A stretch of DNA of 64,000 nucleotides from Asticcacaulis aquaticus (GTDB lineage: Bacteria; Pseudomonadota; Alphaproteobacteria; Caulobacterales; Caulobacteraceae). Position numbers and translations under genes: made by a program. Of the stretch, positions 1-64,000 are shown piece by piece. The stretch is taken from assembly GCF_028550415.1 (NCBI RefSeq), contig NZ_JAQQKX010000005.1, positions 1 through 64,000 on the forward strand. The letters run 5' to 3'. The notes beneath the pieces are model-generated. The model was not told where the DNA came from. It made no database searches and saw nothing but the letters and a program-made list of their open reading frames with translations. Position 1 is the first letter of the stretch, and each line of letters starts with the position of its first letter.

Positions 1-767
1 TCCTCGCCCGAGATGAACGGCTTCTGCCAGATCACTTCGTTGCCGCGGACGATCTTCGACGTGCCCTCGACGTGGGCGGGCAGGTCGCCCGTCAGGATTT
101 CGACGCCGAGCGACGCCGGACGCAGCTTCGAATGGGCCAGCCACAGATAGTTCTGCTTCTCGACCACGTGGTCCGAGAACTCGTTGGCCAGGGCAAAGCC
201 GATGCGATAGGCCTGAGCGTCGTCGCCGATGACGTAGATTCCGGCCATTTCCGGCTCCTCGCCGCCGTCTTCGGCAAAGTCCGGCGAGACCAGCGCCTCG
301 CCCGGACCGACCAGACCGTGACCGTTGCCCTTGTAGAACCATTCCGGCTGCGCGCCGACCGCGCCCGATGCCGGCTTGCCGCCCTTCACGCCCATCAGGA
401 ACATGCGCATCGAGTCGGTCAGGTTCTCTTCGCCGGCTTCCTTGGCCTTGGTGTGCATCTTATCGCGGCCCTCGGCCGAGCCGAGGTGCGTCAGGCCCGT
501 GCCGGTCAGGTGCAGGTGCGCCGGATCCGGATGGTCGATCGGCGAGAGGATACGACCTTCCGACAGGGCCAGCGCGATATCGACGCCTTCACCGAGGCCC
601 TGTTGGGCGACCTGATCGGCAATCGAACGCTTGGCCGCGATGGCGGCGCGGGCCAGTTCGTAGGTCGAGGTGACGCCGAGGATGACCCTGGCGGAACCGT
701 CGTCCTCACCGGCGGCGACACCGCGCGCCCCGTGGGCGTCGACGAACTGGATCAGGCGTAAGGTCAT
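1..767 (-). CDS. GguC / AraD1-type fumarylacetoacetase-superfamily protein (partial, C-terminus off window)
   Basis: The frame is open from an ATG at 767 to the window edge, giving 255 residues that begin MTLRLIQF. The sequence resembles the GguC/AraD1 family of the fumarylacetoacetate hydrolase superfamily, which acts on 2-keto-3-deoxy sugar acids in bacterial arabinose, xylose or uronate catabolism. The N-terminal half carries the segment RLIQFVDAHG and the C-terminal part has the strand-rich region around IYVIGDDAQAYRIGFALANE. It is divergent from an FCD-type GntR regulator at 1028, a common pairing for sugar-acid genes. The substrate cannot be read from the sequence. The 3' end lies outside the window. 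Confidence 0.8.
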   Translation of the reverse strand, partial: MTLRLIQFVDAHGARGVAAGEDDGSARVILGVTSTYELARAAIAAKRSIADQVAQQGLGEGVDIALALSEGRILSPIDHPDPAHLHLTGTGLTHLGSAEGRDKMHTKAKEAGEENLTDSMRMFLMGVKGGKPASGAVGAQPEWFYKGNGHGLVGPGEALVSPDFAEDGGEEPEMAGIYVIGDDAQAYRIGFALANEFSDHVVEKQNYLWLAHSKLRPASLGVEILTGDLPAHVEGTSKIVRGNEVIWQKPFISGE

Positions 768-801
768 GGCGCTTCCCTCAGGATTATGTGATATAACTCA
801 G

Positions 802-813
802 ACAATTGATTGT
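802..813. promoter_or_regulatory. Candidate operator ACAAT-TG-ATTGT
   Basis: A perfect 5-bp inverted repeat with a 2-bp spacer lies 35 bp upstream of the GguC-type start codon and faces the GntR gene. FCD-subfamily GntR regulators usually bind short palindromes of about this size. Binding by the adjacent regulator is inferred. Confidence 0.35.
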
Positions 814-878
814 GACTTAGGCCGCGCTTTCGCGTTTGTCAAATCGTGTTTATGATGGCCGCGACGAATCTTAAATTT

Positions 879-996
879 CCCCTCTCCCTGAGGGAGAGGG
901 TGGTGCGCAGCACCGGGTGAGGGGGAACGGGTAGCCACAGAGGTGGTGGACGCATTTCCCCCTCACCCCAACCCTCACCCCGCAGGGGAGAGGGGG
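879..996. repeat. REP-like inverted pair (CTCTCCCTGAGGGAGAG unit)
   Basis: Two complementary arms of about 45 nt face each other. The left arm starts with the self-complementary CTCTCCCTGAGGGAGAG and continues with GGGTGAGGGGGAA. The right arm reads TTTCCCCCTCACCCCAACC and ends GCAGGGGAGAGG. The pair fills the space between the divergent GguC-type and GntR genes. A half unit recurs at 14577-14599. RNA from either strand should fold into a long hairpin. Confidence 0.75.
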
Positions 997-1027
997 CAAA
1001 GTACCGGACGTGGAAACAAAAAACAGA

Positions 1028-1819
1028 ATGACCATCGATACACCTTCGCATCCGCCGCTTCGCCGCACACCGGTGTCCGATCAGGCGCAAAGCTTCGGCC
1101 TGACGTTTCAGGGGCGGCTGCACGGAGCGCTGGCGCACCGGCTGGGGGTCGATATCCTCAAGGGCGTCTATGCCCCGGGTCAGGTCCTGCCGAACGAGAT
1201 CGATTCGAGTTCCACTCTGGACATCTCGCGCTCGGCCTATCGCGAGGCGATCCGGATTCTGGCGGCCAAGGGCATGGTCGAGAGCCGCCCCAAGGCCGGG
1301 ACCAAGGTCACCGAGCGCAAGCGGTGGAACATCCTCGATCCGGAGGTTCTGGGCTGGATGTTCGAGACCGAGCCGTCGGAAGACTTCATCAAGGGGCTGT
1401 TCGAGCTGCGGCTGATCACGGAACCGGCGGCGGCGGAGCTGGCGGCGCTCAGGCGCACCGAGGCGCATCTGAAGCAGATGGATGCGGCGCTGGACGTGAT
1501 GGAGACGGAGACGCTGGCGACCGAAGCGGGACGCAAGGCGGATCTGGAGTTCCACGACGCGCTGATGAACGCGACGGGGAACGAGGCTCTGGCCAGTTTA
1601 TCGCATTCCATAGGCGCGGCGGTGGCGTGGTCGACGCGGTTCAAGCAGCGCTCGGGGCCGCTGCTGCGCGACCCGGTGCCGGACCACCGCCGGGTCTATG
1701 ACGCCATCCGGCGTCAGGATGCTGGTGCTGCAAGGTGGTGCATGGAATCCCTCATCCGCATGGCCCTCGATGACACACAACGAACCATGAAAACTCAACT
1801 CATCGAGCCAAGGGGCTGA
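1028..1819 (+). CDS. GntR-family regulator, FadR/FCD subfamily
   Basis: This is a 263-residue transcription factor. Residues 25-95 form the winged-helix GntR domain (GVDILKGVYAPGQ, then ISRSAYREAIRIL and the wing SRPKAGTKV). Residues 110-250 form an all-helical FCD ligand-binding domain with the typical ADLEFHDALMNATGN and DHRRVYDAI stretches, which hold likely metal-binding Asp/His residues. FCD regulators commonly respond to sugar acids or other carboxylates. I prefer ATG 1028 over a GTG at 1010, because GGAAAC sits 11 nt upstream and the GTG abuts the repeat. The divergent GguC-type gene is the obvious candidate target. A hairpin terminator follows directly. Confidence 0.88.
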   Translation: MTIDTPSHPPLRRTPVSDQAQSFGLTFQGRLHGALAHRLGVDILKGVYAPGQVLPNEIDSSSTLDISRSAYREAIRILAAKGMVESRPKAGTKVTERKRWNILDPEVLGWMFETEPSEDFIKGLFELRLITEPAAAELAALRRTEAHLKQMDAALDVMETETLATEAGRKADLEFHDALMNATGNEALASLSHSIGAAVAWSTRFKQRSGPLLRDPVPDHRRVYDAIRRQDAGAARWCMESLIRMALDDTQRTMKTQLIEPRG

Positions 1820-1824
1820 CATAA

Positions 1825-1860
1825 CAAAACCCCCCGCCGAACTTCGGCGGGGGGTTTTGT
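1825..1860. terminator. Bidirectional rho-independent terminator
   Basis: ACCCCCCGCCGAA and TTCGGCGGGGGGT form a GC-rich stem flanked by A-rich and T-rich ends. It lies between the convergent GntR and DUF1328 genes and can serve both. Confidence 0.85.
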
Positions 1861-1877
1861 TTGCGCATTTGCGTCCA

Positions 1878-2060
1878 CTATAATCGCGGGTTTGCACTGC
1901 GTCCGGTGATCGCATTGTAAACCAGACCGGCGATGAACAGCACCACGAAGATCACGGCGATGAACTTGGCGATATCGGCGAACGTGCCGGCGAGGCCGGA
2001 GAAACCGAACAGGGCGGCCACGACGGCCAGAATGAAAAAGGTGATGACCCATCTCAACAT
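1878..2060 (-). CDS. DUF1328 family small membrane protein
   Basis: This 60-residue protein starts MLRWVITFFILAVVAALFGF and has two predicted transmembrane helices (about residues 4-23 and 32-53) joined by a Gly/Ala-rich turn, which is the DUF1328 pattern. A GGAG ribosome site lies 8 nt upstream of ATG 2060, so the longer upstream frame is not used. Members are common in Proteobacteria and often respond to envelope or osmotic stress, but no molecular function is established. It is monocistronic and convergent with the GntR gene. Confidence 0.85.
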   Translation of the reverse strand: MLRWVITFFILAVVAALFGFSGLAGTFADIAKFIAVIFVVLFIAGLVYNAITGRSANPRL

Positions 2061-2161
2061 GGAAAGTCTCCGTAAGTAGTTGAATATCAGCTCGAAGACC
2101 ATCCTGCGCCTCAGGGCATAAGAATACAAAATGGTGTCATTTCATCGGCGTAAAACCGGAA

Positions 2162-2202
2162 TAAAAAATAAAACGGCGGCCGTTGGGGCGCGGCCGCCGT
2201 TT
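2162..2202 (-). terminator. Rho-independent terminator of the KdpE-like gene
   Basis: Read on the minus strand, AAACGGCGGCCG pairs with CGGCCGCCGTTT around an 8-nt loop and is followed by a T-rich tract. It lies 35 bp downstream of the response regulator stop codon. Confidence 0.85.
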
Positions 2203-2236
2203 CTTCGCAGGGAGAGCGCTTAACCGGAGGGGGCTG

Positions 2237-2932
2237 TTAAGCGACGACCTCCATGCGGTAACCGATGCCGGATTCCGAGACGATGGCCTTCGACAGGCCT
2301 TCCTTCGCCTCCAGCTTTTCGCGGACCTGACCGATATAGACGCGCAGATACTGCGTATCGTCGACGTGGGCCGGGCCCCAGACTTCCTTGAGGATCTGCT
2401 TATGCGTCAACATGCGCCCGCGGTTGACGAGGAAAAAGCGCAGCAGGTCGTATTCCTTCGGTGTGAAGGGGACCTTCTTTTCCTCGATGAAGACTTCGTG
2501 GCGCACCAGGTCCATGCGGATCGGGCCGTTGGTGACGTCGGGCTCGCCGACTTCCTTGACGACCGATTTGCGCAGGTTGGCGTTGATGCGCGCCAGCAGA
2601 ACTTCGGCGGAGAAGGGCTTGGTCACGTAGTCATCGGCGCCGAGGTTCAGGGCGGCGGCGGCATCCATGTCTTCGGAACGCGCGGTCAGGACGATGATGG
2701 GGATATTCGACCACTGACGAATCGTCTGGATCACTTCCTTGCCGTCGATGTCGGGCAGGCCGAGATCGAGCAGAATCAGGTCCGGCTTGACCGAGGCCGA
2801 CAAGCGAATCGCCTGCTTGCCGTTCTCGCTTTCGACAACCTTGAAATCCGCGACATCGAGAAAGATGTTGAGCATCTTGCGGATTTCATCTTCGTCATCC
2901 ACCACAAGAATAGTGTTCTTTTTCTCGATCAT
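2237..2932 (-). CDS. OmpR/KdpE-like response regulator (orphan)
   Basis: This 231-residue protein has a receiver domain (residues 6-118) with the acidic pair VVDDED, the phospho-acceptor Asp in LILLDLGLPD, the conserved Thr in VLTARSED and the conserved Lys in VTKPFSAEVL. A C-terminal winged helix follows (PFTPKEYDLLRFF, TQYLRVYIGQVREKLE). The domain set and the sequence are closest to KdpE. No kdpD, kdpFABC or other histidine kinase gene lies next to it, so the partner is unknown. It is monocistronic with its own terminator. Confidence 0.88.
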   Translation of the reverse strand: MIEKKNTILVVDDEDEIRKMLNIFLDVADFKVVESENGKQAIRLSASVKPDLILLDLGLPDIDGKEVIQTIRQWSNIPIIVLTARSEDMDAAAALNLGADDYVTKPFSAEVLLARINANLRKSVVKEVGEPDVTNGPIRMDLVRHEVFIEEKKVPFTPKEYDLLRFFLVNRGRMLTHKQILKEVWGPAHVDDTQYLRVYIGQVREKLEAKEGLSKAIVSESGIGYRMEVVA

Positions 2933-3055
2933 CAGGCGTCCTCTGAAAACAATAAGCCAGTCGAAATACAGGTTTTTATAACGGCTTTATGGGTAGCCTT
3001 CCAAAAATAAAAATTAAATGCGGCTGTGGGCGGCATTTCCCAAAGGAGGGAAGTG

Positions 3056-5098
3056 TCACAGGGCGCGAAAGCGGATGGCCTGCCCGCCGCCGGGCGCAAG
3101 GTAGAGTGTCAGGCTGTCGGCGGCGGTGACATTGCGCGTCTCGATAACCAGTGAGTGCCGGGTTTCCGTGCGGAAATCGGCATCGTCGCCGTCGCGGTAT
3201 ATCTGGGCTTCATAAGCGCCCGGATCGAGGAAATCGAGCGCCACAGTGACCTGACGGGCCTCTGCATTGGTCACGGCGCCCAGATACCAGTCGCGCCCGC
3301 CGCGTGTCTTACGCACGATCAGCGCGTGTTCGCCCGGTTCGCCGCTGAGCATCCGTGTGTCGCTCCAGTCGGTGGGGACATCCTTGATGAACTGGAACGC
3401 CGCCATATCGCGCTCGTAATGTTCGATCAGATCGGCCGCCATGTGGATCGGCGAATAGAGCACGACATAGAGCGCCAGTTGCTTGGCCTTGGTCGAATAG
3501 ATCGGCTGACCGTTGCCTTGCAGTGATAAAATCCCCGGCGTGAAGTCCATCGGCCCGGAGAGCATCCGCGTAAAGACCAGATTGACCTCATGCTCCGGCG
3601 GGTTCGGCGGATTACCCCAGCAATTATATTCCATGCCGCGCTGGCCTTCGCGCGACACCCAGTTGGGCCAGGTGCGACGCAGGCCGGTGTCCTTGATAGG
3701 CTCGTGCGTATTGACGGCGATTCGGTACTTTGCTGCCGTTTCGGTGACGCGCTGGAAGTGGCGTACCATGTCCTGACTGTCGTTCCACGTAAAATACACG
3801 GTGCCATCGGGGGCGCTCAGTTGCGCGCCGCCCGCGTCGGCCACATAACCGGTCTTCACCGAATCGACGCCGTGCTGCAGATAAAGCGCAAAGGCCGCCT
3901 CCATCTGGGCTTCGTAGCGCGCGGCATTGCCCGCCGTTTCGTGGTGGCCGACGATGCGGACGCCTTTTTCGCGCGCATAGGCGGCGACCTCGGCGAGGTC
4001 GAAATCGGGATAGGCCTCTACGAAATCGAACAGGTGCCCGGTGGCGAACCAGTCTTCCCAGCCGAGGTTCCAGCCTTCGACCAGCACGCCGCGAAAGCCG
4101 TGCGCAGCGGCGAAATCGATATAGCGCTTGGTATATTCGGTTGTCGCGCCGTGGTTAGGCCCGGCCTCCCACGTTTTGAGCCCAAGGTGCATGTCCCACC
4201 AGATGCCGACATATTTGAACGGCTCGACCCAGCTCACATCGCCGAGAATATTGGGCTCATTCAGGTTCAGCATCAGCGGCGAATGATAGAGGTCCGGCGC
4301 GGTGTCGGTGATGATCATCGTGCGCCACGGCGTCGCAAAGGGGGCGGGGCGCGTCACGCTCGGGCCGGTGGACGAGGGGGCCAGCCGCACCTTGAGCCGC
4401 TGCCCGTCGACCCGGCGCAGCCACGCGGCGGCATAGTCGATCAGGGCGGCTTCGTGAAAGGCGATGTAAAGGCCCGAGTCGGTCTTGACCGTCATCGGCG
4501 TCTGCGATTGTGAGACCTCGGCCAGCGGCGTCTGCTGGACGATATATTCTTCGCGGCTCCATTCCCCCGCGACGTTCCAGAAGGCCGTCGCAGAATCCAC
4601 CACCGCAAATTCGGTCAGTTCGTCGCTGATGTTGAGGACCGGCAATTGCGCCTGATCGGGGAAAACGTAGCGGAACCCGACCCCGTCATCGAACAGGCGA
4701 AACACGACACTCATCCGACGGTTTTCGAATTTTGCCTGAACCAGATCGACGCGCAATTCGGTGTGGTGGTCGCGGCGGAATTGCCATTCACCCCACGGCT
4801 GTTCCCACGTCTCGTCGTGCGTCGTGGTAGTCGCGGCTTCCAGCGCGAAATGCCGGTCGAGCTTGGGGTGGTCGGTCAGGATGAATCCCAGCCGCGACGG
4901 GGCGATGACGGGCCGCCCCTTGCGGTCGACCATATAGGCGGCGCGGCCTTCCTTATCGAGCCCGATGCGCACCCGGATCACGCCGCCGGGCGAGGTGGCC
5001 TCTGCCACCACCGCATAGCCCGTGTCCCTTGTCACTTCGGCGTCGAGGGTCGGGATATCGACGGCCGGGGCAACCCAGCCGATGGTCGTAGTGCTCAT
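3056..5098 (-). CDS. GH97 alpha-glucosidase (SusB-like)
   Basis: This 680-residue enzyme has the GH97 layout: an N-terminal beta-sandwich (about 20-270), a catalytic TIM barrel (about 280-560) and a C-terminal beta domain. Hallmarks include VGIWWDMHLG, VEGWNLGWEDW, VGHHETAG, SVKTGYV, NTHEPIKDTG and SGPMDFTPG. The Glu in HHETAG and the Glu in HEPIKDTG match the catalytic bases of inverting SusB. The Asp nucleophile of retaining GH97 galactosidases is replaced by the SVKTGYV stretch, so an inverting alpha-glucosidase is most likely. The ATG at 5098 follows GGGACAGGG. No signal peptide is visible, which is unusual for the family. No TonB receptor is adjacent. Confidence 0.9.
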   Translation of the reverse strand: MSTTTIGWVAPAVDIPTLDAEVTRDTGYAVVAEATSPGGVIRVRIGLDKEGRAAYMVDRKGRPVIAPSRLGFILTDHPKLDRHFALEAATTTTHDETWEQPWGEWQFRRDHHTELRVDLVQAKFENRRMSVVFRLFDDGVGFRYVFPDQAQLPVLNISDELTEFAVVDSATAFWNVAGEWSREEYIVQQTPLAEVSQSQTPMTVKTDSGLYIAFHEAALIDYAAAWLRRVDGQRLKVRLAPSSTGPSVTRPAPFATPWRTMIITDTAPDLYHSPLMLNLNEPNILGDVSWVEPFKYVGIWWDMHLGLKTWEAGPNHGATTEYTKRYIDFAAAHGFRGVLVEGWNLGWEDWFATGHLFDFVEAYPDFDLAEVAAYAREKGVRIVGHHETAGNAARYEAQMEAAFALYLQHGVDSVKTGYVADAGGAQLSAPDGTVYFTWNDSQDMVRHFQRVTETAAKYRIAVNTHEPIKDTGLRRTWPNWVSREGQRGMEYNCWGNPPNPPEHEVNLVFTRMLSGPMDFTPGILSLQGNGQPIYSTKAKQLALYVVLYSPIHMAADLIEHYERDMAAFQFIKDVPTDWSDTRMLSGEPGEHALIVRKTRGGRDWYLGAVTNAEARQVTVALDFLDPGAYEAQIYRDGDDADFRTETRHSLVIETRNVTAADSLTLYLAPGGGQAIRFRAL

Positions 5099-5335
5099 GA
5101 TGATCCCTGTCCCAATTATGCCGCCGCAGATTAGGGCGCTTATCGCGGACTGTCACCGCCTTTAATGAGCCGCGGCAAATCCGTCACCGTTGAATAAAAA
5201 GACGCAAGGCAATCTTCCTTTCAGTAATTGTCATTTGGCGACCCCCGCGTTTGGGGGTAATGATTGCGACCAAAATAAGGCCTGAATTGCGACCTCGTTA
5301 CAGGGCGGGCCATATCCAGAAAGTCATGTCCACCC

Positions 5336-7480
5336 GTGTCCGATACGCGCCTGCCGTCCAAAGCCGCTCTTGACCGCCTGCTGGGCAATGCCGCCCTGTG
5401 GGGCGTGGCGGTGGCCACGGTTGCCCTGGTCGTGCTGACGCTATGGGCCGCGCTTAACCTGCCGCAGTTCAGCGGGCGGTTCGTGGCCAGGGATGACGCC
5501 GTCTATCTGATAACTGACGATGGCGAAGGCCGCGTCACAGGCCTGTCCAATCTTAAGGTGCTATTGTTCACGCCGGAAGCCGCGGATTTCGTGCCTGAGC
5601 CCGACACCCTGCCCGGCTATGCCGACTATGACCGCTTCCTGTCGCGTCAGGCGGTGCTGAACCGCATGGCGCAGGGTGATTTCATTCGGGTGTGGATCGA
5701 CGGCGGCCCGGTGCAGGATCTGAGGCCGCAGCCGCGCACAATGGCCGACCTGCCGCCCGCCTTCTGGTCGCCGGTGATCACCGGTCTGATCGTTTTCTTT
5801 ATCGGTGGCTGGGTGTGGGCGATGCGACCGCGTGACCTGGTGACGCGACTGCTGTTCCTCAATGCCTTTGGTCTGATGGTGTCGGCCCTGAGCATGGCCG
5901 TCTATGGCGCGCGGCCTCTGGCGGTTGAGCCGCACCTGTTCCTGTCTCTGATGGTGCTCAACCACGCCGGGGCGGCGCTGTTCGGCACATCGATTCTGGC
6001 GTTGCTGATGCTCTATCCGCGGCGGCTGACGTCCGGCAACTGGGCGCTGGCCATGCTGTTCAGCGTCGTGCCGATCGTCGTTGCCGATCAGATGCGGCTT
6101 CTGGGCTCGCCCGGCGGGACGTACCTCGTCAACGGTATCCATACGCTGGGGATTCTCGGCCTGATCGCGGCGCAGGCGGTGGCGACGCGGCGCGATCCGC
6201 GCGGACGGGCGGCGCTGGTCTGGCTGGGGGTGTCGGTGGCGCTGGGGACCGTGGCGTGGATGACGGTGGTCACGCTCTACGCCCTGTCAGGTGATCTGAC
6301 GGCCATGCCCGAAGCCTATGCCTTCCTGAGCTTCCTTGTCATCTATCTGGGGCTGGCCTTCGCCGTCAGCCGGTTCCGCCTGTTCGAGGCGGGCGACTGG
6401 GCCTTTCGGATTCTGTTCTTTGCCCTGGCCGCCGTGCTGTTCATCGCGCTCGACGCGGCGCTGGTCTATGTCGCGCATCTGGGGCAGTCCCCGGCCATGA
6501 CCCTGTCCATGCTGCTGATCGCCTTCGGCTACCTGCCATTGCGCGACGGGCTGTGGCGACGGATCGTACGCGGCAAGGCGCTGGATGGCGAGGCGCGTTT
6601 TGCCGCCGCGCTCGACATCGTCCACGCGCCGGCGACGGAGCGCGCCGATCGCTGGGCCAACCTGCTGCACGGTCTATTCGAGCCCCTGCGTATCGACGCG
6701 GTTGCGGGCGCGGTGCCGGTCGCCGCCATCGAGGCCGAAGGCATGGCGTTGTGTGTACCGTCCTTCGAGCCGGGGCAGTCCCTGCGCCTGAACGAGCCGC
6801 GTCTGGGGCGCAGTCTGTTCACCCCGGCGCAGGAACATCAGGTGCGGCAGTTATGGGCCCTGATCGACAGCGGCGTGGCGGGGCTGGAGGCCTATGAACG
6901 CGGGGCGAAGGCCGAGCGGCGCAAGGTCGCGCAGGATCTGCACGACGATGTCGGCGCGCGGCTGCTGTCGGGCCTGATGGTCGCCGACGACCGGACCCGG
7001 CCGATCCTGCAATCGGCGCTGGCCGATATCCGCACCCTGTCGTCCGCTATGCTGGCCGAGGCCGCTCCGCTCGGTCACGTGCTGGCCGATGTGCGGGCCG
7101 AAGCGGCGGGGCGACTGGAGGCCGCGGGGATCGCGCTCGACTGGGAGCTTGCGCAGGATACCGATGCGGTCATCGATCACGCTCAGCAAAAGGCGCTGGT
7201 CTCCGGTGTGCGCGAAATCGTGTCGAACATCATCCGTCATTCGGGTGCCGCGCAGGTCATCGCCGGAACGCGAATGGATGACGGTCTGACGCTGACGATC
7301 GCGGACGATGGCAGGGGGCTCGATGCCGGCCTGACCGAGGGCAGCGGCCTGCCGGGGCTGCGCGCGCGTTTTGCCGCCGCCGGCGGGCGCGCCGACATAT
7401 CAAGTGAAACCGGCGTATCCGTCACCTTGCACCTGCCGGTGACGGAACGCCCTTTATCGGGGATGGACGCGTATGGATGA
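5336..7480 (+). CDS. Membrane sensor histidine kinase (NarX/LuxR-partner type)
   Basis: This 714-residue kinase has a first membrane helix near residues 20-42, an extracytoplasmic segment to about 140, then a block of about seven helices (141-400), so the sensor is integral to the membrane. The cytoplasmic part has the H-box QDLHDDVGARL near residue 535, a HisKA_3-type sequence, followed by an HATPase domain with VREIVSNIIRHSG and DDGRGLD. The start is a GTG with a poor ribosome site. Its end overlaps the downstream LuxR-type regulator by 8 nt, so the two form a cognate pair. The signal is unknown. Confidence 0.85.
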   Translation: MSDTRLPSKAALDRLLGNAALWGVAVATVALVVLTLWAALNLPQFSGRFVARDDAVYLITDDGEGRVTGLSNLKVLLFTPEAADFVPEPDTLPGYADYDRFLSRQAVLNRMAQGDFIRVWIDGGPVQDLRPQPRTMADLPPAFWSPVITGLIVFFIGGWVWAMRPRDLVTRLLFLNAFGLMVSALSMAVYGARPLAVEPHLFLSLMVLNHAGAALFGTSILALLMLYPRRLTSGNWALAMLFSVVPIVVADQMRLLGSPGGTYLVNGIHTLGILGLIAAQAVATRRDPRGRAALVWLGVSVALGTVAWMTVVTLYALSGDLTAMPEAYAFLSFLVIYLGLAFAVSRFRLFEAGDWAFRILFFALAAVLFIALDAALVYVAHLGQSPAMTLSMLLIAFGYLPLRDGLWRRIVRGKALDGEARFAAALDIVHAPATERADRWANLLHGLFEPLRIDAVAGAVPVAAIEAEGMALCVPSFEPGQSLRLNEPRLGRSLFTPAQEHQVRQLWALIDSGVAGLEAYERGAKAERRKVAQDLHDDVGARLLSGLMVADDRTRPILQSALADIRTLSSAMLAEAAPLGHVLADVRAEAAGRLEAAGIALDWELAQDTDAVIDHAQQKALVSGVREIVSNIIRHSGAAQVIAGTRMDDGLTLTIADDGRGLDAGLTEGSGLPGLRARFAAAGGRADISSETGVSVTLHLPVTERPLSGMDAYG

Positions 7481-8147
7481 CGGTGTATTCCGGGCCGGAA
7501 AGCCGGTCTGCCTGCTGATCGAGGATCAGCCCAGAACGCGCGACTGGATGCGCGCGGCCCTGACCGAGGCCTATCCGGACGCCGAGATCGTCGATGCGGC
7601 GACGCGGCGCGACGCCAATCTGTGGCTCGATCATTTTGCCGCCACGCCGGAGCGCCTGTGGCTGGTGCTGGTCGATCTGGGCCTGCCGGACGGGTCGGGC
7701 GTCTGCCTGATCCATCGCCTGACGGTGGAGTTCCCCAAGGCGGTCAGCGTGGTCGCCTCGATCTATGACGACGACGCGCACCTGTTCGAGGCCATATCCG
7801 CCGGGGCACAGGGCTATCTGCTCAAGGATCAGGCGCCGGAACAATTTGTGGGCTATCTGAAACGCATCGAACAGGGCGAACCGCCTTTGTCGCCGTCGAT
7901 CGCGCGGCGACTCCTGACGCATTTCCAGAAACGCCCTCAGGTCAGCGCGTCGGGCGTCCCGCTCACCAGCCGCGAGACCGAGACCCTGACGCTTCTGGCG
8001 CGCGGCCTGACCATCAACGAGATCGCCAAACGCCTGAATCTGAAAGGGCAGACGGTCGCCAGCTACGTCAAAACGATCTATCAGAAGCTCAATGTCTCGT
8101 CCCGTGCCGAAGCGACTCTGGCCGCCGTGCACAGAGGACTGGCGTAA
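7473..8147 (+). CDS. NarL/LuxR-family response regulator
   Basis: This 224-residue regulator has a receiver domain (about 10-130) with LIEDQPRTRDW, the phospho-acceptor Asp in LVLVDLGLPDGSG and Lys in YLLKDQAPE. A C-terminal LuxR helix-turn-helix follows (LTSRETETLTLLARGLT, INEIAKRLNLKGQTVASYV). It overlaps the preceding kinase by 8 nt and should be translated together with it. No obvious target operator stands out nearby. A hairpin lies just after the stop codon. Confidence 0.9.
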   Translation: MDDGVFRAGKPVCLLIEDQPRTRDWMRAALTEAYPDAEIVDAATRRDANLWLDHFAATPERLWLVLVDLGLPDGSGVCLIHRLTVEFPKAVSVVASIYDDDAHLFEAISAGAQGYLLKDQAPEQFVGYLKRIEQGEPPLSPSIARRLLTHFQKRPQVSASGVPLTSRETETLTLLARGLTINEIAKRLNLKGQTVASYVKTIYQKLNVSSRAEATLAAVHRGLA

Positions 8148-8152
8148 AACAA

Positions 8153-8178
8153 AAGGCCCCGGACGAATCCGAGGCCTC
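8153..8178. terminator. Hairpin after the LuxR-type regulator
   Basis: AGGCCCCGGA and TCCGAGGCCT pair with one mismatch around a CGAA loop. The better T tract is on the minus strand, so it may also stop leftward transcripts from the toxin-like gene. Confidence 0.55.
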
Positions 8179-8268
8179 TGCTATTGGCTCCCTTTCGGGC
8201 GGCGAAGGCTATTTTCAAGCCCCGCAAGTTTTTTAGTCATGCCCGATGCAAATCGGAATATTACGACA

Positions 8269-8300
8269 CTGACCATAGCTTGACGTCGCTAGGTGGTCAG
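8269..8300. repeat. Imperfect 32-bp palindrome
   Basis: CTGACCATAGC faces GCTAGGTGGTCAG with an 8-nt centre and a 2-nt bulge. It sits in the 233-bp space between the LuxR-type regulator and the PemK/MazF-like gene, and I see no other gene in that space. Its function is unknown. Confidence 0.45.
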
Positions 8301-8380
8301 TGGCCCTTGTCAGGGTCTTAATGCGGATGTCAAAAGACAGAGCCGCCACGCTGTCAATATAGGCAAGATCGCTCAAAATG

Positions 8381-8794
8381 TCAAAGGGGTGGAATACCCA
8401 AGCCGTACAGTACGCAATGACTAATAGCCTTCATGTGTACATCCGAAAGTCGGCTCAACTGATAAATTCGCTTACCATTGGCATCCTTCCCCAGTCGGAG
8501 GAGATCTACACGGTGAAGACCAACCGCATATATCATATCGCCTTTTACCCAACGGGGTATATTGCCCCACGCCGCAGGTAACTGAAAAGGTATATCCAGT
8601 TGGTAATGATAAGCCTGCGGCGGGTTTGGAACCGTTGTACTTAAGGGGACAACGGTACACAATCCGACGCGTGCGGCAATCGGCGGCGATATGACAACGC
8701 ATAGACGCGGCTTCACCATTTCAGGCTCTTTGAACGCCTTATCAAAATTTACAGCAACTATGGTGCCGCGTTTAGGGTGATAGCTAAGAGCCAA
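8381..8794 (-). CDS. PemK/MazF-family toxin-like protein, no antitoxin visible
   Basis: This 137-residue protein has the PemK/MazF beta-barrel pattern: YHPKRGTIVAVNF, then KPRLCVVISP (family KPRPVVVIS), then LCTVVPLSTT. The remainder is WVKGDMIYAVGLHRVDLL and a C-terminal helix. Members are ribosome-independent mRNA interferases. No antitoxin-sized gene lies within 80 bp upstream or 230 bp downstream. The frame can only start at a TTG (8794), because a stop codon lies seven codons upstream, and there is no clear ribosome site. The flanks are AT-richer than the neighbouring genes, which suggests acquisition. It could be a stand-alone toxin or a decaying gene. Confidence 0.75.
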   Translation of the reverse strand: MALSYHPKRGTIVAVNFDKAFKEPEMVKPRLCVVISPPIAARVGLCTVVPLSTTVPNPPQAYHYQLDIPFQLPAAWGNIPRWVKGDMIYAVGLHRVDLLRLGKDANGKRIYQLSRLSDVHMKAISHCVLYGLGIPPL

Positions 8795-8875
8795 GTCGAG
8801 TCTATTGATCAGTCAAATATATATGGTTGAATATATTTAGGGTGCAATTTTTAGAATACCAACATTTTTTCTCAC

Positions 8876-10351
8876 TCACCCCTCATACGGCGGCAGGACC
8901 AGCGCGGTACGCAATCCCGGGCCCTGATCCTTATATACCCCCGGCCCCTCATCGATCGTCAGGCGACCGCGGTGCGCGACGGCGACGGCCTCGACCATCG
9001 ATAGTCCCAGCCCCACACCCGGCAGGGAGCGTGAATTTTCCAGCCGCACGAAACGCTGCGTGATGCGGGCGCGGTCGGCTTCGGGGACGCCCTGACCGGT
9101 ATCGGTAACCGAGAACTCGACCTCCTGCCGCGAAGTGAGGCGCAGGCGCAGCGTGATGCCGCCGGTCTGGGTATATTTGATGGCATTGTCGAGCAGGTTG
9201 GCCAGCGCCTGAGCCAGAAAATCGCGGTTGCCGAAGGCCGTGACGCCCTTGTCGATTTCCGACGTAAACTCCAGCCCCTTGTCCTCAGCCAGAATCTCGA
9301 ACAGCTCGCACATGTCCATGGCCAGAGCCGTCGCGTCGAACGGTTTCTGATCCGGTGCCTGACCGGCGGCCTGAAGGCGAGACATCGAAAACACCGTCTG
9401 GAAGGTGCGCAGCAACTGATCGGTTTCGGCCAGAGCCTTCTCGATCACTTCGGGGGCGTGCGACGGGTCTTTCTCGACGTCGTAGAGCGACACCTCCAGC
9501 TTTGAGCGCAACCGCGACAGCGGCGTCCTCAGGTCGTGTGCGATGGCGTCGCCAGCGTATTTGAGATTGCCCATGGTCTTTTCCATGCGGTCCAGCGTCT
9601 CGTTGACCCGCTGCGCCAGCGCGTCGAATTCGTCGCCGGAATGGCGCAATTTCGCGCGTGCCTTGAGATCGCCTTCCTTGACGGCGTCGAAGACCTGCAT
9701 CAGGCCCTGCACCGAGCGCGACACCTCGTTATTGATGATCATGCCGGCGAACAGCCCCAGCACGATGACCAGCACGCCACCGCCCCACAGGGCCTTGAAA
9801 CCCATGTCGAAACCCTTTTCCGACCACGAGGTGTCCATGCCGACATAGAGGTTGAGGCCGGGCCTGAGCGTCAGGACCTGCCCACGATAGGCATAGGCCT
9901 TGCGCTGTCCCGCCGGATCGGTCAGGCGGTAATTGATCTGAAACGGTGCGCGCGCATCGGGCAAGGTTTTGATGCGTTCGCGGATATGGTTGAAGACGCG
10001 CGGCGTGACCTCGGTCATCGCACGGCGGTTCTGCGCCAGAACGCGGCCCTGATCGTCGTAGATGTTCTTGATGAAGAACCACTCGGTGATGTCTTCCTCG
10101 ACCAGGGTCTCCAGCACCGCCGCCTCGCCCTGTTCGCGATAGACTTCCTCAAGATAGTCGATGCGCGACCTGACCTGAGCGTCCGACACGGCCTTGGTTT
10201 CGGATGACGAGGCGATGTAGATATAGGCGAAGATCAGCACCGCCACGAAAGAGTAGACGGTGATGAACATCAGGGTCAGACGGAACGGCGTCTGACGGAA
10301 AACGTTGGAACTAAAACTCAGGTTCCGTAAATTTGGGATGCGGAACGGCAT
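8876..10351 (-). CDS. Sensor histidine kinase (EnvZ/QseC-like)
   Basis: This 491-residue kinase has membrane helices near 27-47 and 190-210 enclosing a periplasmic sensor of about 140 residues. A HAMP linker follows, then the H-box IAHDLRTPLSRLRSKLE (His near 272), the N-box NLLDNAIKYTQ, and the G boxes DTGQGVPE and GVGLGLSMV. Its ATG shares one base with the stop codon of the upstream response regulator (TGATG), so the pair is translationally coupled. The periplasmic ligand is unknown. The 3' end abuts the toxin-like gene region. Confidence 0.92.
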   Translation of the reverse strand: MPFRIPNLRNLSFSSNVFRQTPFRLTLMFITVYSFVAVLIFAYIYIASSSETKAVSDAQVRSRIDYLEEVYREQGEAAVLETLVEEDITEWFFIKNIYDDQGRVLAQNRRAMTEVTPRVFNHIRERIKTLPDARAPFQINYRLTDPAGQRKAYAYRGQVLTLRPGLNLYVGMDTSWSEKGFDMGFKALWGGGVLVIVLGLFAGMIINNEVSRSVQGLMQVFDAVKEGDLKARAKLRHSGDEFDALAQRVNETLDRMEKTMGNLKYAGDAIAHDLRTPLSRLRSKLEVSLYDVEKDPSHAPEVIEKALAETDQLLRTFQTVFSMSRLQAAGQAPDQKPFDATALAMDMCELFEILAEDKGLEFTSEIDKGVTAFGNRDFLAQALANLLDNAIKYTQTGGITLRLRLTSRQEVEFSVTDTGQGVPEADRARITQRFVRLENSRSLPGVGLGLSMVEAVAVAHRGRLTIDEGPGVYKDQGPGLRTALVLPPYEG

Positions 10352-11025
10352 CAGGCTTTCAACTGATAGCCTTCACCGCGCACGGTGTGCAGCATAGGTT
10401 TGTCGAAACCCTTGTCGAGCTTGGCGCGCAGACGCGAGATATGCACGTCGATGACATTGGTCTGCGGGTCGAAATGATAGGCCCAGACCTTCTCCAGCAG
10501 CATGGTGCGGGTCACGCTTTGGCCGACATGGCGCATCAGGAATTCGAGCAGCTGAAACTCGCGCGGTTGCAGGTCGATTTCGGTCGTGCCGCGTTTGACG
10601 ACGCGGGTAATCAGGTTCATCTCAAGCTCGCCGACGCGCAGCACGGATTCGACGGCACCGGTGTCCTTGCGGCGCAGCAGGGCCTCGACGCGCGCGACCA
10701 GCTCGACCAGAGCATAGGGCTTGACCAGATAGTCGTCCGCCCCGGCCTTGAGGCCATAGACGCGGTCTTCGAGTTCGCCCAAAGCGCTGAGGAACAGCAC
10801 GGGGATATCCATGCCTTCGGAGCGGGCGATTTCCAGCATCGACACACCGTCGAGCCCCGGCATCATCCGGTCGAGCACCACCACGTCGAACGCCCCGCCG
10901 CGCAGGGCCTTTAGCCCGGCTTCGCCGTCATGCGTCACGGTCGAGTCGAAGCCCTGTTCCTTGAGGCCCTTCTGCATGGTCAGGGCCGCTTCGACATCGT
11001 CTTCGACAATCAGTATGTGCGTCAT
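10351..11025 (-). CDS. OmpR-family response regulator
   Basis: This 224-residue regulator starts MTHILIVEDDVEAALTM. The receiver domain has the phospho-acceptor Asp in VVVLDRMMPGLDG and Lys in YLVKPYALVELVARV. A winged-helix DNA-binding domain follows (LQPREFQLLEFLM, VIDVHISRLRAKLDKGF, HTVRGEGYQL). I chose ATG 11025, which follows a G-rich stretch, rather than the ATG at 11046, which has no ribosome site. It is the first gene of a pair with the kinase at 8876. The gene order and sequence resemble the many QseB/TctD-like alphaproteobacterial systems. Confidence 0.9.
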   Translation of the reverse strand: MTHILIVEDDVEAALTMQKGLKEQGFDSTVTHDGEAGLKALRGGAFDVVVLDRMMPGLDGVSMLEIARSEGMDIPVLFLSALGELEDRVYGLKAGADDYLVKPYALVELVARVEALLRRKDTGAVESVLRVGELEMNLITRVVKRGTTEIDLQPREFQLLEFLMRHVGQSVTRTMLLEKVWAYHFDPQTNVIDVHISRLRAKLDKGFDKPMLHTVRGEGYQLKA

Positions 11026-11168
11026 GAAATCCGGCCCCGCCTGCATAAAATCGTATCATTTATGTCTAAAGCGCTTTCCGAAACCTGTGAAGGGGCCGCC
11101 GCGTTAAAAAGATGTCACGTTTGGAGGTTCAGACGCCTGCTGCGATGCACAATCCGCGTAAAATCGGG

Positions 11169-11244
11169 CTAGTATCGTGAATTCGAAGTTCGCCTCATTT
11201 TGATATCAGGCGCAAAGCGAACTTCGAATTCAAAACGATACTAG
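11169..11244. repeat. CTAG-ended palindrome, copy 1
   Basis: A 76-nt near-perfect inverted repeat begins CTAGTATCGT and ends ACGATACTAG, with inner arms ATTCGAAGTTCGC and GCGAACTTCGAAT and a loop containing GATATC. It sits between the OmpR-type regulator and the phasin gene, 13 nt before a second element of the same design. Confidence 0.85.
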
Positions 11245-11257
11245 ATTCAATAATTAA

Positions 11258-11332
11258 CTAGTGTCCTATTGAATCTGAAATTCGCCACAGGTCGATATCG
11301 AGATCATGCGAATTTCAGATTCAGGACACTAG
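11258..11332. repeat. CTAG-ended palindrome, copy 2
   Basis: A 75-nt inverted repeat begins CTAGTGTCC and ends GGACACTAG, with inner arms GAATCTGAAATTCGC and GCGAATTTCAGATTC and a loop containing GATATC. Its arm sequence differs from copy 1, but the CTAG ends, the GCGAA core and the GATATC centre are the same. It includes GANTC sites. Confidence 0.85.
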
Positions 11333-11403
11333 CGATTATGGAAAAAATGGAGTTAGATTATCGTAACCCTGACCGACGGAAAACAAAGGGGGGAGGATGC
11401 ACC

Positions 11404-11769
11404 ATGACCAATCCGGATTCACCGTTCGAAAAAGGCCTCAAGCTGATGGGCGCCCAGCAACAGCTGGCGACGCGCTCTCTGGTCAATCTGATCGAGATGA
11501 TTTCGACCAGTTCGCACCGTTACGCTCAGGAAACCACCGATTTCACGCGTGACGCCCTGTCGTTGATGCAGGAGGCTTCGCGGACGCGTGACCCGGCGGA
11601 ACTGCGCGAACTGCAGAGCCAGTGGGCCAAGACCTGCGTCAAATATAGCCAGAACCAGACGCGCGCCACCATGAGCTTCGTGGAACAGTGCGGCCTGCAG
11701 GCGCTCAATGTGGCTTCGACCGCAAAAGCGCCCCAATCCGAAGATACCCCGGAACCGCCAAAGGAATAG
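11404..11769 (+). CDS. Phasin-family protein
   Basis: This 121-residue protein is almost entirely helical and amphipathic (FEKGLKLMGAQQQLATRSL, RDALSLMQEASRTRDPAEL) and ends in a Pro/Glu-rich tail. This matches short phasins, which coat polyhydroxybutyrate granules. ATG 11404 has the ribosome site GGGAGGA nine nt upstream, so the longer frame that runs back into the hairpins is not translated. A gene for 3-hydroxybutyrate dehydrogenase follows after 14 nt, which supports the PHB role. Assignment rests on pattern and context, because phasins are poorly conserved. Confidence 0.75.
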   Translation: MTNPDSPFEKGLKLMGAQQQLATRSLVNLIEMISTSSHRYAQETTDFTRDALSLMQEASRTRDPAELRELQSQWAKTCVKYSQNQTRATMSFVEQCGLQALNVASTAKAPQSEDTPEPPKE

Positions 11770-11783
11770 TAAGGAGATACCCT

Positions 11784-12566
11784 ATGCTGTCAGGAAAAAC
11801 CGCCCTCGTTACCGGCTCCACCTCAGGCATAGGTCTGGCCATCGCCCGCAAGCTGGCTGCCAATGGCGCGAAGATCATGCTCAACGGCATGGGCAACCCC
11901 GACGACATCGAAAATATCCGCGCGGGCATCGCAGCGGAATTCGGCGTCGAGGTCTGTTTCAACGGTGCCGATCTGACCAAGCCGGATCAGATCGCGACCC
12001 TGATTTCCGATGCGCATGAGCGTTTGGGCGGGCTAGATGTCCTCGTCAACAATGCCGGGATTCAGTTCGTCTCGCCGATCGAGGATTTCCCGATCGAAAA
12101 GTGGGACGCCATCATCGCGCTCAACCTGTCCTCGGCCTTCCACACGACGCGCCTCAGCTTCAAGGCGATGAAGGACAAGGGCTGGGGACGCATCGTCAAT
12201 ATCGCTTCGGCCCACGCGCTGGTCGCCTCGCCGTTCAAGTCGGCCTATGTGGCGGCGAAGCACGGCATTGCCGGTCTGACGAAAACCATCGCGCTGGAAG
12301 GGGCAGAGCACGGCATCACCTGCAACGCCATCTGCCCGGGTTACGTGCTGACGCCGCTGGTCGAAAAGCAGATCCCCGACACGGCGAAGGCGCGCGGCAT
12401 CACCGAAGAAGAGGTGGTGAAAAACGTCCTTCTGGCGGCCCAGCCGACCAAAAAATTCGTCGAAACCGACGACATTGCCGAACTGGTCGTGTTCCTGTGT
12501 TCGGACGCCGGACGCTCGATCACCGGGTCGCTGCAATCAATCGACGGCGGGTGGACGGCGGCGTAA
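11784..12566 (+). CDS. bdhA: 3-hydroxybutyrate dehydrogenase (SDR family)
   Basis: This 260-residue short-chain dehydrogenase carries TGSTSGIG (NAD-binding Gly motif, residues 9-16), NNAG, and the catalytic Ser and YVAAKHG (Tyr-x3-Lys). It should interconvert 3-hydroxybutyrate and acetoacetate. The segment NAICPGYVLTPLVEKQIPD matches known D-3-hydroxybutyrate dehydrogenases. An AAGGAGA ribosome site precedes ATG 11784. It forms an operon with the phasin gene, so stored PHB turnover is the likely pathway. The 3' end is 6 bp from a convergent ABC exporter gene. Confidence 0.93.
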   Translation: MLSGKTALVTGSTSGIGLAIARKLAANGAKIMLNGMGNPDDIENIRAGIAAEFGVEVCFNGADLTKPDQIATLISDAHERLGGLDVLVNNAGIQFVSPIEDFPIEKWDAIIALNLSSAFHTTRLSFKAMKDKGWGRIVNIASAHALVASPFKSAYVAAKHGIAGLTKTIALEGAEHGITCNAICPGYVLTPLVEKQIPDTAKARGITEEEVVKNVLLAAQPTKKFVETDDIAELVVFLCSDAGRSITGSLQSIDGGWTAA

Positions 12567-12572
12567 GCCCTT

Positions 12573-14441
12573 TTACTCCGCCGGTGCGGCCTCGACCTTT
12601 TCCTCAGCTTCCAGCGCCTTGGCCAGTTGATCGCGGGCCTGATCGGCGGCCTTCTGACGCTCCCACATGCTGTGATAGATGCCGCTGATCTTCATCAGTT
12701 GCGCATGGGTGCCGCGTTCGGCGACAACCCCGTCTTTCAGTACCAGAATTTCATCGGCCCCAACGACGGTCGAGAGGCGGTGAGCGATGACCAGAGTCGT
12801 GCGGTTGGCCGACACCTCGTCCAGCGAGGCCTGAATTTCGCGCTCGGTATGGGTATCCAGCGCCGAGGTCGCCTCATCCAGCAGCAGGATCGGCGGCGAT
12901 TTCAACAGCGTCCGCGCAATGGCCACGCGTTGCTTTTCACCACCTGACAGCTTCAGCCCGCGCTCGCCGACCTCGGTATTGAAGCCCTGCGGCAGGGTGG
13001 CGATGAAACCGCTGATCTGGGCCTTGTTCGCGGCATCGACCACATCGGCTTCGGTGGCATTGGCGCGGCCATAGGCGATATTGTAGGCGATGGTGTCGTT
13101 GAACAGGACGGTGTCCTGCGGCACCATGCCGATAACCTTGCGCAGCGAGGTCTGGTTGACGGCGCGGATGTCCTGCCCATCGATCTCGATCGAGCCGCCC
13201 TTGACGTCGTAGAAGCGGAACAGGAGGCGCGAAATGGTCGACTTGCCCGCGCCCGACGGCCCGACGATGGCGACGGTCTTGCCGGCCGGGACCTCGAACG
13301 ACACGCCCTTGAGGATCGGGCGGTCGGCATCATAAGAGAAGACGACATCGTTGAAGCGGATTGCGCCGTTGCTGACCACGAGGTCGGCGGCATCGGGATT
13401 ATCGACCACCTCGGCGGGCTCGTCGAGCAGTTTGAACATGGCGTCCATGTCGGTCAGAGACGTGGTGATTTCGCGATACAGCGTCCCGATGAAGTTCAGC
13501 GGGATCGACAATTGCGCCATCAGGGCGTTGATCATGACGAAGTGGCCAATGGTCTGACCGCCGGCCATGACTTCGCGCGCCGACATCCACATCACCGCGC
13601 CCATGCCGACGGTGAAGATCACCGCTTGCCCAAGATTGAGCCAGGCCAGCGAGGTATAGGTCTTGATGGCGGCCTTTTCGTACTTGGCCGTCGCGCCGTT
13701 ATAGCGGGTGGATTCGAGGCCTTCGTTGTTGAAATATTTGACGGTTTCGTAGTTCAGCAGCGAATCCACGGCCTTCGACATCGAATCCGTATCGGCGTCG
13801 TTCATGTCTTTGCGGATTTTGATGCGCCAGTTCGAGGCGACGATCGAGAACCACACATAGAGCCACACGGTCACCGCAATGATGACCACGTACATCCAAT
13901 TATATTCGTGCCCGATGATGGCCGCGGTCAGGAAGAATTCGATGATCGTCGGCACGCCCATCAGGATGGTCAGGCGGACGATGGTCTCGATGCCGGTCGA
14001 GCCGCGCTCGATGACCCGCGACAGGCCGCCCGTGCGGCGTTGCAGGTGGAAACGCAGCGACAACTGATGCAGGTGAATGAAGGTGCGGTTGGCCAGGCCG
14101 CGCACGGCGTGCTGCCCCACCGGGGCGAACAGGGCGTCGCGGACCTGATTAAGCGCATTGGCCGCCAGACGCGCCGCCGAATAGGCCAGCACCATCAGGA
14201 TCGGCGAGGCCAGCAGCAGGTTGGTCACAGTGACATTTTTCGGGTCCAGCGCATCGGTCGCCCACTTATAGGTATAGGGCATCAGGACGGTGAACACCTT
14301 GCCCAGCACCAGCGCGAACAGGGCGGCGACCACGTACCAGCGCAGATCGGCGCGATCCTTAGGCCACAGATAGGGCTTGAGCACGGCCATCGTGGTTGCG
14401 AATTTCGAGGGTGGTTTGGCGGTGGCAGCGGGCGTGGTCAT
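12573..14441 (-). CDS. Atm1/HMT-type ABC exporter (half transporter)
   Basis: This protein of about 622 residues fuses a six-helix exporter domain (about 30-330) to an ATPase with Walker A VGPSGAGKST, signature [12 protein letters not shown], Walker B ILLLDEATSALD and a switch His in VIAHRLST. The sequence is typical of the Atm1 group, which exports glutathione-linked compounds in mitochondria and alphaproteobacteria and is linked to Fe-S or heavy-metal homeostasis. The start is uncertain: ATG 14441 gives MTTPAATAKPPSKF, while ATG 14465 or 14510 would add 8 or 23 residues. TATATA at 14480 could be a -10 element, which would exclude the longest form. Confidence 0.88.
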   Translation of the reverse strand: MTTPAATAKPPSKFATTMAVLKPYLWPKDRADLRWYVVAALFALVLGKVFTVLMPYTYKWATDALDPKNVTVTNLLLASPILMVLAYSAARLAANALNQVRDALFAPVGQHAVRGLANRTFIHLHQLSLRFHLQRRTGGLSRVIERGSTGIETIVRLTILMGVPTIIEFFLTAAIIGHEYNWMYVVIIAVTVWLYVWFSIVASNWRIKIRKDMNDADTDSMSKAVDSLLNYETVKYFNNEGLESTRYNGATAKYEKAAIKTYTSLAWLNLGQAVIFTVGMGAVMWMSAREVMAGGQTIGHFVMINALMAQLSIPLNFIGTLYREITTSLTDMDAMFKLLDEPAEVVDNPDAADLVVSNGAIRFNDVVFSYDADRPILKGVSFEVPAGKTVAIVGPSGAGKSTISRLLFRFYDVKGGSIEIDGQDIRAVNQTSLRKVIGMVPQDTVLFNDTIAYNIAYGRANATEADVVDAANKAQISGFIATLPQGFNTEVGERGLKLSGGEKQRVAIARTLLKSPPILLLDEATSALDTHTEREIQASLDEVSANRTTLVIAHRLSTVVGADEILVLKDGVVAERGTHAQLMKISGIYHSMWERQKAADQARDQLAKALEAEEKVEAAPAE

Positions 14442-14576
14442 GACGGATCGGAAGCTTTCGGGCATGTAGGTGCAGCGCACTATATATGTCCGCAATGGTA
14501 CAAAATCCAACGCGCAAACGATTTATTTTTACACGCATAACCGATAGTGTATGCTCAACATCAATCAACCAAGCTT

Positions 14577-14599
14577 CTCTCTCCCTGAGGGAGAGGGAG
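14577..14599. repeat. Half copy of the CTCTCCCTGAGGGAGAG repeat
   Basis: The palindrome CTCTCCCTGAGGGAGAG, seen in the paired repeat at 879-996, occurs here once, inside the probable leader of the acetylesterase gene and 27 nt before its start codon. Confidence 0.7.
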
Positions 14600-14625
14600 C
14601 TATCAATCATAAAAAAGGAAACACC

Positions 14626-15438
14626 ATGCTTCGCCGTTCACTGATCGCCGCCGCGCTTTTGTTCGCCACGCCTGTTTGCGCGGCGGAAAAGCCTGCCGCA
14701 AAACCCACCGGTAACGGCCCTACCCGCGTCATCCTTGTCGGTGACTCGACCATGACCGACAAATCCGGCTACGGCAAAGGCTTCTGCGCCCAGTTCAAGC
14801 CCGAGGTCGTCTGCGTCAATGCGGCGCGCGGCGGGCGCTCGTCGAAGAGCTATCGCGTCGAAGGCCTGTGGGACAAGGTGATGGAGCAACTGGCCGATAA
14901 ATCCTTCGGCAAGACCTATGTCCTCGTCGCCTTCGGCCACAATGACGGCTCCTCGAAGCCCGAACGTCACACCAATATTGAGACCGAGTTCGGCCCCAAC
15001 ATGCGCGGCTACGTGCTGGACGTGAAAAAGGCCGGGGCGACCCCGGTTCTGGTCACGCCCCTGACGCAACGTCATTTCAAGAACGGCAAAGTCCAGAACG
15101 ACCTGTTGCCGTGGGCGCAGGTGACGCGCCTGATCGCCAAAACCACCGATACGACGCTGGTCGATCTCTATGCCGAAGGCCAGATCAAGGTTCAGGAAAT
15201 GGGCATCGCCGAGTCCCTGACGCTGGCCGGTCAGCCGGTGCCGCAAAACGTTATCGACGCCGTGCCGACGGGCACGACGGTCCCCGCCGTCTTCACCGAC
15301 GCTTCGCAGGGGCAGGGCAATGCACAGGCCTTCGACTATACCCATACCGGCCCGAAGGGCTCGGACTATTTCGGCAAGATGGCCGTCGATCTGTGGGTTG
15401 CCGCTGATCCGAAAATCAAGGCACTTCTGAAAGACTAA
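14626..15438 (+). CDS. Rhamnogalacturonan acetylesterase (SGNH/GDSL hydrolase)
   Basis: This 270-residue exported enzyme has a signal peptide ending near CAAEKPA (residues 1-19). The SGNH blocks are VGDSTM (Ser nucleophile), NAARGGRSS, FGHNDG and DYTHTG (catalytic Asp and His). This set is typical of carbohydrate esterase family 12, which removes acetyl groups from pectic rhamnogalacturonan. AAAGGAA precedes ATG 14626. The gene converges on the PP2C-kinase gene and overlaps it by 4 nt at the stop codons. It fits with the other plant-polysaccharide genes of the window. Confidence 0.87.
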   Translation: MLRRSLIAAALLFATPVCAAEKPAAKPTGNGPTRVILVGDSTMTDKSGYGKGFCAQFKPEVVCVNAARGGRSSKSYRVEGLWDKVMEQLADKSFGKTYVLVAFGHNDGSSKPERHTNIETEFGPNMRGYVLDVKKAGATPVLVTPLTQRHFKNGKVQNDLLPWAQVTRLIAKTTDTTLVDLYAEGQIKVQEMGIAESLTLAGQPVPQNVIDAVPTGTTVPAVFTDASQGQGNAQAFDYTHTGPKGSDYFGKMAVDLWVAADPKIKALLKD

Positions 15439-17216
15439 AGATCTGGGAAGCCGTGCTCACGCAGCACGGCTTTCACCTGCTCGACGTCCAGACCGGGCAA
15501 GAGGCCCAGTTGCATCGCGCCAAGCCACAATACCAGCGCGGTGAGGACCGCCGTCGCAATCTGCCACGGACGTTGCGGGGCGCCATAGGTCTTGCGCAAT
15601 GACGCCGGGGCGGCCCCGTAGGAGCCGGTTTCAAGCTTGAAGGCCATCTCGAACCCATCCTGAAAGCGCTCGTCCGGATTGGGGGCGAGGGCCTGCAGGA
15701 TGAGGCTTTCCAACCAGCCCGGCGCGTCCTTGCGCTTTTTGGTCAGCGGGTCGGGGCGTTTCAACACCGGCTTGGCAAAGGGTTCGGCCTCGCCATAGGG
15801 ATAGGAACCGCCGGTAAACATGCGGTGCAGGGTCACGCCCAACGCGAAGATGTCTGAGCGCTCATCCCCCCACTGGCCTTCGAACAGTTCCGGCGCCATG
15901 TAATTGTTCGTCCCCGGCGGCAGGATGCCGGTCTTTTCATCAAGCGCGGGCAAACGCGCGAAGCCCAGATCGACCAGTTTCAGCCCCCCGTCTTTCAACA
16001 GGATGATGTTGTCGGGCTTGACGTCGCGATGGATGATGCCGACGCGGTGCAAAGACCCCAGCGCCTTGGCCAGCTTGGTGGCGATGTCGATACCTTCCTC
16101 AAGGCTCAATTCCGGCGAACGAGACAGTCTCTTCTCCAGCGTTTCCCCTTCGTAGAAAGGCTGTGCGACATAGAGACAGGTTTGTCTTTTGGGCGGCAGT
16201 TGCAGGACCGAACCGATCCAGATGTGCTGGACGCGGCTAGCCACCCAGGTCTCACGCACGAAGGCCGCGCGTGCCATGGTCTCGGCCCCCAGATTGTGGG
16301 GCTTGGGGAATTTGAGCAGGACGTTCGACTGGGGTCCGGTCGCCGACAGGTCGCGGGCGCGGAAGACGCGGCTATAGACACCGTCGGCCAGCATGGCTTC
16401 CAGCTTGAAATCGTCGACGATCGCGCCGGTTTCGGGCGGATCGAGCATCGGCAGCTTGGCGATGGCCGCGTCGAGATCCTTGACCGTGGCGGGCGGCAGC
16501 TCGAAAATGTCGATGACCAGCACGGTGGCGTTGTCGTCGCCGCCGTTATGGATGGCCAGATCGACCAGCTTCTGAGCCGTATCATCGGCGGAATGGCGCT
16601 CGGACAGGATAGTATTGATCTGGTTCTCCGACACCTTGCCGTGGACGCCGTCCGAACAGAGCAACAGGCGATCATGCGGAAAGATGTCGTGGATGCGGTA
16701 ATCGATGCGCACCACTTCTTCGAAGCCGATGGCGCGGGTCAGAAAGGGCGAGTCTTCACCGCCCTGAGGCTTGTGGTCACGCGTCATCTGCCCCAGATAG
16801 CCCTCGCGCCAGCGATAGAGCCGCGTGTCGCCGACGTGGAAGCTGTGCAGGCGGTTGCCCTTGATGACCACGCCGGTAAAGGCACAACTCATGCCCTTGA
16901 CGTTCTCGTCCTTTTCGCCTTGCCGGAAGATCCAGTAATTGATGCTTTCCAGCGCTCGCCCGGCGGTCTTTTGCGGTGACAGGGCCTCGGTCTGGCTGAG
17001 ATAGTCGTCGATGAAGGAGCGCACGCTGAGTTCGGCGGCGACGCGTCCACCCTTGCGTCCGCCCACACCATCGGCCAGCGCCGCGACAAGCCCGTGGTGC
17101 GAACCGTCGTCGGCCAGACACGAGGCGGCGAAGTCCTGATTGTCCTCGCGGCGGCCGATATGGGTCGCAAAGCCGACAGCGGCTTTGAGGCGGGAATGGG
17201 TAGCGGTCGCGACCAT
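15435..17216 (-). CDS. PP2C phosphatase - Ser/Thr kinase fusion, C-terminal membrane anchor
   Basis: This protein of about 593 residues starts with a PP2C phosphatase (about 10-235: EDNQDF, ALADGVGGRKGG, CSDGVHGKV, GGDDNATVL, with the metal-binding Asp residues present). A protein kinase follows (about 265-525: HRDVKPDN, DLGFARL in place of DFG, GTNNYMAPELF). One helix near residue 560 anchors it, leaving a short C-terminal tail. Both activities in one chain suggest a self-contained phosphorylation switch. The ATG at 17216 is preferred to an upstream TTG. Such fusions are known in Proteobacteria, often near nitrate genes, but none is seen here. Its targets are unknown. Confidence 0.88.
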   Translation of the reverse strand: MVATATHSRLKAAVGFATHIGRREDNQDFAASCLADDGSHHGLVAALADGVGGRKGGRVAAELSVRSFIDDYLSQTEALSPQKTAGRALESINYWIFRQGEKDENVKGMSCAFTGVVIKGNRLHSFHVGDTRLYRWREGYLGQMTRDHKPQGGEDSPFLTRAIGFEEVVRIDYRIHDIFPHDRLLLCSDGVHGKVSENQINTILSERHSADDTAQKLVDLAIHNGGDDNATVLVIDIFELPPATVKDLDAAIAKLPMLDPPETGAIVDDFKLEAMLADGVYSRVFRARDLSATGPQSNVLLKFPKPHNLGAETMARAAFVRETWVASRVQHIWIGSVLQLPPKRQTCLYVAQPFYEGETLEKRLSRSPELSLEEGIDIATKLAKALGSLHRVGIIHRDVKPDNIILLKDGGLKLVDLGFARLPALDEKTGILPPGTNNYMAPELFEGQWGDERSDIFALGVTLHRMFTGGSYPYGEAEPFAKPVLKRPDPLTKKRKDAPGWLESLILQALAPNPDERFQDGFEMAFKLETGSYGAAPASLRKTYGAPQRPWQIATAVLTALVLWLGAMQLGLLPGLDVEQVKAVLREHGFPDL

Positions 17217-17245
17217 GGTGTCTTTCTTCGGCAAACCCGCCTTTC

Positions 17246-17418
17246 ATACCTCCCCAGTTTACTGGGGAGGGGGACCGCACGACGCGCGAAGCGCTAGATG
17301 CGGTGGTGGGGGCTCGCCCGGCCTGCCCCTGCTCAGAGGGATGAACCTGAGATGGCCCCCCTCCGTCGTTTTCGCTTAATGCTCAAACGCCACCTCCCCC
17401 GGCACGCCGGGGGAGTAT
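17246..17418. repeat. Composite inverted repeat, ATACCTCCCC family, copy 1
   Basis: The element begins ATACCTCCCCAG and ends with the complementary GGGGGAGTAT. It has a small terminal hairpin at each end and an internal GCGGTGGTGGGGG. It fills most of the 269-bp space between the PP2C-kinase and chemoreceptor genes. Related copies lie at 57311-57535 and 61070-61261. Confidence 0.7.
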
Positions 17419-17485
17419 GAGGGGACGGGACACGGTTAGTAATGTATCAGGACGATAAAACGAAAGAACCGCGATTGGCAAAGCT

Positions 17486-18901
17486 TTACAGCTTCACACC
17501 GATTCTAAATCCGCCCCAGTGTCTTCCGTGCACGAAAATAGGTGCCGAAACGTCTTTCATCATGATGAAGTCGCCGTTGCCCATGTCGCGGCGATAGGCC
17601 TGAACCAGCGGCGAGCCGTTGTTTTGTCCGGCCCGCAGGCCGACGCGATCGTTGAACAGGCGACGGTTGCGGCAATTGGCGGCATTCCATTCGGGTTCGA
17701 AAGGGCGTTGGGGTTGCGAAAACTTGCGGTTATGGGTGGGCAGGAAGCCCTTGCGGTCGACCGCAGCGCAGAAAGATATGCGCGAGTCAAATCCCAGTAC
17801 CTGTTCCTGTACGTCCGGCAACAGACGGTCGGTGAGGGCGACGAAACGTGTCATATACTGTGGTGGGTCGCTGTCTTCTATGGGTTGATAACGCTCATCG
17901 AACAGGTCTGTCTCGCTGATATCGCCGGCGATCAGGGCCTCTTCGAACAGGACGCCGATGCGCGCAGCCGTTTCCGCGGCCTTGCGCACCATGGCACTGT
18001 CGGCATTCTGAACGCCCGCCGACGCGGTGACCTGCATGATGGCTTCGCCGTCCATCGCCACGCGCTCAAGGCGTTTGCCGCCCTCCGCCAGTAGTTTGTC
18101 CAGCGCCACCACATCGGCAGAAAGCGCGGACAGACCGGTCTGTACGTCGGTCGAGCGGCCCTCGATCAGACCCGCTCCGTTGGTCACGGCGTGAACCGTT
18201 TCCCGCACCTGGGCGAATGTCCCGCTGATGGCGGCCAGAGACGCGGTTTCCGCCCCTTCGGAGCGCCCCGACATGGCCAGGGCCATTTTCAGGTTCTCCT
18301 CGCTGATGCGCATCAGGGCGTCGATTTCCTGAGTCAGCGCGCCGAGCGTCTGCTGAATATGGCGCGACGCCTCGCGCGTCTGTCCGGACAGGGTCTTGAC
18401 CTCCTGCGCGACGACGGCAAAGCCACGCCCGGCGTCGCCCGCACGGGCGGCCTCGATCGTGGCATTGAGCGCCAGTAGATTGGTATTGGCGGCGATGGTC
18501 TCGATCGACTTGGCGACGTGTCCGACCGAAGACAGGGACTGCGACAGGGACGAGATGCGCGCGGCCGAGCCTTCGGCGCTTTGCACCCACTGGCTCATGG
18601 CATTGAGTGCCTCGCCGACACGGTGTTCGGTTTCGCGCGCCGAGCGGTCGAGCGTGCCTTCGGCGGCACGGGCCAGTTCGACCAGACGGGCGTTTTGCGC
18701 GGAAACTTCAGCGGCGGCCTGCGCCAGCGTATCCAGCGTTTTCGCCTGATCGCCGTGGCGGCGGATGACGGTGTCGACGGCACCGGAGACCGAAACGAGT
18801 TCCAGCCCCAGCGATCCGGCGATGTCGGAAATGCGGGCAATCAGCGCGGCTGTGTCGTGGGTGCGGTCTTCAGCTGCGGGCGCAAGGGCCTGATCGATCA
18901 T
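17486..18901 (-). CDS. Soluble methyl-accepting chemotaxis protein with C-terminal sensor domain
   Basis: This 471-residue chemoreceptor has no membrane helix. The signalling tip lies at about residues 130-180 ([33 protein letters not shown]). The C-terminal 150 residues form a Cache-like domain ([47 protein letters not shown]). The order is therefore inverted: the signalling module comes before the sensor, which implies cytoplasmic sensing. No che genes are adjacent. Similar proteins occur in other alphaproteobacteria; the ligand is unknown. Confidence 0.88.
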
Positions 18902-19026
18902 GAAAGCGTTTCCTGTAAATCCGGCGTTGCGGAGCCGGGCTTTTGCCGCGAATCATGTAACGATTTGGTGCTAACGTAAACCTTCGACTATGGTCGTATG
19001 ACGTTTTGCAAAAAGGCAGGTTTATC

Positions 19027-19605
19027 GTGATCGGACTGGTTCTGGCCGGTGGCGCCGGGGTGCGGATGGGGGGTAACAAGCCCTTTCAGCCCCATGGCGG
19101 AAGCACCCTGATCGACCGGGTGATCGAACGCCTGTCGCCTCAGGTCGATGGGGTATGGATCAATGCCGGGGCGGCTGGCCATCCCCTGTCTGATGCCTTG
19201 TCAGAACTGGGGTTGCCGCTGGTTTACGACGATGCGGATTGGGCCGCGCTAGGGCCGCTGAGCGGGGTGTTGTCCGGGCTCCTGGCCGCGCAAGCCGCAA
19301 ACGCGGAAGCCCTGATCACCGCGCCCTGCGATATGCCGAACCTGCCGCCGGATATGGTGGCGCAACTGGTGGCCGCCCGGCGGAAAACCGGCGCAGAGAT
19401 CGTCCATTTCAGGGGGGAACGCGACTATCCGCTATGCGCCCTGTGGTCGGTCGAGGTCGTCCCGGCTCTACGCATCGCTCTACAAACCGCTAAATCGCAG
19501 GGCGGGTTGAGCGTGTTCAGGTTTCTGCAAACACAGAAGACAATGACTATTTCAGTGACAGATGAACTGGCATTTTTAAACGTCAATTATCTGGATAAAA
19601 GCTAG
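19027..19605 (+). CDS. mobA: Molybdenum cofactor guanylyltransferase
   Basis: This 192-residue enzyme attaches GMP to molybdopterin to make the guanine dinucleotide cofactor. It has the GTP-binding LAGGAGVRMGGNKPF loop at the start and CDMPNLP near residue 100. GTG 19027 has AAAGGCAGG eight nt upstream and puts the loop at residue 3, as in the family; a TTG at 19006 would add seven residues. The gene is divergent from the chemoreceptor. Its TAG stop lies within a CTAG palindrome that also supplies the TAG of the convergent gene. Confidence 0.9.
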   Translation: MIGLVLAGGAGVRMGGNKPFQPHGGSTLIDRVIERLSPQVDGVWINAGAAGHPLSDALSELGLPLVYDDADWAALGPLSGVLSGLLAAQAANAEALITAPCDMPNLPPDMVAQLVAARRKTGAEIVHFRGERDYPLCALWSVEVVPALRIALQTAKSQGGLSVFRFLQTQKTMTISVTDELAFLNVNYLDKS

Positions 19606-19898
19606 CTGTTATTGTCCAGATGCCAGATTTTTTTCTCGCAGATACGGCATTTAGATAACGGTATGCTCCACAAAGCAAAAGCAACAGGCCCGTTTATAAA
19701 AGACAATCCACGCCCTTGGCATCTGGTGCATAGCTTGGGCCGCACCCACTTCCAGAAACCCAGAAAATATAGTCCCGCAGCTATCAACCCGGCAGGAAGT
19801 GCCGTGTGAAAGCAGAGATAAGCCACGCAATAGACTATAACACAGACGACCAAAAGCAGCAGGGATCTGAAAATATAGCTTCTGTAACCTTGTTTCAC
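19602..19898 (-). CDS. Hypothetical small membrane protein with two CxxC pairs
   Basis: This 98-residue protein has two hydrophobic helices (about 9-30 and 33-48). The cytoplasmic tail carries LCTRCQGRG and SKCRICEKK, which could form a zinc ribbon. It starts with GTG 19898, two nt after the hpt stop codon, and GGA upstream lies inside hpt, so it is probably coupled to hpt. Its base composition is AT-richer than its neighbours, which suggests transfer. I do not recognise the family. Confidence 0.6.
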   Translation of the reverse strand: MKQGYRSYIFRSLLLLVVCVIVYCVAYLCFHTALPAGLIAAGLYFLGFWKWVRPKLCTRCQGRGLSFINGPVAFALWSIPLSKCRICEKKIWHLDNNS

Positions 19899-19900
19899 GA

Positions 19901-20410
19901 TTAATCCAGCGCGCCGATAAACGGCAGACCGCGCAGACGTCCGCCGTCATCGAGGCCGTAGCCGACGAGGTAACGCTTGGGGGCCTCCCAGCCGACATAG
20001 TCCGCTTCAATGTGGCGGGCGACGGGCTTGGATGCCATGACGGCGGTCAGGACTTCGGTTGCTCCGGCGCGCAGCAGATGGTCGCGGGCGAATTTCAGCG
20101 AGGCACCGGTATCGAGGACGTCGTCCATGATCAGCACCTGTTTGCCCTGTACCGGGCGTTGCAAATCGGCGCGCAGGATCATCTCGCCGCTTTCGCGTCC
20201 GTCGCCGTAGGACGACAGCCACATCGAGTCGAACCCGATGCCGAGACCGATCCGCGCCAGAGCCCGGGTCAGGTCGGCGGCAAACCAGATACCGCCGGAC
20301 AAGAGGCAAATCCCGATGGTGTCGTCGGACAGGCGTGGGGCCATGTCTTTGGCCATGGCTTCGATGCGCGCGGCGATGTCGGTTTCACTCAGCAGGATGT
20401 CGTAGGTCAT
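19901..20410 (-). CDS. hpt: Hypoxanthine phosphoribosyltransferase
   Basis: This 169-residue purine-salvage enzyme converts hypoxanthine (or guanine) and PRPP to the nucleotide. The PRPP loop VLIMDDVLDTGASL is intact, with the metal-binding acidic pair MDD. Upstream are LSGGIWFAADL and SSYGDGRESG, the flexible loop. The C-terminal part VGYGLDDGGRLRGLPFIG contains the base-binding region. It is followed immediately by the 98-residue membrane protein, and a palindrome lies upstream of its start. Confidence 0.93.
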   Translation of the reverse strand: MTYDILLSETDIAARIEAMAKDMAPRLSDDTIGICLLSGGIWFAADLTRALARIGLGIGFDSMWLSSYGDGRESGEMILRADLQRPVQGKQVLIMDDVLDTGASLKFARDHLLRAGATEVLTAVMASKPVARHIEADYVGWEAPKRYLVGYGLDDGGRLRGLPFIGALD

Positions 20411-20456
20411 GCACGGTCCGGAACGGTAAAAATAGAAACAGGTTTCAGGATATAGA

Positions 20457-20501
20457 GCATGCTGCGAAAAAGTGGAAACCGGTTTTTCGCATCAAGCATG
20501 C
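20457..20501. repeat. Bipartite palindromic repeat, variant copy
   Basis: GCATGCTGCGAAAAA and TTTTTCGCATCAAGCATGC face each other around a 10-nt loop, preceded by TAGA. It resembles the repeats at 52191, 58239 and 59765 and lies upstream of hpt. The rest of the 193-bp gap shows nothing I can name. Confidence 0.65.
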
Positions 20502-20603
20502 GGCCACTAAAGAATCCAGACCACGCTACGTTTCCTTCAAAACGCAGCGTGGCCTAGAGGCGTGTGTAGAAATCAACCCCGCGCCAGACCGTTACGTTTG
20601 AAA

Positions 20604-21602
20604 TCAGTGATGGCCTGCGTCGGACGCGCCGTGCGCGGGCTTGAGCTCCGGCAGTTTTTGCGCCGGGGCATGGGTTTCGGGCGCGTGGTCCGTGGGGGCC
20701 GGCTCGTGCGTATCGGCGGGGGCATGGCCATCGCCATGATCTTCGGCTATCGGCACCGCATCGGCGACCGGTGCGTCGTGACCTGCCGGTGCAGCGTCAT
20801 GTCCGTCGCCGTGAGCGTCGCCTTCGTGGGCGGCGGGCGTGGCGTGATCTTCCGCCGGATCGGCGTGATCGCCTTTCAGCATCGACGGACGCAGGCGCTG
20901 CATATCCTTCATAGCCTGCATGTCGAAGCCGAGATCGAACAGCTTAATCTGGTTCTGGGCGTCGGGCAGATCGAAGACGAGGGTGCGCGTGGCGTTGGGT
21001 TCGACCGTCAGGCCCTGCGGCGGGATGAGGATGCTGCCGACCTCGGCACCGTGTTCGTCGAGAATCTTGACGCGCACCGGCGGGACCGGGGTTTCTTCGT
21101 TGCGCACATTGCGCACGACGGCGGTCACGGTGACGGCGAAACGCCCCCCGCGCAGGACGGTCTCGGCCTTTTGCGACACGAATTCCAGACCCGCGGCATT
21201 GACCGGTACGCCAACGGCAGCATAGGCCCCGGCCAGACGCGGGAAGGACTTCACGACATCGACGCGCAACAGATAGGCGCCGGCCATGATCATGACGAAG
21301 GTCGCGGCCAGTGCGCTCCAGATGATGCCCTGCGCCATTAGCGCCTTATGGCGTTTCTGGCCCTCGATCATCTCGCGGTACATCGACGGGATTTTCTTGG
21401 CCTTGACCTCGGCAAGCTTCTTGGGCGCCTTGACGGCGGGCTTTTCGACGGCCTTGTCCAGCGGCAGCTCGATCGGCTCTTCGGCCTTATGCGCGTGCCA
21501 CGTCGTCTTGCACGCCGCGCAGCGCACCGTGCGGCCCTGCGGCCCCAGTTGAGCGTCGTCTATGGCATAGGCCAGGGCGCATTTCGGACAGGTTACAAGC
21601 AT
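20604..21602 (-). CDS. MJ0042-type zinc-ribbon membrane protein with His-rich tail
   Basis: This protein of about 332 residues begins with an MJ0042 zinc ribbon (VTCPKC, VRCAACKTTWHAH). One membrane helix lies near residues 94-115, followed by a DUF3426-like beta domain (about 120-240). The last 90 residues hold 14 histidines among Asp, Ala and Pro, which could bind divalent metals. It is divergent from ftsE, an arrangement I recall from other Caulobacterales. The start could also be ATG 21623, but 21602 puts the ribbon at the N-terminus. Its function is unknown. Confidence 0.82.
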   Translation of the reverse strand: MLVTCPKCALAYAIDDAQLGPQGRTVRCAACKTTWHAHKAEEPIELPLDKAVEKPAVKAPKKLAEVKAKKIPSMYREMIEGQKRHKALMAQGIIWSALAATFVMIMAGAYLLRVDVVKSFPRLAGAYAAVGVPVNAAGLEFVSQKAETVLRGGRFAVTVTAVVRNVRNEETPVPPVRVKILDEHGAEVGSILIPPQGLTVEPNATRTLVFDLPDAQNQIKLFDLGFDMQAMKDMQRLRPSMLKGDHADPAEDHATPAAHEGDAHGDGHDAAPAGHDAPVADAVPIAEDHGDGHAPADTHEPAPTDHAPETHAPAQKLPELKPAHGASDAGHH

Positions 21603-21703
21603 GTTTTCGGCGAATCGCTGCATAAAGCCCGTTAACCAAAACGGGTGTTTAACCTTTTTGGCCCAAAACTCTTAACAAGTGATAAGCGATTAACGGAAAC
21701 CGC

Positions 21704-22465
21704 GTGGCCCCGATCTCCGAAGACGACGATATTTTCGCGCCCGATCACCGGCAGGTGGTCGTGTTCGACGGCGTGGGCCTGGGCTACGAAGGGCACGGCC
21801 ACACGGGGCACGATCCGGACCATTACATCCTGAAAGACCTGAACTTTTCGCTCGAAGCCGGGTCGTTTCACTTCCTGACCGGACCGTCGGGCGCGGGCAA
21901 GACCTCACTGCTCAGGATGATCTATCTGTCGCAAAAGCCGTCGACCGGCGAAGTCAGCCTGTTTGGCGAACGAATCAGCTATGCCAACCGCAATCAGACG
22001 GCCCAGCTTCGCCGCCGCATCGGCATCGTGTTTCAGGATTTCCGTCTGCTCGACCATCTCGACGTGTTCGACAATGCCGCCCTGCCGCTGTTCGTGCGCG
22101 GCGAAGACCCGAAGCGGTTCGAGGCCGACGTGCAGGAACTGCTCAACTGGGTGGGGCTGAAAACCCGGCTGCACGCCATGCCGGACGTCCTGTCGGGGGG
22201 TGAGAAGCAGCGGCTGGCCATTGCGCGCGCCGTGGTCAATCGTCCGACGCTTATTCTCGCCGATGAGCCCACCGGCAATATCGATCACGCCATGGGTTTG
22301 CGCATCATGCGGCTTTTCATCGAACTGAACCGGCTGGGGGCCACCGTGCTGATCGCCACCCACGACGAAGCCCTGATCCGCGCCTCGGGGATGCCGGTGC
22401 TGGAACTGCGCGAGGGTCGGGTGCACAAACGCGATCTGACGGCGACGGTACGGGGGGGATCATGA
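21704..22465 (+). CDS. ftsE: Cell-division ATP-binding protein FtsE
   Basis: This 253-residue ATPase couples cytoplasmic ATP hydrolysis to cell-wall hydrolase control through FtsX. It has Walker [12 protein letters not shown]-loop [10 protein letters not shown], signature [13 protein letters not shown], Walker [11 protein letters not shown] and a switch His in ATHDEAL. Compared with the E. coli protein it has about 20 extra N-terminal residues and an insert rich in His and Gly ([13 protein letters not shown]) before the first strand pair. It starts with GTG 21704 after ACGGAAA. ATGA overlap joins it to ftsX. Confidence 0.95.
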
Positions 22466-23328
22466 CCCTGAAACGCAAGGATTTGCTGCCGATTCAGGAC
22501 ACGCGCGAAGTGTCGCTGCGCTACGTCATCGCCGTGCTGTTTTTCCTCGCCTCGATGGCGTTCCTGATCGTGCTGGCGTCGAACCGCGCCGCGACGGGCT
22601 GGTCGCGCGAAATCCGCTCCGAAGTCACCGTGCAGGTCCGTCCGACGGGGCTGGAGACCGGTTCCGTCGCCGCCGCGCGCGCCGCCGAAGTGCTGGCCGG
22701 GGTTTCGGGCGTCAAGGAGGCGGCGGCCATAGAACCCGAACGCGCCAAGGAACTGATCAAGCCGTGGCTGGGCGACGCCGTTCTCGAAGACCTGCCGCTG
22801 CCCAATCTGGTCGAGGTGCGTCTGGACGATAAGGCGCCTGCCAAAACCGCCGCCCTGTCCGAAGCCCTGGCGGAAAAGGAGATCGACGCGACCATCGACG
22901 ACCATTCGACCTGGCTTGAGGATATCGAAAAGTCGGCCCTGATTATCCGGCTGATTTCGATCAGCATTTTCCTGCTCATCGCCTCGGCGGCGGCGGCCGT
23001 GGTGGGCTTTGCGACGCGGGCGGGCCTGACGGCGCGCGCCAATATCGTCGAGGTCCTGAGCCTGTGCGGGGCGACCGACCTGTTCATCGCCCGGCGGTTT
23101 CAGTACCGTTTCGCGCGCATGGCGGGCCTGAGCGGTCTGTTCGGTGCGGGGGCGGCCGGCGCGGTCATGGCGGTCATTAAAGTCACAGCCGCGTCACAAA
23201 GCTTCCTGCTGGCCCTTCCCTTTTCGTGGCTTGACCTGTTAGTATTAATACCTTGTCCGTTGCTGGCGGCGGTAATCGCGGCCTTTACGGCGCGGACGGT
23301 CACCTTGAGGATGCTGGGGGAGAGCTGA
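22462..23328 (+). CDS. ftsX: Cell-division protein FtsX
   Basis: This 288-residue membrane protein has the FtsX layout: a cytoplasmic start, a helix at about 20-40, an extracytoplasmic domain of about 110 residues, then three helices (about 155-180, 212-238, 255-280). It pairs with FtsE, whose stop codon overlaps its ATG. FtsEX regulates peptidoglycan hydrolysis at the division site. Its own TGA overlaps the ATG of the YdcF-family gene (TGATG), so at least four genes here are translated as a chain. Confidence 0.93.
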   Translation: MTLKRKDLLPIQDTREVSLRYVIAVLFFLASMAFLIVLASNRAATGWSREIRSEVTVQVRPTGLETGSVAAARAAEVLAGVSGVKEAAAIEPERAKELIKPWLGDAVLEDLPLPNLVEVRLDDKAPAKTAALSEALAEKEIDATIDDHSTWLEDIEKSALIIRLISISIFLLIASAAAAVVGFATRAGLTARANIVEVLSLCGATDLFIARRFQYRFARMAGLSGLFGAGAAGAVMAVIKVTAASQSFLLALPFSWLDLLVLIPCPLLAAVIAAFTARTVTLRMLGES

Positions 23329-23981
23329 TGCGGCGTCTCGTTGCCGTGCTTCTGATCGTGGTCTTGTGGGCGGCGGGGCTTCTGGCCTTTGCCGATCGCG
23401 TCATCGACTCGACACCGGCCTCCGAGCCGGATCAGGCTGCCGATGCCATCGTCGTCCTGACCGGGGCGTCGGATATGCGCATCAAGGAAGGCATGCGGCT
23501 GCTGGAGCGGCGCAAAGGTACGCGGATGCTGATTTCCGGCGTCAATCGCGAGGTTACCCGTGACGAACTGCTGACCGTCACCGAAGGCAACAAGCGGCTG
23601 TACGAATGCTGCGTCGATCTGGGGTACGAGGCGCAGACGACGCTCGGCAACGCCCACGAAGTCGCCGAATGGGCGAAGGCCAAAGGGTTCAAGGACCTGA
23701 TCGTCGTCACCTCCGACTACCACATGCCACGCAGTCTGCTGGAGATCAAGGCGACCTTGCCGGGTGCAACGCTGCATCCCTATCCGGTCGCGACGCCGTC
23801 TCTGGACGCCCGGGCGTGGTGGAAATCGGGATCGGGCAGCCGGACCCTAGTGATCGAATATTCGAAATATCTTGCCATACTGGGCCGCGATATGCTGTTG
23901 AGCGTCAAGGGCCTGTTCAGCAAGGACAAGCCAGAAACAGACGGCGCGCCCGACGCGTCGGCGGAAGGTTCGGCTTCGTGA
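23328..23981 (+). CDS. YdcF-family protein (DUF218)
   Basis: This 217-residue protein has one N-terminal membrane helix (RRLVAVLLIVVLWAAGLLAF) followed by a DUF218 domain: DAIVVLTGASDMRIKEGM, MLISGVNREV, LGNAHEVAEWAKAKG and VTSDYHMPRSLLE. Members such as E. coli YdcF and SanA bind nucleotides or affect envelope integrity, but the reaction is not known. It lies in the ftsE-ftsX-ydcF-plsC chain, sharing overlaps at both ends, which suggests a role in envelope growth. Confidence 0.87.
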   Translation: MRRLVAVLLIVVLWAAGLLAFADRVIDSTPASEPDQAADAIVVLTGASDMRIKEGMRLLERRKGTRMLISGVNREVTRDELLTVTEGNKRLYECCVDLGYEAQTTLGNAHEVAEWAKAKGFKDLIVVTSDYHMPRSLLEIKATLPGATLHPYPVATPSLDARAWWKSGSGSRTLVIEYSKYLAILGRDMLLSVKGLFSKDKPETDGAPDASAEGSAS

Positions 23982-24694
23982 ATTTCATTCGTTCGCTGGT
24001 TTACGTCGTCTGGCTGTACGGCGCCGTGGTCGTGGTCGGCCTTCTGGGCATGCCGTTCATGCTGGTCTCGCGGCCCTGGGGCATGACGGTCATCCGTATC
24101 TGGGCGAAGACGGCCCTGTGGGGGTTGCGGGTCATTTGCGGCGTCAAGGTCGAGTTCCGGGGGCTTGAACACCGCCCGACCGGTGCGGCCCTGATTGCGG
24201 GCAAGCACCTCAGCATGCTTGACACCATTGCGCCCTTTGTCGTGCTGGATAAGACCTGTTTCATCCTGAAAAAGGAACTGACCTATCTGCCGTTTTTCGG
24301 CTGGTATATCTGGCGCACGAAGATGATTCCGATTCAGCGCAAGGATGCGGCCAAGGCGCTCAAGGCCATGGTCGCCGATACACGCGACCGTCTTGAGGAC
24401 GGGCGGCAGATCGTGATCTTCCCTGAGGGGACACGCTCGGACGTCGGCGAGGATGCGGCCTATAAGCCGGGCGTGGCCGCGCTTTACCGCGACGTGGACT
24501 ATCCGTGCCACCTGATGGCGACCAATTCGGGACAGTTCTGGCCCGCGCATGGCATTACGCGCAAACCCGGGACGGTGGTGTTCGAATTCCTGCCGCCGGT
24601 GCCCGCTGGTCTCAAGCGCGGCGAATTCATGAGCGAGATCAAGACGCAGCTGGAGACGGCGTCCAATGCGCTGATCGCCGAGCATTCGAAATAA
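23978..24694 (+). CDS. plsC: 1-acyl-sn-glycerol-3-phosphate acyltransferase
   Basis: This 238-residue membrane-associated enzyme makes phosphatidic acid, the precursor of membrane phospholipids. The catalytic HxxxxD motif appears as KHLSMLDT, and FPEGTRSD is the phosphate-binding block; LPFFGWYIW and TKMIPIQRKD are further family blocks. An N-terminal helix (about 5-28) anchors it. It starts with GTG 23978, overlapping the YdcF-family stop (GTGA), with GGAAGG upstream. A terminator follows, ending the ftsEX operon. Confidence 0.93.
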   Translation: MNFIRSLVYVVWLYGAVVVVGLLGMPFMLVSRPWGMTVIRIWAKTALWGLRVICGVKVEFRGLEHRPTGAALIAGKHLSMLDTIAPFVVLDKTCFILKKELTYLPFFGWYIWRTKMIPIQRKDAAKALKAMVADTRDRLEDGRQIVIFPEGTRSDVGEDAAYKPGVAALYRDVDYPCHLMATNSGQFWPAHGITRKPGTVVFEFLPPVPAGLKRGEFMSEIKTQLETASNALIAEHSK

Positions 24695-24697
24695 TTG

Positions 24698-24731
24698 AAA
24701 AAGGCCACGAACCGCGTTCGTGGCCTTTTCA
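24698..24731. terminator. Bidirectional terminator after plsC
   Basis: AAAAGGCCACGAAC and GTTCGTGGCCTTTT form a perfect stem around CGC. It lies between the convergent plsC and six-cysteine peptide genes. Confidence 0.9.
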
Positions 24732-24732
24732 T

Positions 24733-24936
24733 TTAGTGCGCCGTCGCTGCCGTGCACTTCTTCTTGCACTCGACCCAGGCGGCGAGGCATTTGTTCTGGT
24801 CCTTGCCCGCTTTCTGGCAGGCCGCATAGATTTCATTGCATTTTTTCTTACAGTCTGCGGCCTGGGCATACACCACCCCCGCCGACAATACCGACACGAC
24901 CACGACGGCCGCAGCGACCTTACGCACGTACTTCAT
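24733..24936 (-). CDS. Small exported six-cysteine peptide
   Basis: This 67-residue protein has a clear signal peptide (MKYVRKVAAAVVVVSVLSAG, cleavage after YAQA). The mature part of about 42 residues has six Cys in a mirror-symmetric pattern, CX3C-X6-C-X9-C-X6-CX3C, with KKK inside both outer pairs. This looks like a helical hairpin held by three disulfides. AAGGGAGG lies 6 nt before ATG 24936. It is monocistronic, with the terminator right after its stop. I do not recognise the family; metal binding or antimicrobial roles are possible but unsupported. Confidence 0.75.
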   Translation of the reverse strand: MKYVRKVAAAVVVVSVLSAGVVYAQAADCKKKCNEIYAACQKAGKDQNKCLAAWVECKKKCTAATAH

Positions 24937-25111
24937 CGGACGCCTCCCTTGGCGATTTCTCTGTCTCTTGGACGCCGGTTCCGGACATCCGGCGGCGCTT
25001 CTTATGCTGTGACCGCGTAGGATGCGATCCAGTGTAATTGAGTGTAACCCAATTTTGGGATTCGCCAAGAGGGAGAATAACGACGGTATGCAATTGCCGT
25101 AAGGGAAGGGC

Positions 25112-25228
25112 TCAGGGCGCGACCGTCATCGAAGGCAGCAACAGAAGGGCTGGCGCAGCGGCCACCGCCAGAAGCCCCAGACTGAGCAGGATCGCCCGTA
25201 CTGTCGGGCTTTTCAGGGCGCGCTTCAT
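25112..25228 (-). CDS. 38-residue hydrophobic peptide coupled to the DUF2059-like gene
   Basis: The frame begins MKRALKSPTVRAIL, continues as one hydrophobic Leu/Ala helix and ends SMTVAP. Its ATG overlaps the TGA of the preceding gene in the form ATGA, the usual sign of translational coupling, and AGGAATTCGAGAAG lies upstream. It would be a single-pass membrane peptide with a basic start. The overlap and hydrophobicity support it being real, but there is no family match to confirm it. Confidence 0.5.
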   Translation of the reverse strand: MKRALKSPTVRAILLSLGLLAVAAAPALLLLPSMTVAP

Positions 25229-26058
25229 GGCTTCTCGAATTCCTGCACGATCTTCAGCGCGGCGATCTGCATGATCAGCTCGGCGTTCTTGTCCAGTTCG
25301 CCGGTGTCGTCGATACGCATCTGGGTCAGTTTGCGCTGGGCGTCGGTATCATTGACCTGAGTGAGGTGCAGCAGTTCGTCGCGCGTCAGGTTCTGGGCGT
25401 GCTGCCGCGCGCTGACCAGCAATATCTTGTCACCCAGTTCCGTGGCGACCACCGCTGCGATGCTGGCCAGACGGTAGCGATCCGCTTCGCTGAGGGCGTT
25501 GAGATCGATATATTTGCCGACCTCGGTCACGATGAGGCGCATATGCACCTCGTTGACGAAATGGCGGATGATGGCCTCGGTGCCATCGACCTCCAGCAGA
25601 CGTTGCGCCAGGGCTATGCGGTCGTCGTAGCTGCTGTCGCCCTTGACCGCCGCGCCGGGGGCCTGTGCCGCGACCAGAACCGGCCTGGGTTTGGTATCGA
25701 TCATCTCGATGGAAGGGGCGATCTGTTCCTTGACGGCGGCCTGTACGTCGTTTTTGGCTGTGGGCGCGAGATCATTGCCTTTCGTCAGGTCCTTGTACGG
25801 CACCGGGGCGGCGGGCGTATCGCGCACCGAGTCGTAGGGCAGGGGGGCGGCGGGCTGGAACGGCAGCGGCGCTTCCGGCGCGGCAATCGGGCGGTTCTGC
25901 AACTTCTTCACGGGTTTCGGCGCGACGACGATAGGGGCGCCGGGCTCCTTAAGCGGCACCGGTGTCTGCGCGACGGCGGCAAACGATACGCTCATCATCA
26001 GACCAGCGCACAGACCGGCCATCTTCGTTTTAACTGACAAAACCCTGAACCCCCACAT
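25225..26058 (-). CDS. Exported protein with DUF2059-like C-terminal domain
   Basis: This 277-residue protein has a signal peptide (cleavage near SFAAVAQ). A Pro/Ala-rich linker of about 110 residues with repeated PLPF/PVPY motifs follows. The C-terminal helical domain starts at IALAQRLLEVDGTEAIIRH, which resembles DUF2059. The second gene of the pair lies 15 nt upstream and encodes a related helical domain. ATG 26058 is preferred to a TTG at 26067. The proline-rich linker could span the periplasm. No biochemical function is known. Confidence 0.7.
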   Translation of the reverse strand: MWGFRVLSVKTKMAGLCAGLMMSVSFAAVAQTPVPLKEPGAPIVVAPKPVKKLQNRPIAAPEAPLPFQPAAPLPYDSVRDTPAAPVPYKDLTKGNDLAPTAKNDVQAAVKEQIAPSIEMIDTKPRPVLVAAQAPGAAVKGDSSYDDRIALAQRLLEVDGTEAIIRHFVNEVHMRLIVTEVGKYIDLNALSEADRYRLASIAAVVATELGDKILLVSARQHAQNLTRDELLHLTQVNDTDAQRKLTQMRIDDTGELDKNAELIMQIAALKIVQEFEKP

Positions 26059-26073
26059 ACGCCCCAAACCTGC

Positions 26074-26718
26074 TTAAGACGAGATCGATTGCTGGAACGT
26101 CTTGATGATCTTGACCACCGCATCGACCATGAAGCCTTGAATCTGCTGGGCATTGGCTTCGGGATTGGCGAATTTCCCGGCATTGTATTTCGCCGCCGCC
26201 AGACCGGAATTGGCGTTGATCAGCGACACGATCTCCGCTTCCTCGAAACCGGCGGCCTGCGCGGTAGCGATCTGGTCGATGATGGTGACCTCGGCTTCTT
26301 TCAGCACGCGATCGGCGATCTGGTCGAACTTGGCTTCTTCGGACGGCAGCAGGTTCTTTTTGCCCTGACGCTCAAGGATGACCAGTTTTACCGCCGACTT
26401 GGTATTGGCGAGGATCATCCGCACGTTCTTGGCCGTGCCGTTCAGCTCCATGAGCTGCTTATAGAGGGCGATCTTGCGCGTCTTTTTGGCCGCGGCGGCC
26501 TTGTCCTCAACGGATACGGTCGAGGCGGCGGTGCCTTCGACCTTGGGCGCGATGCCGATAAGGGCCGGGTCGATGACCAGCTTCGGCGCGGTGGGCGCTT
26601 CGGGCGACAGGAAGGAGCCTTGCAGGGTCGGCGGCACCAGCGTTTCCGCCGACGCGATGCTGGCTGAGGCCATAAGCCCCAGCGCCATTACCGTTACGAT
26701 TTTACCCGATATTGCCAT
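26074..26718 (-). CDS. Exported helical protein, DUF2059-like
   Basis: This 214-residue protein has a signal peptide (cleavage after ASIASA). A short Pro-rich part is followed by a helical domain, ALYKQLMELNGTAKNVRM, which aligns with the domain of the next gene (ALAQRLLEVDGTEAIIRH). GGGGGCG precedes ATG 26718. It is the first gene of an operon with the related gene at 25225 and the small peptide at 25112. The two domains look like diverged duplicates. It follows secA in the same direction, but 50 bp of space separate them. Confidence 0.72.
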   Translation of the reverse strand: MAISGKIVTVMALGLMASASIASAETLVPPTLQGSFLSPEAPTAPKLVIDPALIGIAPKVEGTAASTVSVEDKAAAAKKTRKIALYKQLMELNGTAKNVRMILANTKSAVKLVILERQGKKNLLPSEEAKFDQIADRVLKEAEVTIIDQIATAQAAGFEEAEIVSLINANSGLAAAKYNAGKFANPEANAQQIQGFMVDAVVKIIKTFQQSISS

Positions 26719-26767
26719 GAACGCCCCCAAAACCACGCCTGTAAGGAAGTGGTAAAGAGGACGTTAA

Positions 26768-29614
26768 CTAAATCAGGGCCCCGTGGCAATGCTTGAATTT
26801 CTTGCCGCTGCCACACGGGCAGAGTCCGTTGCGGGGTGTGGCTTCCCAGCCCGCCAGCAGCGCTGAATGGGGGAGTTTTTCACGCTGTTCGGTCGTTAAA
26901 TCGTCCGTCAGTTGCGGGGCGAGGGTGTTTTCCCCGGTCGTCGGATCGAGGTGGATTTCCTCGAACTGCACCGGCTCCGGGTCCGGCTGACCCTGGAAGC
27001 GGATTTCGACCGTCATCAGCCAGCGCGTCGTATTGTGGCGCAGGTTGATAAGCAGGGTTTCGAACAGCGAGAAGGCCTCGGTCTTGTACTCGTTCAGCGG
27101 GTCGCGCTGACCGTAGCCGCGCAGGCCGATGACCGCGCGCAGATGGTCGAGGTGCATCAGGTGCTCGCGCCACTGCATGTCGATCATCTGGAGCAGGAAG
27201 TTCTTTTCCAGCGCCTTCATCTGATCGGCACCGAGCAGGTCCAGACGCTGCGCCATGGTGTCGGCGGCGGTTTTCTGGATGCGCTCTTCGATCTCTTCGT
27301 TGGCGATGCCTTCTTCGGCGGCCCAGTCTTCGATCGGCAGGTCGAGGCCCAGCAGCTTCTCGCAGCTGTCCTTGAGGCCCGCGACATCCCACTGCTCGGC
27401 ATAGGCCTTGGGCGGCAGATGGCGGTCGACGAGGTCGCGGATGGTGTCTTCGCGCATTTCCGAGATCAGCTCGGACAGGTCTTCGGAGTCCATGAACTCC
27501 TGACGCTGCTCGAAGACGGCCTTGCGCTGGTCGTTGACCACGTCGTCGTATTTGAGCAGGTTCTTGCGGATTTCGTAGTTGCGCTGCTCGACGCGTTTTT
27601 GCGCGGTCGCGATGGCCGAGTTGAGCAGCTTGTGTGTGATCGCCTCGCCCTCTTCGACGCCCAGCGTCTTCATCATGGCGTTGAGGCGATCGCCCGCGAA
27701 GATACGCATCAGATCGTCTTCGCAGGACAGGTAGAATTTCGAGGTGCCGGGGTCGCCCTGACGGCCGGTACGGCCGCGCAGCTGGTTGTCGATGCGGCGG
27801 CTTTCGTGGCGTTCGGTGCCGAGCACGAACAGGCCGCCGGCCGCCAGCGCCTTTTGCTTGGAATCGGCGATCTGGGCTTCGATCTCGGCCTTTTTGGCCA
27901 GAAGCTGTTCGTTGGTGACATTGGCCGCGGCCTCGTCGCCCAGTTCTTCGAGCCACTTCTGCACGCGCAGATCGACGTTACCGCCCAGCTGAATATCGGT
28001 ACCGCGACCGGCCATGTTGGTGGCGATGGTCACCGCGCCCGGCACGCCCGCGTCGGCGATGATATAGGCTTCGTTTTCGTGATGGCGCGCGTTCAGCACG
28101 CTGTGCTTGATGCCCTTGCCCGAGGTGAATTCGATGTCGTAAGCCTCGTCGCCGAGCTTCGCCAGTTCCTTCTTGTCGGCGCTGGCGTACTGGCTTTTCA
28201 GCGTACGGCTCTGTTCGACGCGGTAGGTATATTTATCCAGGAAGTCCGACAGTTGCTCGGACTTTTCGATCGAGGCCGTACCGACGAGGATCGGCTGGCC
28301 CCGAACGAAGCAGGCGGCGACCTGATCGGCGATGGCCTTGAACTTTTCGGCTTCGGTGCGATAGACCTCGTCGTCGAAATCGACGCGCTTGATGGCGCGG
28401 TGGGTCGGGACTTCCAGCACGTCCATCTTGTAGATGTCGCCGAATTCCGAGGCTTCGGTCGCCGCCGTGCCGGTCATGCCCGACAGCTTTTCGTACATGC
28501 GGAAATAGTTCTGGATCGTCACCGAGGCCAGGGTCTGGTTTTCCGGCTGGATCGCCACACCTTCCTTGGCTTCGATGGCCTGGTGCAGGCCTTCCGACAA
28601 ACGACGGCCCTGCATCATGCGGCCGGTGAATTCGTCGATCAGGATGATCTCGCCATCCTTGACGATATAGTCCTTGTTCGCGGTGTAGAGCGTGTTGGCG
28701 CGCAAAGCTTGGTTAGCATGATGGACCAGCGACACGTTGGCGGCGTCGTAAAGACCCGTCGTGTCTTCGGCCAGATAGCCGCCGGCCATCAGCATGTCTT
28801 CGAGACGCTCCGAGCCCAGCTCCGACAGCAGTACCTGACGCTGCTTTTCGTCCAGCTCGAAGGTTTCCGGATCGGTGATCAGTTCCTTGGTCAGGCCGTC
28901 GAGCACCTTGTACAGTTCCGAGCGGTCCTCGGTCGGGCCCGAAATGATCAGCGGCGTGCGCGCTTCGTCGATGAGGATCGAGTCGACTTCGTCGACGATG
29001 GCGAAGTGGTGGCCGCGCTGGACCATTTCCTGACGGTTATAGACGAGGTTGTCGCGCAGATAGTCGAAGCCGAACTCGTTGTTCGTGCCGTAGGTGATGT
29101 CGGAATTATAGGCCTGCTTGCGGGCGGGCGGCGACATGCTGGACACGATGACGCCGGTGGTCAGGCCGAGGAAGCGATAGACGCGGCCCATGGTTTCGGC
29201 GTCGCGTTTGGCCAGATAGTCGTTGACCGTGATGAGGTGGACGCCCTTACCCAGCAGCGCATTGAGATAGACCGGCGCCGTGGCGACCAGGGTCTTGCCT
29301 TCGCCGGTGCGCATTTCGGCGATACCGCCTTCGTGCAGGATCAGGCCGCCGGTGAGCTGAACGTCGTAATGGCGTTGCCCCAGCGAGCGCCAGGCGGCTT
29401 CGCGCACCGTGGCGAAGGCCTCTTCGAGCAGGGACTCCAGCGAGGCCCCGTTGGCGAGGCGTTCGCGGAACAGGACCGTCTGATGCGCCAGTTCCTCGTT
29501 GCTGAGGGCCTTCATCTTCGGTTCGAGCGCATTGATGCGGCTGACCCGGCCCGACATCGATTTAACCTTGCGCTCGTTAGCGGAGCCGAACAGCGATTTG
29601 GCGAAAGCCAGCAT
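26768..29614 (-). CDS. secA: Preprotein translocase ATPase SecA
   Basis: This 948-residue motor drives proteins through the SecYEG channel. It has Walker A RTGEGKT near residue 105, [14 protein letters not shown], the helicase motifs [10 protein letters not shown] and [12 protein letters not shown], and the C-terminal zinc motif [14 protein letters not shown], which binds SecB. The length is normal for alphaproteobacteria. It is monocistronic and divergent from a PpiC-type lipoprotein gene that helps fold exported proteins. The 275-bp divergent region shows only a small hairpin near 29815. Confidence 0.98.
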
Positions 29615-29889
29615 GAGAAACCCGACGGTAAATGTTCAAGAACCTGCCCCCCTGACCGCGCCCTGTTTCCACATTTAGCGAAATATCAAGGTCTTCGGCG
29701 TAAGGCTTTTAAGGCAGATAGGTAAAAGGTGACGCTTTTCAAGCGCGGGGACTGACTTAAGCGTGGCGCAGGCCTATGTCAACGATGAAGGGGTTTTGCC
29801 CTTTGCTGTAAAAGGCTCTTGCAGAGCCACGGGTTTGAATGGCTAATAGGCGCGATTTTGTGTGCGCGTGCTGACTGGGGATAGTTTGT

Positions 29890-31017
29890 ATGGGGCAATC
29901 AACCGGCTTCAAGGCGTTTTTCGCCGTTCTGGCGTTAACCGTAACGCTGGCGGCGTGCGACAAGCCGACTCTGGACGAACGTCCGCCCGAACCCGGCGAT
30001 GTCGCGGTCGCGCGTATCGACGGCCATACGGTCTGGGCTTCGGACGTGCGCTACGAAGCCATTCAGCAGGGCCTGATCGGTGAAGGCGAACCGCTGGATA
30101 TCTCCTCGCCCCTGTTCCGCCGGACGCTGGAAGAAGTGATCGATCAGAAGCTGCTGGCCCGTGCGGCTCTGGCCAAGGGGCTGGATCGTACCGAACTGGC
30201 CCAGCGGCGTATCGCGGCGGCGCGCGAGGACATTCTGGGGCATATGTTGCTCGAATCCTCGGTCGATGCCGCCATCGACGACAAGAAGGTCAAGGACCTT
30301 TACGACGAACAGGTGCGTCTGGCTGAAAAATCCGAGGAAATCCGCGCCCGCCTGATCCTGGTCAAGACGAAGGAGGAGGCCGATAACGTCGTGCGCCAGA
30401 TTCAGGGCGGGGCGCTGTTCGAAGCTTTGGCCATGGAGCGCTCCATCGATCAGGCGACCCGCTTCAACGGCGGCGATATGGGTTATTTCACCACCGACGT
30501 CATTCCGGCGGCCTATCGCGGCGCGCTTTTGAACGCCAAGCCGGGTCAGGCCGTCGGGCCGGTGCAGATCGACGGCGGCTGGGCGATCTTCAAGTTGGAG
30601 GAACGCCGTCCGGAACAACCCCTGACGCTTGAAGAGGCGCGCCCCAGCATCATGTCGGCGCTCAAGCTCGAACAGGTGCGCGGCCTTCTGCAAGGCCTGC
30701 GTGACGGGGCGCGCGTCGAAATGCTGGTCAAGGACATGGGCAGCGGCAATGAGCGCGAACCGGCCTCGGCCCCCAAGGACGTGCCGCCCGCCGGTGACGA
30801 TGCCTCCGCCGCCGGGGATGAGGCGTCGGAAGACGCGCCTGCGTCGTCGTCCTCATCTGCGTCCAAGGCGGCCTCTAAGTCCGCTGCGCAAAAGCCCGCC
30901 GCGCAAAAGAATGCGACCAAAAGCGCCGCCAAACCGCTCGCCTATTCGCAGCCGCTCAACGACGGCACGGGCACGAAGACGAAACTGCTGGCAACGGCCA
31001 AACCGGCTTCGAACTGA
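29890..31017 (+). CDS. PpiC-type peptidyl-prolyl isomerase lipoprotein
   Basis: This 375-residue lipoprotein has the lipobox TLAAC (Cys near residue 23). A SurA-like N-terminal helical chaperone region (about 40-145) is followed by a parvulin domain (about 145-245: IRARLILVKTKEEAD, GGDMGYFTTDVIP, GWAIFKLEERRP). The last 100 residues are a low-complexity Ala/Ser/Lys tail. It should assist folding of exported proteins in the periplasm. ATG 29890 follows GGGGA. It is divergent from secA, which fits that role, and precedes argJ by 85 bp. Confidence 0.87.
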   Translation: MGQSTGFKAFFAVLALTVTLAACDKPTLDERPPEPGDVAVARIDGHTVWASDVRYEAIQQGLIGEGEPLDISSPLFRRTLEEVIDQKLLARAALAKGLDRTELAQRRIAAAREDILGHMLLESSVDAAIDDKKVKDLYDEQVRLAEKSEEIRARLILVKTKEEADNVVRQIQGGALFEALAMERSIDQATRFNGGDMGYFTTDVIPAAYRGALLNAKPGQAVGPVQIDGGWAIFKLEERRPEQPLTLEEARPSIMSALKLEQVRGLLQGLRDGARVEMLVKDMGSGNEREPASAPKDVPPAGDDASAAGDEASEDAPASSSSSASKAASKSAAQKPAAQKNATKSAAKPLAYSQPLNDGTGTKTKLLATAKPASN

Positions 31018-31102
31018 TTTACGCTAATAAAAGTCTTCACAGGGTCACAAATAGGGGGTAATCCGCCCTTTTTGAACAACCCTCTGGTGGAGTGCAGCGC
31101 GC

Positions 31103-32533
31103 ATGACCAAGCCCCCTTCCTCTGGCAAATCGACGGATCACACGACCCCGGCGGCCAGCCATGACCGAGGGATCGGCGGCGCGTTCGATGCCATCAAAAA
31201 AGTCGTCCAGACCGGTGCCGAGCTGGTCGGGGTGCATCCGTCGGCACCGGCTGCCGAAGTGCCCCAAAATCAAAACAAGCCGGTGACCGGCAAGCCCGGA
31301 CTGGCCGTGTCGCCGCTGGCGGTGCCGCTGCCCGCCATGCCGCCCGTCAACGGCGTCGAGATCGCCATCGGTCAGGCCGGCTTTTACAAGCACGCGCGTC
31401 CCGACCTGCTGGTCATGAAATTCGCCGAGGGCACCACGGCGGCGGGCGTTTTCACACGTCACACCATCGGTTCCGCCCCGGTCGACTGGTGCAAGAAGCA
31501 GTTGACCGCCAACGAAGGCAACGAAATCCGCGCGCTGGTCGTCAATGCCGGGTGTGCCAACGCCTTTACGGGCAAGCTGGGGGCCGACGCCGCCCGGCGC
31601 ACCGCTGCGGCCCTGTCGCGGCGTCTGGATTGCCGTCAGCGCGATATCCTGCTGGCCTCTACCGGCGTGATCGGCGTGGTGCTCGACGACTCGAAAATCG
31701 CCGCGCAACTGCCGCTGATCGAAGAAACCTTCAAGGCCGACGCCTGGCACGACGCCGCTCAAGCCATCATGACCACCGATACCTTCCCCAAGGGCGCCTA
31801 TGAAACCGCCTTAATCGATGGCGTCGAGGTAAAGATAGCCGGGATCGCCAAGGGCTCGGGCATGATCGCGCCGGATATGGCAACCATGCTGGCCTTCATC
31901 GTCACCGACGCGACCTTAAGCGCAGGCGTGCTGCAAAGCCTGCTCGGTCTCTATACGCGCACGACCTTCAACGCCGTGACGGTGGACGGCGACACCTCGA
32001 CCAACGACACGGCGCTGCTGTTCGCCACGGGGGCTGCCGGGGCCGTGAAGATCAGCCGCGCGGGCGACAAGCGCCTGGCCGACTTCCGCGACAAACTGGA
32101 AAAGGTCATGCACAATCTGGCCACGCAACTGATCCGTGACGGCGAAGGCGCGACCAAGTTCGTCAAGGTTACGGTGACTGGCGCGTCGTCGCCTGCCTCG
32201 GCGCGCAAGATCGCCAAATCGATCGCCGAAAGCCCGCTGTGCAAGACCGCCTGGGCCGGTGAAGACGCCAACTGGGGCCGCATCGTCATGGCGGTCGGCA
32301 AGACCGAGGAAGAGGTCGACCGTGACCATATCGCTATCCGCTTCGGCGACCTTGTGGCCGCCGAACACGGCGCGGTGTCCCTCACCTACGACGAGGCGGC
32401 GATGAGCGCCTATATGAAGAAGCAGGACTTGGAGATCGCCGTCGATGTCGGCGTCGGTCGCGGTTCCGCGCACGTCTATACCTGCGACCTGACGCATGGC
32501 TATATCAGCATCAACGGCGATTATAGGTCGTAA
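31103..32533 (+). CDS. argJ: Bifunctional ornithine acetyltransferase / N-acetylglutamate synthase
   Basis: This 476-residue enzyme transfers the acetyl group from N-acetylornithine to glutamate in arginine synthesis. It cleaves itself at the Ala-Thr bond in KGSGMIAPDMATML, where Thr becomes the nucleophile. Other family segments are NAGCANAFTGKLG, LLASTGVIG, DGDTSTNDT and AGEDANWGRI. It is about 65 residues longer than usual at the N-terminus, with a Pro/Ala-rich stretch that does not look like the domain. ATG 31103 has GGTGGAG upstream. A terminator follows. Confidence 0.95.
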   Translation: MTKPPSSGKSTDHTTPAASHDRGIGGAFDAIKKVVQTGAELVGVHPSAPAAEVPQNQNKPVTGKPGLAVSPLAVPLPAMPPVNGVEIAIGQAGFYKHARPDLLVMKFAEGTTAAGVFTRHTIGSAPVDWCKKQLTANEGNEIRALVVNAGCANAFTGKLGADAARRTAAALSRRLDCRQRDILLASTGVIGVVLDDSKIAAQLPLIEETFKADAWHDAAQAIMTTDTFPKGAYETALIDGVEVKIAGIAKGSGMIAPDMATMLAFIVTDATLSAGVLQSLLGLYTRTTFNAVTVDGDTSTNDTALLFATGAAGAVKISRAGDKRLADFRDKLEKVMHNLATQLIRDGEGATKFVKVTVTGASSPASARKIAKSIAESPLCKTAWAGEDANWGRIVMAVGKTEEEVDRDHIAIRFGDLVAAEHGAVSLTYDEAAMSAYMKKQDLEIAVDVGVGRGSAHVYTCDLTHGYISINGDYRS

Positions 32534-32538
32534 GATAT

Positions 32539-32571
32539 AAAAGCCCTTCCGAAGTCTGGAAGGGCTTTTTA
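32539..32571. terminator. Bidirectional terminator after argJ
   Basis: AAAAGCCCTTCC and GGAAGGGCTTTTT pair around GAAGTCT. It lies between the convergent argJ gene and the exported NTF2-like protein gene. Confidence 0.88.
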
Positions 32572-32577
32572 GTATCG

Positions 32578-33006
32578 TCAGGGAGCGACATCGTCCGGCG
32601 ACAGGTCGCGCAGGGTGATGTGCTGCGCCTTCCAGCCCTTTTCGGTCCGGAACATGACGACCGCAATAAAATAAGGGCCATTGTCGTTATAAAGCACATA
32701 GCGGCGGTAAACGAGCTGCGTCCCCAGCGTGCTTTCCGCGACCTTTTCATACTTGAGCGGCATCACGAAATATTCGCCCACCTGCTTGGTAAGGCCGACC
32801 AGATTGCGCAGCAATTGCGCCTGATCCTTGATCTGCGGCATCATGAGTTCATTATAGGCATCATCATATTGTTTCGCATTGACCTTTGTCATGAAGCTTT
32901 CGAAGGCCCGATCGATCTGCTTTGAATCGGCATCGCTGACCTGAGCCTGGACGGTGACCGGCAACAGCAGGCACAGGCTGATAAAAAGGCTGATTAAGGT
33001 TTTCAT
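32578..33006 (-). CDS. Exported small protein, possibly NTF2-like (DUF4019/DUF3887-type)
   Basis: This 142-residue protein has a signal peptide (MKTLISLFISLCLLLP, cleavage near VQAQV). The rest alternates helices and strands: FESFMTKVNAKQYDDAYNE, then YEKVAESTLGTQLVYRRYVL and FIAVVMFRTEKGWKAQHIT. This fits small NTF2-like exported proteins, but I cannot place it in one family. GAGGGGGAAA sits before ATG 33006, which fixes the start and excludes the longer frame. It is divergent from mutT. Confidence 0.7.
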   Translation of the reverse strand: MKTLISLFISLCLLLPVTVQAQVSDADSKQIDRAFESFMTKVNAKQYDDAYNELMMPQIKDQAQLLRNLVGLTKQVGEYFVMPLKYEKVAESTLGTQLVYRRYVLYNDNGPYFIAVVMFRTEKGWKAQHITLRDLSPDDVAP

Positions 33007-33096
33007 TTTTCCCCCTCGGAAAGTGTGCCGGGGTAGGATAGACAAGGGGTTTAGGTCGCGCAAGCGGCCATGCGGTAACATAGGATACGCCAGATC

Positions 33097-33495
33097 ATGA
33101 AAACCGTACTCGTCGTCGCGGCGGCCCTGATCGATAACGATGGCCGTGTGCTGATCGCCCAGCGCCCCGAAGGCAAGTCGCTGGCCGGACAGTGGGAATT
33201 TCCCGGCGGCAAGGTCGAAGAGGGCGAAACGCCCGAGGCCGCGCTGATCCGCGAGCTTGAGGAAGAGCTGGGCATCACGACGAAAGCGGCCTGTCTGGCG
33301 CCGTTCGTCTTTGCGTCCCATACCTATGAGACGTTTCATCTGCTGATGCCGCTATACCTGATCCGCCGCTGGGAAGGCACGGCGCGCGCGCTTGAACACA
33401 CGGCACTGAAATGGGTGAAGCCCAAGGATTTGCGCGACTATCCCATGCCGCCCGCTGACGCGCCACTGGTGGCCTATCTGGTGGATTTTCTTTAG
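33097..33495 (+). CDS. mutT: 8-oxo-dGTP diphosphatase MutT
   Basis: This 132-residue Nudix hydrolase cleaves oxidised GTP/dGTP to avoid mutations. The Nudix box is GKVEEGETPEAALIREL followed by EEELGI, and QWEFPGGKVE and VLIAQRPEGKSLAGQ match MutT. The length is normal. It is a single gene with ATG 33097 and converges on a gene for an exported protein, with a gap of only 2 bp. Confidence 0.9.
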   Translation: MKTVLVVAAALIDNDGRVLIAQRPEGKSLAGQWEFPGGKVEEGETPEAALIRELEEELGITTKAACLAPFVFASHTYETFHLLMPLYLIRRWEGTARALEHTALKWVKPKDLRDYPMPPADAPLVAYLVDFL

Positions 33496-33497
33496 AT

Positions 33498-33869
33498 TTA
33501 AGCCGCCGGGCAATTGCCGTCGATCATCTTTTTCAACTGCACCTGACCGTCCGTGACGACGGTTCGCTTCTGCGCCATCTCGGTCTTTGAGGCTCTCGGC
33601 TTGTCGGCGGCATCGACGGGCGCGTTTTCGGCCTTATCAAGATTTTTGAGCGCATATCCCAGGGAATCGTAAGCCGAGCGCATGGCAACGCAGGCGTCCT
33701 TGAGGTTGCCGAGTTGCACGTGGGTCTGCGCACCGGTCAGTTGGATATCGACATTTTTCATGTTCATATCATAGACGAAAATCGCGTCATTATAGGCCGT
33801 ATCCGCCAGGGCACTGGCGGGCAGGAGAACCAGACTGCTGAGGACAAGCAAGGCGCGACGAATGGACAT
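33498..33869 (-). CDS. Hypothetical exported helical protein
   Basis: This 123-residue protein has a signal peptide (MSIRRALLVLSSLVLLPASA, cleavage after ALA). The mature part is helical, with two Cys residues (DACVAMRSAYDS and the last residues NCPAA) that could form a disulfide, and a central charged segment. I do not recognise the family. It ends 2 bp from the mutT stop codon and lies 80 bp from the next gene, so it is probably monocistronic. Confidence 0.65.
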   Translation of the reverse strand: MSIRRALLVLSSLVLLPASALADTAYNDAIFVYDMNMKNVDIQLTGAQTHVQLGNLKDACVAMRSAYDSLGYALKNLDKAENAPVDAADKPRASKTEMAQKRTVVTDGQVQLKKMIDGNCPAA

Positions 33870-33952
33870 GAGACAGCTCCGGAAAAACGATGCGGCTGTC
33901 CTAACACGTCTAAAATATCGACGTTACTTACAAAGCCTGATAGGATCGGCGT

Positions 33953-34837
33953 TCACAGTCGTCCCTCTTTGACGCCCAGCGCATCGGCCAGACGTACCTT
34001 GGCCGAGCCCGGTTGCAGCGGTTTTTGCTGGCTTTCGTGCGGCGTCCAGCCGGACAGGGTAATGATCTCGAACGTGGCGCGCACACCGCCTTCGGGGTGC
34101 GGGAAGCGTTCGGCATAAAGCTCGAAGGCGCGGTTTAAAATCGCACGGTTAAGGCCCTTGCGCGGGCGATCATGCAAGATATTGGTTTCACCCATCGCCC
34201 TCAGGTCGCGCAGCAGATTGAGCGGATGGTCATAGGCCACCACGACCTTATCGGTATCGACGACCGGCATGTTGAACCCGGCGCGTTTCAGCAGATCGAC
34301 GCAGTCATAGCTTTCGGCAAACGGCGCGATGCGGGCACCGCTGCCGCCGCGAACCTCAAGTTCGGCCTCCATCAGCACGTTGCGCAGTTCACGCAGGGTT
34401 TCGCCGCCGAATTGCGAGGCGATCAGCAGGCCGTCTGGGCGCAAAGCCCGCCGGATCTGCACCAGAACCCCCGGCAGATCGTTCGTCGAGTGGAACGCCA
34501 GCGCCGACACCACCAGATCGAGCGTATCGTCGCCAAAGGGCAGGGCCTCTTCATCGAGAACAACCTGTGCATCATTTTGGTCGGACAGGTCTGTCTCTAT
34601 AAGAAAATCAATTTTTTCAGAAACTAAAGCGTTCTCAAACAACGTGCGACGCAGGCTGCCGTCGCGCGAACCGATCTCCAGCGCCGTCCCGAAGCGCCGG
34701 TTGACCGCGCTCAAGGTGTCCAGAATATCCTCTATGGATCGCGTTTTCAGGAAGTTTGCCGCTGAAAAACCACTGGCGGCGCGTCCGATCCGGCGGCGCA
34801 GCAGTTGACGATCGAATAAACGGGGTGCACTGGTCAT
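33953..34837 (-). CDS. SAM-dependent methyltransferase (BioC/NDUFAF5-like)
   Basis: This 294-residue protein has a class I methyltransferase fold: LEIGSRDGSLRRTL (motif I), LPFGDDTLDLVVSALAFHST (motif IV), ALRPDGLLIASQFGG and ETLRELRNVLMEAE. The sequence matches the alphaproteobacterial group related to mitochondrial NDUFAF5 and to BioC. NDUFAF5 hydroxylates an arginine of complex I, so the substrate here is uncertain. ATG 34837 is nine bp from the divergent ComF start codon, so the promoters must overlap coding sequence. Confidence 0.82.
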   Translation of the reverse strand: MTSAPRLFDRQLLRRRIGRAASGFSAANFLKTRSIEDILDTLSAVNRRFGTALEIGSRDGSLRRTLFENALVSEKIDFLIETDLSDQNDAQVVLDEEALPFGDDTLDLVVSALAFHSTNDLPGVLVQIRRALRPDGLLIASQFGGETLRELRNVLMEAELEVRGGSGARIAPFAESYDCVDLLKRAGFNMPVVDTDKVVVAYDHPLNLLRDLRAMGETNILHDRPRKGLNRAILNRAFELYAERFPHPEGGVRATFEIITLSGWTPHESQQKPLQPGSAKVRLADALGVKEGRL

Positions 34838-34846
34838 GGTCACAAC

Positions 34847-35716
34847 ATGGGGGGTAATGTGGCGCTTTCCATAGGCCATCTGCCGGAAAAGGTTAAGGCG
34901 TTTCTCGATGAACACGCCATAGGGCCGCGCTTGCGTGAGGGCGCAATGCAGGCGCTTGACCTGATCTATCCGCGTCAGCCCCTCAGCCACGACCCCGATA
35001 TCCGCAACTATGCGGGGCCGTCGGTGTCGGTTCAGGCCTCCGGGCTCGATGCCGGGGATTGGGCCGCGATCCGTTTTCTCGGCGACGACGGTTGCGATAT
35101 GTGCGCGCGACTGTTCGAAGGCGGTCTGCATCTGGGGACAGGTGCCCTGTGCGACGACTGCACGAAGACGCCATTTCCGTTCAAACGCGGTCGCGCGGCC
35201 TGTATCTATGGCGAGGCGTCGAAGGGTTTGATTCTCGCCTTCAAACACGCTGACCGGCTCGATTTGCGGCCCGTTCTGCTCGGTTGGTTGTCGCGCGCCG
35301 GGGCCGGGATCATGCCGGACATCGACGTCATCGTGCCCGTACCGCTGCACGTCGATCGGCTATTTCAGCGGCGCTATAATCAGGCTTGCGAACTGGCTCG
35401 ACCTTTGGCACGCGCATTCCACAAAGACTTTGAACCCGACGGTTTGCGCCGCGTCCGCCCGACGCATCAGCAGGGCGGCAGTCTGGCGCGTACCGCCAAA
35501 GGTCGTCGCGCGGATCGCTATGAGAATGTGAAAAACGCCTTTGCCGTGACGCCTGCCGGGCAACGCCATTTGCGCGGGCGGCATGTGCTGCTGATTGATG
35601 ATGTGTTCACCTCCGGCGCAACGCTGTCGGCCTGCGCGACAGAACTGCTTAAGGCCGGGGCGCGTCAGGTCGATGTGCTGGTCCTGGCCCGCGCGGTCCC
35701 TGCCTCACTGTTATAA
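34847..35716 (+). CDS. ComF-family phosphoribosyltransferase-like protein
   Basis: This 289-residue protein has a zinc motif (CDMCARLF, ALCDDCTKTPFPF) and a C-terminal phosphoribosyltransferase fold with the PRPP loop VLLIDDVFTSGATL. ComF proteins are needed for DNA uptake in some bacteria, but no uptake genes are near. Usual members start near the stretch seen here as LDLIYPRQ, so the real start may be ATG 34946, preceded by GAGGG, rather than ATG 34847. That choice would also leave about 110 bp for promoters. Confidence 0.8.
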   Translation: MGGNVALSIGHLPEKVKAFLDEHAIGPRLREGAMQALDLIYPRQPLSHDPDIRNYAGPSVSVQASGLDAGDWAAIRFLGDDGCDMCARLFEGGLHLGTGALCDDCTKTPFPFKRGRAACIYGEASKGLILAFKHADRLDLRPVLLGWLSRAGAGIMPDIDVIVPVPLHVDRLFQRRYNQACELARPLARAFHKDFEPDGLRRVRPTHQQGGSLARTAKGRRADRYENVKNAFAVTPAGQRHLRGRHVLLIDDVFTSGATLSACATELLKAGARQVDVLVLARAVPASLL

Positions 35717-35800
35717 GCGCGCCACACACCCTTCTTTAAAACTTACAAGCCCTTGCCTATATAAGTGTTTATGACATTGTTACGTTTTGACGAGTGACTC

Positions 35801-36055
35801 ATGGCCAATATCGAAATCTACACCAAGCCCTACTGCCCCTATTGCGAGCGCGCCAAGTCGCTGTTCGACCGTAAAGGCGTCGAGTTCAAGGAAATTATCG
35901 CCTCGAACGACCCTGCGCTGCGCAAGGAAATGAACGAGCGCTCGGGCCGCAGCACCTATCCGCAAATCTTTATCGACGGACTGCATGTCGGTGGTTGCGA
36001 TGACCTGATGGCGCTCGATTCGCGCGGTGGTCTGGACCCGCTTCTGGCCGCTTAA
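35801..36055 (+). CDS. grxC: Glutaredoxin 3
   Basis: This 84-residue glutathione-dependent thiol oxidoreductase has the active site KPYCPYCERAKSLF at residues 9-22, the cis-Pro segment STYPQIFIDG and the glutathione-binding end HVGGCDDL. The length is typical of GrxC. A one-base gap separates its TAA from the amidohydrolase gene, so grxC, the nitrilase-like gene and DUF1178 form an operon. Confidence 0.95.
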   Translation: MANIEIYTKPYCPYCERAKSLFDRKGVEFKEIIASNDPALRKEMNERSGRSTYPQIFIDGLHVGGCDDLMALDSRGGLDPLLAA

Positions 36056-36056
36056 G

Positions 36057-36881
36057 ATGAAAGTTGCGCTCCTTCAGACGACGACGCCCGGCCGCCCGGA
36101 TCAGGCTTTGGCACACCTGACACCGCTGTATGAGACGGCGGTGGCTCAGGGTGCGCAACTGATCCTGACGCCGGAATGCTCGAACCTGATGGAGCAGCGC
36201 AAGGACCGCAAGGCCGAGGTCGTCACGACGCTGGAGGGCGACGCCTGCGTGCAAGGTGTGCAGGCTTTGGTGAAGCGTTATCGCGTCCCGACGCTTCTCG
36301 GTTCGGCCATCGTCGCCTCGCCCGACAACGACGAAGATCGTGCCGTCAACCGCACGCTCTATTTCGACGGCAATGGCGAGATCGCGGCCTATTACGACAA
36401 GATACACTTGTTCGATGCGACGACGCCGAACGGCGAGGTCTATCGCGAAAGCGCCTCGGTCAAGGGCGGTGATCGCGCGGTCGTGGCGCAAACGCCGTTC
36501 GGTGGATTGGGCCTGACCATCTGTTACGATGTGCGCTTCGGCTATCTGCACCGGGCTCTGGCGCAGGCAGGCGCCGCGATGATCGCTGTGCCTGCGGCAT
36601 TTACGGTGCCGACCGGTCAGGCGCATTGGGAAGTCATGCTGCGTGCGCGAGCAATTGAAACCGGCGCGTTTATCCTCGCTCCGGCGCAGGGTGGACAACA
36701 CGAGGATGGCCGCAAAACCTGGGGCCATTCCATGGTCGTCAATCCGTGGGGCGAGGTCATAGCGCAGCTCAATCATGACCACCCAGCGGTGCTGATGGTC
36801 GATATCGATCTGGCCGAGGTCGCCCGCGCCCGCGCGGCGATCCCGCAACTACAACACGACAGGACCTTTGTACGCGTATGA
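36057..36881 (+). CDS. Carbon-nitrogen hydrolase (nitrilase superfamily, Nit-like)
   Basis: This 274-residue protein has the Glu-Lys-Cys catalytic triad in LTPECSNLM, YDKIHLFD and LTICYDVRF. These blocks are typical of Nit/omega-amidase-like members, which in several organisms repair deaminated glutathione. That fits its neighbour, glutaredoxin, one base upstream. ATG 36057 is used because it directly follows the grxC stop; a longer frame would overlap grxC. It overlaps the DUF1178 gene by 4 nt (ATGA). Confidence 0.9.
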   Translation: MKVALLQTTTPGRPDQALAHLTPLYETAVAQGAQLILTPECSNLMEQRKDRKAEVVTTLEGDACVQGVQALVKRYRVPTLLGSAIVASPDNDEDRAVNRTLYFDGNGEIAAYYDKIHLFDATTPNGEVYRESASVKGGDRAVVAQTPFGGLGLTICYDVRFGYLHRALAQAGAAMIAVPAAFTVPTGQAHWEVMLRARAIETGAFILAPAQGGQHEDGRKTWGHSMVVNPWGEVIAQLNHDHPAVLMVDIDLAEVARARAAIPQLQHDRTFVRV

Positions 36882-37315
36882 TCCGCTATGCCCTCAGATG
36901 TGAATTCGACCACGAATTCGAGGCGTGGTTTTCCAATTCCAGCGCCTTCGACGAGCAGAAGGCGAAGGCGCTGATCGAGTGCCCGCATTGCGGCTCTCTG
37001 CACGTGGATAAGGCGATCATGGCGCCGATGGTGCGCACCTCGGAAACGGTGGATGCGCGTCAGGCCGATGCCACAAGGGCCATGCGCGAAGCTTTGCATA
37101 AGGTGCGCAAGCACGTCGAACAGAACTTCGACTATGTGGGCAACTCGTTCGCCAAAGAAGCGCGCGACATGCACGACGGCATCGCGCCCGAACGCGCCAT
37201 CTATGGTGAAGCCAGCCGCGAAGAAATCCGGGAACTGGTCGAGGACGGCGTGCCGATCGCGCCCTTACCCGCCGCACCTGAGGCGGTAACGCCGAAATCG
37301 AAAGCCCTGAATTAG
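36878..37315 (+). CDS. DUF1178 family protein
   Basis: This 145-residue protein starts MIRYALRCEFDHEFEAWF and has the zinc-like pair ECPHCGS, both diagnostic of DUF1178. The middle part (FDYVGNSFAKEARDMHDG) is also conserved in the family, and the C-terminal tail is Pro-rich. No function is known. Overlap with the amidohydrolase gene shows it is the third gene of the grxC operon. Confidence 0.88.
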   Translation: MIRYALRCEFDHEFEAWFSNSSAFDEQKAKALIECPHCGSLHVDKAIMAPMVRTSETVDARQADATRAMREALHKVRKHVEQNFDYVGNSFAKEARDMHDGIAPERAIYGEASREEIRELVEDGVPIAPLPAAPEAVTPKSKALN

Positions 37316-37377
37316 GACGTAAAGCATTAACGAATTCTTGGCCGAGACCTTGCATAAGAGATGCAATGGAGACCGCC

Positions 37378-37866
37378 ATGAAACGCCTTGCCCTGATTGT
37401 CGCCCTGATGTTGATGCCCGTTGCCGCCTGCTCTCAGGTGCCGGTGACGGCGGCTGTGGTTAACCCTTTGTCGCGCGAACCGTTCTACGCGATGATCGTC
37501 AAGGACGCGGGCAATCTCAAGGCGACGACGGAGGGGTTCGCCAAAGCGCCGTCATTGGCATTACTGTCGCAACCGGGGTTCACCAAATATGCCGAGGCGA
37601 TTACGGACCTGTCGGCGCGCGATCTGAAAGGGCATCAGGATCTCAAAAAGCGCGGCACGGACAATGATCTGAAATGCGTGCTGATGGGGGTATCGCTCGA
37701 TTTGCCGATCAAGCTGAAAGCCATTCAGGCGGCGACAACCGAAGCCGAACTCAAAAGGGCTTTGAACGATATGGCTTTGTTGCTGGGCGATAATATCGAC
37801 GTCATCGTCACGCCCGCGACGGCGGATTCAGGCCTCGATTGCGTCATCGAGTTTGGTGATAAGTAA
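37378..37866 (+). CDS. Hypothetical lipoprotein
   Basis: This 162-residue protein starts MKRLALIVALMLMPVAAC, with a lipobox PVAAC at residue 18. The mature part is helical, with two further Cys residues (LKCVLMG, LDCVIEFG) that may pair. GGAGACC lies before ATG 37378. I do not recognise the family. It converges on the DsbD-like gene, with the 156-bp inverted repeat between them. Confidence 0.7.
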   Translation: MKRLALIVALMLMPVAACSQVPVTAAVVNPLSREPFYAMIVKDAGNLKATTEGFAKAPSLALLSQPGFTKYAEAITDLSARDLKGHQDLKKRGTDNDLKCVLMGVSLDLPIKLKAIQAATTEAELKRALNDMALLLGDNIDVIVTPATADSGLDCVIEFGDK

Positions 37867-37872
37867 GTAAGG

Positions 37873-38028
37873 TTTGACCACGAAAAACACGAAAAGCACG
37901 AAAATGGAGTACGCTTAAATTCTTGCGCGAAGCGCCTAAAATTGGAGTTGTGAGACGATGGAAAAAGCCCTTCGGGTAAAGACTGAGCAACCAATTTTTT
38001 CGTGCTTTTCGTGTTTTTCGTGGTCAAA
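37873..38028. repeat. 156-bp element with perfect 32-nt inverted ends
   Basis: The left end TTTGACCACGAAAAACAC and the following GAAAAGCACGAAAA are exactly complementary to the right end (37997-38028). The centre is 92 nt. It fills the space between the convergent lipoprotein and DsbD-like genes. A short apparent reading frame inside it starting MTTKNTKSTK is a product of the repeat and is not a gene. Confidence 0.92.
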
Positions 38029-38030
38029 TC

Positions 38031-40067
38031 TTACTTCTTCAAAACTTTCACCAAATCATCCGTCTTGAGCAACTGACCCAGCACCACGGGTTCAGCGTTG
38101 TTTGCTCCGTAATAGACGTAGAGCGGCACCCCGGAACGACCATTCTGGCTCAGATATTGCGAAATCGCCGCGTCCTGATTGGTCCAGTCACCGACCATAT
38201 AGACCGTGCCGGATTGCGTCAGTGCGTCCTTGAACGTTCTGGTCTCAAACACCAGTCTTTCATTCACCTTGCACGTCACGCACCAGGCGGCGGTCAGATT
38301 GACCAGCACCGGCTTGCCCTGTGCGCGCAGTTCGGCGATGCGGGCGGTCGAGAAGGGTTCATGGTCGGTGGCGACAGTCGGCGTGACGTTGGGCTTTTGC
38401 ACGGCGGCGATGCCGGCGACGACCAGGGCCAGCCCCAGAAACAGCGGACGCAGGACGGACGGTAAGGACAGTTTCGGCCACCACAATCCGGCGGTCAGCA
38501 GCGCCAGCGCGATCACCAGCGCAAACAGGCCCCAACCGGAAACCTGCTGCGCGAAGACCCATGCCATCCACAGGGCGGCACCGTACATAGGCACCGCCAG
38601 AATAAGCCGCAGGCGGTCCATCCACGGACCGGGGCGGGGCATCTTTGCGGCCACGGCGGGGACGTAGGTGATCAGGTAGGTCAGGGCGATGACGGGCAGG
38701 GCGAAGCCAAGCCCCAGAGCCAGAAACACAGTGATGCTGACCACACCGCCCTGCGCCAGTGCGACGCCCAGAGCCGTGGCCATGAACGGAGCGGTACACG
38801 GTGCGGCGACGACGACAGCCAAGGCTCCGGTCAATACGGCGGTCACGTCGGCGTTTTTACCGCTCAATCGTCCGCCCGCCAGCGATTGCAGGCTGGAGCC
38901 GACCTCGAACAGGCCGGACATGTTGAGCGCCACGGCGAGCAGCAGCAACGACAGCCCCGCCGTCACCCACGGCGACTGCAACTGAAAGCCCCAGCCGAGC
39001 GCTGAACCGAGCACGCTCAGGACCAGCCCCAGCACAGTAAAGGTCAGCAACACGCCAAGGCCGTAGAACAGGGATTCACGCCGTCCGGCGGCCCCTTCGT
39101 GGCCAGCACGGGCCAGCGCCAGAAGCTTCATCGACAGGACCGGGAAGACGCATGGCATCAGGTTGAGGATCAGGCCGCCGACAAAGGCCAGCCCCATCGC
39201 GGTTAGGACGCCCGCGATGTTAATGTCCGGCTTTGCGGCGGCGGGACGACCAAGCCCTGAAGTTCCGGCGTGCAGTTCGCCAGCGGGCACGGTGATCGCG
39301 TAGGATTGGCCCGAAGCGAATTTGATGACGGCCGCGAATGGCGCCTCGATAGCGCGTTTGGTTTTGAGGGTCATACTGAACCCCTTGGGGCCCAGTTCGA
39401 TGGTTTGCGCGGCGGACGGGTCGATCAGTCCGCCTTCGACGGGGAACAGATAGGCGCCTCCGGGATGGGTGAAATCCTCCGTTTGCGCGGGCGAGAGCAG
39501 GCCAAGCGTCAGGGTATTGCCATCGACTTTGTAAGCGCCGGCGACCGGCACGGTCTGCGGCAATCCGGCATGCGCCTTGCTGAAATCGCTCAGTTTTTCC
39601 GGTGTGACGGTGACCTTGAGATCGAGCGACAGATTGACGGTTTCCGGCACGCAGACCTTTTCGCAGACGAGGAAATCGACGCGTGCCTTGACCGGCAATA
39701 CACCCGACGTCAGGGCCGAACCGTTGGTCAGCTTCGCCAGCAGGAAGGTCTCAGAACTGTAGCCATAGTTGGTCAGGCCCATATAGGGCTGCACCTCCGG
39801 CGTCGGGAAAACGAGGTCCGACACCGCGACATTGAGGGGCAATGTCCACGTCACGCGCGGCGCAAGGCCCGTATCGCCGGGGTTTTGCCAGTAGGTGTGC
39901 CAGCCTTTCAGCGGCACATGGCGGATGGCCAGCCACGTCTCGCCGCCCTTTGTGACGGTGGTCTCCGCGATCAGCTCGGTGGTGAGGTGGGCGGTTTTGA
40001 CCGGTTCGGCGATCGCCATACCGTTGAGGGCAAAAAACGCGAGTACCAAAGCTAAGAGTTTACGCAC
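38031..40067 (-). CDS. DsbD-like protein-disulfide reductase
   Basis: This protein of about 678 residues has a signal peptide (MRKLLALVLAFFALNG, cleavage after AIA). An N-terminal periplasmic domain carries the Cys pair CEKVCVPE. A membrane core of about eight helices follows (about 290-560, with CVFPVLSMK and CTAPFMATALG, each with one of the core Cys). A C-terminal thioredoxin domain has WCVTCK. It passes reducing power from the cytoplasm to periplasmic disulfide enzymes. GTG 40067 follows GGGTGATCAG; a longer upstream frame would bury the signal peptide. Confidence 0.9.
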   Translation of the reverse strand: MRKLLALVLAFFALNGMAIAEPVKTAHLTTELIAETTVTKGGETWLAIRHVPLKGWHTYWQNPGDTGLAPRVTWTLPLNVAVSDLVFPTPEVQPYMGLTNYGYSSETFLLAKLTNGSALTSGVLPVKARVDFLVCEKVCVPETVNLSLDLKVTVTPEKLSDFSKAHAGLPQTVPVAGAYKVDGNTLTLGLLSPAQTEDFTHPGGAYLFPVEGGLIDPSAAQTIELGPKGFSMTLKTKRAIEAPFAAVIKFASGQSYAITVPAGELHAGTSGLGRPAAAKPDINIAGVLTAMGLAFVGGLILNLMPCVFPVLSMKLLALARAGHEGAAGRRESLFYGLGVLLTFTVLGLVLSVLGSALGWGFQLQSPWVTAGLSLLLLAVALNMSGLFEVGSSLQSLAGGRLSGKNADVTAVLTGALAVVVAAPCTAPFMATALGVALAQGGVVSITVFLALGLGFALPVIALTYLITYVPAVAAKMPRPGPWMDRLRLILAVPMYGAALWMAWVFAQQVSGWGLFALVIALALLTAGLWWPKLSLPSVLRPLFLGLALVVAGIAAVQKPNVTPTVATDHEPFSTARIAELRAQGKPVLVNLTAAWCVTCKVNERLVFETRTFKDALTQSGTVYMVGDWTNQDAAISQYLSQNGRSGVPLYVYYGANNAEPVVLGQLLKTDDLVKVLKK

Positions 40068-40232
40068 CTGATCACCCGTCGAAAATGTCACGGTCTTATA
40101 CGATCCGATATGGGATTTGGCTTGGATAAAAATCAAGCCGCGCAAATTTGTTCGAAAATGCGTGAGCTTGCGACGGAACTGTCTTTGCGCTACGTATGAT
40201 TGGTCGAACAATCAAAAATGGTCATTGTCTTA

Positions 40233-40244
40233 TTGGTTGACCAA
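40233..40244. promoter_or_regulatory. Candidate GntR-type operator TTGGT-TG-ACCAA
   Basis: A perfect 5-bp inverted repeat with a 2-bp spacer lies 59 bp upstream of the GH2 start codon. It resembles the TTGGTATACCAA palindromes bound by ExuR/UxuR-type FCD regulators. An imperfect relative, ATTGGTCGAACAAT, starts at 40198. Confidence 0.35.
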
Positions 40245-40302
40245 AAGCACAGACAAAAGGGGTGCGGCGATCACATCGCTGCCGGAATAGAGGATCACGG
40301 CT

Positions 40303-43300
40303 TTGACGTCCAAATGGCTTAAAATTGCGCTGGTATCGGCGTCCGTTCTCGCGCTGGCCGCACCAGCATTCGCGCATCGCGCTTCGGTGGCGGTGCCGTC
40401 GCCGCGTCAGAGCTACAGCTTCGATCAGGGCTGGAAGATGAAGACCGGCGATGATGCCAAGGCGTCGGACATGGCTTTCGACGACAAGGCCTGGGCCGAC
40501 GTCACCCTGCCGAATGCGTTTAACGAGGAAGAAGCCTTCGCGTCCGATATCCATGAGCAGAAAACGGGTATCACCTGGTATCGCAAGCATTTCAAGCTCC
40601 CGGCGGGTGCCAAGCCCGAGCACGTCCTGATCGAGTTCGAGGGCGTGCGCCACATCGCCGACGTCTGGGTCAACGGTGTCAAGATCGGCTACAACGAAAA
40701 CGGCGTCATGGCCTTTGGTTTCGACATCTCGAAGGCGATGAAAGACGGCGACAACGTCATCGCCGTGCGCGTCGACAACGACTGGGCGGCGCGCGAACGC
40801 ACGACCGGTACGCGTTATCAGTGGGCCGACAAGAACTTCTACGCCAACTATGGCGGCATCAACAAATCGGTCGTCCTGCACCTGACCGGCGGCGTCTATC
40901 AGACCCTGCCCCTGTGGTCGTCGCTGAACACGACCGGCGCCTATATCTACGGCAAGGACTATGACATTGCGGGCAAATCGGCGACGATCCACGCCGAGTC
41001 CGAAGTGAAGAACGACAGCGCCGCCGAGCGCACCCTGACCTACGGTGTGCAGATCCGCGACCTCGACGGCAAGGTGGTCGCCACCTTCGACGGCGGGCAG
41101 ACGAAGATCGCCGCCGGACAGACCGCGACGCTGAAAGCCGAAAAGAAGGTTGCGGGTCTCAACTTCTGGAGCTGGGGCTACGGCTATCTCTATACGGTGA
41201 CGACGACCCTCAGCGAAAACGGCAAGGTCATCGACGCGATGGATACCCGTACGGGCTTCCGTTCGACCGATTTTTCCGACGGCAAGGTCAAGCTCAATGG
41301 CCGCGTTCTGCTGATGAAGGGCTATGCCCAGCGCACGACCAACGAATGGCCGGGCGTCGGCACCTCCGTCCCGCCGTGGATTTCGGACTTCGGCAACAAT
41401 ATGATGCTGGAAGGTAACGGCAATCTGGTGCGTTGGATGCACGTCACGCCATCGAAGCAGGACGTCGAATCCTCCGATCGTCTCGGTTTGATTCAGGCCA
41501 TGGGCGCGGGCGATTCCGAAGGCGATCCGCAGGACCGCCGCTTCGATCTGCGCGTCGAGCTGATGCGCGACGCTATCATCTATAACCGCAACAATCCGTC
41601 GATCCTGTTCTATGAGAGCGGCAACAAGGGCATCACCGAAGACCATATGGCCAGGATGAAGGCCGTGCGCGATCAGTACGACCCGAACGGTGGCCGCGTC
41701 ATCGGTTCGCGCGAAATGCTCGATTCCAAAATCGCCGAATATGGCGGTGAAATGCTCTATATCAACAAGTCGAAGTCGAAGCCCGTCTGGGCGATGGAGT
41801 ATTCGCGCGACGAAGCCGCCCGCGCCTATCAGGACGACTTCACGCCGCCGTTTCACAAAGATAGCCCCGCCTATAACCGCAATGTCGAAACCATCGCGGT
41901 CGAAAACGTCAAGCGCTGGTGGGACTTCTATCAGTATCGTCCGGGCACGGGCGACCGCGTCAGTGCGGGCGGCGTCAATATCGGCTTTACGGACTCCAAT
42001 TCGCACTTCCGCGGCGACAATAATTACCGTCGTTCGGGCGAGGTTGATGCCATGCGTCTGCCTAAGGACAGCCTGTGGGTCCACAAGGTGATGTGGGACG
42101 GCTGGGTCAATTCGGAGGGCTATCATACCTTCCTGATCGGTCACTGGAACTACGCAGCAGGCGTCAAGAAGGATATCTTCGTGGCGTCGAACGGCGACAG
42201 TGTCGAGCTGTTCCTTAACGGCAAGTCGCTGGGCAAAGGCGAGAAGTCCGACGGCTTCCTGTTCACCTTCAAAAATGTCGCCTATGCGCCGGGTGAACTG
42301 AAGGCTGTAGCGACCTATACCGACGGCAAGACGTCTCAGGACGTGCGCAAGACCGCCGGTGCACCGGTCGCCGTGAAACTGACGCCGGTCTACGGGCCGC
42401 GCGGCTTTGTCGCCGACGGTATGGACGCCATGCTGGTCGATGTCGAGGTGGTCGACAAGGACGGCAACCGCGTGCCGACCGCCTTCAATAAGATCAATTT
42501 CAAGCTCGACGGCGCGGCGGTGTGGAAGGGCGGCATCGCGCAGGAAGAGGGTGGGGCCGACGCCAACAAGCCCGACACCAAGAACCCGCAGGATTGCAAG
42601 TGCACCTCGGCGGATAAGAAAAAATCCACCAACTACGTCCTGTCGCCCGTCCTGCCGGTCGAAGGCGGTATCAACCGTGTCCTGATCCGTTCGACGACGA
42701 AGGCAGGCAAGGTGACGCTGACTGCCTCGGCGGACGGCCTGAAACCCGCGACGATTTCGGCCGCCACCAAGGCCATCGTGGTCAAGGACGGCCTGTCTAC
42801 GGTCTTTGCCGAGGATGCGCAGCCGGTCAACCTGTCGCGCGGTCCGACGCCGCTGACGCCGTCTTATACAGACACGATGAAGGGCGTGAAGGTGCTCGGT
42901 ATCACCGCCGGGTCGAACGCCGCCGACGCGGCGAAGTCGCACGACGATGACGAGCGCTCGACGTGGAACTCGGACGGCACGCCGAACGGGGCGTGGATCG
43001 AATACGCGCTGGACGACGCGCAACCCGTGTCGAACGTCTCGCTGCGCCTGACCGGCTGGCGCGTGCGCAGCTACCCGATCCGCATCCTGCTTGACGGCAA
43101 GGAAGTCTATAAGGGCGAGGCGGCGAAATCGCTCGGCTATGTCGATTTCAACTTCCCGGCCCAAAAGGCGAAAGCCCTGCGCATCGAACTGACCTCGGCA
43201 ACCCAGGACCGCGACGGTTTCGGCAATATCATCGAGGTGACAACCGATCGTGATGGCGCATCGACCGGGGCCGAAAAGGTCAAGACCGGCAATATCCTCA

Positions 43301-43338
43301 GCATCGTAGAGGCCGACATTCAGGGGCCGGCCCAATAG
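40303..43338 (+). CDS. Exported GH2 glycoside hydrolase (beta-galactosidase-like)
   Basis: This 1011-residue enzyme has a signal peptide (cleavage near APAFAHR). The GH2 sugar-binding domain (about 35-210: DVTLPNAFNE, ITWYRKHFKLP, VWVNGVKIGYNENG) is followed by an Ig domain, the TIM barrel (about 325-600), a DUF4982-like domain and a C-terminal discoidin-like module (about 880-1010). The nucleophile Glu is kept in VWAMEYS (Glu 499), but the usual acid/base NE is replaced by GNK (Lys 442). It starts with TTG 40303 after GAGG; no ATG or GTG lies in frame before the signal peptide. Confidence 0.85.
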   Translation: MTSKWLKIALVSASVLALAAPAFAHRASVAVPSPRQSYSFDQGWKMKTGDDAKASDMAFDDKAWADVTLPNAFNEEEAFASDIHEQKTGITWYRKHFKLPAGAKPEHVLIEFEGVRHIADVWVNGVKIGYNENGVMAFGFDISKAMKDGDNVIAVRVDNDWAARERTTGTRYQWADKNFYANYGGINKSVVLHLTGGVYQTLPLWSSLNTTGAYIYGKDYDIAGKSATIHAESEVKNDSAAERTLTYGVQIRDLDGKVVATFDGGQTKIAAGQTATLKAEKKVAGLNFWSWGYGYLYTVTTTLSENGKVIDAMDTRTGFRSTDFSDGKVKLNGRVLLMKGYAQRTTNEWPGVGTSVPPWISDFGNNMMLEGNGNLVRWMHVTPSKQDVESSDRLGLIQAMGAGDSEGDPQDRRFDLRVELMRDAIIYNRNNPSILFYESGNKGITEDHMARMKAVRDQYDPNGGRVIGSREMLDSKIAEYGGEMLYINKSKSKPVWAMEYSRDEAARAYQDDFTPPFHKDSPAYNRNVETIAVENVKRWWDFYQYRPGTGDRVSAGGVNIGFTDSNSHFRGDNNYRRSGEVDAMRLPKDSLWVHKVMWDGWVNSEGYHTFLIGHWNYAAGVKKDIFVASNGDSVELFLNGKSLGKGEKSDGFLFTFKNVAYAPGELKAVATYTDGKTSQDVRKTAGAPVAVKLTPVYGPRGFVADGMDAMLVDVEVVDKDGNRVPTAFNKINFKLDGAAVWKGGIAQEEGGADANKPDTKNPQDCKCTSADKKKSTNYVLSPVLPVEGGINRVLIRSTTKAGKVTLTASADGLKPATISAATKAIVVKDGLSTVFAEDAQPVNLSRGPTPLTPSYTDTMKGVKVLGITAGSNAADAAKSHDDDERSTWNSDGTPNGAWIEYALDDAQPVSNVSLRLTGWRVRSYPIRILLDGKEVYKGEAAKSLGYVDFNFPAQKAKALRIELTSATQDRDGFGNIIEVTTDRDGASTGAEKVKTGNILSIVEADIQGPAQ

Positions 43339-43378
43339 GCCGCTTCTGAAGGCACTCCTCTCTTTATCCCTCAACTTG

Positions 43379-43411
43379 CACCTTCCCGGGACATCGGGAA
43401 GGTGTTTTTTT
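43379..43411 (+). terminator. Rho-independent terminator after the GH2 gene
   Basis: CACCTTCCCG and CGGGAAGGTG pair around GGACAT and are followed by seven T. It lies 40 bp after the GH2 stop codon and 58 bp before the GH43 start. Confidence 0.9.
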
Positions 43412-43468
43412 GTCAGACAAAAGTGAAAGTGTGCTACAGGGGAGGGCAAAACAGGAAGGAACACATAG

Positions 43469-44404
43469 ATGCGCACAAACATCAGAACGGTTTTAGTAGC
43501 AGGCCTGCTGTCATTGTCGATAACGGTGCCTGCGGTGGCCGGAGAGCCGATCTCGCCGCGCTTCAATGCCGATCCATCGCCGCACTATTTCAAGGGCAGG
43601 TTCTATCTCTATGCCACCGACGATGCTTCCAATTCCGGTAAATACTGGGATTCGACGTCGTGGCGCCTCTATACGTCGAAAGACCTGAAAACGTGGACAG
43701 ACGACGGTGCGTTTTTGGACGTCAAGGTCTTCAAGTGGGCCAAGCCCGACGCCAAGGCCTGGGCCCCCGAAGCCGCGGCGCGCAATGGCAAATACTATTT
43801 CTACGCCCCCATCGGCGGCGACAAGATCGGCGTGGCCGTCGCCGACAAACCGCAAGGGCCTTATCGCGACGCGCGCACCGACGCCCTGATCGACAAGGCG
43901 CGCGACGCCAATGCCGGGGCCGAGCCGATCGACCCGGCGGTGCTGATCGACGACGACGGTCAGGCCTATCTGTTCTTTGGCACCCGCGTGCCGAAGGTCG
44001 TCAAACTGAACAAGGACATGATCTCGACAACCGGCCCGATCATGGATGTCGTGGTGACCGGTTATCCGAGCGACGACCCGAAGAAAAAGTACGGCGAAGC
44101 GCCGTTCCTGCACAAGCGCAACGGGCTCTACTATTTCAGCTTTTCGACGGGCTGGCCGGGGCAGATCATCTACGGAACGTCGACCTCACCGGTGGGGCCG
44201 TTCGAATACCGCGGCGTGATCCTCGACTATCTCAAGATCAGCACCAACCATCAGGCTATCATCGAACACAAGGGCAGGTCGTGGCTGTTCTACCACGACA
44301 ACCTGCTGCCGGGGGGCGGCAGCCATCGCCGCTCGATCGCCATCGAACCGCTGGACTACAACGCCGACGGTTCGATCCGCGAGGTCGTGCTGAAAAAGAA
44401 GTAA
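43469..44404 (+). CDS. Exported GH43 glycoside hydrolase (arabinanase/xylosidase-like)
   Basis: This 311-residue enzyme has a signal peptide (cleavage after PAVAG). The five-blade propeller holds the catalytic base Asp in RFNADPSPHYF, the pKa-modulating Asp in IDPAVLIDDDGQ and the acid Glu in YGEAPFLHK. It cuts arabinose or xylose side chains or backbones; the exact bond is not predictable by eye. AGGAAGGAACA precedes ATG 43469. It lies in line with the GH2 gene but behind a terminator, so it may have its own promoter. Confidence 0.88.
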   Translation: MRTNIRTVLVAGLLSLSITVPAVAGEPISPRFNADPSPHYFKGRFYLYATDDASNSGKYWDSTSWRLYTSKDLKTWTDDGAFLDVKVFKWAKPDAKAWAPEAAARNGKYYFYAPIGGDKIGVAVADKPQGPYRDARTDALIDKARDANAGAEPIDPAVLIDDDGQAYLFFGTRVPKVVKLNKDMISTTGPIMDVVVTGYPSDDPKKKYGEAPFLHKRNGLYYFSFSTGWPGQIIYGTSTSPVGPFEYRGVILDYLKISTNHQAIIEHKGRSWLFYHDNLLPGGGSHRRSIAIEPLDYNADGSIREVVLKKK

Positions 44405-44463
44405 GTAGTTTTGTTTGTCGCGATATTATTGCAAAAAACCGCTTACACTTTTTTGCATATCGC

Positions 44464-45927
44464 TTAAGCAGCCTTGAGCTTGCCGACGAAATCAGCGACC
44501 TCGGTTTCCAGCGCCCGCGCCTGATCGGCCAGGGCATTGGACAGGCCGCGAAGCTGTTCGGAGGCGACGCCGGTTTCCTGCGCCCCGTGCGAGACGGTGG
44601 ACATTTGAGCGCTGACCTCGGTGGTGCCGGACGCCGCGCGGACCGTATTGCTGGCGATGTCCTGCGTGGCGCTGCCCTGTTGCTCGACGGCGTCGGCGAT
44701 GGCCACGGTCGAGGCGCGGATCATCTCGATGGTCGAGACGATGCGCCCGATGGAGGCGACGGTGACGTGGGTCGCCGACTGGATTTCGCTGACCTTTTCG
44801 GCGATTTCGTCGGTCGCCTTGGCGGTCTGGGTGGCCAGTGACTTGACCTCGGTGGCGACGACGGCGAAGCCCTTGCCGCTGTCGCCCGCCCGCGCCGCTT
44901 CGATGGTGGCGTTGAGCGCCAGCAGATTGGTCTGGGCGGCGATGGCGCGGATCAACTCGATCACATCGCCGATGCGCGCGGCGGCACCGGTCAGGACGCT
45001 GATATTGTCGTTGGTGGCGGCGGCCTCTTCGGCGGCCGAGGCGGCCACGGCAGCGGAATGCGAGACCTGATCGTTGATGTGGCGGATGGAGTGGGCCAGT
45101 TCCTCGGCCCCCGCGGCCACCGTCTGAACATTATCGGAAGCGTTACGCGCCGTGTCGGTCACGGACGCCGCCGCGTGGTTGGTACGTTTCACGCTGTCGC
45201 TTAAGGACGCGGCGGCTTGCGCCATTTCGTGCGAGGTGTGGTTGAAGCCGCGCGTCAGATCCTGCACCCGGTCGATCAAGGCCCCGGCGAGGGCGTCGCG
45301 CTCACGGATGCGGCGCAGTTCCTCTTCCTTGATACGATCCTGACGCGCCGACAGGTCGCGGGCCTCGGCCTCGGCGGCGCGGGCGGCTTCGAGGGCGTCG
45401 TCGGCCTCGGCGAAGCTGCGCTCCAGTGTCATGACCAGCCAGACGAGGAGGCTGGTTTGCAGGACGAGGATCACCGCGTGCAGGACGACGCGCAGCAGGT
45501 CGGGCTGGCTGGTCGGAAAGACGGCGGCAGGCAGGAGGAAGTTGAGCCCCAGATGGTGCACGGCCACCAACGCCGAATAGGCGACCAGGGCGCGCCAGTC
45601 ACACCACCCGGCCACCAGCGCCAGCGCTGCGAAGAAGTACATGTGCATGTCGATCTGATAGGTATGGCCGTCGAAGACATAGACCATCAGGCCGACCATC
45701 GCCGCCAGAGCCAGAGACGTCACGATACGCGTCGTCGGCCCTTCGCGATCCTGCCACCACATTAGGGTCGCCAGGCCGCAGATAAGCCCGCCGGTGATCA
45801 GGGGCAGACCGGCGGACACCCCCGTATGGAAGGCGAATGGCAGGATGGCCAGCAGCAGGAGGTTGACCCAAAGATAAGCGATCAGCGCGTGGCCGAAACG
45901 GGTGCGGAGAGCAAAAAGAGCGTGCAT
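44464..45927 (-). CDS. Membrane chemoreceptor with multi-helix sensor module
   Basis: This 487-residue chemoreceptor has about six N-terminal helices (residues 15-170) with very short loops, so it lacks a periplasmic ligand domain. The segment [13 protein letters not shown] is typical of this membrane-sensor group. The signalling domain (about 220-485) contains the tip [19 protein letters not shown] and [16 protein letters not shown] coiled coil joins the two. A small membrane protein gene lies 14 bp upstream and may share the operon. Ligand and partners are unknown. Confidence 0.88.
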
Positions 45928-45941
45928 GGGCGTTTCCGGGG

Positions 45942-46280
45942 TCAGAGAGGGCGGCAGCCGGCGAGAATGCCGGGATTGAAGACGAGGACTGCACCCTGAG
46001 TATAGAGGCGGTCAATGAAATGAGGATCGTCCGAGCGGGCAACGATGATACGGCCCGACAGGGCGGCGTCCTCGAACTGGCCACCGGCGCGGGCAACCAC
46101 CAGGCCGGTTTCAGCAACAGAAGACAATGGCAGGGTCAGGACGGCAACGCTTTTGCCGGGGCGTGGTGCAAGACCGTTGGCGATCAGCAACAGGAGACAA
46201 AGGCCGAACCCACCCGCGACCGCGCAAGCATTCGGCCGGCGCGGCGATGCAGATGTCGGTGATGGTAAGGGCTTACGCAT
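45942..46280 (-). CDS. Hypothetical single-pass membrane protein
   Basis: This 112-residue protein has a basic, Pro-rich start ([16 protein letters not shown]), one membrane helix (residues 20-36) and a periplasmic domain with strands ([29 protein letters not shown]) that ends with a Cys. It lies 14 bp before the chemoreceptor and points the same way. I do not recognise the family. A role beside the chemoreceptor is inferred from position only. Confidence 0.6.
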
Positions 46281-46370
46281 ACTCGGGTCACGCTGTTAAT
46301 AAACACACCCCAGATAACGCCGCTTTGGTTAAAAAACCCTGAAACACCCGAAGACTTTCCAAACAGTCTC

Positions 46371-47333
46371 TCATAGTTCCGGTGTCGTGATGACCGCGCC
46401 CTGTGCCTCAAGCTGTTGCAACGCGCCGCCCTTGACCAGCAGGGCCGACAGCGGCAGGACGATCAGGCTCTTGCCGGGGGTTTTCAGCGCCGTATCGATG
46501 GACTCTACCGTCTGGGTCACCGTCTTGCCCAGCATGGCCGAGGTATTGGGCGCGCCTTCGAGACAGGCCAGCATGGCCGAGTCGGGCGACAGGCGCTGCA
46601 CGGTTTTCAGATCGCCGATGGCCCAGGCCTCCGTCGCGGCGCGTGAATGGGCCGTGGCGAATTCGATCTCGTCCAGAGTCGCGGCAACGCAGGCGTTTTC
46701 CTGCGCGGTCGTGAAGGCGTCGACCCGCCCGATGGCCTTGGCGACGGAGAAACTGCCGACGGGTTTCGTCTTGAGCTTCTTGTCCTTCGCGAAACGCAGC
46801 AGGGTCTTTTCCGGGTCACGCGTGGCGATGCCGACCTTGTCGTAGACGTCTTGGCGCAGGGCGGCCACGGCCCACAGGGGCGCGGATTTGCGGTACTTGG
46901 TTGCATCGAGCCCATGGGCGGCGGCCACCGCATTGAAGCGCGTGATCAGCGCGGGCGGCAGGACCTGATCGAGGGTCTTGCCCATCGGCAGGCCCTTGTT
47001 CAGTTGTAGTTTGGTGATGCCGATGATCCCGCCCTTGGCTTCGGGTGCGGTGAGCAGCACGTTGGACAGGCCGATGACGCGCTCGACACGGTTGGAGTTC
47101 CACGGAATGCGCTTGGTCATGACCGGCATGGCTCCGAGAATATAGACCTCGGACTCGCCCTTTTTCACCTTCCACAGGGCTGGGCCGGGCAGGCGCGCGG
47201 TGACCGTGACCTCGGTGATCCATTCCTCGCCGTCCCTGACGGCTGGGCCGGTGGTGATGGTTTCCTGCGCCTGAGCCGCCAGCGGCAGAAAGGCGAGCGA
47301 CGCAGCCAACAGGGTGGATTTGAGACAGGGCAT
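46371..47333 (-). CDS. Degenerate TraB/GumN-family exported protein
   Basis: This 320-residue protein has a signal peptide (MPCLKSTLLAASLAFLPLA, cleavage after AQA). It has the TraB/GumN layout, including ALWKVKKGESEVYILG and many helices to the C-terminus. The family motif GTxH, with the likely metal-binding His, reads GAMP here. It may therefore have lost the presumed hydrolase activity. GAGGACCCG precedes ATG 47333, so the longer frame to 47375 is unlikely. It is separated from the XRE gene by 70 bp. Confidence 0.75.
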   Translation of the reverse strand: MPCLKSTLLAASLAFLPLAAQAQETITTGPAVRDGEEWITEVTVTARLPGPALWKVKKGESEVYILGAMPVMTKRIPWNSNRVERVIGLSNVLLTAPEAKGGIIGITKLQLNKGLPMGKTLDQVLPPALITRFNAVAAAHGLDATKYRKSAPLWAVAALRQDVYDKVGIATRDPEKTLLRFAKDKKLKTKPVGSFSVAKAIGRVDAFTTAQENACVAATLDEIEFATAHSRAATEAWAIGDLKTVQRLSPDSAMLACLEGAPNTSAMLGKTVTQTVESIDTALKTPGKSLIVLPLSALLVKGGALQQLEAQGAVITTPEL

Positions 47334-47403
47334 GGTCGGGTCCTCACGGTCTTGCGCCGCAACATAAAGCCGCAAGACCTTGACCGGAATGGGGCAAGGC
47401 GAC

Positions 47404-47637
47404 TTATTCGTCTTTAGTGTTCAGATCGTCTTCGTCAGGCAGGTACTCGATGATGTCGGCGGGCTGACATTCGAGCAGGAAGCAGATCTTCGACAGGGTG
47501 TCGAAACGCATTCCCTTCACCTTGCCGGTGCGCAACAAAGACATCTGGGTTTCGGAGATGCCGACCTGCGCGGCGAGGTCCTTGGCCCGGACCTTGCGCC
47601 GCGCCAGCATGACATCGAGCGTTACGTTTATGGGCAT
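47404..47637 (-). CDS. XRE/Cro-family regulator (YozG-like)
   Basis: This 77-residue protein is one helix-turn-helix domain (VMLARRKVRAKDLAAQVGIS, ETQMSLLRTGKVKGM, FDTLSKICFLLECQP) with an acidic tail. It matches the small YozG-like regulators that usually accompany DUF2975 membrane proteins. ATG 47637 lies one base after the stop of the upstream gene; ATG 47652 inside that gene is also possible. It is the last gene of the five-gene operon and probably controls it. Confidence 0.85.
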   Translation of the reverse strand: MPINVTLDVMLARRKVRAKDLAAQVGISETQMSLLRTGKVKGMRFDTLSKICFLLECQPADIIEYLPDEDDLNTKDE

Positions 47638-47638
47638 G

Positions 47639-48070
47639 TCAGACGAAATCATCCGATTTGGATTTGAATGCTTTCAACTGGCTTGCGGCGAGGTGAAACA
47701 TCCCGCCCAGCGCAAAAAGCGTGAAACCGCTCGTATTGAAGGCGTCGTCAGATATTATCCATTTCTCTAAATAAAAGGCGAGCAAGCCGCCGAAGGCCAG
47801 GCATTGGCCCGCTCTCTTGAATGAAAGAATGAATTTATCCGCGTCTTTTTTCCAGATAATCGTACCTGACCCGAACCAGAGCGCGGCGGCGTAAAACAAG
47901 GCTGGGCATAGCTCTGCCAGGGATTTCGGCCCGGCAAGGTCGTGAATGTCCGGTACGGTTTTTGATACGAACAGGATATCCATACATGCACCCGCCAGCA
48001 GCAATACGGGCATTACAAGCCGGGCAATGAATATCTTGATCGGGCCATTGCCATAATAATGATCGTTCAT
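47639..48070 (-). CDS. Four-helix membrane protein, DUF2975-like (copy 4)
   Basis: This 143-residue protein has four predicted helices (about 12-30, 52-68, 86-105, 115-133). AALWFGSGTIIWKKD and SFKRAGQCLAFGGLLA align with the second-helix and linker motif of the three genes upstream. A cytoplasmic Lys-rich end follows. It shares TGATG with the copy before it. It is the most diverged copy and is AT-richer. It is likely an integral membrane partner of the XRE regulator one base downstream. Confidence 0.72.
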   Translation of the reverse strand: MNDHYYGNGPIKIFIARLVMPVLLLAGACMDILFVSKTVPDIHDLAGPKSLAELCPALFYAAALWFGSGTIIWKKDADKFILSFKRAGQCLAFGGLLAFYLEKWIISDDAFNTSGFTLFALGGMFHLAASQLKAFKSKSDDFV

Positions 48071-48585
48071 CAGATGATACCGTCCAGAATGGTTTTGTCG
48101 CGACGATGACGCTGGAATAGTGCATTGCCGTTGAAGCCGAAGGTTATGATGGCCAGCGCCAGAAAGCAGGTGCTCAGCCCTTCGGTGTAGTTAACCGACA
48201 GATGCAGCCGGCCCTCTGTCAGAAATCGGGCGATGAGGGGCATGCCCATGGACGCAAAACTGCTGAAAAGCAATAAAATGCCGCCGAAAACGATGCGCCG
48301 GGCGTTGTGGGCGCCAAACGGCATGGCCTTGTCGGTATAATAGCTGACGGCTGTGACAAACAGCCATAGGGCGGCGGCAAGAAACAGCCACGGCGCGACG
48401 ACGCTGGTCCATACAAGACTATCAAATACCGGCCCCGCTGGTTCCACGGCCGCGGCCCTGAAGGCGGCGATGAGTTCATGCTTCTGGCTATTGAATATCG
48501 GATATACTTGGCACAGGCCGATGAGGCTGAATATAATCGCCGTGAGACGTGAACCTGCTTTTGTCGTAGGCTTGGACCACTCCAT
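48070..48585 (-). CDS. Four-helix membrane protein, DUF2975-like (copy 3)
   Basis: This 171-residue protein has helices near 13-30, 60-85, 100-120 and 135-152. AALWLFVTAVSYYTDKAM and NARRIVFGGILLLFSS correspond to the motif of the other copies. The loop between helices 1 and 2 is longer (about 30 residues). The stop TGA overlaps the ATG of copy 4, and its ATG overlaps the TGA of copy 2, so both borders are coupled. Its base composition is AT-richer than copies 1 and 2. Confidence 0.72.
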   Translation of the reverse strand: MEWSKPTTKAGSRLTAIIFSLIGLCQVYPIFNSQKHELIAAFRAAAVEPAGPVFDSLVWTSVVAPWLFLAAALWLFVTAVSYYTDKAMPFGAHNARRIVFGGILLLFSSFASMGMPLIARFLTEGRLHLSVNYTEGLSTCFLALAIITFGFNGNALFQRHRRDKTILDGII

Positions 48586-49082
48586 CAGACGTACTGCTCC
48601 AGTTCGCTTTGCAGCGCGGTGCGGGCGGTCTGAAGATGCCGGATACGCCCGGCCACACCCATCAGGACCGCGCCCATCAATCCGGCGACCAGGGCGAACA
48701 ACACATAGTTGGCCGTACCCGGTGGTTGAGGACCTGTATTGTTATAGATGACCGTCCATACCCACGGGTTAACCTTGAGCCCCAGCGCCATACCACCAAG
48801 GATCAGGCCGGTGCCTGCCCGGCGAAGGCCACGGATGAGCACGGGTTCCAGCGGCATATCGGGGCGGACCCGGCCAATCATGTCGGCGGCGAACCATAGG
48901 GCGGCGGCGAAAAACACATAGGGCAGCAGGGGCAGGCCGCCTTGCAGGACGGCCAGCCCGAAAATATCGGGGCGCTGACCGACCAGCGTCCACAGTTTAG
49001 GCAACTGGACGAGGGTAAGGAGGGCCATGCTCGCGACGGGCAAGCCGACGAGCCATTTCAGGCTGACTGACATGAGGCGCAT
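48585..49082 (-). CDS. Four-helix membrane protein, DUF2975-like (copy 2)
   Basis: This 165-residue protein starts MRLMSVSLKWLVGLPVAS and has four helices (about 10-28, 45-68, 90-105, 125-145). The family motif is AALWFAADMIGRVRPDMPL then RGLRRAGTGLILGGMAL, similar to DUF2975. It ends ELEQYV, like ESYV in copy 1. ATG 49082 overlaps the TGA of copy 1. A longer frame would run through copy 1 in another frame and is not credible. Confidence 0.78.
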   Translation of the reverse strand: MRLMSVSLKWLVGLPVASMALLTLVQLPKLWTLVGQRPDIFGLAVLQGGLPLLPYVFFAAALWFAADMIGRVRPDMPLEPVLIRGLRRAGTGLILGGMALGLKVNPWVWTVIYNNTGPQPPGTANYVLFALVAGLMGAVLMGVAGRIRHLQTARTALQSELEQYV

Positions 49083-49573
49083 CAGACGTAGCTTTCCATC
49101 TCGGTTTGCAGCTTCGCCCCGGCCTGAGTGATCAGCCACAGCATCAGGCCGATGAGGCCGATGGTCAGGGGCTCGATCGCGAAGTCGTAGTGGATGCCGC
49201 GGAATCGATCTTCGAACATGACGGTCAGGGTCGGCATGATGACGATGGCGGCCACCGCGCCGTAGATCAGGTTCGACCCGACGTCCTTGAGCCCCCTGAC
49301 GACCGAAACCCCGAACCCTTCGCCCTTGTGCAGCCGCATGAACACCTCCGAGGCCGACCACAGGGCGGTCAGATAACAGATCGGCGCCAGCAGGCTGACC
49401 CAGAAGGACGGCAGCGCCATGCTGATCGTCAGCAGGGACACATGCACGAACGGATCGGGGTGCAGGTCGTTCAGCGGCGCGGCTTTTTCCACGACCAATC
49501 CGGCGGTGAGCAGGCCGACGGCGACCTTTGTGCCGATCCCGATCATATCGAGTGGCCATTTAGATATAAACAT
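49082..49573 (-). CDS. Four-helix membrane protein, DUF2975-like (copy 1)
   Basis: This 163-residue protein is the first gene of the operon. Helices lie near 10-29, 53-75, 98-119 and 132-152. TALWSASEVFMRLHKGEGF followed by VVRGLKDVGSNLIYG is the DUF2975-type signature (a Gly-x-x-Phe turn, then Arg-Leu-x-x-x-Gly). A full AGGAGG ribosome site lies 7 nt before ATG 49573 and a strong promoter lies just upstream, so this operon looks well expressed. Confidence 0.8.
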   Translation of the reverse strand: MFISKWPLDMIGIGTKVAVGLLTAGLVVEKAAPLNDLHPDPFVHVSLLTISMALPSFWVSLLAPICYLTALWSASEVFMRLHKGEGFGVSVVRGLKDVGSNLIYGAVAAIVIMPTLTVMFEDRFRGIHYDFAIEPLTIGLIGLMLWLITQAGAKLQTEMESYV

Positions 49574-49602
49574 GTGAACCCCTCCTGAATTAACATTAGG
49601 GG

Positions 49603-49632
49603 TATATAAATTTAAATAAAACTTAAAGTCAA
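49603..49632 (-). promoter_or_regulatory. Strong sigma-70-type promoter of the four-paralogue operon
   Basis: Reading the minus strand, TTGACT (49627-49632) and TATATA (49603-49608) are separated by 18 bp of nearly pure A/T, which includes the palindrome ATTTAAAT. The region is far AT-richer than its surroundings. The palindrome is a plausible site for the XRE regulator. Confidence 0.65.
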
Positions 49633-49761
49633 GCAGCGAATTAGGCACCCTCTGACAGGGTGCTCTGCGCGCTTTGCACGAAAAGACCTCGCCGGAAAAC
49701 GATCTTGCCAGACCCCCAAAAAATCCGATACTGCATAACGGAGCAACAAAGGACAGGCGCG

Positions 49762-50469
49762 GTGAGTGAAATCGAAAGACGGGGTTTGATCGTGACCGGC
49801 GCAGCCCTGATGGCCAGCGCTTTGGCAGGGTGTGAGAAGCCCGAACCGCCCAAACCGGCGGCCAGGCCCGCGCCGCCGCCCGCCCCGCCCAAGCCTCAGG
49901 CCGACGGCTCCGAAGGGATCACCGCCACGAAACTGCCGACCCCGCCTGATGTCGTCCACATCAGCCTGATGACGTCGATGGGTGAGATCGTCTTCGAGCT
50001 GGACGGCAAGCACGCGCCGATCTCGACGGCCAACTTCCTGCAATACGTCAATGCCGGTAAATTCACTGATGCCGAATTCTGGCGCGCCATGAAATCCGGC
50101 GCGGCAGACGGCGGCGGCTTCATCCAGATGTCGGCGACCGGGCATAAGTTTCCGCCGATCCCGCACGAAGCGACAACGAAGACCGGCCTGTCGCACACCA
50201 ACGGCACTCTGTCGACCGCGCGCTACGCCGTCGGCACGGCGTCGAACGAATTCACCATTTCCATCGGCGATATGAGCTATATGGATGCCGGACGCGACCC
50301 GTCGGGCGACAATCTCGGCTATGCCGCCTTTGGGAAGGTGGTGTCCGGCATGAGCATCGTGCGCAAGATCCTCAATGGCCGCATTTCCAAGGTCACCCGC
50401 GAAGGCGGCTGGGCCGGGCAGATGCTGGAAAAACCGGTAAAGATCCTGTCGGCGAAGCGGCTGGACTAG
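49762..50469 (+). CDS. Cyclophilin-type peptidyl-prolyl isomerase lipoprotein
   Basis: This 235-residue lipoprotein has a lipobox ALAGC (Cys near residue 20), followed by a Pro-rich linker of about 30 residues and a cyclophilin domain (about 70-230: TSMGEIVFELDGKHAPIST, NFLQYVNAG, GGFIQMS, LGYAAFGKVVSGM). The usual FHRVI block reads FWRAM, keeping the catalytic Arg, but much of the active site is diverged, so activity is uncertain. GTG 49762 has AAAGGA upstream. The LRR-kinase gene follows one base after the stop. Confidence 0.85.
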   Translation: MSEIERRGLIVTGAALMASALAGCEKPEPPKPAARPAPPPAPPKPQADGSEGITATKLPTPPDVVHISLMTSMGEIVFELDGKHAPISTANFLQYVNAGKFTDAEFWRAMKSGAADGGGFIQMSATGHKFPPIPHEATTKTGLSHTNGTLSTARYAVGTASNEFTISIGDMSYMDAGRDPSGDNLGYAAFGKVVSGMSIVRKILNGRISKVTREGGWAGQMLEKPVKILSAKRLD

Positions 50470-50470
50470 G

Positions 50471-51769
50471 ATGGTGCATACGCTTGCCCAGTTGCGTGCC
50501 GGGCATCTGGCCGGGGCGACGCAGTTGCACCTGTCCGAACCGCTCGACGGGTTTCCGGATGACATCTTCGCTCTGGCCGACACGCTGGAGGTGCTCGATC
50601 TTAATGGCACCGGGCTGTCGGCCCTGCCGGACGATCTGCACCGGTTGCACCGGCTGCGGATTCTGTTCTGTTCCAATAACGCCTTTACCGAATTGCCCAA
50701 AGGACTGGGGGCGTGCCCGTCCCTGAGCATGATCGGGTTCAAGAGCAACCGCATCCGTAGCGTACCGCCTGAATCCTTGCCGGAAGGCTTGCGCTGGCTG
50801 ATCCTGACCGACAATGAAGTTGAAGCCTTGCCTGACAGCATTGGGCGTTGCACGGCTCTGCAAAAATGTATGCTGGCCGGCAATGAAATATCGTTACTTC
50901 CGGAATCAATGAAAAATTGCACGTCGCTGGAATTGCTGCGCCTGTCGGCCAACAGGTTCGACGTGCTGCCGGATTGGCTGTGCGACCTGCCGCGGCTGTC
51001 GTGGCTGGCCTTTGCGGGCAATCCGTTTTCGACGGCGGCCGAAGCGCAGGCCCTGACCGATCCGGCCATCGAAACCGTCCCCTGGGCCGAGCTTGATTTG
51101 GACGACAGACTGGGCGAAGGCGCATCCGGCGTTATTTACCGCGCCCGCTATCGCAGCGGGACCGTGGCCGTGAAGCTGTTTAAGGGCGGCATGACCAGCG
51201 ACGGTCTGCCGCAAAGTGAGATGGCCGCCTGCCTGTCGGCGGGCCGTCATCCGCATCTCATCCCGATCCGGGGGCGGGTGTGCGACCACCCGCAGTCGAC
51301 CCCGGTTCTGGTCATGGACCTGATCGATCCGGCCTTCACGACTCTGGCCGGACCGCCCAGTTTCGCGACCTGCACCCGTGACGTTTATGCGCCGAGCCTT
51401 CGGCTGGAAACCGCCGCGATCGTCAGGATGTTGCAAGGGCTGGCATCGGCGGCGCAGCATCTGCACAGCAAGGGCGTGATGCACGGTGACTTCTACGGCC
51501 ACAATATCCTGCACGATGGCCGGGGCGCGGCGCGGCTCGGCGATTTCGGCGCGGCGTCCTTCTACGCGACCGGCACCGCCCGGTTCGAGCGGCTCGAAGT
51601 GCGCGCCTTCGGCTGCCTGATCGAGGAATTGCTGACCCTTTGCGAAGACGCGCCACTGGCATTGATCGCATTGAAAGCGGCCTGCCTCGCACCCGATCCG
51701 GCCGAACGACCGTTGTTCGCCGACATCCATACCGCACTTGCAGCAGAAGCGGTTAACCTGCAAAATTAA
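50471..51769 (+). CDS. Leucine-rich-repeat protein kinase
   Basis: This 432-residue protein has an N-terminal run of about eight leucine-rich repeats (residues 30-190: LEVLDLNGTGLSALPDDL, LRILFCSNNAFTELPKGL and so on). A eukaryotic-like kinase domain follows (about 205-425) with the Gly loop LGEGASGVIYRA, VAVKLFKG (Lys), HGDFYGHNIL as catalytic loop and DFG kept. The HRD Arg is replaced by Gly and the activation segment is short. It starts one base after the cyclophilin stop, so the two are an operon. No membrane helix is present. Its targets are unknown. Confidence 0.88.
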   Translation: MVHTLAQLRAGHLAGATQLHLSEPLDGFPDDIFALADTLEVLDLNGTGLSALPDDLHRLHRLRILFCSNNAFTELPKGLGACPSLSMIGFKSNRIRSVPPESLPEGLRWLILTDNEVEALPDSIGRCTALQKCMLAGNEISLLPESMKNCTSLELLRLSANRFDVLPDWLCDLPRLSWLAFAGNPFSTAAEAQALTDPAIETVPWAELDLDDRLGEGASGVIYRARYRSGTVAVKLFKGGMTSDGLPQSEMAACLSAGRHPHLIPIRGRVCDHPQSTPVLVMDLIDPAFTTLAGPPSFATCTRDVYAPSLRLETAAIVRMLQGLASAAQHLHSKGVMHGDFYGHNILHDGRGAARLGDFGAASFYATGTARFERLEVRAFGCLIEELLTLCEDAPLALIALKAACLAPDPAERPLFADIHTALAAEAVNLQN

Positions 51770-51905
51770 CACAAGTTTTTTTGCCTCTGACCTTTGAAAT
51801 GCAATCTCCGGGCGGTGCAAATCAAGGTGAAAACATCTTAAGCATCAGGAACCCATCGCCTCTTTATGCGGCCCTGCTTACGCATCTGCGAAACAGGAGG
51901 TTGGC

Positions 51906-52193
51906 ATGGTTCTGGAAATGGAAATCGAGCGGATTGCCGGATGGGTGGAGCATCGGGTCATGCCGCCGAACGCCGCGGCCAGAGCCCTCAGAAACCTGCT
52001 GGCCTGCTATGTCCGGGCCAGCCAGTTGAACCGCAATCTTACGGTGTTCGAGCAGTTCGCGCACGCCCTGTTCGAACGGCATTTTCACGGCACCGGACAT
52101 CCGCGTCTTGCCGCGGTGCTGATCGAGCGCGCCTGGCGATTACTGGACACCTCCACCGGCCCGGCATCGGCGATTACGAGGCTGTCGTTTTAG
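51906..52193 (+). CDS. Hypothetical small helical protein
   Basis: This 95-residue protein is predicted to be all helix, with many Arg and Ala (WVEHRVMPPNAAARALRNLL). AGGAGG lies 7 nt before ATG 51906, which supports it as a real gene. It has no signal peptide or membrane helix. Its TAG stop is formed by the first bases of a palindromic repeat. It lies 136 bp after the LRR-kinase gene and may be part of the same transcript. The family is not recognised. Confidence 0.6.
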   Translation: MVLEMEIERIAGWVEHRVMPPNAAARALRNLLACYVRASQLNRNLTVFEQFAHALFERHFHGTGHPRLAAVLIERAWRLLDTSTGPASAITRLSF

Positions 52194-52294
52194 AGCACGT
52201 CCCGATCCGATTGGATCGGAACTGTACTCTAAACTTTTGTTTTATCGCGCATTTGAATCCGAAAACCGTTGCACACTTTTCGGAATGCGCTCTA
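52191..52294. repeat. Bipartite palindromic repeat; ends supply two stop codons
   Basis: The element begins TAGAGC and ends GCTCTA. It holds two hairpins: GATCCGATTGGATC at the left, and GCGCATTTGAATCC facing TTTTCGGAATGCGC at the right. The TAG at its left end is the stop codon of the 95-residue protein; the complementary TAG at its right end stops the ABC-F gene. Relatives lie at 20457, 58239 and 59765. Confidence 0.85.
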
Positions 52295-53920
52295 GCCGCC
52301 CGGATGCAGCCCCGGCGCTTCCTGCCCCGTGCGCGCGACATATTCCGTATAGCCGCCGCCGTACTGATGCACGCCTTCCGGCGTCAGTTCCAGCACGCGG
52401 TTCGATAGCGCCCCCAGAAAATGACGGTCGTGCGAGACGAACAGCATGGTGCCTTCGAAATCGGCCAGGGCCGCGACCAGCATCTCCTTCGTCACCATGT
52501 CGAGGTGGTTCGTCGGTTCGTCCAGCACCAGCAGGTTCGGTGGATCGAACAGCATCCGCGCCATGACCAGACGCGCCTTTTCACCGCCCGACAACACGCG
52601 GCACGGCTTTTCGACGTCGTCGCCGGAGAAACCGAAGCACCCGGCTAGAGTCCTCAGCGCGCCTTGCGGGGCCTGCGGGAACGCGCCTTCCAGCGACTCG
52701 AAGATCGTTTCTTCGCCGTCGAGCAGGTCCATCGAATGCTGCGCGAAATAGCCCATCTTGACGCTGGCGCCCACCGTGACCGTGCCCTTATCGGGCTTGG
52801 CGTCCCCGGCCACCAGCTTGAGCAGGGTGGACTTGCCCGCGCCGTTGGCGCCGAGGATGCACCAGCGTTCCTTGCGCCGGACCTTGAAATCGAGACCGGC
52901 ATAGATCGACAGTTCGCCATAGCCCTTATGCACGTCACGCAGGTTCAGCACATCGTCGCCCGACCGCGGCGGGCTGCGGAATTCGAACTGCACCGCCTGA
53001 CGACGGCGCGGGGCTTCGACGCGCTCGATCTTGTCGAGTTTCTTCACCCGGCTCTGGACCTGAGCGGCATGGCTAGCGCGGGCCTTGAAGCGTTCGATGA
53101 ACTTGATTTCCTTGGCCAGCATGGCCTGCTGACGCTCGAACTGCGCCTGACGCTGGGCTTCGGTCAGGGCGCGCTGCTGATCGTAGAAGTCGAGGTCGCC
53201 CGAATAGGTGATCAGGGTGCCGCCATCGATTTCCACCACCTTGCCGATGATGCGGTTCATGAAGGCGCGGTCGTGCGAGGTCATCAGCAGCGCGCCGTCG
53301 TAGTTTTTAAGAAACGCCTCCAGCCAGATCAGGCTTTCGAGATCCAGGTGGTTCGACGGCTCATCCAGCAGCATCCCGTCGGGCCGCATCAGCAGGATGC
53401 GCGCCAGCGCCACGCGCATCTTCCAGCCGCCGGAGAGCAGGCCCACATCGCCGTCCATACGCTCCTGACTGAAGCTCAGGCCCGCCAGCACTTCGCGCGC
53501 CCGCGCCTCCAGCGCATAGCCGTCCAGCTCCTCGAATCGGCCCTGCACCTCGCCGTAGCGTTCGATGATGGTGTCGAACGCTTCCAGCTGATCCGGGTCG
53601 GCCATGGCGGCCTCAAGCTCGGCCATTTCGGCAGCCAGCGCGCTGACGGGACCGACCCCGTCCATCACGGCGGCGACCGCGCTCTGACCCGACATTTCAC
53701 CGACTTCCTGACTGAAATAGCCGATCGTCATGCCGCTATCGATGGCGACCTGTCCGTCGTCGGGCTGTTCCTGACCGGTCATCATGCGGAAAAGGGTCGT
53801 CTTGCCCGCGCCGTTCGGCCCGACAAGGCCGACCTTCTCGCCCTTCTGGATGCCCATCGAGGCATCGATGAACAGGATCTGGTGGCCGTTTTGCTTGCTG
53901 ATATTGTCGAGGCGGATCAT
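52292..53920 (-). CDS. ABC-F family ATPase
   Basis: This 542-residue protein has two ABC ATPase domains and no membrane helices. Walker A motifs are VGPNGAGKTT and LGANGAGKST; signatures are LSGGWKMRVALA and LSGGEKARLVMA; Walker B ends in MLLDEPSNHLDL and LVLDEPTNHLDM. The linker (residues about 240-310) is Arg/Lys-rich and helical, as in ribosome-acting EttA/YbiT/Uup proteins. A role in translation is likely. Its TAG stop lies in the repeat. tRNA-Met is 145 bp upstream. Confidence 0.93.
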   Translation of the reverse strand: MIRLDNISKQNGHQILFIDASMGIQKGEKVGLVGPNGAGKTTLFRMMTGQEQPDDGQVAIDSGMTIGYFSQEVGEMSGQSAVAAVMDGVGPVSALAAEMAELEAAMADPDQLEAFDTIIERYGEVQGRFEELDGYALEARAREVLAGLSFSQERMDGDVGLLSGGWKMRVALARILLMRPDGMLLDEPSNHLDLESLIWLEAFLKNYDGALLMTSHDRAFMNRIIGKVVEIDGGTLITYSGDLDFYDQQRALTEAQRQAQFERQQAMLAKEIKFIERFKARASHAAQVQSRVKKLDKIERVEAPRRRQAVQFEFRSPPRSGDDVLNLRDVHKGYGELSIYAGLDFKVRRKERWCILGANGAGKSTLLKLVAGDAKPDKGTVTVGASVKMGYFAQHSMDLLDGEETIFESLEGAFPQAPQGALRTLAGCFGFSGDDVEKPCRVLSGGEKARLVMARMLFDPPNLLVLDEPTNHLDMVTKEMLVAALADFEGTMLFVSHDRHFLGALSNRVLELTPEGVHQYGGGYTEYVARTGQEAPGLHPGG

Positions 53921-54064
53921 GAGGGCTTACTGACGAAAAGAAAGAATATGGGCGGGCTTTACAGGGGCGCGGACCTTTAGGGAAGGGCCTCGGCGCGCAT
54001 TTAACCGCACGCGGGCACAACCGGCCGGAATGTCCGGCATGTCTGCGTCGTCATAAGAGGAAGG

Positions 54065-54141
54065 TGGTGGTTGGAGGCGGGATCGAACCGCCGACCTGTG
54101 GGTTATGAATCCACCGCTCTAACCATCTGAGCTACCCAACC
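54065..54141 (-). tRNA. tRNA-Met (anticodon CAT)
   Basis: Read on the minus strand, the 77-nt sequence folds as a cloverleaf. The acceptor stem pairs GGTTGGG with TCCAACC; the D arm has GCTCAGATGGTTAGAGC, the T arm GGTTCGATCC, and the anticodon loop is TTCATAA. The CCA end is encoded. CAT could be elongator Met or an Ile (lysidine-modified) tRNA; the stem sequences favour elongator Met. Confidence 0.93.
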
Positions 54142-54232
54142 ATGTTCACGTCCGGAACGGCGTCAAAGCCTCGCTCCGATATGAAGAGGCCCGCCTATAT
54201 CCAAAATGCGGAGCCCGTTCAAGCCCGCTTTT

Positions 54233-55261
54233 TCAGTTTTGCCCACCAAATGCGTTGATAAGCGCGCTCAAACGTGCGCGCCCGGCGATCAGGCCGTAGC
54301 TTTCCAGTGCATGGGCCTGGGCATGGTGCGCGCGGTCGAGCGCCATGATCCAGTCGGCAAGGACGGTCTCCATGGCATCGGCCAGAGCGTCCGGGTCTTC
54401 CGGCGGGACCAGTCGGCCCAGTTGGCCGTCGAGCAGGATGTGGCGCGGGCCGTCGATGCCGGTCGAAACCACCGGCACGCCCGCCGCCATGGCTTCGGCC
54501 AGCACCAGACCGAAAGGCTCGACCCGCGACGACAGGACGAACAGGTCGCAGGTCGCCATGAAGCCGTCCGCCGGTTCGATCCAGCCGGGAAAGCCGACGA
54601 TCGCCTGAAGGCCGAGATCGTCGACCAGTTTTTGAAGGCTGTCCTTTTCCGGCCCGTCGCCGGCGATGCTCAGATGGACCTCGGTGCCCCGGTCGCGCAA
54701 AAGACCGACGGCGCGGATCAGCACGTCGAAGCCCTTGTTGACGTGCAGTCGCCCCAGTGCCCCGATGACCGGAACGTCGAGCGGGAAGGGCTTGACCGGG
54801 TGCATGCTTAGGGGCGTGAAGTTTTCCAGTAGATGCACCGGCAGCTTCGGCTGGCGCGCGCTCAGGGCCTCGGCCACGGCGGGCGATACGGCGATGGCGG
54901 CGACGGCTTTGGCGATATCGGGCTTCGAGCGGAAATTATGCACGACCGCCACGGTTTCCGGTGCCAGATTGGCCCAACCGTGGACGGCCAAAGTGATGGC
55001 GCGGTTGCCGTGCGCCAGAACGATGTCGGGCTGGAATTTTTTGGCTATGGCCTTCAGCTTCAGCGCCGCCAGCGGCGAACCGGTGAATTTCGTATTGAGG
55101 GCGGTAAAATCCGCGCCGTTCAGCTTGCCTGACAGGACGCCATCGGCGTGGCCGACGCTGAGCACCTCGAAGCCCTCGGCCTTGAGCGCTTCATGATAGC
55201 GCAGCGCCATGGTCTCCAGACCGCCGCGGCCCTTGGCCAGCATGAGATTGAGTACGCGCAT
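54233..55261 (-). CDS. GT4-type glycosyltransferase
   Basis: This 342-residue protein has the GT-B fold of family 4: N-terminal MLAKGRGGLETMALRYHEAL, then a C-terminal nucleotide-sugar domain with ALGRLHVNKGFDVLIRA, GDGPEKDSL, and SSRVEPFGLVLAEAMAAG (the EX7E motif). It probably adds a sugar to a cell-surface glycan or lipid. GGGAG precedes ATG 55261. It is divergent from an Lrp-type gene and has no other glycan genes around it. Confidence 0.87.
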   Translation of the reverse strand: MRVLNLMLAKGRGGLETMALRYHEALKAEGFEVLSVGHADGVLSGKLNGADFTALNTKFTGSPLAALKLKAIAKKFQPDIVLAHGNRAITLAVHGWANLAPETVAVVHNFRSKPDIAKAVAAIAVSPAVAEALSARQPKLPVHLLENFTPLSMHPVKPFPLDVPVIGALGRLHVNKGFDVLIRAVGLLRDRGTEVHLSIAGDGPEKDSLQKLVDDLGLQAIVGFPGWIEPADGFMATCDLFVLSSRVEPFGLVLAEAMAAGVPVVSTGIDGPRHILLDGQLGRLVPPEDPDALADAMETVLADWIMALDRAHHAQAHALESYGLIAGRARLSALINAFGGQN

Positions 55262-55448
55262 AAGGGCTCCCGCCGTCATCTGTTTGTGCTCTACAGCCTT
55301 ATGGCGGTCTCGAAAAGACCGTCTGGTGCCCGTTTGGGCGTCTATTTTGCAATTTGTGACAGTTTGTCGCCTTCCGGGGGTGGATTTTTTTAAAAAATGC
55401 GTCCTTATGGAAAAGGTTTTGCAAAAATGGCCGCGAAGGGAAACGATT

Positions 55449-55940
55449 GTGTCCGCCGATATTGACGAACTCGATGCGCGTATTCTGACTCTGGTGCAGG
55501 AAAACGCCAGTCTGTCGGTCGCCGAGATCGCCGAAAAGGTCAATCTGTCGCCATCGCCCTGCTGGCGCCGCCTGAAGCGGCTGGAGGATATCGGCGTCAT
55601 CCGCAAGCGCGTGACCATTCTCGACCCGGACCTGCTGGGGCTGGGGTTCGAGGTCTATGCCGCCGTCAAGCTGTCCCTGCCATCGCGGGAGAACCTCGAA
55701 GCGTTCGAGGCGCGGCTGGCGGAATGGCCGGAAATCGTCTCCTGCGCCACGGTTACCGGGCGCGAAGACTATATGTTGCGCATCGTGACGCGCGACATGC
55801 ACGCCTATGACGATTTCATGCGCGACAAGCTGCTGGCGTCGGACCTCGTCTCGGCGATTGAGAGCCGCATCGTCATCCGTTCGGTCAAGACGACCTCGGC
55901 CTTGCCGTTGAAGCTGGTCGTACCGGAAGCCGACGCTTAA
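55449..55940 (+). CDS. Lrp/AsnC-family transcriptional regulator
   Basis: This 163-residue protein has the Lrp helix-turn-helix (ARILTLVQENASLSVAEIA, SPSPCWRRLKRLEDIGVI) and the ligand-binding RAM domain (EVYAAVKLSLPS, EIVSCATVTGREDYMLRIV). GTG 55449 has AGGGAAA seven nt upstream; an in-frame ATG at 55407 has no ribosome site. Members control amino-acid or nitrogen genes. Its target is not evident; the divergent glycosyltransferase is the nearest candidate. Confidence 0.9.
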   Translation: MSADIDELDARILTLVQENASLSVAEIAEKVNLSPSPCWRRLKRLEDIGVIRKRVTILDPDLLGLGFEVYAAVKLSLPSRENLEAFEARLAEWPEIVSCATVTGREDYMLRIVTRDMHAYDDFMRDKLLASDLVSAIESRIVIRSVKTTSALPLKLVVPEADA

Positions 55941-56025
55941 CCGGCGAAAGTGCGGTGCGTGCCATAATCCAGTCATAATGGGCGGCTTTTTTTGCGCCTG
56001 CACATTCATAGCATAAGGCTCGACG

Positions 56026-57285
56026 ATGAAGGTCTGGACCCCCGTACTGGCGTCACTGGTATTGCTGGCCTCCTCGGTTCAGGCGCAGAACGTCGATCCG
56101 ACCTCCGATCTCGGTAAGTTCCGCGCCCTGCGCGCCGATGGCATAGCGGCTCTGCAAAAGAACGAGCGGCAAAAGGCGCTCGACCTGATCACTCAGGCCG
56201 GCGACATCCTGCCGGATTCACCGTCGATCCTGCTGCTCAAGGCGCAGATCGAACTTGAGATGAAGCGCAAGACCCTGGCGCGGGCGCATCTGCTCACCTA
56301 TCTGCGCCGCGGCATGGTCGTCGACCTCAAGCGTAACCCCGAATTCGAAGCCATCTGGGACGCCGAGCTGGAGTCGATGCAGGCGGAAAACGCCGCGAAA
56401 AAGGGCGGGCTGACGGTGCGGACCGAGGTCGGGGACCTCAACCTGATCGAAGGCGTGGCCATCGCCGAAGACGGGACCTTATTCGCCACGGCCCTGCGTA
56501 CGGGTATCGTCGGCACGGTGGGTAAGGACGGTATTGAAAAACGCCTCAATTTCCGTCCCGGTGTCGCGGCCAATGCTATCGGCCTGCGCGAGGGTGTCCT
56601 GTGGGCGTCGACGGCACCGTCGCGTCAGACCGTAGGCTACAAGGCCGATGCCAAACTGGTCTCGAAGATCGTCAAGGTCGATCCGGCGACCGGCAAGATT
56701 TTGGGGCAGTTCGAGAACAAACGCCCGGATCGTCGTCTGTCGGACATGCTGCTGGGTAAGGAAGACCTCTATGTGTCCGACGGCAATACGGGCGAGGTTC
56801 TGCGTCTGACCGGCTATCAGGGCGCATTGGACGTGCTGATCCCCGAAGGCTATCTCGGATCGCCGCAGGGTCTGGCCGAGAACGAGGCGGCGACGATGCT
56901 GATTGTGGCGGACTACAGCTCCGGGCTCTATCGCGTCGACCTGACCGCCGGGACGATCAAGCGCCTGCGCGCGCCGCAAAACGCCGTGCTGCTGGGGCTG
57001 GACGGCCTCTATCGCTACGGGAACGATATCATCGCGGTGCAGAACGGCTTCAAGCCGAACCGCATCCTGCGTCTGAAGATGAGTGCCGACTGGGGCGAGG
57101 TCGAGTCGGTCGAGGTCCTGCTGCGCGGCGCGCCGGAGATGCTGGAGCCGACCGGTGGGCAAATCGTCGGGGACAAGTTTATCTTCGTGGCGCGCAGTCA
57201 GTGGTCGGAATTCGACGACAAGGGCAATATCAAAAACCCGACGCCGGAACCTGCGGTGATCGGTGAGATTACGCTGGTGCCGTAA
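56026..57285 (+). CDS. Exported TPR / beta-propeller protein
   Basis: This 419-residue protein has a signal peptide (cleavage near VQAQN). A TPR-like helical part (about 35-100: GIAALQKNERQKALDLI, LLKAQIELEMKRKTLA) is followed by a beta-propeller (about 125-410: LIEGVAIAEDGTLFATAL, MLLGKEDLYVSDGNTG, IVADYSSGLYRVDL) like SMP-30/NHL sugar-lactone proteins. It may bind or hydrolyse a small molecule, but catalytic residues are not obvious. It is a single gene with a composite repeat after it. Confidence 0.72.
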   Translation: MKVWTPVLASLVLLASSVQAQNVDPTSDLGKFRALRADGIAALQKNERQKALDLITQAGDILPDSPSILLLKAQIELEMKRKTLARAHLLTYLRRGMVVDLKRNPEFEAIWDAELESMQAENAAKKGGLTVRTEVGDLNLIEGVAIAEDGTLFATALRTGIVGTVGKDGIEKRLNFRPGVAANAIGLREGVLWASTAPSRQTVGYKADAKLVSKIVKVDPATGKILGQFENKRPDRRLSDMLLGKEDLYVSDGNTGEVLRLTGYQGALDVLIPEGYLGSPQGLAENEAATMLIVADYSSGLYRVDLTAGTIKRLRAPQNAVLLGLDGLYRYGNDIIAVQNGFKPNRILRLKMSADWGEVESVEVLLRGAPEMLEPTGGQIVGDKFIFVARSQWSEFDDKGNIKNPTPEPAVIGEITLVP

Positions 57286-57310
57286 TATTCATTTCTGACT
57301 AAGCACTTTC

Positions 57311-57535
57311 ATACTCCCCCGGCGTGCCGGGGGAGGTGGATTTTGGCGCGAAGCGGCAAAAGACGGTGGGGGGCTCGCGTAGATACCACATGAGAATTTG
57401 CTGTCCCGTTTACTCGCTGCCACTACAGCGCAGGCCCCCACCACCACATCTCAGGGCTTACGCCCTTCGTGCGGTCCCATCGCTTGCGAAAGCTATACTT
57501 TCGCGGCGCTATACCCCGGTACACCGGGGAGGTAT
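57311..57535. repeat. Composite inverted repeat, ATACCTCCCC family, copy 2
   Basis: The left end ATACTCCCCCGGCGTGCC and the right end CCGGTACACCGGGGAGGTAT are complementary in outline. Internal stretches are ACGGTGGGGGGCTCGCG and GCCCCCACCACCACAT. It occupies the gap between two convergent genes and could stop transcription from both sides. Confidence 0.7.
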
Positions 57536-57555
57536 AAAAACGGTGCGTCAAAAAT

Positions 57556-57909
57556 TCACTCGCCGTATTCGTCGTCGCAGACCATGCCCTTACCTTCCAT
57601 GCCGTTCCATTCGATGACGAAGCCTTTTGACATCATCTTTTGATCGATGCTGGCCTTGACCTGTGTGGCACTGTGCTTGGTGAGTTCCGTGTAGCGTTTA
57701 AAGGCCCGTTCGCGCGCCTTGATCATCCACGCATCGGGCGACTGCCGGGCATGAAGATAATCGTAGGTGGCCAGACAGATTAAGGCGAACTCGGTCTCTT
57801 TGGCAATTTCCGCCTTGGAGGGCGGGACCGGTGTTTTGGAAGTTTGGGCGTTTGCGGAAAAAGAAATAACCGTCAGGCAGGCCGCGAAGGTCAAACACCG
57901 TATGATCAT
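57556..57909 (-). CDS. Hypothetical exported protein
   Basis: This 117-residue protein has a signal peptide (MIIRCLTFAACLTVISFSA, cleavage after ANA). The mature part is helical (FALICLATYDYLHARQSPD, WMIKARERAFKRYTELTK) with a Cys in the middle and one near the end (GMVCDDEYGE). ATG 57909 is preceded by GAGA. I do not recognise the family. It is an isolated gene between two repeat-rich regions. Confidence 0.6.
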   Translation of the reverse strand: MIIRCLTFAACLTVISFSANAQTSKTPVPPSKAEIAKETEFALICLATYDYLHARQSPDAWMIKARERAFKRYTELTKHSATQVKASIDQKMMSKGFVIEWNGMEGKGMVCDDEYGE

Positions 57910-58091
57910 GACGTCTATCTCATTTACCATTGAAAGCGGTAGAATGGGGGGATCAAACGCGTGTCACAACCCGCATTCGGGGGGGAGGCGTCTCCCGAAA
58001 ACTTTATCGCCTGTGACGAAATAGTCGGTTGCCAATCCGATATTGCGAGTTATTCTCATTAAATCGGAGTGTTCGGCAACGGAGTCGTCTC

Positions 58092-58241
58092 ATGATCCTG
58101 CTCAGCCTGGGGGTTCAGTCCCTGACCCAGCGTCTCAATGCCGACCGGGTGCGGGTGACACCTGTCCGCGATACCGGACGTTTCGCCTCAAAAGAGAACA
58201 GTGCTCAGATCGGTTCTCCGATAGCGGACAATCATCGCTAA
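58092..58241 (+). CDS. Possible 49-residue small protein
   Basis: The frame begins MILLSLGVQSLTQRLNADRV and ends IADNHR. GGAG lies 7 nt before the ATG, and the stop codon TAA is the first part of a repeat. The composition is polar apart from the start, with no signal peptide or membrane helix. I cannot support it by family. Its ribosome site and use of typical codons make it plausible. Confidence 0.4.
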   Translation: MILLSLGVQSLTQRLNADRVRVTPVRDTGRFASKENSAQIGSPIADNHR

Positions 58242-58352
58242 AACATGTCCCGATCCGAATGTTTCGAGACATGTTTTAGGATTTTCTTTTGTCGCGCATT
58301 TGATTCCAAAAACCGCCAAGAAAGTATTTTGGCACTTTTTGGAATGCGCTCT
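58239..58352. repeat. Bipartite palindromic repeat, copy at 58.2 kb
   Basis: The left hairpin TAAAACATGTCCCGA pairs with TTTCGAGACATGTTTTA, and the right part GCGCATTTGATTCC faces GGAATGCGC. It is the same design as 52191-52294. It lies at the start of a 310-bp intergenic region, which also holds TTAAC motifs and the sigma-54-like site at 58453. Confidence 0.8.
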
Positions 58353-58452
58353 GATTTTGACGCATCTGACAAAGATGTGAATTGGCTAATCCATTCAAAC
58401 CGCTATTCGGTTAACGAAAGCGCTTTACCGGCGTTAACCTTTGTGGCAGTGG

Positions 58453-58468
58453 TGGCATAGAACCTGCA
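58453..58468 (+). promoter_or_regulatory. Sigma-54-like promoter
   Basis: TGGCATAGAACCTGCA has GG and GC at the correct -24/-12 spacing (TGGCA-N8-GCA). The start codon of the exported DxDxDG protein lies 84 bp downstream. Two GTTAAC sequences just upstream could be CtrA half-sites. No test of activity is possible here. Confidence 0.4.
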
Positions 58469-58551
58469 TTAAGACAGGGTGAGCGGCTTTGCCTGTATGA
58501 TTGCAGGACAAAAAAGTCGCCAACGTCAAAAAGCGACATAGGAAACGACGG

Positions 58552-59052
58552 ATGTTTAAGGGTTTGGTTCAGGCTGCGGCTGTGGTGTCTCTTCTGTTCG
58601 GCGCGGGTACCGTGTCGGCGGCGGAACTGAAGGCTGATGTCGTGAAGGCCCCCTATGCCGGTCTGGCTGCGCCCCTGAAAGGCGACTTCGATGGCGATGG
58701 CCGTCAGGACGACGTCTGGTTCAGCCAGGACGACGATGCCCGTCAGAGCGTCTATATCCGCCTCAATCGCGAAGATGCCGCCGAAGATATCAAGGTGATG
58801 AGCCTCGACGCCAAGCTGACGCCACAGGCCCAGCGCGCCGCGGCGGCGGAATACAAGATCGATTGCGGTGCCTTTTCGGATAATTGTAGCGAAGGCGTCC
58901 GCCTGAGCACCGATGGCCTGATCCTCTCGCTGGATGAAGGCATGACGGTTCTGATCCACTGGACCGGCAAGGGTTTCGATCAGGACTTCATCCGCAGCGA
59001 CGATGTGCGCCTGAGCCGCGCGGTCGCCACCCTGTTTGCGTTGAATCCGTAG
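58552..59052 (+). CDS. Exported protein with DxDxDG calcium-type loop
   Basis: This 166-residue protein has a signal peptide (cleavage after VSA). The loop GDFDGDGRQDDVWF, of VCBS/FG-GAP type and probably calcium-binding, is followed by strands (QSVYIRLNRE, GMTVLIHWTGKGFDQDFI) and a Cys pair (DCGAFSDNCS). AGGAAAC precedes ATG 58552. Its role is unknown; the sigma-54-like promoter upstream might tie it to developmental or flagellar control. Confidence 0.68.
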   Translation: MFKGLVQAAAVVSLLFGAGTVSAAELKADVVKAPYAGLAAPLKGDFDGDGRQDDVWFSQDDDARQSVYIRLNREDAAEDIKVMSLDAKLTPQAQRAAAAEYKIDCGAFSDNCSEGVRLSTDGLILSLDEGMTVLIHWTGKGFDQDFIRSDDVRLSRAVATLFALNP

Positions 59053-59269
59053 TCATAGCGGTTACGAAAATACACCTTTCGTTAGCCGTGTTCCTTAGGT
59101 CTTCGTAAAGAGAAGGCCTATTAAGTCTTGCATCCAGTAGGATGTTGCGACGCAATATCAGTGTTTTTCCAATAGGTTCCAGCGTACCCGACGGCCCGTT
59201 TTCCGGTGTCCGGCGCTTGGGCTTTGTGCGGAGTGGCGCTGTCGCGACGTATAAGAAAAGAAAGACTTC

Positions 59270-59764
59270 ATGGGACGTTCGGCCGACTATTCCAAGGAAA
59301 AATGCGCCATTGCCGCCTCGGTGGATCTGGTGGGGGAGCCGTGGACCCTGCTGATTATCCGCAATGCCTTCATGGGACATAGCCGCTTCGAGCAATGGCA
59401 AAAGAGCCTTGGCGTGGCGCGCAACGTACTGGCGGCCAGACTGAAACGGCTGGTGGCACTGGATATCATGCGCGCCGAAGCCTATAGCCAGCGGCCCCTG
59501 CGCTATGAATACGTTCTAACGCCGAAGGGGCAGGGGCTGCTGGGCGTGATCATGGCGCTCTACAGCTGGGGTCGCGAGCACGTCTATGAGTCCGAGGCCG
59601 TCATCGAAATGGCCCATGATGACTGTGCGCACGATCTGCACACGACGGCGCACTGCACCCATTGCGACGCGACCCTGACGCCGCAGAATGTGCTCAAGCT
59701 GAAGTTTCACGACGAGGCCCTGACGCTGGCCGAGCTTTATGAGAAGAAGGGTATCGTTCTCTAA
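59270..59764 (+). CDS. HxlR-family transcriptional regulator
   Basis: This 164-residue regulator has the HxlR winged helix (EPWTLLIIRNAFMGHSRFE, RNVLAARLKRLVALDI) and a C-terminal extension with CTHCDATLTPQNV, which may bind metal. Cys 12 (SKEKCAIAA) is in the position used by HxlR members for redox or aldehyde sensing. AGAAAG lies before ATG 59270. It converges on mnmA with a palindromic repeat between them. Target genes are unknown. Confidence 0.88.
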   Translation: MGRSADYSKEKCAIAASVDLVGEPWTLLIIRNAFMGHSRFEQWQKSLGVARNVLAARLKRLVALDIMRAEAYSQRPLRYEYVLTPKGQGLLGVIMALYSWGREHVYESEAVIEMAHDDCAHDLHTTAHCTHCDATLTPQNVLKLKFHDEALTLAELYEKKGIVL

Positions 59765-59809
59765 GCGCACGCCAAAAAGTGTGCAGCGGTTTTTGGATTA
59801 AGTGCGCGA
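59765..59809. repeat. Palindromic repeat between the HxlR-family gene and mnmA
   Basis: GCGCACGCCAAAAAGTG faces GGTTTTTGGATTAAGTGCGC. It is the core of the bipartite repeat in opposite orientation and fills the whole space between the two convergent stop codons. Confidence 0.75.
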
Positions 59810-61006
59810 CTATAAAAATGCGTGGGTGCGCTCGATAAAGCCGCCGCCCAGCACGCGGTCGTCATCTTCCGGATCGTACAGCACGCAGGCCTGACCGGGA
59901 GCGACACCTTCTTCGCCATCGCCGAAGATGACGCGGATTTGAGCGCCTTCGAGTGCCAGATGTGCGGCGACCGGCGGGCGGGTCGAGCGGACGCGTGCCA
60001 GCACCGGGCGGTGGTTTTGCGCCGCCTCGATCAGGCTGTCCTCGTCGCCGAGCCAGTTGGTTTCCTTCAGATCGAGCGCCCGCGTCAAAAGCGCTTCGCG
60101 CGGCCCGACATAGACCCGGCGCGTCGCGGCATCGAGCTTGATGACGAACAAAGGTTCACCGACGGCGACGTTGAGGCCGCGGCGCTGACCGATGGTATAG
60201 CCGGTAATGCCGTCGTGACGCCCCAGCACACGCCCGTCCAGATGGACGATTTCGCCGGCTTCGCGGCCCTGTGGGCGCAGACGGTCGATGAGCGTCGTGT
60301 ACTTGCCTTCGGGCACGAAACAGATGTCCTGACTGTCCGGTTTGGCGGCGATGCTCAGGCCCAGTTGGCGGGCGATGTCGCGCACCTGCGGCTTGGGGAT
60401 ACCGGCCAGCGGAAAGCGCAGGAAATCGAGCTGATCGCGCGTCGTCGCGAACAGGAAATAGGACTGATCGCGACTCTTATCTATCGCGCGGCGCATCTCG
60501 ACGCGGTTGCCGGTATCCGCGCGCTCAACGTAGTGGCCGGTGGCCATGGCTTCGGCGCCCAGATCGCGGGCGACGTCGAGCAGGTCGCGGAACTTGACCG
60601 TCTGATTGCAGCGGATGCACGGCACCGGGGTTTCACCGCGCAGATAAGAGTCGGCAAATTCCTCGATAACCGAGTCCTTGAAGCGGCTCTCGTAATCGAG
60701 GACGTAGTGACTGATGCCGATCTTTTCGGCGGCGACGCGGGCGTCGTGGATGTCCTGACCGGCACAGCAGGCCCCGGTTTTCTTGAGCGCCTGACCGTGG
60801 TCGTAGAGTTGCAGCGTAACGCCCACGACTTCGTAACCGGCAGCGTGCAGCAGGGCGGCGGCCACGGTGGAATCGACGCCGCCGGACATGGCCGCGACGA
60901 CGCGCGCGCCGATAGGCAGGCCGACGCTTTGCCGCACGGCCTCGATCGCCGAACCGAGGTCGGCGGTATCGAAGGCAGGAATGGGGCAGGCTATCGGAGC
61001 GTTCAT
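59810..61006 (-). CDS. mnmA: tRNA 2-thiouridylase MnmA
   Basis: This 398-residue enzyme thiolates U34 of tRNAs for Lys, Glu and Gln. It has the ATP-binding PP-loop AMSGGVDST, the catalytic Cys in [10 protein letters not shown] and the second Cys in [10 protein letters not shown]. Further matches are ATGHYVE and [13 protein letters not shown]. The length is slightly above the E. coli protein because of about 30 extra N-terminal residues. It is a single gene. Confidence 0.96.
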
Positions 61007-61069
61007 GAGCGGGTAAATAAGCTTTTTAGAGCCAAAAGAGTAGGGGGTGGCGTGAAACTATTTAAATCA

Positions 61070-61261
61070 TTCCTCCCTGGCTATGCCGAGGAGCCGGGCT
61101 GCCGGTGCCGGGGACCGCTTTGCGAAGCAAAGGGGTGGTGGGGCATCTTGCTTACTAAGATTCCACGTCTTCTATAGAAAGTAAGCAAGAACCCCCACCA
61201 CCACATCTCACTCACTGCGTTCGCTCGTGCGGTCCCCCTCCCCAGCAAGCTGGGGAGGTAT
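61070..61261. repeat. Composite inverted repeat, ATACCTCCCC family, copy 3
   Basis: The two halves mirror each other: GGGGACCGCTTTGCGAAGC with GGGGTGGTGGGG on the left, and CCCCCACCACCACATC with GCGGTCCCCCTCCCC on the right. At the centre, CTTGCTTACT faces AGTAAGCAAG. It ends GGGGAGGTAT. The 441-bp gap between mnmA and flgL contains this, a terminator at 61271, and otherwise nothing I can identify. Confidence 0.75.
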
Positions 61262-61270
61262 AAAATCAAC

Positions 61271-61305
61271 AAAGGCTCCGCCTTACGACGGAGCCTTTTT
61301 GCTTT
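61271..61305. terminator. Hairpin terminator downstream of flgL
   Basis: AAAGGCTCCG and CGGAGCCTTT pair around CCTTACGA, with T tracts on both strands. It lies 143 bp beyond the flgL stop and directly after the composite repeat. Confidence 0.75.
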
Positions 61306-61447
61306 TGCATCCCGAATGGGCGGTTCGTGACCTAGGACGTGAACTGCCGACATTCCGATGGCCCCACACGGGGTCTTTTCATGTGGATTAACCACACATC
61401 TATCTTACGCCTTACGGGTACGGCGCGAAACTCACATTCCGGTGACT

Positions 61448-62365
61448 CTACCGCAGCAGATCGAGCAAGGACGTGCTGCGCAGGTTCGAGACGACCTGCG
61501 CCGAGGCCTGAACGGCCAGTTGGGCCTGTTCCAGTCGCGTATAGGCTTCGGCCATGTTGACGTCGGTCTTGTCTGAAATCAGGTTTTCCAGACTTGAGGC
61601 CTGGGATTCCAGCGACGTCATCGTATTGTCGACGCGGTTCTGGAACGTGCCGTTGAGCGCGGTGGCGTCGATCATCTTGTCGTAGGCGGCACCGAGCTTG
61701 GTCGCCATGTCCTGCATGAAGGTTTGCTGGGCTTCGGTCATCTTGCCGGTCATCGGCTGATTGGCGTCGGCGAACTGCTTGATCTGACGGAACAGGTCGG
61801 CGGCTTCACCGCCCAGATCGCTGGCCAGCATACCGGTTTGCAGGGTGGTCGTGCCGTCGATCTTCGACGTCTTCTTCACCGTGCCGTTGGCAAAGGCCGT
61901 CGCCGAGGTCGTGGCCGCCAGCTCGTCGAGATTGTTGGCCGCCAGAGGCAGGGTATCCTCGCGCCCGCCGCTGAACAGGTACGAGCCCTGATGCTTGTAG
62001 TTGATCCCGTCGGCAAAGGCCATGTAGCTCGATTGCAGGGTGGTCATCAGCGAGTCGAGGCTGTCGGTGGCGATGGCGTTCTGGATGCCTTCCTTGGCCG
62101 TCATGATGCCGTCGCTGGCGCGTTCCAGCGCCACGTTCTGGCTGTCGAGGCGGTCGGAAACGCTCTTGGCGACTTCGGTATAGCCGTTGGTGCGGGTGAG
62201 CGACGACTGATAGGCGGCGATGACTTCGGACGAGCGCCCGTAACCGCCGAGGTCCGACGCGATCTTCTGCGACGAGACCTGATTATTGGCCTCGTTCTGA
62301 CGGTTCTGCGCCTGCATCAGGTTGGAAAGCGCGTTGTTCCAGATCTGTCCGGTCGAGATACGCAT
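61448..62365 (-). CDS. flgL: Flagellar hook-associated protein 3 (FlgL)
   Basis: This 305-residue protein links the hook to the filament. It has the flagellin-like N-terminal helices (MRISTGQIWNNALSNLMQA, NNQVSSQKIASDLGG) and a matching C-terminal helix (QAQLAVQASAQVVSNLR). The middle region is shorter than in enterobacteria, as usual in alphaproteobacteria. AAGGACAAGG precedes ATG 62365, and the gene lies 10 bp after flgK, so both are in one operon. Confidence 0.95.
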   Translation of the reverse strand: MRISTGQIWNNALSNLMQAQNRQNEANNQVSSQKIASDLGGYGRSSEVIAAYQSSLTRTNGYTEVAKSVSDRLDSQNVALERASDGIMTAKEGIQNAIATDSLDSLMTTLQSSYMAFADGINYKHQGSYLFSGGREDTLPLAANNLDELAATTSATAFANGTVKKTSKIDGTTTLQTGMLASDLGGEAADLFRQIKQFADANQPMTGKMTEAQQTFMQDMATKLGAAYDKMIDATALNGTFQNRVDNTMTSLESQASSLENLISDKTDVNMAEAYTRLEQAQLAVQASAQVVSNLRSTSLLDLLR

Positions 62366-62375
62366 GACCTTGTCC

Positions 62376-64000
62376 TTAAATTAGATTGAGCAGGACGTCG
62401 TACATGTCCTTCGCTGCCTGGATCAGGCGCGAAGAGGCGCTGTAGGCCTGCTGGAAGGTGGTCAGATTGACCAGCTCTTCATCGAGATTGACGCCTTCGG
62501 TGGCGCTGCGGCGGGCGGTGGTTTCGGATGACAGGGCCTGAGCGCCCTCCATCCGGCTCTTGGCGGTCGAGGCGAGCGTGCCGACCTGACCGGCGAGGTC
62601 GGCGGCGTAACGCGTCAGGCTCGATGTGCCCCCGGCGTTGTAACCGGCCTTCTGGAAGGTGACGCTGGCCGAACCGATGGCGGCCATGGCCTGACCGCCG
62701 GTGCCGTCGCCCGACACAAGCGCCGGGCTTCCGGCGGCGGCGTTGAGATTGACCTTGGCGAGCGACAGGCGGTCGAGATTGCTGAGCACCGTCGGGTTGA
62801 CGGTGAGGCCGCCCGCGCGTTCCGCCGCGGCACCGCCGAGGCCGAAAAAATCGCTGAACGAGGCGCCGCCGGTCCCGAGGCGGGCGGTGGTGTCGTCACC
62901 GATATTGAGCGTATTGGCCGGATTGCCAAAACCCTTGAACGACAAAGCGCCGGTCGACGGATTGAGCGAGAAGGTGCCGTATCGCCCCAGCCCGTTCGTC
63001 GAATCGTTCAGCGTATTGACCAGATCGGTCATGGTGCCGCCGGCGGGGAAGGCGACATCGACATTGGTCAGCTTCTTGCCGTCGCCGCTGGCCAGCTGGA
63101 AGCCGACCGTGCCGCTGTCGAACCCGTGCGAAGAGGTGGGCGTCAGGCCGGTATTGTAGTCGAGTGCCGCCGGCGACGTGATAATGTCGTTGAGGCCGAA
63201 ATAGTGCGAGAACCCCTTGCCCAGCTTGGCCGAGCCCGTGGTGGCGTCGTCAGCCACGGCGACCCCGTAGCCCGCGCCCGCCGACAGGCTGAGCTTGCCG
63301 CCGGTAAAGCTGACCGAACCGTAGGCCCCCAGCGCACCGCTGACGTCGCTTTCGAAACTGGCAGCGGAAAACGGCGCGGCGGCCCCGCCGTCGACCGACA
63401 TCTGCATGGTCGAGAAGTCGAGCTGGACTTCGCGGGCGATCGTGCCGTCTGCGTTGGCGATGACGATATTGGTCGTGCCGGTAAAGCCGTTCAGGGCTTC
63501 GGGCAGGGTCTGGCTCAGGGCTTTCCCGGTCAGCGACGAGGGCGCAGGCACGGCGGTGGCGGCGTTATGCGCGGCGTTCAGCTTGTCGGCATAGACCGAC
63601 ATATATTCCGACAGCTGATCGGCGACGGCGGTGGAATCCTTGTCGCGCACGTCCAGAAGCCCGCGCAGTTCGCCCGACCCGACGTGGTCGGCAAAGTCAC
63701 GCTTTTCACCGTTCGGGCCGGTGACGATGATCGAATTGAAGCTGCTTTCGGCGGTGACGGGGTTGGTCGGCGTATAGCTGAGCGAGGCCTGCTGATCCCC
63801 GGCCAGCACCATGCCCGACGTCGTGCGCACCGTGACGCCGCCATTGGGGTTGGTGGTGACCTGAACGTCGATCAGCTTGGACAACTGGTCGATATAGGTC
63901 GACTGGCTGGTCTGGGCGCCGCTGGCGTCGCCGCCGGAAATATTGGCCTGAGAAATGGTCGGATTGAGGTCCGAAATATTCTTGATCAGTTCGTTGATCG
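62376..64000 (-). CDS. flgK: Flagellar hook-associated protein 1 (FlgK), partial
   Basis: The frame runs in from the right edge without a stop or a convincing start, giving 541 C-terminal residues. The end (NLDEELVNLTTFQQAYSAS, then RLIQAAKDMYDVLLNLI) is the FlgK signature. NPNGGVTVRTTSGMVLAGD and RGLLDVRDKDS are also characteristic. The N-terminus is outside the window. It heads the flgK-flgL operon visible here and probably lies in a larger flagellar cluster. Confidence 0.95.
   Translation of the reverse strand, partial: INELIKNISDLNPTISQANISGGDASGAQTSQSTYIDQLSKLIDVQVTTNPNGGVTVRTTSGMVLAGDQQASLSYTPTNPVTAESSFNSIIVTGPNGEKRDFADHVGSGELRGLLDVRDKDSTAVADQLSEYMSVYADKLNAAHNAATAVPAPSSLTGKALSQTLPEALNGFTGTTNIVIANADGTIAREVQLDFSTMQMSVDGGAAAPFSAASFESDVSGALGAYGSVSFTGGKLSLSAGAGYGVAVADDATTGSAKLGKGFSHYFGLNDIITSPAALDYNTGLTPTSSHGFDSGTVGFQLASGDGKKLTNVDVAFPAGGTMTDLVNTLNDSTNGLGRYGTFSLNPSTGALSFKGFGNPANTLNIGDDTTARLGTGGASFSDFFGLGGAAAERAGGLTVNPTVLSNLDRLSLAKVNLNAAAGSPALVSGDGTGGQAMAAIGSASVTFQKAGYNAGGTSSLTRYAADLAGQVGTLASTAKSRMEGAQALSSETTARRSATEGVNLDEELVNLTTFQQAYSASSRLIQAAKDMYDVLLNLI

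Follow-up and report, generated by a model that had tools for sequence, protein, structure and literature searches.

A four-gene array of DUF2975-like membrane proteins beside a putative XRE autoregulator in Asticcacaulis

Very little literature was found on DUF2975, a domain whose function is unknown. YoaS is a DUF2975 protein, and its partner is YozG. Literature searches returned no study of the DUF2975/XRE pair or of an array of such genes. YoaS-like/Xre figures among the conserved pairs in the survey by Makarova et al., 2009, where membrane pairs were set aside (PMC2701414), and in a Streptomyces cluster a helix-turn-helix gene is listed next to one for a DUF2975 protein (PMC7827011). In the LytTR Regulatory Systems (HdrRM, BrsRM), a two-part operon encodes a membrane protein together with a small DNA-binding regulator that controls the operon's own promoter (PMC6193735).

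The locus analysed here lies within a stretch of 64,000 nucleotides of the Asticcacaulis aquaticus genome, referred to as the window, and its features are collected in Table 1. An earlier note, made from the letters alone, had described four tandem membrane-protein genes of 163, 165, 171 and 143 residues (here g1 to g4) joined by TGATG overlaps, with an XRE gene one base past the array; the minus-strand coordinates and the sequence at all three borders bear this out, the XRE start codon at 47637 lying one base beyond the g4 stop. An alternative in-frame ATG at 47652, which gives an 82-residue reading, would overlap g4. The XRE product scored 79.3 bits against PF13443 (Pfam, on the 82-residue reading), and this HTH_26-type gene stands directly downstream of the membrane genes, as in a DUF2975/XRE pair. 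The locus is probably an autoregulated membrane-receptor operon, in which the XRE protein would repress its own operon and would itself be controlled by the membrane proteins.

Table 1. Features of the array and its surroundings (window coordinates).
Feature	Position	Strand	Description	Basis
g1	49082..49573	-	163 aa, DUF2975-like membrane protein	PF11188 24.9 bits
g2	48585..49082	-	165 aa, DUF2975-like membrane protein	PF11188 18.1 bits; orthologues within genus
g3	48070..48585	-	171 aa, diverged paralogue	family model built without g3
g4	47639..48070	-	143 aa, diverged paralogue, g2 lineage	family model, tree
XRE autoregulator (proposed role)	47404..47637	-	77 aa, HTH_26, recognition helix SETQMSLL	PF13443
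Shine-Dalgarno AGGAGG of g1	49581..49586	-		sequence
Putative promoter/operator, 30 bp	49603..49632	-	TTGACTTTAAGTTTTATTTAAATTTATATA	recurs upstream of genus arrays
Candidate -35, TTGACT	49632-49627	-	18-bp spacer to candidate -10	
Candidate -10, TATATA	49608-49603	-	part of the 30-bp element	
Putative XRE operator dyad, 17 bp	49611..49627	-	TTTAAGT-TTT-ATTTAAA, 6/7 pairs	dyad enrichment
TraB/PrgY/GumN family protein	46371..47333	-	apparent signal peptide by eye	PF01963 100.5 bits
Hairpin between XRE and TraB-like gene, without T-run	47348..47379	-		z-score -0.94, 70-base stretch

The upstream element that points to autoregulation was absent from the earlier note. It sits 59 bases ahead of the g1 start codon, both in the window and in Asticcacaulis sp. 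YBE204, and, when used as a 30-mer probe, was recovered with 0-5 substitutions upstream of 21/21 arrays of the genus, whichever membrane genes follow, at 59-157 bases ahead of the first of them; among the 24 regions probed it also occurred with 6 substitutions in G105 and G077, and was not found in G088. The dyad in these genus promoters takes a 7-N3-7 form between TTGACT and TATATA. When 25 Asticcacaulis genomes were searched with an operator pattern allowing up to 3 mismatches, each of the 21 genomes with these arrays gave a single match, always at this locus, and its reversed form, used as a control, gave 0 matches in the 25 genomes. Since the pattern was derived from the array loci, the new information lies in the lack of a second site in any of the 25 genomes and of any site in the whole genomes of G003, G020, G021 and G024. 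A search for a wider regulon with the core dyad (up to 1 mismatch) gave 58 strand matches in the 25 genomes, the operators themselves included, vs 76 for the reversed control, although weaker XRE targets beyond the own promoter could be missed in this way. The partnership of the membrane proteins with an HTH_26 XRE gene is upheld; the earlier view of the regulator as a sensor output needs amending, as the only strong target found for XRE lies in front of its own operon, at the promoter.

Across 74 upstream regions, perfect 7-bp arms were found at spacers of 3, 5, 7 and 9 in 15, 17, 20 and 12 loci, vs 3, 3, 2 and 4 loci at spacers of 4, 6, 8 and 10 (shuffle means 1.2-1.9), a contrast of odd and even spacers that is valid only from 3 upward owing to an excess at spacers 0 and 2 (7, 5 and 10 loci at spacers 0, 1 and 2, with 2.4, 1.9 and 1.6 in shuffles). 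A consensus scanner for promoters and terminators reported 6 promoter-like sites (1.1 in shuffles) and 4 terminator-like sites (3.6 in shuffles); it did not list the conserved promoter, whose second hexamer falls outside its rule. Two promoter-like matches within the operon (47677 and 48101) mean that g4 or the XRE gene might have promoters of their own.

Half-sites were then set against the recognition helix of the adjacent regulator at 73 of 74 loci (L001 was dropped), and 56 of the 73 fell into a class. With classes that, like the operator pattern, were written after the sites had been viewed, a TTTAAGT expression that was loose and tried first, and related loci that are not independent, TTTAAGT-type half-sites went with a SETQ helix in 41/41 loci and TTAT[TC]G[TC] half-sites with T[EL]AN in 14/14, the one TTCATGT locus having SEQN. 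The 17 loci outside the classes comprise 7 with SETQ, 1 with TETQ, 6 with TEAN and 3 others. In a later set of 20 loci, hand-picked from the DUF2975 match list of a phylum sample, perfect dyads were present in 5: those reading TTATCG or TTATTG accompanied TEQN, TPQN, TEAN and TIAN helices, only TEAN belonging to the earlier class, and TTCATGT again accompanied SEQN, matching the single earlier case. At the three spacers tested, no perfect dyad turned up in the other 15, a SEQN locus (L162) among them. Of all the observations, those on the operator, its distribution and its agreement with the helix speak most strongly for a regulator that reads its own promoter.

The four membrane proteins are related to one another and, more loosely, to DUF2975. 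The DUF2975 kinship suggested by the earlier note is upheld for g1 and g2, though both score below the PF11188 gathering cut-off of 27 bits, which none of the four reaches; g3 and g4 are unlisted for PF11188 in Pfam at E up to 1, and an NCBIfam search gave no match for any of the four. Paralogy of all four, also claimed, was supported by a family model of 46 XRE-partner proteins from which g3 and g4 were left out: g3 scored 26.6 bits (30.4 for the YBE204 copy) and g4 25.5 bits (18.6 for the YBE204 copy), against 7.7 bits for the top of 1000 shuffles, and only two of 58 other membrane ORFs exceeded the shuffles, both being family members themselves. Profile-profile comparison gave 96.8% for g1-g2, 91.1% for g2-g4 and 67.4% for g1-g4, and for pairs involving g3 16.8% (g1-g3) and 4.3% (g2-g3). 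A search of the own genome with a 23-row alignment from which g3 and g4 were excluded (A1) matched g4 at E 1.5e-4 and left g3 unlisted. By these comparisons g4 is firmly a relative, and the case for g3 is good, though less strong. Two further Pfam matches, UPF0220 for g3 (10.5 bits, E 0.44) and T4SS_CagC for g4 (15.1 bits, E 0.026), lie far below their cut-offs and were taken as chance.

In a tree of 101 proteins, g4 joins the g2 clade together with a single further row (97/92). The neighbours of g3 are canonical DUF2975 proteins (94/88), but its branch measures 2.5 changes per column, and the tree program warns that the placement of long rows is unsure. Serial duplication, as first proposed, thus fits g4, but g3 is a very long branch beside canonical DUF2975, and losses are visible in the arrays of the genus besides gains. 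The distal copies are indeed AT-richer, with GC of 0.61, 0.63, 0.56 and 0.50 from g1 to g4, and GC3 of 0.86, 0.76, 0.67 and 0.60. Comparison of the window's genome (G000) with YBE204 (G012, whose contig and position are those of L033) gave dN/dS of 0.16, 0.23, 0.20 and 0.18 for g1 to g4, 0.09 for the XRE gene and 0.16 for the TraB-like protein; the range of 0.16-0.23 indicates that all four membrane genes are maintained as proteins. Together with the family-model scores, these ratios rule out g3 or g4 as false ORFs or unrelated genes.

Each protein was said to have four hydrophobic helices and to share an ALW motif and an R-x3-G motif. A-L-W is invariant across eight aligned copies, four from the window and four from YBE204. 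The second motif exists but is better written L-x3-G, L95 and G99 (g1 numbering) being the two invariant columns among 23 family members. Four helices in each protein are likely, g4 being the weakest case, although a Kyte-Doolittle scan at one threshold found 4, 3, 4 and 2 strong segments in g1 to g4. AlphaFold models show long helices at low confidence (pLDDT 55 for g1 and 52 for g3). Among the 101 proteins, loop 2-3 is richest in lysine and arginine (3.9 per protein), which fits a topology with both termini inside.

The membrane proteins have in common an acidic-hydrophobic C-terminal tail, E-[LNM]-[DE]-x-[FIY]-[VI]-COOH. All 101 proteins end in V, I or L, and 100 have I, F, Y, M or T at -2; D or E occupies -4 in 90 and E or D occupies -6 in 94. 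Across the 101 proteins the final six residues are the most conserved part (0.62) and periplasmic loop 1 the least (0.21). A point against a special role is that the tail is unexceptional among 14 g1 orthologues alone (0.55 vs 0.30-0.68 in other parts). The tails of g1 and g2 follow the full pattern, with acids at -6 and -4 and hydrophobic residues at -2 and -1. Those of g3 (ILDGII) and g4 (KSDDFV, KSDGFV) are degenerate: they retain -4, -2 and -1 and lack the acid at -6, and both g3 proteins (I) and both g4 proteins (K) make up 4 of the 7 exceptions at that position among the 101. The tail is kept where genes do not overlap (gaps of 47 and 60 bases in G105 and G077, for example), so it is not only the trace of start signals that overlap. 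At 20/20 of the phylum loci the DUF2975-like protein has V or I as its final residue and an acid at -6, and a same-strand XRE gene follows downstream (at L179, past a second copy); the constant order and the common tail suggest direct contact between membrane protein and XRE, and a tail-XRE contact may be proposed from these sequences.

A close XRE orthologue (E below 1e-34) is present in 21 of the 25 Asticcacaulis genomes and absent from G003, G020, G021 and G024, the last carrying a more distant relative (E 8e-21) without this operator; the operator pattern and the close regulator are thus present in the same 21 genomes and missing from the same 4. The arrays hold four copies in 2 genomes, two in 8 and one in 11 (Table 2). 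A 24-residue g1 remnant is found in G019 and a remnant of the g1 end in G004; the stretch seen in G004 is also recognisable in front of g2 in G014, G013 and G002.

Table 2. Membrane-gene copies at the array loci of the genus (X, another family member).
Copies	Genomes
four	G000, G012
two, g1+g2	G023, G011, G001, G016, G009
two, g1+X	G022
two, g1+g1b	G007, G010
one, g1	G006, G005, G008, G015
one, g2	G019, G014, G004, G013, G002
one, diverged	G018
one, X	G017

Matches to g1 occurred in 33/119 genomes searched, the own included, and a g1 scan of the contigs of named genomes returned a single locus, that of Asticcacaulis sp. YBE204 (91% identical). A whole-genome search for g3 in the 25 genus genomes found it in the own genome and YBE204 (E 2e-96), with just one weak fragment elsewhere among them, in G007 (E 0.02); in a sample of 299 genomes of the order, g3 had, besides itself, weak fragments in 29 genomes at E 2.4e-4 or worse, nearly all within much longer frames. 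An orthologue of g4 is present in YBE204, the other genus genomes having been examined at the array loci only; in the order sample, g4 matched itself and g2 and otherwise reached E 0.005 or worse, and short-frame candidates in G073 and G132 were rejected, neither family nor XRE genes being present there. Plasmid searches gave no match to g3 or g4, and with nothing convincing in the order sample either, an origin outside the genus was set aside. The best reading is that g3 and g4 are lineage-specific additions in the window's genome and YBE204, kept by selection.

The alignment A1 had matches in 185/299 order genomes. Forty loci drawn from the matches listed were inspected; ahead of the XRE gene, 29 carried a single family gene, 11 an adjacent pair and 0 three or four, a separate weak family match 0.9 kb away at L147 being left out of the count. 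In the phylum sample, DUF2975 was detected in 60/398 genomes, and the sole adjacent pair among the matches listed was in G075. The four-copy form, of which the earlier note knew no description, is thus rare: 2/25 genus genomes have it, and none of the 40 order loci goes beyond a pair, although copies as diverged as g3 would escape the order and phylum searches and longer arrays are possible elsewhere.

Downstream, the TraB-like gene is possibly part of the same operon (gap 70 bp), and its product may be co-regulated; the hairpin in the gap is not unusual by its z-score and was dismissed. The TraB-like gene adjoins the XRE orthologue in 13/21 genomes. In G001, G006 and G023, near relatives that may count as one event, a paralogue of it comes after a second DUF2975-XRE pair. 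The module occurs without it in 8/21 genomes, which makes it at most an optional partner. A cyclophilin gene is a neighbour at 8/21 genus loci.

In the proposed circuit, the XRE protein would bind the 17-bp dyad, placed by comparison, that fills the space between -35 and -10 of its own promoter, and from this position it most likely represses, a spacer-bound activator being possible instead. Judged from charges, the membrane proteins would span the inner membrane with both termini on the cytoplasmic side, and the conserved parts exposed there (loop 2-3 and the tail) may bind or release XRE according to membrane state or a ligand, which would set the level of the operon. Keeping the full tail, g1 and g2 would be the core partners; without the acid at -6, g3 and g4 probably modulate or pair with g1 or g2 and do not dock the regulator likewise. 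A different account, in which XRE is a mere homeostatic repressor, its operon encodes a membrane enzyme or permease, it makes no contact with the products, and the function is transport or envelope maintenance with the TraB/GumN-like protein, agrees with the single own target, with that neighbour in 13/21 genomes and with its paralogue at the second pair in three related genomes; we hold it to be rather unlikely, as the invariable downstream XRE gene and common tail of the phylum loci speak for direct contact and eight genomes of the genus do without the TraB-like gene.

The hetero-oligomer proposed earlier, one complex of g1 to g4 in fixed stoichiometry (for example a transporter or channel) with XRE reporting its state to other genes, would draw on the overlapping TGATG junctions, which suggest coupled translation, and on purifying selection on all four genes. 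It is nonetheless unlikely, given that 19 of the 21 genomes with the module hold one or two copies behind nearly the same operator and regulator, that g1 or g2 was lost in several, and that the operator pattern matched nowhere else in the 25 genomes. More doubtful still is a toxin-antitoxin-like or selfish module, in which over-made membrane proteins would be harmful and XRE would be an autorepressing, antitoxin-like partner. The compact autoregulated layout, fast turnover and single own target would suit it, as would the listing of YoaS-like/Xre among conserved pairs, membrane pairs being set aside, in PMC2701414; against it, the shared neighbours (TraB-like in 13/21, cyclophilin in 8/21) speak for a stable locus, and g3 and g4 were not found in plasmids.

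Beyond the preferred reading of an autoregulated receptor operon, it is tentatively suggested, as an idea with somewhat less than even prospects, that DUF2975/XRE modules form a distinct and widespread class of membrane-to-promoter signalling, each with its own promoter as single target and read via the C-terminal tail. Within Asticcacaulis, regulator and operator would hardly change, whereas receptors would be gained, lost and quick to diverge, several different ones converging on one autorepressor, with the four-receptor array as the extreme. Thanks to the operator, its match to the recognition helix and the conserved tail, a membrane family of unknown role becomes a regulatory circuit that can be tested, and the series of one, two and four copies that occurs naturally within one genus is a ready experiment on adding receptors to a switch.

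The array resembles the DUF2975 (PF11188)/XRE pair in that a small multi-helix membrane protein is encoded upstream of a small XRE regulator, and differs in having four diverged copies, none of which passes the Pfam cut-off, vs one or two. A pair of the usual kind exists in the same genome (G000:C4:146513, L001), where a single-copy DUF2975 protein that passes Pfam (41.6 bits) is followed by an XRE-like gene whose product is 33% identical to the window's XRE. The nearest worked-out analogue, by likeness of circuit, is the LytTR Regulatory Systems, to which the locus itself was not assigned on account of regulator type and operator position: the regulator there is of the LytTR type, whereas that of the window is an XRE protein (HTH_26), and the LytTR operator consists of direct repeats upstream of -35, whereas the window has an inverted repeat between -35 and -10, a position that predicts repression in contrast to the positive feedback of the LytTR systems.

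Around the array of DUF2975-like genes and their XRE regulator, a many-helix membrane gene lies directly upstream in six relatives (L035-L039 and L051), whereas the window array has no such gene in that position. Within the genus, members of the TraB/PrgY/GumN family are encoded beside two distinct DUF2975-XRE loci, and the protein is possibly a functional partner. The cyclophilin-type gene is found near the array in 8 of the 21 Asticcacaulis loci searched, the window included. The combination of domains in the leucine-rich repeat protein seems unusual for a bacterium.

Genes near the array in the window and in relatives
Feature	Location	Remark
TraB/PrgY/GumN-like protein	46371-47333	
Cyclophilin-type peptidyl-prolyl isomerase	49660-50469	divergent from array
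Leucine-rich repeats, then protein-kinase-like domain, in one protein	50471-51769	
Many-helix membrane gene	L035:6714-7388	224 aa
Many-helix membrane gene	L036:6220-6894	224 aa
Many-helix membrane gene	L037:4783-5457	224 aa
Many-helix membrane gene	L038:5552-6226	224 aa
Many-helix membrane gene	L039:6266-6940	224 aa
Many-helix membrane gene	L051:4755-5693	read as 312 aa

Between the two four-copy genomes, G000 (window) and G012 (Asticcacaulis sp. YBE204), dS is 0.09 for g2 (48585-49082 versus L034:5120-5617) and far higher, 0.30-0.51, for g1, g3, g4, the XRE gene and the TraB-like gene, as though g2 had undergone a more recent exchange. In the upstream regions of 40 order loci (L120-L159) and 20 phylum loci (L160-L179), the operator alphabets TTTAAGT, TTATYGT and TTCATGT each occur with a corresponding XRE recognition helix, a pairing that may constitute a small specificity code for HTH_26 regulators.
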